Of a stretch of 32,971 nt of DNA, positions 1 through 32,971 are shown in pieces (positions within the stretch are counted from its first letter, which is position 1; every line of letters starts with the position of its first letter). The notes under the pieces were generated by a model, which was given only the letters and a program-made list of their open reading frames with translations, was not told the DNA's origin and did no database searches. The stretch is from positions 1 to 32,971 of the forward strand of contig CADAHF010000007.1 of NCBI GenBank assembly GCA_902787665.1. Reading direction: 5' to 3'. The DNA comes from an uncultured Pseudomonadota bacterium. GTDB lineage: Bacteria; Pseudomonadota; Alphaproteobacteria; Rs-D84. The translations under genes and the position numbers were made by a program.

Positions 1-1
1 C

Positions 2-850
2 GTTACATACATTAACGACGGTCAAGGCGGTTTGAATGTTTATGGTACAACTTGGAATACCACCGGTAAAACGACAATGACCAATACAGGTGCTAAAGGG
101 TTTAACATCGATTCAAAAGGCCTTGTATTTGCAGATAATGCTGATATTACCAATAGCGGTAATGATGGTTTAAATATCAGAGGAACCGCAACAATCGGTT
201 TTGATGGTAAAATTGTTAATAACGGTACTAACGGTGTTAATGTATCAGGTCGCATTAATCACGGTGTAAGTGATTTGCATGCTCCTCAAGGTGATTTATA
301 TATTGTAAATAATGGCCATTACGGTTTAAATATAAGCGGTGATGTTCATAGCTATAATAACATTAAGCTTGTTAGCGGTGAAGGCTCAAGAAACGGTATT
401 AATATCTATGGTAAATTGGAAAATGAAAATGGGTCTCTTAACATAAAAAATGACGGATTGATCGGTGTTAATGTCAGAGAAGGCGGGGTTGTAAATTCCA
501 AAAATATAGTTGTTGTTAATAACGGTGCAAACGGCATAAATGTTAAAGGTACTTTAAATAATGTTGGTGATGCAAAATATACAAATAATGGGGGTTTTAT
601 TAAAGTACATGAATCCGGTGTAGTTACAAACAAAGGCGGAGTATCTGATTACTTAAATAACGGTGCTAACGGTATTGTAATTGCAGGTAAAATGAATAAT
701 GACGGTACAACTAATCTGATAAATAAAAACGGACCATTGAGTGTTGGCGGAGAATTATCTGTTAAAGGTAATGCAAATCTTATCAATGACGGTTCTCAAT
801 TAAATATTCATGGTGTTGTTAATACCTCAAACGGTTTATTGAAACTTACC
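2..850 (+). CDS. Repeat-rich surface protein fragment (beta-helix, autotransporter/adhesin-like)
   Basis: The frame is open from base 2 and has no visible start or true stop; it runs into foreign sequence near 850, so this is an internal fragment. The translation is about twelve degenerate copies of a 20-30 residue unit whose core reads N-x-G-x-x-G-[VILF]-[NK]-[VI]-x-G, for example NNGTNGVNVSG, NNGHYGLNISG and NNGANGINVKG. Asn, Gly and short beta-strands at this spacing fit a right-handed beta-helix passenger, as in type V autotransporters or filamentous adhesins. No signal peptide, linker or beta-barrel translocator lies in the window, so the secretion route is inference. Codons are strongly AT-ending (GGT, AAT, GTT). 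It could come from the same organism at another locus or from a different one. Confidence 0.6.
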
Positions 851-860
851 CGTCCCCAAC
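840..860. other. Left chimeric junction
   Basis: To the left, the plus-strand frame encodes adhesin repeats up to about residue sequence NTSNGLLKLT. To the right, the minus strand encodes a normal DHH phosphoesterase N-terminus. Each reading frame loses its family character on crossing this point: the plus frame continues as RPQQCAKLRNGIPSK, the antisense of the phosphoesterase, and the minus frame continues into the antisense of the repeats. Composition also changes. An assembly or library chimera is the simplest reading; a real rearrangement is less likely. The breakpoint is good to about 10 bases. Confidence 0.75.
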
Positions 861-1074
861 AATGCGCCAAATTACGTAACGGAATACCGTCCAAGTAATC
901 AGGTGCATTGCCATCATATATGCAAACACATTTTATACCATAATTTTCTTCGATTAAACGCCCCAACGCCAACACAGAACACAACGCATCACCATCCGGA
1001 TTTTTATGCGCCATTATCGCAACGCTTTTTGCGCTATGCAATTTTTCGTCTAAGATTTTTATCTTGTCTTTCAT
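850..1074 (-). CDS. DHH-family phosphoesterase, NrnA-like, N-terminal fragment cut by junction
   Basis: Only about 75 residues remain. Residues about 19-32 (MAHKNPDGDALCSV) match the first metal-binding motif of NrnA-type DHH/DHHA1 phosphoesterases, H-x-x-P-D-G-D-A, in which His and Asp bind Mn. Family members degrade nanoRNA and/or dephosphorylate pAp. The catalytic DHH motif and the DHHA1 domain are missing because the left junction truncates the gene. The ATG (1074-1072) directly abuts the recJ stop (1077-1075), so translation is probably coupled to recJ, a related DHH exonuclease. The residual frame past 850 is antisense to the adhesin and is not real protein. Confidence 0.7.
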
Positions 1075-2838
1075 TTACCCTATTACCAAATCTTCCAAGA
1101 AAAACTGTGGTGATACTCGACCATTGTATTCGTTTTTCTTTAATTTGCCCAACACTGTTATTTTAGTGTTTGTATTTGCATCGTCCAGTAAAAAATCACC
1201 AACTGGCGTCCCAACCAAATTAAACCCAACAAATTGCAATTGGTTGTCCCTGCTTGTAGAAATTGCACCACGCAAATGCGCCCCATTACCCATCGGTGTT
1301 GCAAAACGCAACTGCCCACCATGTAAAACAAATGTTGGTTCTGGATTACCCTGACCAAAAGGTTCCAGCACGGATAATTTTTCAATCAATTCCATCGTTG
1401 CACCAGATGCATCAAGTTCCGCATCAACCAAAATCTCACCAATGGGCGATTTGCCAGCCAATTGTTCTTGAACAGATTTTTCTAAGAATTCACAGAATTC
1501 GGCTTCTTTATCAACAGACAACGAAAATCCAGCAGCAGCTGCATGCCCGCCACCTTCGGTTAAAATGCCCGCATTTAATGCCTGGTGTATAATATAACCC
1601 AAATCAATACATGCAATTGACCGCCCAGACCCGTTTATAACCCCATCACATTTTGTTGCGACACATGATGGCAAATTGTATCTGTCTTTTAGTCGACCGG
1701 CAATAATACCCATAACCCCACCATGCCAGTTATCGCCACATACAAACAAACTGTGTCGACCAGCCGCACAACATTCGTCTGCCATTTCTGTTGCACGCAA
1801 CATAATTGAATTTTGGATATCAATTCTTTCTTGGTTCATCGCATGTAAGCGATTCGCTAAATCAGATGCAATCAACGGATTATCTGTTAACAGCAGTTCA
1901 AGTGCTGGCGCAGCAGAATCAAGGCGTCCCGCCGCATTAAGACGCGGACCAATAACAAAACCAGCCGCATACACAGACGCATGCTTTACCCCAGCAACAT
2001 CCATCAACACACGCAGTCCCAAATTTTTACGATGTTCTAAAATTTTAAGACCTGCGGTCACAAAAGCACGATTTTGTTTTATAAGTGGCATCGTGTCACA
2101 AATCGTTCCCAATGCAACAAAATCAAGAAATTCCCGCAAATCTGTATTATCAATACTCTCTCTCATATCAGCGGGTATTTCACGAGATTTTAATTCGCGA
2201 CGCAACGCAACCAATGTCATAAATGCAATTCCAACACCCGCCATATATTCCAATCCAGATGTATCATCGGCACGTTTTGGATTTACAACAGCATCTGCGT
2301 TTGGTAATGCCTCGTCTGGGGAATGATGATCTGTTACAACTACACGCAGTCCTTTTTCTTTGGCATGCGCAACCTCAGCCACGCCGCTTATTCCGCAATC
2401 AACAGTTATCATCAGATTGGCGCCAGCACTTACGATTTCATCGATTGCGGATATATTTAATCCGTAACCTTCGCCTTCACGCGTTGGCAAATGCCATATC
2501 ACATCACACCCCAGCGCACGCAAATATTTAACCATTATCGCGGTTGCTGTTATTCCATCAACATCATAGTCACCAAATATTGCGATTTTATCGTGCGCAA
2601 GAATTGCGTCTGCAATTATACGCACAGCCACATCCATATCACACAGAACGGATGGGTTGGGCATATATTTAATACTGGGGTTCAAGAATTCTTCCCTTTC
2701 TGCAGAATCAGCAATTCCGCGACGCGAAAGAATTTTTTCAACCAACTGGTCGTCTGCATATGTATTGTCATCCGAATCATCATACGCACCTATAACCCAT
2801 GCCCGACCAAGCATGGATTTTTCAACAATCTTTTTCAA
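1075..2838 (-). CDS. recJ: Single-stranded-DNA-specific exonuclease RecJ
   Basis: RecJ is the 5'-3' ssDNA exonuclease of recombination and mismatch repair. At 587 residues it is of normal length. Visible motifs: GDYDVDG at residues 89-95 (motif I), VDCGI at 146-150, TDHH at 169-172 (the DHH motif), GPRLNAAGR, and the DHHA1 signature GGGHAAAAGFS near residue 420; a C-terminal OB-like region follows. The start chosen is a TTG at 2838 preceded at 6 bases by AAAGAG; an internal ATG at 2814 is the alternative but has no good ribosome-binding site. It follows ftsI by 42 bp and abuts the nrnA-like gene. A TTGCTT-17-TATAAT promoter at 2867-2895 could give it independent expression. Confidence 0.95.
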   Translation of the reverse strand: MKKIVEKSMLGRAWVIGAYDDSDDNTYADDQLVEKILSRRGIADSAEREEFLNPSIKYMPNPSVLCDMDVAVRIIADAILAHDKIAIFGDYDVDGITATAIMVKYLRALGCDVIWHLPTREGEGYGLNISAIDEIVSAGANLMITVDCGISGVAEVAHAKEKGLRVVVTDHHSPDEALPNADAVVNPKRADDTSGLEYMAGVGIAFMTLVALRRELKSREIPADMRESIDNTDLREFLDFVALGTICDTMPLIKQNRAFVTAGLKILEHRKNLGLRVLMDVAGVKHASVYAAGFVIGPRLNAAGRLDSAAPALELLLTDNPLIASDLANRLHAMNQERIDIQNSIMLRATEMADECCAAGRHSLFVCGDNWHGGVMGIIAGRLKDRYNLPSCVATKCDGVINGSGRSIACIDLGYIIHQALNAGILTEGGGHAAAAGFSLSVDKEAEFCEFLEKSVQEQLAGKSPIGEILVDAELDASGATMELIEKLSVLEPFGQGNPEPTFVLHGGQLRFATPMGNGAHLRGAISTSRDNQLQFVGFNLVGTPVGDFLLDDANTNTKITVLGKLKKNEYNGRVSPQFFLEDLVIG

Positions 2839-2866
2839 CTTATACTCTTTTTTTATTATCAGAAGT

Positions 2867-2895
2867 ATTATAATCTAAAATTATTCAAAAAGCAA
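2867..2895 (-). promoter_or_regulatory. Putative sigma70-type promoter for recJ
   Basis: On the minus strand, TTGCTT (2895-2890) and TATAAT (2872-2867) are separated by 17 bp. The -35 box lies inside the last codons of ftsI. It would fire into recJ about 30 bp downstream. Motif match only. Confidence 0.4.
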
Positions 2896-4512
2896 AGGCA
2901 GTATGCCGTCAATGATTTTACCAGCAGTTGGTACCGCATTATATGCCGCCGTTCGCTGATACGACGATGCTTCAACCGCTTTTGGTTCATCTAAGATTAC
3001 CAACAAAACATATTGTGGTGAATTTATTGGAAACACCCCAGCAAAAGCTGTTAAATTACGTAATCTATCAATTTTACCATTGGCATCACGTTTTTCTGCA
3101 GTTGCTGTTTTTCCACCAATTTGGATTCCCTTAATTCGTGCTTGTTTAGCTGTTGTTTCTTCGGTGATACGAAACATAATTTCACGCAATTTACTTGATA
3201 TTTCTGGACTTAACACTCTTTCACCTTGAACCACACCAAGCGACCTTTTTTGTATAGTTGGATATACATATATGCCACCATTTGTCATTGCATTTACCGC
3301 TAATAACAAATGCATTGGTGTAACAGATATACCATGACCAAAAGACACAGTTGCACGTTCCACCGGTCCCCATTTCATCGGCATTAATGTTCTTTCTGTT
3401 GTTCCGAATTCCAGATTTAATTTTTCGTCCAGGTGCAAACGATGCATAAATTCTTGTTGTTTGCCATCAGGTAAATCAAGTGCAATTTGGGCACTTCCCC
3501 TGTTGCAAGAATACAACATAATTTCATCTGGCTTCATATACGGATGTGGTGGTTTAAAAGAACGAACATCGTCTATGGTTGCAGCCGTGCGTCCACGCGC
3601 ATCAGGCACCTTGAACGGTTTTGATACAAGATATTCTTTATTTATTCCGTTTTCGTATGCCAATGCTGTATTAAATATCTTAAATATTGAACCCATTTCA
3701 TAAAGCGAACGCATTGGTTTAAATGTTCGATTTGCTTCCGGATCAATATTTTTGTTTTCTGGATCAAAATCAGGCAATGACACCATCGCCACCATTTCCC
3801 CAGTACGCGAATTCATTAATAACCCCATAGCACCCTTAGCATTATATTTGCTCATTGCGATGGACAGCTGTTCATAAACGACGGTTTGCACACGAGAATC
3901 AACAGACAATTTTAATGGGTCAACATTTTCTATTAAATAATCGTTAAATGTCGCTTCTGCCCCCTGCTGACCACGATTATCTGCATCAACAAAACCGACA
4001 ACATGCGAAAACAGACGACGTTTTGGGTATTTGCGTGTTCTAAATGGTTCAATTTCAACACCGACAATATTTGCTTCTTTTACCATCAAGCGATGATCAT
4101 CACTTGCGTTTTTTTCCAGATACATAAACTTGCGATCTGAATTAATCAATGCGATTGCATTTTGCAACGAATACTTATAAGGCAGAATTTTATGAACAAG
4201 TACCGCTGCAGCATCTTTATCTTTGTCCTGAATCGCGGCTGGTCGCACAATTATATGTCCAGACACAACATCTTTGGCCAATACATCTTTGCCACCACGG
4301 TCAACAATGTCTGCGCGCGAAACAACACCCTGATTATTTATATACCTTGGTGCATTATTTCCAACCGCCCCAAGATACAAAGTTCGTGCAACACACAAAC
4401 CAAACAAAAATAAAAACAAATTGAACAAAAACAGCAACCTGCGCGAGTTGTCACGTTTAACACGCACATCTTTTAATTTGTGATTTAATATGTCACGGCC
4501 TATTTCAAACAT
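2881..4512 (-). CDS. ftsI: Septal peptidoglycan transpeptidase FtsI (PBP3)
   Basis: FtsI is a class B penicillin-binding protein that cross-links septal peptidoglycan with FtsW. The 543 residues comprise a short basic cytoplasmic tail, one membrane segment (about 26-46), a PBP dimer/pedestal region and a transpeptidase domain. The acylating SxxK box is SIFK (275-278, Ser275 nucleophile) and the SxN box is SCN (335-337). The third box, normally KTG, reads K-T-A (468-470) in GGKTATAEK, an unusual Gly-to-Ala change. Its ATG overlaps the ftsL stop by one base (TAATG), so the two are coupled. ftsW and the rest of the mra/dcw cluster are not nearby. Confidence 0.93.
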   Translation of the reverse strand: MFEIGRDILNHKLKDVRVKRDNSRRLLFLFNLFLFLFGLCVARTLYLGAVGNNAPRYINNQGVVSRADIVDRGGKDVLAKDVVSGHIIVRPAAIQDKDKDAAAVLVHKILPYKYSLQNAIALINSDRKFMYLEKNASDDHRLMVKEANIVGVEIEPFRTRKYPKRRLFSHVVGFVDADNRGQQGAEATFNDYLIENVDPLKLSVDSRVQTVVYEQLSIAMSKYNAKGAMGLLMNSRTGEMVAMVSLPDFDPENKNIDPEANRTFKPMRSLYEMGSIFKIFNTALAYENGINKEYLVSKPFKVPDARGRTAATIDDVRSFKPPHPYMKPDEIMLYSCNRGSAQIALDLPDGKQQEFMHRLHLDEKLNLEFGTTERTLMPMKWGPVERATVSFGHGISVTPMHLLLAVNAMTNGGIYVYPTIQKRSLGVVQGERVLSPEISSKLREIMFRITEETTAKQARIKGIQIGGKTATAEKRDANGKIDRLRNLTAFAGVFPINSPQYVLLVILDEPKAVEASSYQRTAAYNAVPTAGKIIDGILPLLFE

Positions 4513-4799
4513 TACTTACGCGTTTCCAGTTCATCAATTGATACAATTTTATGAAAACCAATTGTTTCTGCGCGCGGGGTGTTTATTGTCACCATATTGC
4601 GCAGTGATGTCGGCAAGACATATTCTGCAAATTTTGTTTCATCAATTACGATTTGACGATTTGTTTCTAAAATTTCAGCCCGCACACTTTTTAACACACG
4701 ATTTTGCGTTCTGTAACATGCCTGCAACACAACGGTTATGACAAATGCCGCAACAATCGCCCAACAACCAATATGAAACATTTTTTCGTCTTCGTTCAT
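4512..4799 (-). CDS. ftsL: FtsL-like cell-division protein
   Basis: This is a 95-residue bitopic protein: a short acidic N-terminus, one membrane helix (about 8-27), a coiled-coil-prone stretch (about 30-60) and a C-terminal tail with Pro and short hydrophobic motifs. That is the FtsL plan; FtsL joins FtsB/FtsQ and activates FtsWI. Sequence conservation in the family is weak, so the call rests on topology, size and position immediately upstream of ftsI with a one-base overlap. A strong ribosome-binding site (GAGGG) precedes the ATG. Unusually, its upstream neighbour is sufE rather than rsmH/mraW. Confidence 0.75.
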   Translation of the reverse strand: MNEDEKMFHIGCWAIVAAFVITVVLQACYRTQNRVLKSVRAEILETNRQIVIDETKFAEYVLPTSLRNMVTINTPRAETIGFHKIVSIDELETRK

Positions 4800-4838
4800 A
4801 TTTCCCTCTGCCCGATTTTATTCTTAACTTACAGTGTA

Positions 4839-5201
4839 TCATAAATTCTGTAAAAAGCGAATCATTGAATTCACCCCATTAAGCCGCCCCGCCCCAATGT
4901 TTATATCCAGCGCACGAAACAAACCCATTAAATCCATTTGGCGAATTTCGTTTGGCAATTTTCCATCAACCATCGCTATCATTATCGCAACAATTCCACG
5001 CACAATCGCCGAATCGGCAACACCGTAAAAATGGTTACCCAAACGACAGATTTCAACATGTGATGCACAACCTGTAATTTCATTGCATACGGCATCATCT
5101 GGCACCGGGGCAAGACGTGTTCCCAAATCCATAACCATTTCCAACCTAGTAACAGGATCATCAACAGACAACAATAATTTTTTTATATCTTCGTAATTCA
5201 T
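4839..5201 (-). CDS. sufE: SufE-type cysteine desulfurase sulfur acceptor
   Basis: SufE accepts persulfide sulfur from the cysteine desulfurase SufS and passes it to the SufBCD scaffold. The 120 residues contain the family core ITGCASHVEI, whose Cys is the acceptor, and a matching C-terminal half (DGKLPNEIRQMD...GLFRALDIN). I chose the ATG at 5201 (MNYEDIKK) because AGGG lies about 8-12 bases upstream; a start at 5213 has AGGG directly against it, and the longer frame from 5285 would run deep into sufT. It follows the sufT stop by 5 bases. Confidence 0.88.
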   Translation of the reverse strand: MNYEDIKKLLLSVDDPVTRLEMVMDLGTRLAPVPDDAVCNEITGCASHVEICRLGNHFYGVADSAIVRGIVAIMIAMVDGKLPNEIRQMDLMGLFRALDINIGAGRLNGVNSMIRFLQNL

Positions 5202-5206
5202 TTTCG

Positions 5207-5521
5207 TTACCATCCCTGGTCTGTTAAATCTAGTTCTATGCGCGCCGCATCCGACATCATTGATAAATTCCATGGCGGGTCCCAAACCAATTCCACCCGC
5301 ACTGGCACCCCATGTGCAACATTAACGATATTTTGCTTAACCATTTCTAAAATCTCTTCCATCATTGGACATGTTGGACTGGTAAAAGTCATTTGCAAAA
5401 CAATTTCTTTATCAGATATATCGATACTGTACACCAACCCCAAATCCCATATATTCACAGGAATTTCTGGATCATATATTTTTTTTAATGCATCAATAAT
5501 GTTATCACGCGACACAGACAT
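5207..5521 (-). CDS. sufT: SufT/MIP18-family (DUF59) Fe-S assembly protein
   Basis: The 104 residues are a single DUF59 domain: IYDPEIPVNIWDLGLVY near the start, TSPTCPMM in the middle (with the conserved Cys) and VWDPPWNLSMMSDAAR near the end. MIP18/SufT proteins aid Fe-S cluster maturation or delivery to clients. The gene sits between sufS and sufE. Its ATG overlaps the sufS stop (TAATG at 5523-5519), which argues strongly for co-expression in this pathway. Confidence 0.88.
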   Translation of the reverse strand: MSVSRDNIIDALKKIYDPEIPVNIWDLGLVYSIDISDKEIVLQMTFTSPTCPMMEEILEMVKQNIVNVAHGVPVRVELVWDPPWNLSMMSDAARIELDLTDQGW

Positions 5522-6624
5522 TATTTAACAATCCCCCGAATAATATTAACAATGTTTTCTGCATCTGCCATTGTATTCCATGGTCCCACAGATATACGAA
5601 CAGAACCAGAAACACCCATTAAACCATGTATCCAAGACGCACACATATTACCCACACGCAAACATACACCAGCGGCACCTACCAAAGCGCCAAAATCCAA
5701 GACATGCATACCATCAACCACAAATGATATTATTTTTGCATTTTCCTTGGTTAATAATTTTATGCGTGGCATCTTCGATAGTTCATTATATATATAAGAT
5801 GTAATATCAGCTCCGCCCAACCATTCACGCCATGCACTAATTGCAAACGGTAATCCAGCGATTTGTGTTAATGGTAATGTACCAGCTTCAAATTTATTTG
5901 GCGCAACATCAATATTCCAATCGTTACCAGATATTGTCTGTACCATACCACCACCAAATTTATCTGGCGACCAATCGTCTGGGGATTTTATATACATCAC
6001 ACCAACCCCGGTATCTGAACCAATCTTGTGTCCAGAAAAACATAAAAAATCACAATTCCAATTCGCCACATCAATCAAACTATGTGCAACAAATTGCGCT
6101 GCATCAACAATCGTTATTACATTTGGATTCTGCTGTCGTGCCCGTTCAATAATCTTTTTAACATCTTGTGGCATTCCCAAAACATTAGACATTGCAGTTA
6201 TAACCATAACATCTGCATTTGGAATATTTTCAACATCAATATCAAAGTTGTCTGTTAATGGTAATTTAACCAGCTCTGCAAAACCATTACGCGCAATATT
6301 TTCCCATGGCATACGCGCACTGTGGTGATCGATATCGGATACAGCAACCGTTTTTACATCACGTGAAAGACGCACAATATTTACAATACGATTCATTGCG
6401 TCGGTTGTTCCAGATGTAAATACGATTTGATTTGGTTTTGCACCAATAAATTCTGCAACCACCTTGCGACTGCCTGCCAACATTTCATCCGCCGCCATGG
6501 CACGTGCGCATACACCCCGCCCTGTGTTAGCATATGAATTTTCTAAAAAATCACGTTCTGCATCTATGACCGTTTGTGGTTTCAATGCACTTGCTGCCGC
6601 GTCTAAGTATATGATTTTATTCAT
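5521..6624 (-). CDS. sufS: Cysteine desulfurase SufS
   Basis: SufS is a PLP-dependent enzyme that takes sulfur from L-cysteine as a protein persulfide for Fe-S assembly. At 367 residues it is about 40 shorter than typical SufS. Visible features: LDAAASALKP (6-15), a PLP-phosphate site FTSGTTDA (69-76), His101, VDAAQ (173-177), the PLP lysine in SGHK (Lys200) and the mobile persulfide cysteine in RVGNMCAS (Cys328), followed by RISVGPWNT. sufBCD are absent from the window, so the scaffold is encoded elsewhere. A good divergent promoter lies upstream, shared with the thioredoxin gene. Confidence 0.92.
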   Translation of the reverse strand: MNKIIYLDAAASALKPQTVIDAERDFLENSYANTGRGVCARAMAADEMLAGSRKVVAEFIGAKPNQIVFTSGTTDAMNRIVNIVRLSRDVKTVAVSDIDHHSARMPWENIARNGFAELVKLPLTDNFDIDVENIPNADVMVITAMSNVLGMPQDVKKIIERARQQNPNVITIVDAAQFVAHSLIDVANWNCDFLCFSGHKIGSDTGVGVMYIKSPDDWSPDKFGGGMVQTISGNDWNIDVAPNKFEAGTLPLTQIAGLPFAISAWREWLGGADITSYIYNELSKMPRIKLLTKENAKIISFVVDGMHVLDFGALVGAAGVCLRVGNMCASWIHGLMGVSGSVRISVGPWNTMADAENIVNIIRGIVK

Positions 6625-6651
6625 TTATGTTTTCTCTTGCTTTTTTTGACG

Positions 6652-6679
6652 ATTATAATACACTTTGGGCGAATATCAA
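6652..6679 (-). promoter_or_regulatory. Promoter of the suf-fts-recJ operon, divergent with thioredoxin
   Basis: On the minus strand TTGATA (6679-6674) is spaced 16 bp from TATAAT (6657-6652), ahead of sufS. The -10 is embedded in ATTATAAT, which reads TATAAT on the plus strand too (6654-6659) and may serve the thioredoxin gene, although that direction has a poor -35. Overlapping -10 boxes would make the two directions compete. Confidence 0.55.
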
Positions 6680-6698
6680 CAACCAAGGAGAAAAAAAG

Positions 6699-7019
6699 AT
6701 GGCATTAAAACACGCAAACGATGCAAACTTTTCAAGTATGATTGGTGATGGCATAACATTGGTTGATTTTTGGGCTACTTGGTGTGGACCTTGCCGTATG
6801 TTTGGTCCTATTTTTGAGGCAGTATCTGAACGGGTTCCAGATGCAGATTTTGTTAAATTTGAAATTGATGATACCAACAGACAAACACCTATGAAATACG
6901 GCATACGCAGTATCCCAAGTATTTTGGCTTTCAAGGGGGGCGAATTGGTTGAGGCACGCACGGGCCTTATGGACGAAGAAACTGTTATCCAATGGATAAA
7001 TGAATTAAAGGCATCATAA
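6699..7019 (+). CDS. trxA: Thioredoxin
   Basis: This is a 106-residue single-domain thioredoxin, a cytoplasmic disulfide reductase. The active site is WCGPC in FWATWCGPCRM, and the cis-proline loop RSIPSI follows about 40 residues later. I start at the ATG at 6699, with AAGGAG at 6685-6690; a longer frame from 6627 would begin inside the promoter region and has no family similarity there. The stop is one base before the next start (7021), so it forms a two-gene operon with the DksA-like gene. Confidence 0.93.
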   Translation: MALKHANDANFSSMIGDGITLVDFWATWCGPCRMFGPIFEAVSERVPDADFVKFEIDDTNRQTPMKYGIRSIPSILAFKGGELVEARTGLMDEETVIQWINELKAS

Positions 7020-7020
7020 A

Positions 7021-7452
7021 ATGGCAGCAAAAAAAGATTTTAAAAAAATTGAATTACCACCAAAATATATTCCAAAAAAATCTGAACCATATATGTGTCC
7101 AGAGCAGCTGGCATATTTTTATCACCTGTTGCTGAATCAAAAGCAAGAATTGGAAAGCAGTAATGGTTCTGTATTAAATTCTGTGCGTCTGGCGGAAAAA
7201 ACAAACAACGACGGTGTTGGTGACGATTCAGACAATGCAACATTCGAACAAGAAATCACAATGAATTTGCGTATGAGTCAGCGCGACAACAATCTGTTAA
7301 AGAAAATCGATGCTGCACTTGCTCGTATGGAAGAAGGCACCTATGGTTACAGTGTTGTATCTGGTGATGAAATCGGTATTCAACGCATGCTTGCACGACC
7401 ACTTGCCACGATGACGATTGAAGAACAAGAAGAATACGAACAAAGAAAATAA
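7021..7452 (+). CDS. dksA: DksA/TraR-family regulator without zinc cysteines
   Basis: DksA binds the RNA polymerase secondary channel and, with ppGpp, adjusts transcription. The 143 residues show a coiled-coil hairpin whose tip has the D-x-x-D-x-A motif (Asp68, Asp71, Ala73 in GDDSDNA) and a degenerate C-terminal zinc-finger region EEGTYGYSVVSGDEIGIQR. Classical DksA has four Cys there and many alphaproteobacterial forms keep the first in YGYC; here it is Ser111 and none remain. The tail ARPLATMTIEEQEEYE matches the alphaproteobacterial form. It is coupled to trxA and followed at once by a terminator. Confidence 0.85.
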   Translation: MAAKKDFKKIELPPKYIPKKSEPYMCPEQLAYFYHLLLNQKQELESSNGSVLNSVRLAEKTNNDGVGDDSDNATFEQEITMNLRMSQRDNNLLKKIDAALARMEEGTYGYSVVSGDEIGIQRMLARPLATMTIEEQEEYEQRK

Positions 7453-7478
7453 AAAAATCGCCCGTTTGGGCGATTTTT
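7453..7478. terminator. Bidirectional intrinsic terminator
   Basis: Stem AAAAATCGCCC (7453-7463), loop GTTT, stem GGGCGATTTTT (7468-7478), with T tracts on both strands. It starts directly after the dksA stop and ends at the stop of the convergent tatA, serving both. Confidence 0.9.
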
Positions 7479-7714
7479 TATTTCTTTATAACCTTTTTAA
7501 CAGATTTCTTTTTTGCCGGGGCTTTTTTCTTTGCTACCGACTTTTTAACCGACACTGGTTCCGCTGGCTTTTCCTCTGCTTTGATTTCCTTTTTGAAAAT
7601 CTTTAATCCATCAGCCAGGTTTTTCATCATGCCTGGAATCTTGTTATGTCCAAACAAAATCACAACCAGTACAACAATAACAAGAATTTCTGCCCAACCA
7701 AATCTTCCAAACAT
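7478..7714 (-). CDS. tatA: Twin-arginine translocase subunit TatA
   Basis: TatA forms the pore component that moves folded proteins across the inner membrane. The 78 residues begin MFGRFGWAEILVI, one membrane helix, then the conserved hinge FGHNKIPGMM and an amphipathic helix (KNLADGLKIFKKEI), followed by a Lys/Ala/Pro-rich tail. The ATG at 7714 is chosen because AAAGGAG lies 7 bases upstream; an earlier in-frame start would run into the upstream SPOR gene. The ribosome-binding site overlaps that gene's stop (TAAAGGAG), so translation is likely coupled. tatB and tatC are not in the window. Confidence 0.9.
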   Translation of the reverse strand: MFGRFGWAEILVIVVLVVILFGHNKIPGMMKNLADGLKIFKKEIKAEEKPAEPVSVKKSVAKKKAPAKKKSVKKVIKK

Positions 7715-7725
7715 TTTTTTCTCCT

Positions 7726-8505
7726 TTATTTTGCCACATAACAATCAAGTCCGTCGGACTTTGCGTTTTGGCAAAAACCATTTGCATCATTTGATGTTGC
7801 AAAACCGACACGCAATCTGTATGTTGTTTTACCGTTTGGCAATTGCGCTGCCAAAATCACAAACTGTTTACCTTCAAACAAGCTTGCGTGACCGCTACGA
7901 ATTTTTGCTTCTGCACTTTCCGCTGCAGCACGTGTTGCGTAAGAACCAAATTGAACAAACCATTTTGCACTTGTTGTAACCACCGGTTTAACCGTTGGTT
8001 TTGGTGCTGGCTTGGCCGCTAGTTTGGGTGCAGGTTGCGCAACCGGCTTTGGCTGTTCTGCAACTGGTTTGTCTGGGTTAAACGTAACATCCTTTCTGTC
8101 TGTCACAACACGCACTGGAACCCCATTACTTTCCACGATGGGTTGTGGTGCCGGTTTCGGTGCCGGAGCAACCACTTGCTGTGGTACTGGTGCAACCTTA
8201 ACAGCGACAGGTTCCGGAACAGGTTTTGGTGGCACCTTTAATGTATCATTTGGCGATGCAATCGAATCGGGGGTAGCAACCACTGGCGCATCAAGGTTTA
8301 TTTCAACCGACTTTGATGAATCGCCACCAATTGTGCGAATAATAATATATGTTGCCAATATAACAACAACCAACCCAAGCCCCATCAACAACCACGGTTT
8401 ACGTGGACGCGGCGCAGCAAAAGGTGTTGTTTCTGGCAATGTTTCAACCGGCGTATCATCATCCAGGTCTAATAAATCCAAATTGTTTTCTTCTGTGTTA
8501 TCCAT
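7726..8505 (-). CDS. SPOR-domain membrane protein
   Basis: This 259-residue bitopic protein has a short acidic cytoplasmic part rich in Asp/Leu (about 1-36), one membrane helix (about 37-61), a long periplasmic Pro/Val/Ala/Lys-rich linker (about 70-178) and a C-terminal SPOR domain (about 180-259: WFVQFGSYATRAAAE...YRLRVGFATSNDAN). SPOR domains bind denuded septal glycan strands and locate proteins to the division site. There is no attached enzyme, so it resembles FtsN/DedD-type factors; FtsN itself cannot be claimed. The ATG is preceded by GGGGGG at 8 bases. It is the first gene of an operon with tatA. Confidence 0.85.
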   Translation of the reverse strand: MDNTEENNLDLLDLDDDTPVETLPETTPFAAPRPRKPWLLMGLGLVVVILATYIIIRTIGGDSSKSVEINLDAPVVATPDSIASPNDTLKVPPKPVPEPVAVKVAPVPQQVVAPAPKPAPQPIVESNGVPVRVVTDRKDVTFNPDKPVAEQPKPVAQPAPKLAAKPAPKPTVKPVVTTSAKWFVQFGSYATRAAAESAEAKIRSGHASLFEGKQFVILAAQLPNGKTTYRLRVGFATSNDANGFCQNAKSDGLDCYVAK

Positions 8506-8535
8506 GTGACATTCCCCCCATTTGTTAATGCAACT

Positions 8536-8563
8536 ATTATATCATATTTTTAAGCATTTACAA
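8536..8563 (-). promoter_or_regulatory. Promoter for the SPOR-tatA operon with flanking palindrome
   Basis: Minus strand TTGTAA (8563-8558), 16 bp spacer, TATAAT (8541-8536). The -35 overlaps a perfect inverted repeat TTTACA-AAA-TGTAAA (8557-8571), a possible operator or coincidental in AT-rich DNA. Confidence 0.5.
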
Positions 8564-8586
8564 AATGTAAAGAACAAAACACAAAA

Positions 8587-8730
8587 TTATTTAGGCATCT
8601 GACCGAAATGTGGTGGCACAATCAGTTTATGATTTTCTTCGACAATCGGCTCTGTCTCGCAATGATGTGCACACCCCATTATCGCCACCGCAATAACGCC
8701 CAATAAAACAAGTGATACGATTTTTTTCAT
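8587..8730 (-). CDS. Very small lipoprotein
   Basis: This predicted prolipoprotein has 47 residues. Residues 1-19 form a signal peptide (MKKIVSLVLLGVIAVAIMGC) with a lipobox ending A-I-M-G-C, Cys20 being the lipidated residue. The mature part is only about 28 residues, with H-H-C, several Glu and an ending VPPHFGQMPK. I choose ATG 8730 because AAGGAAAGG lies just upstream; the longer frame enters thrS. It starts 25 bases after the thrS stop and probably shares its transcript. The family is not recognised; small alphaproteobacterial lipoproteins with a VPP motif near the end exist, but that link is only a resemblance. Confidence 0.7.
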   Translation of the reverse strand: MKKIVSLVLLGVIAVAIMGCAHHCETEPIVEENHKLIVPPHFGQMPK

Positions 8731-8755
8731 AACCTTTCCTTTCTTTACCAACCAC

Positions 8756-10489
8756 CTATAACGGCATTTTAATTGCATCACGCATTTGTTCGACAAAATC
8801 GCTTAATGCAATTGTTTCCTGTTTATCGCTGCCGAAACGACGCAACGTTACGGTTTTATCCGCCATTTCTTTATCACCGACAACGGCGATAATTGGTGTT
8901 TTAGCCAATGACAATTCACGAATTTTGTAATTCACTTTTTCATCACGCAAATCAGCACGAGTATAAACGCCAACCGCGCGTAAAGTCGCTACAACTTCAT
9001 TTGCATAATCGGCTTGTTTTTCGGAAATTGGAGTAACGACAACAGGCTCTGGTGACAACCACAATGGCAAAATACCACCGGTTGATTCCAGCAACACACC
9101 CATGAATCGTTCAATAGACCCCAACAATGCACGATGCAACATAATTGGACGATGTTTTTCACCATCTTCGCCCACATAAGACAAATCAAATCTTTCCGGC
9201 AGGTTCATATCCAACTGAACCGTTCCGCACTGCCATACACGACCCATAGAATCTTTTAGATAATTATCAATCTTTGGTCCATAGAATGCGGCATCACCTT
9301 CGGCGATTTCGTATTCAATACCGTTCGCATCCAGCGCATGTTTTAATGCACCCTCTGCTTTATCCCAAACTTCGTCTGAACCAATACGAAACTCAGAATT
9401 TGGACGTGTTGCCAATTTCATTGATATTTTATCAAAACCGAATTTGCCATAAATATCTTTAATAAATTTCAAGATTTTTACGACTTCCGTTTCCAGCTGT
9501 TCTTCGGTACAGAATATATGAGCATCGTCTTGGGTAAATTCACGCACACGCATCAATCCCGACAGTCCACCGGCGGCTTCATAACGACAAACCTTACCAA
9601 ACTCTGCCAGATACAACGGCAAATCTTTATACGACTTGATACCCTGACCAAACACCAACATACCACCTGGACAAGACATTGGCTTTACACAGAACGTTTT
9701 GCCGTCTTGTGTTTTTCCCGAATAGTTATGTGCCCCATACTTTGCCCAATGGCCCGAACGTTCCCACAAGCACCGGTCCATAATTGATGGTGTTGATATT
9801 TCCAAATACCCTGCCCGTTCTTGACGCGCACGCAAGTATTCAATCAATTTACGATAAATACGATAACCATTATTGTGCCAGAACACCGCACCCGGCGCAT
9901 ATTCTGGTTCAAAATGGAACAAATCCATATCTTTACCCAATTTACGATTGTCACGCGCGGCGGCCTCTTCCTGCATTTTCAGGAATTGGTCTAATTCTTC
10001 CTTGGACGCAAACGCATCAACATAAATGCGTTGCAACATTTTATTTTTTGCGTCGCCCTTCCAGTATGCACCCGCAACCGTTCTTATTTTGAATCCATCA
10101 CGTGGTAAATCTTTGGAACTTTCCACGTGCGGTCCACGACACAAATCGGTAAAGTCACGGAAAGTATAAACCGACAATTGTTCACCTGCGGCATCATATT
10201 CATTTAACCATTCCATTTTATATGGTTGGAATTTGAATAAACCCTTTGCTTCATCCAGGCTAACAAAACGCTGTTCGAACCGACCGTTTGATTTAATCAG
10301 TTCGCGCATTTCTTTTTCAATTTTTGCAAAGTCTTCTTCAGAAAATCTGTGTTCGGTATCAAAGTCATAATAGAACCCGTTTTCAATCGCCGGCCCCCCA
10401 GCAAACTTAACATCTGGAAATAATTTCTGTACTGCTGCCGCCATAACGTGTGCCAGCGAATGACGAACCGTTTCAATTGGATAAGACAT
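8756..10489 (-). CDS. thrS: Threonyl-tRNA synthetase lacking the N-terminal TGS domain
   Basis: ThrRS charges tRNA-Thr. The 577 residues start directly in the editing domain: HxxxH at His10/His14 and LCRGPH with Cys117/His121, the sites that hydrolyse Ser-tRNA-Thr. The catalytic domain keeps all three zinc ligands (Cys273 in MSCPGG, His324 in DDAHIF, His452 in MLHRAL). The C-terminal anticodon-binding domain follows. About 60 N-terminal residues of the usual TGS domain are missing, and upstream DNA is promoter rather than coding. The motif 2 His-Arg-x-Glu reads C-R-Y-E (Cys301). AGAGG lies 8 bases before the ATG. Confidence 0.95.
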   Translation of the reverse strand: MSYPIETVRHSLAHVMAAAVQKLFPDVKFAGGPAIENGFYYDFDTEHRFSEEDFAKIEKEMRELIKSNGRFEQRFVSLDEAKGLFKFQPYKMEWLNEYDAAGEQLSVYTFRDFTDLCRGPHVESSKDLPRDGFKIRTVAGAYWKGDAKNKMLQRIYVDAFASKEELDQFLKMQEEAAARDNRKLGKDMDLFHFEPEYAPGAVFWHNNGYRIYRKLIEYLRARQERAGYLEISTPSIMDRCLWERSGHWAKYGAHNYSGKTQDGKTFCVKPMSCPGGMLVFGQGIKSYKDLPLYLAEFGKVCRYEAAGGLSGLMRVREFTQDDAHIFCTEEQLETEVVKILKFIKDIYGKFGFDKISMKLATRPNSEFRIGSDEVWDKAEGALKHALDANGIEYEIAEGDAAFYGPKIDNYLKDSMGRVWQCGTVQLDMNLPERFDLSYVGEDGEKHRPIMLHRALLGSIERFMGVLLESTGGILPLWLSPEPVVVTPISEKQADYANEVVATLRAVGVYTRADLRDEKVNYKIRELSLAKTPIIAVVGDKEMADKTVTLRRFGSDKQETIALSDFVEQMRDAIKMPL

Positions 10490-10536
10490 AATAAAAACCT
10501 CTGTATATTTTATATTTATTTGATTTTTGTTTTTTG

Positions 10537-10564
10537 ATTATAGCGCGCGCATAAAAAAGCGCAA
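10537..10564 (-). promoter_or_regulatory. thrS promoter in the 205-bp gap
   Basis: Minus strand TTGCGC (10564-10559), 16 bp spacer containing alternating GC, TATAAT (10542-10537). Expected start near 10,530 gives a leader of about 40 bases. Upstream, a short GC hairpin (ACCCC-CGCA-GGGGT, 10576-10589) has no T tract. I see nothing else between 10,490 and 10,665. Confidence 0.5.
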
Positions 10565-10668
10565 TTAGAAATTACACCCCCGCAGGGGTTGTTGTAGTTG
10601 TTGTAAAAACAAACAAATTCATAAACATAGTGCCTTAATTATATTCGCTTTTTTTAATTAAGTAAAGA

Positions 10669-10693
10669 AAAAACCGCCATTTCGGCGGTTTTC
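10669..10693 (-). terminator. Intrinsic terminator after the hemolysin III gene
   Basis: Stem CCGCC (10674-10678), loop ATTTC, GGCGG (10684-10688), extended by A/T pairs; on the minus strand the stem is followed by a run of T. It begins just after the stop of the gene ending at 10695 and separates it from thrS. Confidence 0.8.
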
Positions 10694-10694
10694 T

Positions 10695-11456
10695 TTAACC
10701 CGCGATCATCGGGTAATCTATGATTGAACCATACAAAACCGCAAAGAAGAAACATACCGACCCTGCGATACAGAACAAGTGCCAAACCATATGGCTAAAC
10801 TTTAATCGGCGCCATACATAGAATATTACCCCAAACGAATACGACAGTCCGCCCGCCAAAATAAACCACATACCACGCGGGGAAATATGACGAATCATAT
10901 CTGGCAAAATGAATAACAATGTCCAACCCATTGCCAAATATAACGCAACCGTTCCCTTTGGCTGTTGATGCGGATTACGAATTTTTATAATCGCACCCAA
11001 TATTGTTATCGCCCATAAAAATCCAAACACAGACCATCCAATTGGGCCGCGACAATTTACCAACATAAACGGCGTGTATGTGCCGGCAATCAACGCATAG
11101 ATGGCGATGTTATCCCAAATCTCAAAAAAACATTCACCCTTTTTACCAATCAATGCATGGCACATCGTTGAACCCAAATATAACGCGATCATTGTTGCAC
11201 CAAAAATTGCACACGACACAACCGCCCATGCGTCACCAGCAATCGCGGCATAGACAACCAACAATACCAATCCGGCAATTGCAAGACCAATTCCAATACC
11301 ATGTGTTAAAACATTTAATGCCTCTTCACCGCGTGTACTTGGGCGTTCCCAACGAAAAAGCCCAGTTGCCCGTAATGCCTTTAATACACGACACGCATGC
11401 GAATCGCACTTAACTTCTTTCAATCTTTTTCGAATTTGTGTTTTTGATTTTGTCAT
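10695..11456 (-). CDS. Hemolysin III / PAQR-family membrane protein
   Basis: This 253-residue polytopic protein has about seven hydrophobic segments after a basic, soluble N-terminus of about 40 residues. Family signatures are GEEALNVLTHGIGIGLA at the first helix, STMCHAL, WDNIAIYALIAGTYTPF and HMVWHLFCIAGS near the C-terminus. The putative zinc ligands of PAQR/hemolysin III proteins are all present: His in CHAL, Asp in WDN and two His in HxxxH. The haemolytic name is historical; the cellular role is unclear. Small deviations are Cys for the usual Tyr in the first motif and Asn for His after the Asp. Its start lies inside the 3' end of the upstream gene (47-base overlap). Confidence 0.85.
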   Translation of the reverse strand: MTKSKTQIRKRLKEVKCDSHACRVLKALRATGLFRWERPSTRGEEALNVLTHGIGIGLAIAGLVLLVVYAAIAGDAWAVVSCAIFGATMIALYLGSTMCHALIGKKGECFFEIWDNIAIYALIAGTYTPFMLVNCRGPIGWSVFGFLWAITILGAIIKIRNPHQQPKGTVALYLAMGWTLLFILPDMIRHISPRGMWFILAGGLSYSFGVIFYVWRRLKFSHMVWHLFCIAGSVCFFFAVLYGSIIDYPMIAG

Positions 11457-12222
11457 TTGTTTTATCCTTTACCTTTCTTTTACCCCTAATAAACGAAAAT
11501 ATAGAAGTTTTCTTATTTTTAATAGAATAATCAAAATCGATCAATTTCTCTGGTTTGATCTTTAAATCTGAGAAATCACCACGAGTGTTCGGTACCTTGG
11601 TTATATATTCTGGTTTGCCCATCATGTCTTCCAATACTAAACGTTGTGATTCAAAATGCCCACGTCCAAATATACAAAACACCGTATCATATTTGTTTAA
11701 CGCAGCCGCGATATTGTCAAGCATGAATCTGTCACGACCAAACTTATCAACATATGCGGACATTTGTTGATAAATATTTCCATTACTATTTGGACCACCA
11801 GACCCAAAAACCTTATGCAAATCATTTTCTGTAATTTGATTATCTGGGAAACCACGATTTATAACATCAACATATTGCGATTTCGACAAATCTGCAAACA
11901 CCACCGGTATGTTTCGACGTGCTGCTACACCCGCCGCATATGCAAGAGTATTATCCTGATAACCATGCCAATTTAATTTTCTTTCATAATCGGCATTTTC
12001 CATTTCGGTCAACAATACATCTGGTTTTGTTATAAAATCATCAGCAAAACACATATCAACCATATCAAAAGACACATTGAAACGATGCACATCACACATA
12101 TAAACAAGTGTTTTATTATCGTGCTTGAAAACCGCAATATATGCAGAATTACAAGCAAAGTCCTGGGATTTATTTGCATCTTTCCATTCACGATACAAAT
12201 CAAAATTTGGCTTAAATTGCAT
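11410..12222 (-). CDS. Hypothetical protein, possibly TIKI/TraB/ChaN-like
   Basis: I do not firmly recognise this 270-residue soluble protein. It shows a pattern seen in the TIKI/TraB/ChaN superfamily: a strand with a conserved His early (YMCDVHRF, His46), an acidic strand end (VLLTEMENAD, Glu73) and a late strand with a Gly-rich loop and His (CIFGRGHFES, His189). The last 50 residues are Lys-rich and low-complexity (IKNKKTSIFSFIRGKRKVK...). There is no signal peptide or membrane segment. It overlaps gltX by 11 bases upstream and the hemolysin III gene by 47 downstream, so it is the middle gene of a three-gene operon. The fold suggestion is inference. Confidence 0.55.
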   Translation of the reverse strand: MQFKPNFDLYREWKDANKSQDFACNSAYIAVFKHDNKTLVYMCDVHRFNVSFDMVDMCFADDFITKPDVLLTEMENADYERKLNWHGYQDNTLAYAAGVAARRNIPVVFADLSKSQYVDVINRGFPDNQITENDLHKVFGSGGPNSNGNIYQQMSAYVDKFGRDRFMLDNIAAALNKYDTVFCIFGRGHFESQRLVLEDMMGKPEYITKVPNTRGDFSDLKIKPEKLIDFDYSIKNKKTSIFSFIRGKRKVKDKTNDKIKNTNSKKIERS

Positions 12223-13786
12223 TTTGCACTCTCCGTCTTACCATGTCACCCCCCATAACTGTCATTATGGAATACAGATCTGGTGTATTTGTGCGACCTG
12301 CCAATGCCACGCGCAGATTCATCGCAACATCACCATTTTTAACACCAACCTTTTCCGCAATCGCGACAATTTTATTCCACCACGTGTCTTTATCATCTGC
12401 TGCATCATAAGTTTCCAAAAATGCTTTTAATGCATCTTTGTTATATTCATAATCGCTTGCTGGCACGAAAAGTTTATCCCAAAAAAATGCGACATTTTCC
12501 AATGTTTGTTTCCACGTAATAAAATCTTTACGCACACGTTTTGGATTATCGCGTTCAATCCCCAGCACACCAGTTAAATATTTCGAATCGGCAACCTGCA
12601 TCTTATTATCGTCGGTACCATATTCATTTGCCCAATTCGTTACCGCATTAATCAAATCCGCAACTGGCATCCCACCAATATATTCTTTGGCCCACCATTC
12701 CAATTTTTTCATATCGAATAATGCGCCTGACATTGGAATCTTTTTTGGTTTTATCTCATAATCCCAAAACGATTTTACCGCACCTTTTGTTTTCGCTTCT
12801 TCATATCCCGATGCCGCGATGTTTCCCAAATATTCCAACACTGCTTCTGTTGGCCAACCATCGTGCAAGAAAAATTCAACATTTGCCTCTGGGTCTTTAC
12901 GTTTGGAAAGCTTTCTCTGCTTGCCTGATTCTTCATCAATTTTATCAATCGTTGATGTGTGAATATACATTGGCGGTGTCCATTCCATCATACGAAACAG
13001 TTGTGTATGCAGTGGCAATGATGGCAGCCATTCTTCACCACGAATAACATGCGTTGTCCGCATAAAGTGGTCGTCACACAAATGCGCAAAATGATATGTC
13101 GGCAAACCATCATTTGATTTAATTAAAACGATATCTTCATTATTTTCTGGAAATCCGATTGAACCACGAACTGCATCCTTACAGAAAATTCTTTTGTTCG
13201 TATCACCATTTGAATACAGACGAATTGTTGGTTTTTCACCATTATCAAGGTGTGCAACAATCTCTTCTTCCGTCAAATCCCTGTCGCGTGCAAATTCACC
13301 ATAAATACCAGTTGCAAAGCCCGCCGCGGTTTGACGACTGCGAATTTCTTCCATATCTTCGGCGGTTAAAAAGCACGGATATGCCAGTCCACGCGCCAAT
13401 AAATCCGCCGCAACAGAATGATAGATATCCTTGCGTTGCGATTGATAATATGGTCCATAGTTTTCATCATTATTATATTTCAAACCAAAACGATTCATCG
13501 AATCAATAATAATTTTAACAGCATCTGCAACCTCACGTTTGGTATCAGTATCTTCAATACGTAACATAAACACCCCGCCCGATTGCGATGCCAATTTATA
13601 ATCAATCAACGCGCCATACAGCCCCCCCAGGTGCATCATACCCGTTGGACTTGGGGCAAAACGCGTCACAAACGCGCCATCGGGCAAATTACGCGGTGGA
13701 AATTTTGCCTCTAAATCTGCAATCGTATATTTCGGCTCCGCACCCAATACACGCGCTATCAAATCTTTTGATAAACCCTGTCTCAT
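12212..13786 (-). CDS. gltX: Glutamyl-tRNA synthetase, Clostridia-like form
   Basis: GluRS charges tRNA-Glu (and tRNA-Gln where GatCAB is used). The 524 residues have a roughly 38-residue N-terminal extension with PPRNLPDGAFVTRFAPSPTG, then the class I HIGH site as HLGG (52-55) and the KMSKS site as KLSKR (292-296). ATP/Glu-site motifs such as LRIEDTDTKREV are clear. The extension and the GLYGAL wording after HLGG resemble the GltX form I know from Clostridia rather than the common alphaproteobacterial type, which suggests transfer. I choose ATG 13786, with AAGG 9 bases upstream, over TTG 13792. Confidence 0.92.
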   Translation of the reverse strand: MRQGLSKDLIARVLGAEPKYTIADLEAKFPPRNLPDGAFVTRFAPSPTGMMHLGGLYGALIDYKLASQSGGVFMLRIEDTDTKREVADAVKIIIDSMNRFGLKYNNDENYGPYYQSQRKDIYHSVAADLLARGLAYPCFLTAEDMEEIRSRQTAAGFATGIYGEFARDRDLTEEEIVAHLDNGEKPTIRLYSNGDTNKRIFCKDAVRGSIGFPENNEDIVLIKSNDGLPTYHFAHLCDDHFMRTTHVIRGEEWLPSLPLHTQLFRMMEWTPPMYIHTSTIDKIDEESGKQRKLSKRKDPEANVEFFLHDGWPTEAVLEYLGNIAASGYEEAKTKGAVKSFWDYEIKPKKIPMSGALFDMKKLEWWAKEYIGGMPVADLINAVTNWANEYGTDDNKMQVADSKYLTGVLGIERDNPKRVRKDFITWKQTLENVAFFWDKLFVPASDYEYNKDALKAFLETYDAADDKDTWWNKIVAIAEKVGVKNGDVAMNLRVALAGRTNTPDLYSIMTVMGGDMVRRRVQNAI

Positions 13787-13797
13787 ATTCAAATACC

Positions 13798-13826
13798 TTG
13801 TTTTTTAATAATTGTGATTTTATACT
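13798..13826 (+). promoter_or_regulatory. trmB promoter implying a leaderless mRNA
   Basis: TTGTTT (13798-13803), 17 bp spacer, TATACT (13821-13826). The ATG of trmB is at 13833, 7 bases after the -10, exactly where transcription should begin, leaving no room for a ribosome-binding site. Confidence 0.6.
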
Positions 13827-13832
13827 AAATAT

Positions 13833-14468
13833 ATGCAAAATCAAGAAATACGAACCTTTGGTCGTCGCCATGGCAAAAAACTGTCCACACGAAAATTGTG
13901 GCTGATGGATAATATTTTGCCGGCCATTTCGCCAAAAAGCATCAAAAAGGCCGGGAATTTAATTTTAGAAATCGGGTTTGGTAATGGTGAACATGTTCGC
14001 GATTTGGCGGTTGTCCACCCCGATTCGATTATTGTCGGTGCCGAACCATTTGCAAATGGTGTTGCCGCATTACTTTCCGCGATGTGCGACGAAAAAACAA
14101 ATGGTGTATTACCCGAATATAAAAACATTTATATCTGGCCAGATGATGTTCGCGATTATCTGCGCGAAACCGATTCGAAATTTTCACAAATCTGGGTATT
14201 ACACCCAGACCCCTGGCCAAAGGCACGGCATGAAAAACGCCGTCTGTTATCTGCTGAATTTTTAACAATGTTATCAACACATCTTTCCACGAATGGTCAA
14301 ATAATTATTGGCACAGATCACTGGGAATATTTTGATTGGATATGCAATCAAATAAACGCAACAAAACTAAAATATTCCACACCAAACTTGGAAACGATAC
14401 ACACGCGTTATCAAGAAAAAAATATGGCACATACCACAATTCCAAAATATATAATAATTGAAAAATAA
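13833..14468 (+). CDS. trmB: tRNA (guanine-N7)-methyltransferase TrmB
   Basis: TrmB makes m7G46 in tRNA using S-adenosylmethionine. The 211 residues show the family N-terminal signature RTFGRRHGKKLS, the SAM-binding loop LEIGFGNGEH, HPDPWPKARHEKRR (catalytic Asp in the PDPWPK region), GTDHWEY and the C-terminal TRYQEK. It is a single gene, divergent from gltX and convergent with the next gene across a hairpin. The start is fixed by the N-terminal motif; there is no Shine-Dalgarno sequence and the promoter abuts the ATG. Confidence 0.95.
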   Translation: MQNQEIRTFGRRHGKKLSTRKLWLMDNILPAISPKSIKKAGNLILEIGFGNGEHVRDLAVVHPDSIIVGAEPFANGVAALLSAMCDEKTNGVLPEYKNIYIWPDDVRDYLRETDSKFSQIWVLHPDPWPKARHEKRRLLSAEFLTMLSTHLSTNGQIIIGTDHWEYFDWICNQINATKLKYSTPNLETIHTRYQEKNMAHTTIPKYIIIEK

Positions 14469-14476
14469 AAATGCGC

Positions 14477-14499
14477 TATACAGCTATTTCTGCTGTATA
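14477..14499. terminator. Hairpin between convergent trmB and the unknown gene
   Basis: Perfect stem TATACAGC (14477-14484) / GCTGTATA (14492-14499) with a 7-base loop. On the minus strand it is followed after GCGC by ATTTTTATTTTT, so it is a better terminator for the minus-strand gene; on the plus strand no T run follows. Confidence 0.55.
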
Positions 14500-14506
14500 C
14501 AAAATA

Positions 14507-15187
14507 TTATGCCATATCAATATCTATAAAAAATTCTGTTTTAGAAACGACACCTGGCATCATCTGTTGTATCAAACGATATGTTTGATCAATACGTATA
14601 ATATTTTGCCCAAACATAAAATTCAAGTTTCCATCCCAACCATTACGATTTGCATTTAATGCGGCAAACACTCGTCCAACAAAATCAGATTTATTTCCAG
14701 TATCATTATCAAAAACTAAACACAGCGAATCGGCACGAATTAGTTTTAATATACCAAACAAATTTTCCCAATCGAAAGCATCTATCTTGGTAATATCCAA
14801 TCCAATACCAAAAGATTTATTAAAAAATAAATCATCACGAATACTGGAAATCTCTGCTGCAAACTTACGCAACCTAGAAACATCCATAAAAATAATTGCG
14901 CCATCTGCCCCATCACGAAAGGCAGAACTTATTTTTATTGATAAATCAGACATAAAACTTTCATTAATTGCACCATCAATAATAAAACGTGCGATTATTT
15001 TTGTTTTCGCTTTTTCTAACCATGGCCACATATCAGCAATTTTTGACGAATTTACACATATAGACCGCGCTTTGTTTGATATTGCGCGCCCAGCCATTGC
15101 AGCCAAATCAGCCCCGACACAATCGTCTGGACAAACAATACTGATATTACCATGAACTTCGTTAAAAATCTCTTTTTCGTCAATCAT
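14507..15187 (-). CDS. Hypothetical protein, possible TIM-barrel
   Basis: This 226-residue soluble protein has no family I can name. Alternating beta-strands and helices (ISIVCPDDCVGADLAAMAG, RSICVNSSKIADM, TKIIARFIID, DGAIIFMDVSRL, SFGIGLDITKI, DSLCLVFDNDTG) are compatible with a TIM-barrel; the CVN and IIARF stretches faintly recall DeoC-type aldolases, but the Schiff-base lysine motif is not convincing. AAAGGAAAG lies ahead of the ATG at 15187. It is divergent from the 15,233-17,289 cassette across a 45-bp gap that contains a 16-bp palindrome, so the two may be co-regulated. Confidence 0.6.
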   Translation of the reverse strand: MIDEKEIFNEVHGNISIVCPDDCVGADLAAMAGRAISNKARSICVNSSKIADMWPWLEKAKTKIIARFIIDGAINESFMSDLSIKISSAFRDGADGAIIFMDVSRLRKFAAEISSIRDDLFFNKSFGIGLDITKIDAFDWENLFGILKLIRADSLCLVFDNDTGNKSDFVGRVFAALNANRNGWDGNLNFMFGQNIIRIDQTYRLIQQMMPGVVSKTEFFIDIDMA

Positions 15188-15203
15188 TCTTTCCTTTTTA
15201 CTT

Positions 15204-15223
15204 TATCATAAATATGATACAAT
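15204..15223. promoter_or_regulatory. Palindrome overlapping a divergent promoter
   Basis: TATCAT-AAAT-ATGATA (15204-15219) is a perfect 6+6 inverted repeat. It overlaps TACAAT (15218-15223), a plausible -10 for the cassette that starts at 15233, and lies 17 bp from the divergent gene's start. The geometry fits an operator. A ribbon-helix-helix protein, a class that binds such repeats, is the last gene of the cassette. Confidence 0.45.
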
Positions 15224-15232
15224 TAAAGCGAA

Positions 15233-16129
15233 ATGAGACACAAAATAAATAATATCTTGATTGGACTGTTATGGTTACTGGCGGTAACCTTGGGCGCAAG
15301 TTTTTGGTTCAACATAAAATACGGTTTTAATTTATTTGTCGGGCAACATTGGCAATATCTGGCATATATGCAGGCGTCAAACCAACCGATAAAAACATCT
15401 TTTTATCTATCGCTTGTGTTGTTTATTGTGATAATGATTTTGGGATTGTATGTTTTGATTCAACCACACCACCGCAAAATCGTATTACCTGTATTCGATA
15501 AAACCCAAACACAAGAAAAGCAACCAGCCCAGAAAACACTTGGTACCGATACACAAAAATCAGAACAACCCACAAAACAGACACAAAATTCTTCTGTATC
15601 ATCAACAAATATTCAACCTGCACTTGCACGACCTCCACGACTAAATATATCGCAAGTATCCAGAGCGACCGCACCACACTCTTCTGCCATATCGGATAAC
15701 CCAATGGTAAAAACAGACCCAGAACAAGACTTTACGGAAATACGTGATATCTTCACAAACGCTGGTTATGTGGTTAAGGGGACGCCAAGAATTAAAAACA
15801 TTCAAACATCTGTAATTGCGATTGGTACAGATGAAGAACTGTGGATTGGTGCAACGGATGTTACAACACAAGATATGCAAAAAACAATCGACACATTGCA
15901 AAATGTTTTCTTGGACACATTGGAAGATATCGAAATACATATCAATGCTTTTATAATTAACGCACCAGATAAAGAAGATTCAAATATTTTGAATTTTGCA
16001 AATATTGATGAATTGCGTACATATATTAACGAACACAAAAATATACCACCAGCCGAAGATGATATCGAAAACTTTGATGCATATTCTGCTTATATCGGAA
16101 CCGTCATTGATTACATAAGGAAAATCTGA
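15233..16129 (+). CDS. Two-helix membrane protein with a conserved-looking C-terminal domain
   Basis: The 298 residues have two membrane helices (about 8-28 and 57-77) enclosing a 28-residue loop, a polar low-complexity linker rich in Gln/Thr/Ser/Lys (about 85-160) and a folded C-terminal domain (about 165-298) with TEIRDIFTNAGYVVKG, TSVIAIGTDEELWIGATD and NVFLDTLEDIEIHINAFIIN. The domain looks like an alpha/beta fold with strands ending in Asp/Glu; I cannot name it. It is the first gene of a four-gene operon; its stop overlaps the next ATG (TGATG). The start sits about 10 bases after a TACAAT box, so the leader is very short. Confidence 0.65.
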   Translation: MRHKINNILIGLLWLLAVTLGASFWFNIKYGFNLFVGQHWQYLAYMQASNQPIKTSFYLSLVLFIVIMILGLYVLIQPHHRKIVLPVFDKTQTQEKQPAQKTLGTDTQKSEQPTKQTQNSSVSSTNIQPALARPPRLNISQVSRATAPHSSAISDNPMVKTDPEQDFTEIRDIFTNAGYVVKGTPRIKNIQTSVIAIGTDEELWIGATDVTTQDMQKTIDTLQNVFLDTLEDIEIHINAFIINAPDKEDSNILNFANIDELRTYINEHKNIPPAEDDIENFDAYSAYIGTVIDYIRKI

Positions 16130-16638
16130 TGCACTTAAGCCAGGATGCTGCTGAACAAAGAATTGCTGATCTTGGAATGGACGATATGCCATTGGAATCT
16201 TTGCGTCCCACGCCACATCAGATTGCACCTGATTGGTTTAAAAAATATCATGAACTGGTCCACGCATTTACAACAACCTTGACAGATTCTATCCAAGAAC
16301 TTGCTATCAGTTTAAACTTATCTCAACAAGATTTTATTGATTTGATTATGGGTCGCCGCATACCAACAAATTTATCTGTACGTTTTCGTGTTCCGCTTGT
16401 TTGGGGTGGCAAATTGGAAATCGATAATCTTTTTATGTGTTTGACTTTTCCATACTCACATAATATGGACAGGTTTATTATCGAACAGGCTGGCAACGAT
16501 ATTATCTGGTTACCCAACCCATCTAAAAAAATTTATATTCCTACACATCTTGGGGGCAGCGGTGATGGTGGTAACGCAACCCAGGATCGTTTGTCTGAAA
16601 TTGCGGCACAGATTGCTACATCACGCGGAATGGAGTAA
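16129..16638 (+). CDS. Hypothetical soluble protein, cassette gene 2
   Basis: This 169-residue protein has no signal or membrane segment. The N-terminal half is acidic and helical (DAAEQRIADLGMDDMPLE, then ELVHAFTTTLTDSIQELAISL); the C-terminal half has short hydrophobic strands (IDNLFMCLTFPYSHNMDRFI, NDIIWLPNPSKKIYIPTHL), a Gly-rich turn (GGSGDGGNATQ) and a closing helix. I recognise no family. ATAAGG 8 bases upstream and the TGATG overlap with gene 1 indicate coupled translation; GGAG near its own 3' end serves gene 3. Co-occurrence suggests a partner of the membrane protein. Confidence 0.6.
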   Translation: MHLSQDAAEQRIADLGMDDMPLESLRPTPHQIAPDWFKKYHELVHAFTTTLTDSIQELAISLNLSQQDFIDLIMGRRIPTNLSVRFRVPLVWGGKLEIDNLFMCLTFPYSHNMDRFIIEQAGNDIIWLPNPSKKIYIPTHLGGSGDGGNATQDRLSEIAAQIATSRGME

Positions 16639-16640
16639 AA

Positions 16641-17075
16641 ATGAATACAACCGAATTTTTATCATTGGTTAAATCACGTGGCGCAACCATTTACCCTGCG
16701 GCTGCAAAACGCGATACAGAAATGGCAAACAACGCTTTGCAATCGCGTCGATGCGCAATGTTACCATCAATTTTTCTTGATTTATATAATTTTGCATCTG
16801 CAATAAATCTTGGGAACGGATATATTTTTGGACCTGTTGAGGTTGAACGTGGAATTAATACCCCTATTCCGTCTATTGTTGATATCAATATAAACTTGGT
16901 TGCCACACCAGAAATTCGCGGCAAAACAATATTTGGTCGCAACGATTTATTTTGGTTTGCGTTTGATGCCTTTGGCACATTCTATATGCTGGATAACCTG
17001 AACTTGCGGATTCTGCGCAAATATGATGATCCATATCGCGCGATGACCGATTGTTTAATAGCAGGAAAATTTTAA
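16641..17075 (+). CDS. SUKH/SMI1-KNR4-like protein, cassette gene 3
   Basis: The 144 residues resemble the SUKH superfamily by pattern: a helix ending MLPSIFLDLYNFASAINLGNGYIFGP (a peptide-loop helix before the G-rich turn) and, near the end, LFWFAFDAFGTFYMLDNLNLRILRKYDDPYRAMTDCL, matching the family ending in which strands with D-x-x-G are followed by a Leu/Tyr helix. Bacterial SUKH proteins often act as immunity proteins for toxins; others have no known role. No adjacent gene looks like a toxin. The ribosome-binding site GGAG is 5 bases from the ATG, inside the end of gene 2. Confidence 0.55.
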   Translation: MNTTEFLSLVKSRGATIYPAAAKRDTEMANNALQSRRCAMLPSIFLDLYNFASAINLGNGYIFGPVEVERGINTPIPSIVDININLVATPEIRGKTIFGRNDLFWFAFDAFGTFYMLDNLNLRILRKYDDPYRAMTDCLIAGKF

Positions 17076-17076
17076 T

Positions 17077-17289
17077 ATGAAAAAAATATCTGTGTCTTTA
17101 TCGGGTCACCAAACCAGTATTTCACTGGAAGAAGAATTTGTTGTGGCACTAAATAAAATTGCAAAATCAGAAAATCGTTCGGTTGCATCAATTATCCAAG
17201 AAATTGATTCCGTGCGTTCACCTGAATCTAATCTTTCGTCCGCCGTCCGCGTGTGGATATTACGCCAATACATGCAATCAGCAAAATAA
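17077..17289 (+). CDS. RHH_4-type ribbon-helix-helix protein, cassette gene 4
   Basis: The 70 residues match the alphaproteobacterial RHH_4 family: a start with KISVSLSGHQTSISLEEEF, then VALNKIAKSENRSVASIIQEID, and an ending NLSSAVRVWILRQY. The ribbon would contact DNA, and the two helices dimerise. It is translationally linked to gene 3 (one base apart, AGGA upstream). Its last 62 bases overlap the 3' end of the convergent ybeY-lnt gene. A likely role is DNA binding and perhaps autoregulation of the cassette at the palindrome near 15,210; that is inference. Confidence 0.85.
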   Translation: MKKISVSLSGHQTSISLEEEFVVALNKIAKSENRSVASIIQEIDSVRSPESNLSSAVRVWILRQYMQSAK

Positions 17290-19264
17290 TAATCATCATT
17301 CCATCACGACCAATGGCGCGATATGGTGTTTTATGTGCGCCCCAAACGGTTCCGTCAATTACACCACTCTGCCCGATTGGCAACGAAGATAAAATTTCAC
17401 CATTTGACAAAACAAACGCACTTATTCCGGAATAGTTAGCACGCACAACAGGCAATCCAGATTCAATCGCATAACGCCGCACCATATCCAAATGCTGATA
17501 TGTTCCAGGTGTGTTTCCAAACCAAGTGTCATTTGTAATGTTTATTATTGCGTTTGGTGTTAACGATGATGCCGGGACAAGAGAATCAGTAAAAATAATC
17601 TCGTAACACACCGCTGGTGCAAAAACAAAATCTGTTTCAGCCGCGTTTATTGAAATCAATTCCGCCCCATCACCATGTGATAAGTGTGCAGGCGATGGCA
17701 TAAAACCAAACAGACTGTATTCACCAAATGGAACAAGGTGTGATTTGTTATATATATTTGTAATATTGCCATCTGCACCAGATACAATCATTGAATTATA
17801 AACTTTTCCACCTGACACATAATTTGCCCCGATAACAACATTTGTTTTTAATGCTTTTGCCAATGGCATATCATCAGAATCAGTTATCGCATATGGATAT
17901 GTTGTTTCTGGAAAAACAATTAAATCCACTTTGTCACCTTTTGCACCGAAGGCAAATAAATTCATCAAATTTTCTTCGGCTTGTTTTAATGCATCTGCAC
18001 GCGTGTATGCAATTTTTTGCGATTGGTTTTGCGCCGGTTGAACAATACGAATTGTTGCCGACTTTGATACATCGTTTGATGCAACATTAATATTGTGTAT
18101 ACCGTAAAAACCACCACATACAGCCGTTATTACAAACAATAAAAACACAATCATATTAGATGTTTTTTTATGATTGCTTAATAATTCAACACAGCTAGCA
18201 ATTATGCCAATGATAATAAATGTTAATCCCAACGCCCCCCATAACGACATTGAATTTGCAATTACTGGAAATGGCAAAGCAATATTTGCAATCGGGTTCC
18301 ATGGAAAACCAGTACAAAACCATTCGCGCAACCATAAAATCAAAGTCCATACACCAGAAAACATAAATACACGTGATACAGAATTCATTGCATTCTTAGC
18401 AACTGCAACAAATGGCCAAGTAAAGAATAATGCCCCAAATATACCAATTCCAATTAATGCCGGCACGGTCCATATCGCAAACTGCTTTGTTAATTCTGGC
18501 ACAACATATATTGAATTTAATGTCCACCATAGCATTGATATTGCATACATGATACCAAATGGCGAAATACGCAAAAACTCATGCCACAAACCACTATAAT
18601 TTTTCCGCCGCACAGTTAACCAATATGCACCAGCAACACCAAGAACAGTTGCCCACCACATATAAAAAGGTGCAAATCCAAATGCAGCAACACCACCAAA
18701 CAGTGCATATAGCGCATATTGCCAAAATCCATTTTCACGCACTTTTAATTTTTTTAAAAACGATATTGTTTTGTCCCCTGGGCAACTACAACACGAACAG
18801 TTTTTACAATTGCATTTATTACCACAACCACATTGACACTCATCAGCATAAGGATTTTTATATCCTAATTTTTTCATTATAGTGACTTCTTTCGATTCCA
18901 TTATTTTTGCTTCATCATCGGTTATGTGGTCATACCCTTGCAGATGCAACATACCGTGCACAACCATGTGTGCGGTGTGTTCAGCAATACTTATATTTTC
19001 CGCCGCTGCTTCGCGTTTAACCGTATCAAGAGATATATAAATATCGCCCAGCAACAAATCATCACCCAATTCAAACGATAAAACATTCGTTGGTTTATCA
19101 ATACCGCGATATTTTTTATTCAGTTTATGTATTTCTTTATCATTTGTTAATGTGATAGATACTTCAGCATCTTTACTTTTTGGACCCGCCGCATTTGCGA
19201 TTTTATTAAAATCGATATAGTATTTTTTCCACCGTTTATCATTAAAATTTACATAAACTTGCAT
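17228..19264 (-). CDS. YbeY-Lnt fusion: rRNA-maturation endonuclease + apolipoprotein N-acyltransferase
   Basis: One open frame of 678 residues carries two proteins that are usually separate. Residues 1-138 are YbeY, the zinc endoribonuclease of 16S rRNA maturation and ribosome quality control, with the H-x-x-x-H-x-x-x-x-x-H site in VVHGMLHLQGYDH (103-113). Residues 141-164 form a linker with nine Cys in 19 positions (143-161). Residues about 175-678 are Lnt: membrane segments in the first 390 residues, then a nitrilase-like domain with Glu453, Lys507 and Cys553 (the catalytic triad), and a final helix (655-670). Lnt N-acylates lipoproteins in the inner membrane. The ATG has GGGGG 9 bases upstream. 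Separate internal initiation of Lnt is possible. Confidence 0.9.
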   Translation of the reverse strand: MQVYVNFNDKRWKKYYIDFNKIANAAGPKSKDAEVSITLTNDKEIHKLNKKYRGIDKPTNVLSFELGDDLLLGDIYISLDTVKREAAAENISIAEHTAHMVVHGMLHLQGYDHITDDEAKIMESKEVTIMKKLGYKNPYADECQCGCGNKCNCKNCSCCSCPGDKTISFLKKLKVRENGFWQYALYALFGGVAAFGFAPFYMWWATVLGVAGAYWLTVRRKNYSGLWHEFLRISPFGIMYAISMLWWTLNSIYVVPELTKQFAIWTVPALIGIGIFGALFFTWPFVAVAKNAMNSVSRVFMFSGVWTLILWLREWFCTGFPWNPIANIALPFPVIANSMSLWGALGLTFIIIGIIASCVELLSNHKKTSNMIVFLLFVITAVCGGFYGIHNINVASNDVSKSATIRIVQPAQNQSQKIAYTRADALKQAEENLMNLFAFGAKGDKVDLIVFPETTYPYAITDSDDMPLAKALKTNVVIGANYVSGGKVYNSMIVSGADGNITNIYNKSHLVPFGEYSLFGFMPSPAHLSHGDGAELISINAAETDFVFAPAVCYEIIFTDSLVPASSLTPNAIINITNDTWFGNTPGTYQHLDMVRRYAIESGLPVVRANYSGISAFVLSNGEILSSLPIGQSGVIDGTVWGAHKTPYRAIGRDGMMIIILLIACIGVISTRGRRTKD

Positions 19265-19287
19265 AATTAAAATCCCCCTATATTGTG

Positions 19288-21129
19288 CTATGCGCGGCTT
19301 TCACTGTTTTTATCCAAATTAAACTGTGCGTTTATCATTTTTTCTTGAAGCTGTTTGGTTGCATTATTAAATGCAACAATTTTACTTTTTGACCCCGCTT
19401 CTTTTATCTTGTTATCAATTCTACTGTTCAAAGATTTATATTGTGTATTTGCGACAGTTTCCCCTTTGGCTGCATATTCTTTGGCTTTGTTATAATACGC
19501 AATCTTTTTTGATTTTCTTGTTTCTGTATCCCCAAGTTTTTCATAACATAGCGCGCCATTAAAATATGTATACCCCTTTACTTCTTTTGGCGCCGAATTA
19601 AAATTAGAACTGGCAATAAAATTATCTATTACTTTAAGTCCCTTGTTATATTCGCCTAATTGATAATACGATATTGCCATATTGCTGTAAACAATATATA
19701 GATTTGGATTTTCCCTGATTGCCAATTCGAATTTTTTGATTGCGCCCTTATAGTCACCATCATCGTAAAGTTTTTCACCAAGTTCATTTAATTTTTCTGC
19801 TGACGATTCTTGTTTGATTGAAGGTGTTTTATTATCAAAAACAAAGTCATTATCAAAAAGACCGCCTTTTTCAATTACAGCAACGGCAGACGGACTAAGA
19901 TATTCCCGCAATCTTTTTTGTTCATATGTTCGTCCGTTTTTTTGAATATTTGCTGTCCGCACATTTTTAAGGTCTTCCGCAACATCATCGTATGCAAGCA
20001 ATGATCCATCTTTCCAAAGTTTTTTGGAGTTCATTTGATATACAGAATTCGCATACGAATCAAGAATATCCCTGTCGGATATATTTCCCAAAACACGATG
20101 CGCCGCAACACCATATTTTGGGCGTAACCCGGCATTCCCCGCCTTGCACAAGTCATCGAACTTGTTCACAATATCGTTCAAACTTTCATCATCATTCACA
20201 GATTGTCTTATGTCTTGACCATCTTGTTTATCTTTGTAAATTCCCTGGCCACGATTATACATTCCAATTCCCAATTCAATAAACAGGTGCGCGTCCATTG
20301 GGGTTGAAAAATTATCTTTCATAGATGGCCACACATATGTTTCATAGAAAGCACGAACCAAACGTTCATTTTCCTCATAAGATACCGAAACACCATTTGT
20401 ATATGGTTTTCCCAAAACTTTTTCAAAAAAGTTTTTTCTTTCTTTGATAATGGCCCTGTCCTTGTTGCCGGTTGGTTTTGTCTTACCAATCATATAACCA
20501 GACCCAATTGTCATATAACCGCCCGTATCACCAACATCTGCATATGCTTCATTAACAAAACCCTCACTTAGCACCGTTTCCATATAAATGTATTCCCATA
20601 TATTATCTATCTGGGCCAACCATTGATCTTTGGGTAAATTCGGGTCTATCTTGATAGTATTTATATTGTGTGTTTTTAATTTTTTTGCGTATTTTACATT
20701 TTCAATTTTGTCTTTAACATTATCGGTGATTTTATCTTTGTTCTTTATGCCAGCTGCCCCGCCTAACATCATAACCAACATTAAATACCATATCGCGTAT
20801 GCAGCGGCATCAGGATGCTTTTTATTTTTTTCTGCGTTTCTTTTTTTCATATAACGCAAGACCCAGTTGTTAACAAAAGTAACATCAAAAGCATTAACAA
20901 AACATTCCGCTAACCATAAACTAAGCGCGCCACTTAAATTGAAAGCTTCCGCAACAGTCTGCGCACCCGCCCCAAAAACTTTATCCGCAACAGCACCAGG
21001 TCTGTTATTGCCACCGGCATCTTTCTCAATGGGCTTTTTTATTATCTTTTTCAATTTTGCAAAGTTTTTACCGGCATTAAATGCCAATTTTTTAATTCCA
21101 GCTTCCAATATGTTTTCTTTGCGCGCCAT
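19288..21129 (-). CDS. Membrane-anchored GH24-lysozyme-like protein with C-terminal TPRs
   Basis: The 613 residues have a basic N-terminus, one membrane helix (108-127), a GH24 (phage-T4-type) lysozyme-like domain (about 180-360) and TPR repeats (about 443-560). The lysozyme catalytic pattern E-8-D-8-T is visible as Glu189 (LSEGFVNEAYAD), Asp198 and Thr207 (YMTIGSGYM). If active it would cut the glycan backbone of peptidoglycan, with the TPRs recruiting partners. The linkage to TPR and a host membrane anchor argues against a phage endolysin. AAAGG overlaps the mucR stop 12 bases upstream. The next gene is ybeY-lnt, 23 bases on. Confidence 0.7.
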   Translation of the reverse strand: MARKENILEAGIKKLAFNAGKNFAKLKKIIKKPIEKDAGGNNRPGAVADKVFGAGAQTVAEAFNLSGALSLWLAECFVNAFDVTFVNNWVLRYMKKRNAEKNKKHPDAAAYAIWYLMLVMMLGGAAGIKNKDKITDNVKDKIENVKYAKKLKTHNINTIKIDPNLPKDQWLAQIDNIWEYIYMETVLSEGFVNEAYADVGDTGGYMTIGSGYMIGKTKPTGNKDRAIIKERKNFFEKVLGKPYTNGVSVSYEENERLVRAFYETYVWPSMKDNFSTPMDAHLFIELGIGMYNRGQGIYKDKQDGQDIRQSVNDDESLNDIVNKFDDLCKAGNAGLRPKYGVAAHRVLGNISDRDILDSYANSVYQMNSKKLWKDGSLLAYDDVAEDLKNVRTANIQKNGRTYEQKRLREYLSPSAVAVIEKGGLFDNDFVFDNKTPSIKQESSAEKLNELGEKLYDDGDYKGAIKKFELAIRENPNLYIVYSNMAISYYQLGEYNKGLKVIDNFIASSNFNSAPKEVKGYTYFNGALCYEKLGDTETRKSKKIAYYNKAKEYAAKGETVANTQYKSLNSRIDNKIKEAGSKSKIVAFNNATKQLQEKMINAQFNLDKNSESRA

Positions 21130-21141
21130 AATTGGTGACCT

Positions 21142-21507
21142 TTACTTCTTTTTTCCGAATCCTGTCTTCTTTGCAATCTTAGAACGCTTTGCCGCATAGT
21201 TCGGTGCAACAAAAGGATAGTCGTGTGGCAACCCCCACTTTTCCCGATATTGTTCTGGGGTTAAATTGTATTTGCGCTTTATATACCGACGCAACATCGT
21301 GTGCCATGTGCCATCCTCAAGACATTGAATTTTATCTGGACGCACAGATTTTGCGATTTCCGCATCACTTGCCGCCCGTCCCAACAATGTTGTTCGTGCT
21401 TGGGCAACCGCCGCGGCCATGGTAAGTTTTGGATTTGCAGCCATCGCCGCCGCCGCCAGATTTGCGACAGCCAATGCAACCTCTGCTTCTTTTGTATTAT
21501 TTACCAA
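21142..21507 (-). CDS. MucR/Ros-family transcriptional regulator lacking zinc histidines
   Basis: The 121 residues match the MucR/Ros family of alphaproteobacterial regulators: an N-terminal Ala-rich oligomerisation region, then RPDKIQCLEDGTWHTMLRR, LTPEQYREKWGLPHDYP and FVAPNYAAKRSKIAKKTG. In classical members the zinc site uses Cys and two His in a Cys-Leu-Glu-Asp...Arg-His...His motif. Here the Cys62 and Asp65 are kept but both His are replaced, by Tyr75 and Lys79 (RRYIKRKY). MucR-type proteins without zinc are known. TTG start (21507) with AGAGG 7 bases upstream. It heads an operon with the lysozyme-TPR gene. Confidence 0.85.
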   Translation of the reverse strand: MVNNTKEAEVALAVANLAAAAMAANPKLTMAAAVAQARTTLLGRAASDAEIAKSVRPDKIQCLEDGTWHTMLRRYIKRKYNLTPEQYREKWGLPHDYPFVAPNYAAKRSKIAKKTGFGKKK

Positions 21508-21582
21508 TTGCCAACCTCTTTTTTATTTACTACAATTATTATACCACAAATAAAATACAAGTAAAATTAAAGTCAAACAAAA

Positions 21583-22860
21583 ATGATTAACGACAACAGA
21601 CCTTTAGCAGACCAAATGCGTCCAAACACTATTGACGACATTTTGGGTCAAACCGCATTACTTGGTGAAAACGGTCTTGTTCGCCGTATGGTTGAAAATC
21701 AAAAACTGTCCAATCTTATATTATGGGGCCCCCCAGGATGCGGCAAAACAACAATTGCGCGCGCATTGGCAAATTCCGTTGATATGGATTTTGTTCCGAT
21801 GTCGGCGGTATTTTCTGGCACGGCCGACATCAAGAAGGCGGTTGAGGCGGCAAAATTACGTCAACAAATTGGTCGCGGAACATTATTGTTTATCGATGAA
21901 ATTCACCGTTTTAACAAAACACAACAGGATACACTTCTTCCCTATTTGGAAGATGGCACGGTCGTGTTTATCGGCGCGACAACGGAAAACCCATCGTTTA
22001 ATTTGAATAATGCGTTGCTTTCGCGTTGCCATGTCGGTGTGTTGGAACCGTTGGGCACAGACGATTTAATTGAATTGATAAAACGCACCGAAAAATTCAC
22101 TGGAAAAAAATTACCATTGGATAAAGACGCGCGCATACACCTTGCACAAATGTCGGATGGCGATGCGCGATTTTTATTAAATACAGTCGAATATTTATTA
22201 AATGCAAAATTCAAAAAGAATTTATCACCCAATGAATTAGATAATGCGGTTCAAAAACGCGCACCACTATCAGACCGCGCAGGTGACGAACATTACAATT
22301 TGATTTCCGCTGTTCACAAATCATTACGTGCATCGGACACCGATGCGGCACTGTATTGGGTTGCCCGCATGATGACATCGGGTCAAGACCCCATGTATAT
22401 ATTCCGTCGTTTAACAAGATTCGCGATGGAAGATGTTGGTCTTGCCGATCCGAATGCAATTCAAATGGCAATTGCTGCATGGAACGCATACGAACGCATG
22501 GGTTCGCCTGAGGGCGACATTGCATTGGCAGAATTGGTCGTATATCTTGGCACCGCACCAAAAAGCAATCGTTTAGATGTCGCGATTCATTCGGCTTATG
22601 CAGCTGCCGAAGAATTCGGATCACTGCCCCCGCCAAAGAATATCTTAAATGCCCCAACCCGCATGATGAAAAATATGGGTTATGGTGCCGGATATATTTA
22701 CGAACCTGATACAGAAATTGGTTTTTCGGGACAAAATTGTTTTCCAGAAAAAATGGGCCGACGGACATTCTATACACCGGTTGAACGCGGATTCGAACGC
22801 GAAATAAAAAAGAGATTAGATTATTGGAACGGTCTGCGTGAAAAGCTAGGGAAAAAATAA
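21583..22860 (+). CDS. rarA: Replication-associated recombination protein RarA (MgsA)
   Basis: RarA is a clamp-loader-like AAA+ ATPase acting at stalled forks. At 425 residues it has normal length. Walker A is GPPGCGKTT (residues about 49-57), Walker B is LLFIDEIHRF with GATTENPSF as sensor 1; the N-terminal RPLADQMRPNTIDDILGQ and the C-terminal tetramerisation region (FYTPVERGFEREIKKRLDYW) are also present. It has no visible Shine-Dalgarno sequence. It is divergent from mucR by about 75 bp, and its stop is 4 bases from the convergent stop of the outer-membrane protein at 22865, with no terminator between. Confidence 0.95.
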   Translation: MINDNRPLADQMRPNTIDDILGQTALLGENGLVRRMVENQKLSNLILWGPPGCGKTTIARALANSVDMDFVPMSAVFSGTADIKKAVEAAKLRQQIGRGTLLFIDEIHRFNKTQQDTLLPYLEDGTVVFIGATTENPSFNLNNALLSRCHVGVLEPLGTDDLIELIKRTEKFTGKKLPLDKDARIHLAQMSDGDARFLLNTVEYLLNAKFKKNLSPNELDNAVQKRAPLSDRAGDEHYNLISAVHKSLRASDTDAALYWVARMMTSGQDPMYIFRRLTRFAMEDVGLADPNAIQMAIAAWNAYERMGSPEGDIALAELVVYLGTAPKSNRLDVAIHSAYAAAEEFGSLPPPKNILNAPTRMMKNMGYGAGYIYEPDTEIGFSGQNCFPEKMGRRTFYTPVERGFEREIKKRLDYWNGLREKLGKK

Positions 22861-22864
22861 ATTA

Positions 22865-23605
22865 TTAAAACAATATATTTACTTTCATACCAACCTGGAC
22901 TTCGTCATCTTCAAATTCATAGTCAACAAACCCAGCATATTGCGTGCGTCCAAATTGACATATTAATTTAAGATTCAACCATTCTTGATTGTTCAACAAA
23001 TTTGGATTTGTCGATTTACGAAAAGTAAAGCCAAAACCGGACCGCCAGTTTTCATCCAACCTGAAATAAGATTCCGGTATAAAGTCAATATAAGACAATC
23101 CGCGTTCACCATCAAACACCCATGTTGATTTTATTGTTGCGGCCAAACTGACCCCTGCAAATTGCCGTCCAAACCGCAAACCCGCATAATATGTAGAATC
23201 TGCAAATTCTGGTGTTCGTACATGTGATGAACCGCCAAACTTGAAACCCAATATCAAATCAGAAATCATTTGTGCATCATTATCATCTGCATTACCCATA
23301 CGATAAACACCACCCAAATCAACACTTGAAAAACCTGATTGACCATCGGTAAAATCAAACTGATAATGTGTACGCATGCTGATAGTTAGTCTATCATTTA
23401 ATCCGTACGAAAACGCCTGGCCTATTCTTAAAAAGTCATGATGATATTCATGTGCATACGATACAGACGATTCTGATAACACTGATTCCGTACTTAACAT
23501 AAACAACGGATCAGAAGTATCTGTTTCCAAATCAAAATCTGCACGCGCCGCAAATGGCGCTGCCATCAACACAACCATAAAAAGCGCGATTATTTTTTTT
23601 CGCAT
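22865..23605 (-). CDS. Outer-membrane beta-barrel protein (small)
   Basis: This 246-residue protein has a signal peptide (MRKKIIALFMVVLMAAPFAARA, cleavage after ARA) followed by alternating-hydrophobicity strands with aromatic belts, for example LTISMRTHYQFDF and YAGLRFGRQF, and a C-terminal strand ending in Phe (VGMKVNILF), the usual BAM signal. It could be an 8-12 strand barrel. The start ATG 23605 has AAAGG 8 bases upstream; an upstream GTG is less likely. Family not identified. It is downstream of a second barrel gene, separated by 79 bp with no clear intrinsic terminator, so co-transcription is possible. Confidence 0.75.
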   Translation of the reverse strand: MRKKIIALFMVVLMAAPFAARADFDLETDTSDPLFMLSTESVLSESSVSYAHEYHHDFLRIGQAFSYGLNDRLTISMRTHYQFDFTDGQSGFSSVDLGGVYRMGNADDNDAQMISDLILGFKFGGSSHVRTPEFADSTYYAGLRFGRQFAGVSLAATIKSTWVFDGERGLSYIDFIPESYFRLDENWRSGFGFTFRKSTNPNLLNNQEWLNLKLICQFGRTQYAGFVDYEFEDDEVQVGMKVNILF

Positions 23606-23684
23606 ACACACAACCTTTATATATCATTACGGTGACAACCAAGCGCAAGCCCGGTCATCACCATAAAATTTTGACACACCTTTT

Positions 23685-24911
23685 TTAGAATTGGAACACT
23701 GCCCGCATACCAATCGACATTTCTTGATTGTCTTTCAAGTTTACCTTGCCAACTTTGGTAAGGCCTGTATCAACATCTGCTAAACTTGGTTGATACCAAT
23801 AAAAGTCCAAATCTTTATCATTGGCGCTATCATACAATGATGCACGTGCATACAACCCCAAAGCCATCCAGTCATTTGGTTGCCACCCAATCTCTGCTTT
23901 GACAGATAACTGATCGTGCCAATCATAATGCCCATAGATACCCTCGATATTCAATGTCCAATCTTCATCCAATACACTGAACACACCAGCGCCACCTTCG
24001 ACATAGAAGGCGCTGTCATCCAAAGCATACGCAACAAACATTGCACGTGTTGGGTCTTTTGCTTCGATACCATTGCCGTATGCGTCACCATCAATATCAA
24101 CATATTGACCACGCAACAAACCGTATATTGTTGAACGAGAAACTTTGTATCCCGCTTTTAATTCAATCAGATAATTATTCGCAACATCTTTTTGGTGTTG
24201 GAAATATGCAGACAATTCACCAATCCAATCAGCGGTGTCAATGGCACGCCATTGCGCCCCGATACCAAAGATGTTCAAACCATTATCGTCATCTTTATCA
24301 TCATCAAAGTTTTTCCAATCAAATTTGTTTTCATTAATTTCATAGCGCAACATACCAACCAAAGCAATTTCGTTTGTGATACCATAACTAAAATCTTCTT
24401 TGATTGCGAATTGTGTTGATTTCCATGTGCCCTTTTCGCCTTCTAATGCACCAAAAGTACCACTAGCAATTGTTGTATCCATATCTTTCAATGTAAAATC
24501 ATAACTGTTTGTGGTATATGCCAAATCAGTTACCGAACCAAATTTACCTTTTAATGGTTGATAGAACGGATGTGCAAGGTAATATTTCCGCTTTACCTCA
24601 CTGCGCACCGTTTCCGCACGTGAAGAACGCACATTTTGCGTTGAACCACTTGAAGCATACTGTTTATACAATGCGCTGCGGTTTGATGGTTGTGTATAAT
24701 AAATATTCTTGCCATCTTGCTTTGTATATGTCGCCGTATTAGAACGGGTCTGATATTTAGCATAATCAACGTTCTGACGCGTCCGTGTTGCAGGATTGCT
24801 TGACAAAGTCGCACTGGACCCAGCACGTGTGCCCATATTTGTTGCAGCAACCGCCGGCATAACACCTGCAATTGCAACCGCCCCAACCAATAAAGCTAAT
24901 TGTTTTTTCAT
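23685..24911 (-). CDS. Outer-membrane beta-barrel protein with long N-terminal periplasmic/extracellular region
   Basis: This is a 408-residue protein with a signal peptide (MKKQLALLVGAVAIAGVMPAVAA), a Ser/Thr/Arg/Tyr-rich low-complexity stretch (about 25-115) and a barrel of about 250 residues ending in a C-terminal Phe (SIGMRAVFQF). Alternating strands with Tyr/Trp are evident. I start at ATG 24911 with AAAGGAG 9 bases upstream; the upstream in-frame extension is hydrophobic noise. A TTGTTT-16-TATAAT promoter precedes it, so it is likely well expressed. Function unknown; porin-like by composition only. Confidence 0.75.
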   Translation of the reverse strand: MKKQLALLVGAVAIAGVMPAVAATNMGTRAGSSATLSSNPATRTRQNVDYAKYQTRSNTATYTKQDGKNIYYTQPSNRSALYKQYASSGSTQNVRSSRAETVRSEVKRKYYLAHPFYQPLKGKFGSVTDLAYTTNSYDFTLKDMDTTIASGTFGALEGEKGTWKSTQFAIKEDFSYGITNEIALVGMLRYEINENKFDWKNFDDDKDDDNGLNIFGIGAQWRAIDTADWIGELSAYFQHQKDVANNYLIELKAGYKVSRSTIYGLLRGQYVDIDGDAYGNGIEAKDPTRAMFVAYALDDSAFYVEGGAGVFSVLDEDWTLNIEGIYGHYDWHDQLSVKAEIGWQPNDWMALGLYARASLYDSANDKDLDFYWYQPSLADVDTGLTKVGKVNLKDNQEMSIGMRAVFQF

Positions 24912-24936
24912 GATATATTTTCTCCTTTTGATAAAA

Positions 24937-24964
24937 ATTATATCACAAAAAGGCTTAAAAACAA
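24937..24964 (-). promoter_or_regulatory. Promoter of the outer-membrane protein gene
   Basis: Minus strand TTGTTT (24964-24959), 16 bp, TATAAT (24942-24937). Followed by AAAGGAG and the ATG at 24911. Confidence 0.55.
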
Positions 24965-24999
24965 AATATAAAGACAAAAAGAGTAAATAGGTAAAAATA

Positions 25000-25015
25000 C
25001 CGCCCAACTGGGCGG
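25000..25015 (-). terminator. Intrinsic terminator of ftsK
   Basis: On the minus strand CCGCCC-AGTT-GGGCGG is followed by TATTTTT (25000-25015 plus T tract to 24993). It begins directly after the ftsK stop (25020) and insulates the outer-membrane protein promoter. Confidence 0.9.
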
Positions 25016-25019
25016 CATA

Positions 25020-27248
25020 TTACAAAATGTGTCTTTTGTTATTTGCGTCGGGGGCGCTGACTATGCCTTCGGCTTCCATCCGTTCAACAAGTGTTGCCGC
25101 CTTGTTATACCCGATTTGTAATCTCCGTTGCAGATATGAAATTGTTGGTTTTTTATCACGACGAACAATCTCGACTGCTTGGGCATATAAATCATCGCCC
25201 TTGCCCCCAGAAGCGCCAGCAGAAGTTCCACCGAATGCACCACCATCTTCTTCGCTTTCAATAACACCTGACACATATTCTGGTTCTGCCTGGGATCGCA
25301 AGAAATTACCAATCTTCTTCAACTCATCATCAGAGATAAATGCGCCATGTATACGCACTGGCACACGTCCAGCATCGCTGAACAACATATCACCCATCGC
25401 CAACAACTGTTCTGCACCCTTTTCGCCCAAAGTCGTCATAGAATCAATCGTGCTGCGCGCCTGGAATGATACGCGTGTCGGGAAATTAGATTTAATTGTT
25501 CCAGTAATAACAGTGGTATCTGGACGCTGTGTCGCCATAACAAGGTGAATACCGGCTGCACGCGCTTTCTGCGCAATGCGTTGAACACATGCCTCAACAT
25601 CCTTGCGCGCAAGCGACATCAAATCTGCAACCTCATCAATAATAATAACGATGTATGGCATATCAGACATATCAACTTCTTGGGTTTCAAACAACAATTC
25701 GCCAGTTTCTTCATCTGTTCCAACGGCAACTTGCTTTGTTATTGTTTCGCCCCTATCCCGCTTTTCAGCCATAATTTCGTTATACGTTTCAATATTACGC
25801 GCATTTACCAACTGTAATTGCTGATATCGATCATCCATTTCACGCACAGCCCATTTAAGCGCATTAACCGATGCCTCTGGATTATTCTTAACAATTGGTG
25901 TAATAAGATGTGGAATATCGTCCCAGAAACCAAAGTCAGACCCCTTAGGATCAATAATAATCAATTTACATTTATCTGGGGTAAAGTGATAAACGATTGA
26001 TGTAATAATTGATTGCACGAACACCGATTTACCCGATCCTGTTCGCCCAGCAATCAACATATGTGGCATTTTCGCCAAATCAAAATACATTGGGTTTCCA
26101 CCAATATCAACCCCCAGCGCAAGCGGTATCTTGAATTTTGATTCAACAAAACGTTCATCTGCGACAAGTTCTTGGAACCGCACCGTTTCACGTTTAAGAT
26201 TCGCCATTTCAACACCAATCAGCTGGGTTGATGGAATATGTGCAATACGAATATTTTCAGCCGCCATAACACGCGTCATATCGTCAACTGTCTTTTTAAC
26301 ATCCGCCATACGCGTCCCTTCTTCGGGCAAAAATTCATATAATGTTACAATTGGGCCCGGACGAATACCAGTAACACTGCCGTTTATGCGATATGTCGAA
26401 AAATAACCTTCCATATTAACGGCATTCTTTTTCATTTCAGCCGTGACAACATTTTTACCGAAATCAGACCGTTTCAAGAAAGCAGGATCTGGTAATTGAT
26501 ATTCGACCTCTTCTTCATCTTCCTCAACTTTTTTCTTTCTGCGCTTGCGTTTTGGCTTTTCTTCTTCGTCTTCACCCTCTTCATCTTCTTCTGTTTCTTC
26601 TTCCCCTTCTTCATCTTCTTCGTCGTCTTCATATTCTTCTTCCTCTGCTGGCGGAACAAGATGGAACAGCGCAAGAACCCAACGCACAGCATACCATATC
26701 CGATACATCAACGATTGAACATGTGACCATTTAATATGTAACAACATTCCGGCCATTACAAAAAATACACCAATACAAACCAATCCAAAAATAACACCCC
26801 AACTGCCAATAACAGATTGCACATCGCTTGACGCAATTGCGCCGACCAGTCCGCCAAATGTAGCAGATGGCGCAGTAATACCAAAACCCGCCGCCCCAGC
26901 ACATACGGCAACAAAACCACGCAATATATTATATTCTGGCGCATATTCGGCATCCCAATTCATTGCCATTGATATTCCCCAACGCATCAGACACAAAATC
27001 AAAAACAGCGCTGGAATAAAACCAATAGAATATTTAATAAAGCCGACGATATTCCCCATAAAAGATTGCGCACCAAATGTACTTGCACATGAAAAACCAT
27101 CCAGATAAGAATTACTAAATATAAGCGAAAGCATTGCCCAAAGGCCAATCAACAATATCGCCGCACCACACACGCGCATAAACAGCGATTTTAACGCACC
27201 AGAAACACTGTCTGGTAAAAATTTAGATTCTGATTTCATGACATGCAT
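25020..27248 (-). CDS. ftsK: DNA translocase FtsK
   Basis: FtsK couples septation to chromosome segregation by pumping DNA toward dif. The 742 residues comprise four membrane helices (about 22-45, 68-88, 110-135, 150-170), a very acidic linker (about 202-250, long Glu/Asp runs around one Lys/Arg patch) and the RecA-like motor with Walker A GRTGSGKS (401-408) and Walker B YIVIIIDEVADL (532-543), with the FtsK signature IDPKGSDFGFWDDIPHL. The C-terminal gamma winged-helix domain (about 680-742) recognises polar DNA sequences. ATG 27248 or ATG 27239 are both possible; no strong ribosome-binding site is seen. Confidence 0.95.
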   Translation of the reverse strand: MHVMKSESKFLPDSVSGALKSLFMRVCGAAILLIGLWAMLSLIFSNSYLDGFSCASTFGAQSFMGNIVGFIKYSIGFIPALFLILCLMRWGISMAMNWDAEYAPEYNILRGFVAVCAGAAGFGITAPSATFGGLVGAIASSDVQSVIGSWGVIFGLVCIGVFFVMAGMLLHIKWSHVQSLMYRIWYAVRWVLALFHLVPPAEEEEYEDDEEDEEGEEETEEDEEGEDEEEKPKRKRRKKKVEEDEEEVEYQLPDPAFLKRSDFGKNVVTAEMKKNAVNMEGYFSTYRINGSVTGIRPGPIVTLYEFLPEEGTRMADVKKTVDDMTRVMAAENIRIAHIPSTQLIGVEMANLKRETVRFQELVADERFVESKFKIPLALGVDIGGNPMYFDLAKMPHMLIAGRTGSGKSVFVQSIITSIVYHFTPDKCKLIIIDPKGSDFGFWDDIPHLITPIVKNNPEASVNALKWAVREMDDRYQQLQLVNARNIETYNEIMAEKRDRGETITKQVAVGTDEETGELLFETQEVDMSDMPYIVIIIDEVADLMSLARKDVEACVQRIAQKARAAGIHLVMATQRPDTTVITGTIKSNFPTRVSFQARSTIDSMTTLGEKGAEQLLAMGDMLFSDAGRVPVRIHGAFISDDELKKIGNFLRSQAEPEYVSGVIESEEDGGAFGGTSAGASGGKGDDLYAQAVEIVRRDKKPTISYLQRRLQIGYNKAATLVERMEAEGIVSAPDANNKRHIL

Positions 27249-27260
27249 TTTATCATAAAA

Positions 27261-27288
27261 AGTTCAAAGTTCAAAGTTCAGAGTTTAA
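27261..27288. repeat. Heptamer tandem repeat (AGTTCAA)n, copy A
   Basis: Four 7-bp units AGTTCAA-AGTTCAA-AGTTCAG-AGTTTAA (27261-27288) just upstream of ftsK. On the minus strand these read TTTGAAC in the approach to the ftsK start. The same heptamer recurs at 29534-29561 in the opposite orientation. Confidence 0.85.
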
Positions 27289-27301
27289 ATATAATAAAGT
27301 A

Positions 27302-27321
27302 GTGCCGACGAAAGTCGGCAC
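27302..27321. repeat. Perfect hairpin downstream of the PAP2 gene
   Basis: GTGCCGAC (27302-27309), loop GAAA, GTCGGCAC (27314-27321): an 8-bp GC-rich stem with a GNRA-type loop on the plus strand. It lies just past the PAP2 stop (27336) and before ftsK. No T tract follows the stem on either strand, so it is not a textbook terminator; it may act as a Rho-dependent or mRNA 3'-end structure. Confidence 0.7.
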
Positions 27322-27335
27322 ACATTATTTGAACT

Positions 27336-28019
27336 TTATTTCCGTTTATATGCCCACCACTTTATTAAATCAGCGGCGACCATACCGATAAAAGCACCCA
27401 ATATTACATCTGTTGGCCAATGCGCACCACACGCAATACGCGATGCCCCAACAATTATAGCCAATGTCCATGTCAATGGTTTGTATTTTGGAACCAACAT
27501 TCCAACCATAACAAGACCTGCAAATGTAGCCGCACTGTGTCCCGATGGCATCGAATTAAACGCCCATTCAAATGAAAAAGGACGAAACCCGGTAATGTCC
27601 AAGGCTTCAAAAAATATTGGACGAAAACGACCAACAATGACCTTGATTATTTGCGCAACAATTCCCGCAGATAATACGGATGAAAAAATCAAAAAAGCGT
27701 AATTGGTGCGAACCTTTGTCATGAAATCTTTTACGATTGAGATAATACTAAACTGATTTTTATCGTTTTTGTATTTTATATTTGAATCAAGTGTTTTTTT
27801 TGCATAAACCAATAACAATAACAAACCTGTCAAAATCAACCACATTTTAACATCAAACACCCTATCAAAAACCTTCCAAATCGGGCTATCTAGATGTCGC
27901 ATCAAAATGTACAACGGTTTATCAAACCAGACAACACCCAACAATACCAAAACCAGTGTTATTGCCCCACCCCATTTTAACCATTTTACTTTCAATTTAT
28001 TATCAGATGTCAAAAACAT
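27336..28019 (-). CDS. PAP2-family membrane phosphatase
   Basis: PAP2 (type 2 phosphatidic acid phosphatase) proteins dephosphorylate lipid phosphates such as undecaprenyl pyrophosphate or phosphatidate. The 227 residues have about six membrane segments and the three motifs: KVIVGRFRP (K-x6-R-P), SMPSGHSA (P-S-G-H) and SRIACGAHWPTD (S-R-x5-H-x3-D). The exact substrate cannot be inferred from sequence. ATG 28019 is favoured by GGGGG 5 bases upstream; an earlier in-frame GTG has no spacing. It starts 12 bases after the S41-like gene and is probably co-transcribed. Confidence 0.88.
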   Translation of the reverse strand: MFLTSDNKLKVKWLKWGGAITLVLVLLGVVWFDKPLYILMRHLDSPIWKVFDRVFDVKMWLILTGLLLLLVYAKKTLDSNIKYKNDKNQFSIISIVKDFMTKVRTNYAFLIFSSVLSAGIVAQIIKVIVGRFRPIFFEALDITGFRPFSFEWAFNSMPSGHSAATFAGLVMVGMLVPKYKPLTWTLAIIVGASRIACGAHWPTDVILGAFIGMVAADLIKWWAYKRK

Positions 28020-28031
28020 ATTCACCCCCGA

Positions 28032-29570
28032 TTATTCAACAATTAATTTATTATATATTTTTTTATCGGTTAAAACCTTGGCTGCCACCGCTGCAGACAA
28101 CGCATCTTCATCAGACCCACTGGTTATACGCGGGCAACCACGACGGATATCGTCTGCACTTACACTTGTATTCTTATTAAAGTCCTGGGCATTAAATGTT
28201 TCATTTATAACATTCAAGAAAAATGCATCGCTTTGACTGGATGACCGAATATTCGACAAACACACAATCGGGAAAACGCCACGACTATCAATCAAACGAC
28301 CAGAACCAGTTTTTATGGACTTGTTCATTAATTCAAGCGCACCACCATTATCTAAATCAATTTTTGTTGCAATACGCGCAACCCCAGCGGTCGGTGTTCC
28401 AACCAAAACCCCACGCATATTTTCATAAAACGCTGCCGCAATCGCTTCTGCGGTTCCACGCGTCATATCAGACATTAACACGACAACAGGCGCATTTGTT
28501 ATTGCATTAGAACCTGGAATAATTTCGACATCTTCGTATGCGTTTTGTGCAATTCTCATTACCGGATTTTGTCCAATAAACAAACCTGCTAATTTCGCCG
28601 CCGCCCGTTCATCGTCACCTGTTGCAACACGCAAATCAAGAACTATGCCATCAAGATTGTCATATTTTCCAAGCGCTTCGTTTACTATCGAAACCGCACC
28701 TTCGGATACATTATGAATAATAAATTCTAATATATTTGCAGTTTGTGAAAAACGATGAACAACATCGGCATCCGCCAAAACAATGGTTGCACGCCGCAGA
28801 ACCGCATCGCGATTTCCAGATGGTGTTACCAATTTTATTTTTACAGTTCCAGAATTAAAACCATCCATAACCGCTTCAAGTTCATCGTCCGACATTTCTG
28901 CAACCGACACACCATTTATTTGTGAAATCATATCACCCGCACGAACATTCGCAACATCTGCGGGTGAACCTTTAAACACACTGTGCACGCGAAAGTTTCC
29001 GCGTTCATCACGAACACCGTTTAACCCGACACTTGTTAAAATCCGACCATCTTCGGCAATTTCTGCTGCACGCGAAAAGACATAACGCCCGCGTTCATCA
29101 ACACCACGCATCAATGCATCCACAACCAATTTATATGTTTCGCTTTCCGATGCCGCATGCAACACGGGATCTTGTTCACGTAATTTCAAAACAAGTGCCG
29201 TTGTAATTTCACCAAAACCGTTCCAATCTTTATCGGACGGGCGTGGGAAATTGCCGATAATTGAATCGCCCCAAACAAGTACCACGCGTTCATCGGTCGC
29301 TGCAATATGCGCATTTTTATTAAGGTTTTCTAATCCTTCGATTGCAACATTAATGCTTTTACCACCCCATTTCACAGAATCAAGTTTTTCGTAAATATCT
29401 GCAAATGTTTTTGACATTTCAAAAACCCGCACACCATCTTGGACGGGTTCATCTTCAAAAAACAGACTGTCACAGAATGCGGAAAACGGCGATAACAAAA
29501 CACCGAAACAAATCGCCAAAGCCCCAAACAAATTTTGAACTTTGAACTTTGAACTTTGAACTTTTATCAT
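28032..29570 (-). CDS. S41-family peptidase homologue, apparently inactive, with PDZ domain
   Basis: CtpA/Prc-like S41 proteins are periplasmic processing peptidases with a Ser-Lys dyad. The 512 residues have a signal peptide (about 1-33), a PDZ domain (about 190-265, FKGSPADVANVRAGDMISQINGV) and a C-terminal S41 fold (about 275-440). At the nucleophile position, where families have S/T-A-S-A-S-E, this has MTRGTAE, with Gly372 in place of Ser; at the Lys site (T-x-G-K) it has TAGVA, with Val397. It is therefore likely a pseudopeptidase. The N-terminus (KVQSSKFKVQ) is encoded by a 7-bp repeat. ATG 29570 has GGGGGG 6 bases upstream. Confidence 0.78.
   Translation of the reverse strand: MIKVQSSKFKVQNLFGALAICFGVLLSPFSAFCDSLFFEDEPVQDGVRVFEMSKTFADIYEKLDSVKWGGKSINVAIEGLENLNKNAHIAATDERVVLVWGDSIIGNFPRPSDKDWNGFGEITTALVLKLREQDPVLHAASESETYKLVVDALMRGVDERGRYVFSRAAEIAEDGRILTSVGLNGVRDERGNFRVHSVFKGSPADVANVRAGDMISQINGVSVAEMSDDELEAVMDGFNSGTVKIKLVTPSGNRDAVLRRATIVLADADVVHRFSQTANILEFIIHNVSEGAVSIVNEALGKYDNLDGIVLDLRVATGDDERAAAKLAGLFIGQNPVMRIAQNAYEDVEIIPGSNAITNAPVVVLMSDMTRGTAEAIAAAFYENMRGVLVGTPTAGVARIATKIDLDNGGALELMNKSIKTGSGRLIDSRGVFPIVCLSNIRSSSQSDAFFLNVINETFNAQDFNKNTSVSADDIRRGCPRITSGSDEDALSAAVAAKVLTDKKIYNKLIVE
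29534..29561. repeat. Heptamer tandem repeat (TTTGAAC)4, copy B
   Basis: Four perfect TTTGAAC units (29534-29561) lie within the first codons of the S41-like gene, where the complement encodes part of the signal-peptide n-region. Same heptamer, opposite orientation, as at 27261-27288. Confidence 0.9.
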
Positions 29571-29595
29571 CGTCATCCCCCCGTATTTCTGTTCT

Positions 29596-30459
29596 TTAAT
29601 ATTTCGTATCACGCAGATTAAAGTGATACAAAATAACGTTTGAGATATAAATACTGGTTGCGGTTCCCATAACAATCGCGAAAGTCATCGCAACTGCAAA
29701 TTCTTTCAACATTTGACCGCCGAATATATAAATACCAATAAGCGCCAATATTGTTGAAACACTTGTGCGAATAGTTCGCGACAACATTTCATTAACAGAC
29801 AAATCAATTAATTCATCCATTGGCATTTTATGGTATTTTTTGATATTTTCATCAATACGGTCATAGTTTACAACCTTATCATTAATAGAATACCCAACAC
29901 CCATCAATATAACCGCAATGGCCGTCTGGTTGAATTCCAACCCCATAACAGAAAAGAATCCAAACATTAACACAAAGTCCAATAACAATGATATGAATGA
30001 ACCAACCGCATAACCACCACGATAACGAATCCAAATATACACACTCATTAAAACGAACGAAACGAAAATCGCCCAAATACCACCACGCACCAATTCGCCA
30101 CCAATTTTTGGTCCAACAATTTGTACCTGATCATATTTGACACTTTCGCCCAAAATATTTTTGATTTCACGAACACGTTCGTTTTGCATTATATCCGTTG
30201 CACCCTTTGGTAAACCAACACGCACCAAGATTGCACCACCATCAATTTCTTGTAATTCTGGTGAAAACTGTGCCAATTCGCTGCGCATTTTATCAATTGT
30301 CATTTCCGCATTAACTGGCGTAACCTCCATAGCGATACCACCAGCAAAATCGATGCCATAGTTTAACCCATGGAACAACAATGATAAAATAGACAATGCG
30401 ACCAATGCCCCAGAAATCCAGTACGATAATTTACGATATTTCATAAAATGCAGTTTCAT
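29596..30459 (-). CDS. secF: Protein translocase subunit SecF
   Basis: SecD and SecF use the proton gradient to assist late steps of Sec export. The 287 residues have one N-terminal helix, a periplasmic domain (about 40-125) and five further helices. The signature GIDFAGG follows helix 1, and VGYSINDKVVNYDRIDEN corresponds to the SecF/SecD helix 4 motif. ATG 30459 is preceded by AAGGGG. It follows secD by 20 bases in the usual order; the S41-like gene begins 25 bases after its stop. Confidence 0.95.
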   Translation of the reverse strand: MKLHFMKYRKLSYWISGALVALSILSLLFHGLNYGIDFAGGIAMEVTPVNAEMTIDKMRSELAQFSPELQEIDGGAILVRVGLPKGATDIMQNERVREIKNILGESVKYDQVQIVGPKIGGELVRGGIWAIFVSFVLMSVYIWIRYRGGYAVGSFISLLLDFVLMFGFFSVMGLEFNQTAIAVILMGVGYSINDKVVNYDRIDENIKKYHKMPMDELIDLSVNEMLSRTIRTSVSTILALIGIYIFGGQMLKEFAVAMTFAIVMGTATSIYISNVILYHFNLRDTKY

Positions 30460-30479
30460 AATTTTCCCCTTTGCATTTT

Positions 30480-31980
30480 TTATTTCATTTTTACATAACC
30501 AATTTTTCTGTTTTTGCCACCCATATACCAATCAATCAAAACCTTGGACAACAACATACAGGTGAACAATGTCGTCATAACACCGATTGATAATGTGACC
30601 GCAAATCCACGAATTGGACCAGCACCGAATTGGAACAGAATCAACGCACAAATAAGGTTCGTTAATTCACCATCTAACACGGCCTTATTCGAACGATGGA
30701 ACCCAAGATCCACAGCACGCAACGGTGGCGTTCCTTCTTTAATCTCGTCCCTTATGCGTTCAAACGGCAATATGTTGGCATCAACTGCCATACCCAATGT
30801 TAACACGATACCAGCAATACCAGGCAAAGTTAGTGTTGCACCGAACAACGCGGACACACCGATAATCATTGCTAAATTCACCAATAACACCGTATCAGCA
30901 ATTAAACCAAACGCCTGATATATCAAGAACATATAAAGCATAATGAACAATACACCGACCGCAGAACCGATTTTACCAGAAGCGATTGTATCGGCACCAA
31001 GCCCCGCCCCAACCGTTCTTTCTTCGATAACTGTCAACGGTGCGGGCAACGCACCCGAACGCAACAACACGGCTAAATCTTTTGCACCCTGAAGTGTAAA
31101 TCCACCAGAAATTTGACCACGACCACCCGGAATTGGTTCACGAATGTTTGGTGCCGACAAAACCTTGCCATCCAAAACAATAGCAAAACGTTCATTCACA
31201 TGTTCCGTCGTTAATTTTGCAAACTTACGCGCACCAGACGCATCAAATACTGTCGTCACAACTGGCATATTATTTTGGTCAAAATCCGCCTGGGAATCTT
31301 TCAAACTTTCACCCGACACCTCAATACGAGAATAAACCGACACAACCTGGTCTGGCATATCCATATATGGCAACAAATCTGTTCCGCTTGGCGCACGTCC
31401 AGACGCAATTTGTTCTGGCGATACGTTTTCATTTACCAAATGGAAAGTCATTTTTGCGGTTTGACCAATCAAATCTTTGATGTGTTCTGGATTATCAACA
31501 CCAGGCAACTGAATTAAAATATATTTGCCTCCTTGTGACTGAATCGATGGTTCCTTGGTCCCCAGCGCATCAATACGACGACGAACAATTTCAATGCTAC
31601 GCGCCAGCGCATCTTGAATCATTTCTTCCTTTTGTTTGTCAGAATAAGATAATTTTACAACATCACCACTTGATTCAATATCTACCGTTGTCCCCAGCAC
31701 ACTGCGCAAGCGACCCTTAGCTTTGGCTACATCGCCAGATTCACGAACATTGAACGACACAACACCGTTACTATTACGTAAATTCGAATAACGAATTACA
31801 CCCTTGTTTCTATCAATCAAAGACGAACGCACTTCGTCATACAACTGATTGGTTTTTTCTTTAAGCATGGTTGCGGTATCAACCTCTAACAACAACTGTG
31901 CCCCACCTTTAAGATCCAATCCCAACGGAACAGGCTTTATCCAAGACGGAAAATATGGCGACAAACTTGGCGCGATTGTT
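30480..31980 (-). CDS. secD: Protein translocase subunit SecD, N-terminus lost at junction
   Basis: The protein reads from the LGLDLKGG motif (after FPSWIKPVP) through a periplasmic porter domain and helices to the C-terminus. Key features: LGLDLKGG near the first visible residues, VDANILPFERIRDE (the conserved helix 4 motif, usually with Val-Leu-Ile-Phe), and the paired membrane helices after it. The first transmembrane helix and start codon are missing because the sequence switches to phage DNA near 31,980; an apparent start at 31997 lies beyond the join in foreign DNA. About 500 residues remain. Confidence 0.9.
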
Positions 31981-31995
31981 GGCACGGGCGGCACC
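31970..31995. other. Right chimeric junction
   Basis: On the left, secD codes on the minus strand; on the right, GC content rises sharply (to about 60 percent by eye) and phage late genes read on the plus strand. The two frames fuse only in antisense noise. Probable breakpoint between 31,978 and 31,990, near GGCACGGGCGGCACC. Confidence 0.8.
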
Positions 31996-32424
31996 AACCA
32001 CGGCTTGTACAGCTTCAGCGATAGCCGATGGATTATCTATTCCAACGGCACGGACATTCGGACGGGCGCACCGCTTGCGACGGCATCGGGCGGCACCGGC
32101 ACCACGTACGGCCTGCAGTGGCAGCACCTAGGAACGTTCACGGGAACGGGCAATCTGTCGTACAGCCTTACGAACTACAGCGAAGTCATGTACAGCGCAA
32201 AGGCTAACGGGAAGCTGGTTACCGCAGTGGTGGCAAAGCAGCTCCTCACCAGCTCCGCGCAAGAGCTATGGCTGGGCGGCGGCAAGAGCGCCACGAACGT
32301 CGCGAACGGCGGCAATCTCCGAGCGGTAATCAACGTGAGCCTTACTGGCTGTCGTGGCGTGAACTTCTCGGAGGGCTCGAGCGACAGAACCAGCAGCACG
32401 ACATGGAACGTGTATGCGAGATAG
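31980..32424 (+). CDS. Phage tail protein (fiber/tip-like), C-terminal fragment
   Basis: The frame enters at the join, so the N-terminus is absent. About 148 residues remain, rich in Gly, Thr, Ser and Asn: TNHGLYSFSDSRWIIYSN, GAPLATASGGTGTTYG, then a beta-rich C-terminus ending STTWNVYAR. Such composition is typical of tail-fiber or receptor-binding ends, and the stop is followed immediately by a holin gene, the usual late order. The true start is unknown. The exact class of tail protein is inference. Confidence 0.65.
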
Positions 32425-32435
32425 GAGCTAAGAAC

Positions 32436-32825
32436 ATGGGAGTCTTCATTAGGCCCATCACGGGCAACCCGACGGCGCAAATCGCTATTGCAGCGGTTTG
32501 CATCCTTATCGTCCTCGACGTCATCACGGGTTTTGTCGGCGCGGCGGTTACGCACCAAATCAGTAGCCAGAAAATGCGCGAGGGCATCCTGCACAAGTTC
32601 ACCGAGCTGGTGCTGGTGGCGCTCGCGACCATCATCGACGGCGCGCTGCTCGGCGGCTTCGACGTGCTGGGCGGAGACCCGGTGCTCTTGGCAACGTGCG
32701 CCTACATCGCGGTGATGGAGGTCAGCAGCATCCTCGAGCTTGTGGCCAAGTACAACCCCGACATTGCAGAGTCTGGCATCTTCGCCCTGTTCGAGCCCAA
32801 TGGCGAGCACAAGGGCGGCGAGTAG
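32436..32825 (+). CDS. Phage holin family protein
   Basis: The 129 residues begin MGVFIRPITGN and contain hydrophobic segments around residues 15-38 and 58-92, with a short polar, charged end (PNGEHKGGE). The pattern (VLDVITGFVGAAVTHQISSQKMREG, then a helix with LVLVALATIIDGALLG) matches the toxin-secretion/phage-lysis holin family. AGGAG overlaps the tail-protein stop (TAG at 32422-32424), 8 bases before the ATG. An endolysin gene follows after 2 bases, giving a tail-holin-lysin lysis cassette. Confidence 0.85.
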   Translation: MGVFIRPITGNPTAQIAIAAVCILIVLDVITGFVGAAVTHQISSQKMREGILHKFTELVLVALATIIDGALLGGFDVLGGDPVLLATCAYIAVMEVSSILELVAKYNPDIAESGIFALFEPNGEHKGGE

Positions 32826-32827
32826 CC

Positions 32828-32971
32828 ATGAGGTACGCGACCAAGCTGGAAGAGTGCCGCGACCCGTCCGATTACATGTACGTGGCCTGTGCTGTTTGGT
32901 CTGTGGGCTACTCGCAACCGAACAGGACGCACGTGTACGACGGAGGCGAAACCGACTGCTCCGCTCTTGTG
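32828..32971 (+). CDS. Phage endolysin, cysteine-peptidase type, N-terminal fragment
   Basis: Only 48 residues are seen before the window ends: MRYATKLEECRDPSDYMYVA, then AVWSVGYSQPN and VYDGGETDCSALV. The D-C-S-x-L-V box is the active-site Cys motif shared by NlpC/P60 and CHAP cysteine peptidases, which cleave peptidoglycan peptides. The position directly after a holin supports an endolysin. The His and third catalytic residue lie outside the window, so NlpC/P60 versus CHAP cannot be decided. Confidence 0.7.
   Translation, partial: MRYATKLEECRDPSDYMYVACAVWSVGYSQPNRTHVYDGGETDCSALV

Follow-up and report, generated by a model that had tools for sequence, protein, structure and literature searches.

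What does a membrane-anchored, lysozyme-like protein do in a gut bacterium, and why does its outer half differ so strongly between closely related species? Cell-wall hydrolases are usually regarded as conserved housekeeping parts. The gene considered here, which we call gene X, lies at 19288..21129 on the reverse strand of the window (i.e., the whole stretch of 32,971 nt that was analyzed) and encodes, from an ATG start and in an intact frame, a protein of 613 aa arranged as a membrane anchor, a GH24-like domain and TPRs. An earlier note on this DNA had assigned Glu189, Asp198 and Thr207 to this ORF, and all three residues were confirmed at these positions. The organism appears to be an alphaproteobacterium with a reduced genome that belongs to the Candidatus Enterousia group, the genus name resting on the match to relatives that carry the same locus; the assembly comprises 0.79 Mb in 29 contigs and is 92% complete. 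Enterousia, in the order Rs-D84, comprises reduced-genome gut bacteria that are likely symbionts or parasites (PMC12306168).

The genes mucR and lnt, previously named as neighbors of X, were both found, with lnt additionally fused to ybeY. The mucR gene (21142..21507, reverse strand; PF05443, 8.9e-29) is located 12 bp upstream of X, and the two genes are probably part of one operon. The fused ybeY-lnt (17228..19264, reverse strand; PF02130, LNT_N and CN_hydrolase; TIGR00043 and TIGR00546) begins 23 bp downstream of X. YbeY and Lnt are encoded in the window by this one ORF of 678 aa and, in about 17 further species of this genus, by separate neighboring ORFs; the fusion was therefore made or broken within the genus. 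The divergent rarA/mgsA gene (21583..22860, forward strand; PF12002, 7.9e-60) represents the left boundary of the conserved locus, and its adjacency to mucR/X is kept in relatives. Upstream of mucR, a TG-extended promoter-like site (21538..21565, reverse strand) was identified as a consensus match only, with total matches not above those in shuffles. The FtsK gene (25020-27248) is found 4 kb from X, and the 440-aa ORF that adjoins it (23685-25007, reverse strand) has no meaningful Pfam match.

Analysis of 66 genomes of the genus with mucR and ybeY/lnt on one contig showed an intervening gene in 57, and 54 loci in which X adjoins ybeY/lnt were subsequently inspected. X is a single-copy gene in the window's genome, where the only other match is weak and confined to the TPRs. 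This conserved place, the operon-like setting with mucR and ybeY-lnt and the single copy support the view that X is host-encoded. Its architecture is, as had been proposed, unlike that of phage endolysins, given its length and its setting among rarA, mucR, ybeY-lnt and ftsK. Neither a lysis nor a structural phage cluster was found around X, and there was no match to phage records. A prophage origin of the window copy was rejected, since neither phage records nor viral contigs matched its catalytic type (type B, see below). Its position behind mucR is the only feature that lends plausibility to the idea that X could be a regulated enzyme.

Two hydrophobic segments were found by hydropathy near the N-terminus. 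The first (residues ~62-86; 20872..20946, reverse strand) is probably interfacial; it is weaker than the second in almost all relatives and is directly followed by a K-rich loop. The second, a helix at residues 108-126 (AAAYAIWYLMLVMMLGGAA; 20752..20808, reverse strand), is the best membrane segment (KD 1.7) and bears out the membrane anchor that the earlier note had described. The N-terminal part and the loop before this helix have a net positive charge, which would favor an N-in/C-out orientation. Moreover, in the orthologue found beside rarA in another genus (G149; L255, 4927-6498), a lipobox (MTSC) replaces the anchor and the type-A GH24 domain and TPRs are kept. Both the positive N-terminus and this lipobox point to a probable periplasmic location of the catalytic part. 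Another lipoprotein-like GH24 protein was found in L120 (G111). Toward the C-terminus, the TPR region (residues ~443-560; 19450..19803, reverse strand), also expected from the earlier note, is supported by Pfam and PDB TPR matches and by a fold match to TPR chains; PF07719 is matched from residues 444-476 onward with 30 bits (cut-off 27). The last 45 residues form a tail with a K..AFN.A motif (19291..19425, reverse strand).

Comparison with relatives revealed at least four highly divergent versions of the part of X beyond the membrane helix; these are designated A, B (carried by the window), C (with C' and D) and E. The type-B module of the window covers residues ~155-437 (19819..20667, reverse strand), as judged from profile, PF00959 in relatives and model. 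Within it, E189, D198 (+9) and T207 (+18) align with E11, D20 and T26 of T4 lysozyme, the pattern and register of GH24 (codons at 20563..20565, 20536..20538 and 20509..20511, reverse strand). For the window's X alone, only the TPRs and no lysozyme family were recognized in Pfam, PHROGs and NCBIfam, so that relatives were needed to secure the motif call. A first scan of genome contigs with this protein also gave no matches; the type-A alignment used as query instead gave 58 loci. A type-B profile built from 10 catalytic domains, including that of the window, matched T4 lysozymes in the PDB (best E 0.0024) with the register EG..YxD..G..TIG.G, and the 60 PDB matches listed were T4-type lysozymes, related spike lysozymes or fusions with them. 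PF00959 was matched by 9 of the 10 type-B members (best 1.3e-6, with E up to 1 allowed), the window copy being undetected. Syntenic type-A orthologues exceeded the curated PF00959 cut-off (40.7 bits in G006; also G077, G097 and G084), and type-A orthologues matched endolysins in the PDB.

Profile comparisons linked canonical prophage GH24 to type A (95%), type A to type B (97%) and type B to types C/D (98%). Direct hhalign comparison of canonical prophage GH24 with types C, D and E was not significant; types C/D are connected to GH24 solely by way of A and B, and the connection of type E (30% for A and B combined versus E) is weak and uncertain. A type-C model, which has good confidence over the domain, matched phage lysozymes in BFVD with a probability of 1.00, the target TM being 0.56-0.67 for small ones. 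The AlphaFold model of the window's X has pLDDT values mostly of 70-90 over residues 160-420; searches with it were dominated by TPR matches, with an endolysin among the weaker ones (viral library), and PDB fold searches with whole-length models returned TPR chains only and were uninformative on the catalytic part. Taken together, relatives and profiles suggest a lysozyme fold and support placing the subtype of the window, on sequence grounds, among GH24 (T4-lysozyme-type) relatives, in agreement with the GH24 assignment made previously.

Glu189 and Thr207 are invariant in 55 of 55 orthologues, and hardly anything else is; the only other invariant residues of the post-membrane part are G211 and G334, and residue 291 is Tyr or Phe in all 55 sequences. 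As nearly all else varies, the catalytic pattern is more than a chance occurrence, and the concern that the catalytic Glu might not be conserved in homologues is resolved in its favor. Asp is retained at position 198 in 27/29 type-A, 11/11 type-B and 2/2 type-E sequences, and types C, C' and D have His, Gln or Tyr there. Such replacements affect 13 of the 55 species, suggesting that one family member in four might not be a muramidase of the classical kind. The twelve aligned C/C'/D sequences share an invariant Glu three positions after the Asp198 site. In L061, L075, L066 and their relatives, the Asp20 position is taken by His or Gln, with the conserved Glu three residues on; judged from their residues, these GH24-like versions possibly have an alternative active site. 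Within types, catalytic-module pairs with unsaturated dS showed dN/dS of about 0.1-0.2, indicative of purifying selection.

The wholesale replacement of the motif region between sister species goes beyond what the window alone could show. On an lnt tree of 55 species, used here with species-level representatives, the type changes 20 times by parsimony (minimum 3; mean of 23.2 with shuffled labels), and the changes forced by well-supported branches alone are 15 for type A, 9 each for types C and B and 2 for type E. Many species pairs with 72-86% identical lnt carry different catalytic types. G013 and G015, for example, have 86% of Lnt and 78% of the anchor in common and carry types A and E, respectively. 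DNA homology between sister species extends from rarA or mucR into X and ends sharply at codon ~104-136, near the membrane helix or shortly beyond it, and returns within the last tens of X codons or at ybeY; in one pair with a common TPR, it returns at codon 480. Nearly identical tails surround different types in G117 (A) and G014 (B). Among the five sister species of the window, only G096 shares its cassette, and with the other four homology ends at the end of mucR and returns at codon 606 or at ybeY.

Mantel tests against Lnt divergence yielded rho values of 0.36 for the anchor and 0.30 for the tail (0/500 permutations each), compared with 0.06 (57/500) for the catalytic part and 0.04 (129/500) for the TPRs over all pairs; within types A and B, the catalytic and TPR parts correlated weakly with Lnt divergence. 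The anchor and tail thus track the species tree, unlike the catalytic and TPR parts. The gene is also present beside rarA in other genera of the family, where g22 and g24 have type A, g26 a D-like version and g21 yet another one; the versions are therefore probably older than the genus. Conversion from silent cassettes within a genome was rejected, as the type B and C profiles found essentially one full copy per genome, and exchange between lineages is thus preferred. A MAG chimerism artefact was judged unlikely, with the same pattern present in 55 genomes, mostly in intact frames and including a one-contig chromosome (G104).

Taking these observations into consideration, we read X as being under recombination-driven diversifying selection. 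The explanation that we favor, with moderate confidence, is that X is a periplasmic, anchored GH24 muramidase with TPR docking, the outer part of which is exchanged under selection driven by an antagonist. The protein would be produced from a mucR-X-ybeY-lnt transcription unit and held in the inner membrane by its N-terminal anchor with the enzyme outside the membrane, where types A and B (the latter in the window) could cut peptidoglycan and the TPR part could dock a partner or restrain the enzyme. Cassettes would be replaced by homologous recombination in the conserved flanks. An antagonist, such as a phage, a bacteriocin or a muramidase inhibitor, may recognize the outer part; rare versions could then be favored as long as muramidase function is kept, and exchange would be maintained because of this recognition. 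Counted against this reading are the window protein being below Pfam detection, the dominance of TPRs in the model search, the loss of the Asp in some species and the lack of the gene in some nearly complete genomes. A further point against it is that no antagonist left a direct trace, with neither a defence-family match of note nor an immunity-like gene between X and ybeY. A more tentative suggestion, to which we give about one chance in three, is that X is an arms-race recognition locus, in which the enzyme and TPR ectodomain is traded as a cassette between a constant anchor and tail among species of gut Rs-D84 bacteria and even across genera; it would represent a trans-species polymorphism with unchanging catalytic Glu and Thr, some versions having an altered, Asp-less active site.

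Other explanations fit parts of this evidence. The earlier note proposed a dedicated muramidase for division or secretion, and such a conserved housekeeping role could account for the conserved operon place with the lipoprotein-maturation gene lnt and for the occurrence of X in the majority of the species of this genus and, beyond it, in further genera of the family. However, no catalytic module was found with three profiles in G016, G072 and G118, which are 94-98% complete, and in G016 and G072 mucR and ybeY-lnt are side by side; a dedicated division role is therefore unlikely, and an enzymatic part that is exchanged between species is a poor fit to a conserved division part. In addition, no recognized division or secretion partner gene directly adjoins X (the FtsK gene being 4 kb off), and no secretion gene other than SecD was recognized in the Pfam-scanned part of the window. 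We thus consider a housekeeping role improbable. In G001, G028 and G112, the X gene is found elsewhere in the genome. Specialized secretion-system muramidases are exemplified by VirB1-type enzymes. PrgK of pCF10 (PMC11323569) is, like X, a membrane-associated wall hydrolase; unlike such enzymes, X has no adjoining secretion-system genes and has a different domain make-up. SpmX of the Caulobacterales, reportedly traced to a phage lysin by Randich et al. in 2019, illustrates a different possibility, i.e., that X is a co-opted, largely non-catalytic lysozyme fold that serves as a binding or localization scaffold, its invariant Glu being kept for stability or binding. SpmX is also alphaproteobacterial, host-encoded and membrane-bound with a lysozyme-type domain; it keeps the catalytic Glu, shows no detectable lysozyme activity and uses this domain for binding (PMC5347347). 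The loss of the Asp in types C/C'/D and the TPRs, which are binding modules, would be consistent with a scaffold. In contrast to the order of TM, GH24 and TPR in X, SpmX has an N-terminal lysozyme domain, a proline-rich acidic middle and two C-terminal TMs without TPRs (PMC5347347), and its lysozyme domain works with cytoplasmic partners, PopZ and DivJ, unlike the proposed periplasmic X. Furthermore, E, D and T are kept in types A and B, and lysozyme-like versions are swapped for other lysozyme-like ones and not for any binding domain, which suggests selection on enzyme function. A scaffold is accordingly rather unlikely, at roughly one chance in five.

Polymorphic or allele-switching loci, such as those of polymorphic toxins and variable receptors, have constant flanks around a functional part that is exchanged by recombination. 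X resembles polymorphic toxins in its constant N-terminal part and exchanged remainder at one locus and could thus represent a muramidase weapon directed at prey or neighboring cells, in which the delivery part is constant and the effector end varies, and the lineage has been described as symbiont- or parasite-like (PMC12306168). By comparison with such toxins, X is single copy, all of its versions keep the active-site Glu and Thr, and its variants are lysozyme-like as far as classifiable, with no known chemistry swap; its N-terminal part is a membrane anchor and not a known delivery module, and the gap separating X from ybeY, which measures 23 bp in the window, has neither an immunity-like gene nor room for one (in relatives, ybeY/lnt comes directly after X). 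An effector role is very improbable. There is also a small chance that X protects against phage, as a tethered lysozyme that responds to perturbation of the envelope by phage, with versions exchanged like other defence genes. Defence genes are commonly dispensable and exchanged horizontally at one fixed site, and some type-A copies share a YDD-TGKPL insert with prophage GH24 of the same genus, but PADLOC gave no defence-family match of note, and an operon with mucR and lnt is no defence island.

For the favored reading, an anchored muramidase under antagonist-driven exchange, the repeated replacement of the outer half with retention of the catalytic residues suggests that some external selector acts within the periplasm of these uncultured gut bacteria, and X could serve as a marked locus for finding it. 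If the driver is a phage, X types should predict phage susceptibility, and the His/Gln versions would test whether the GH24 fold works without its Asp. Neither the TM-GH24-TPR architecture nor cassette exchange in a wall hydrolase was found described in the open papers searched.

Comparison with GH24 lysozymes at large (T4 and P21/lambda-type endolysins; PF00959) showed that X has the E, the YxD, the T with TIG.G, Y-N-.-G and GL..RR/K in the same order and differs from them in its longer catalytic region, membrane anchor, TPRs and chromosomal operon and in having some versions without the Asp. Across the class, only 3 of 240 genomes matched the type-A catalytic profile, and one of these three belongs to this genus. 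In a distant alphaproteobacterial family, a host-type GH24-like protein of 503 aa (L268, 703-2214; G341) was found that has a membrane anchor and no TPRs. Free-standing prophage-type GH24 copies of 160-200 aa were found in other genomes, and in L033 (G099) and L041 (G020) a prophage-type GH24 is fused in frame to a phage minor-head-like protein, as identified by eye, suggesting that these fusions may be virion-associated lysozymes.
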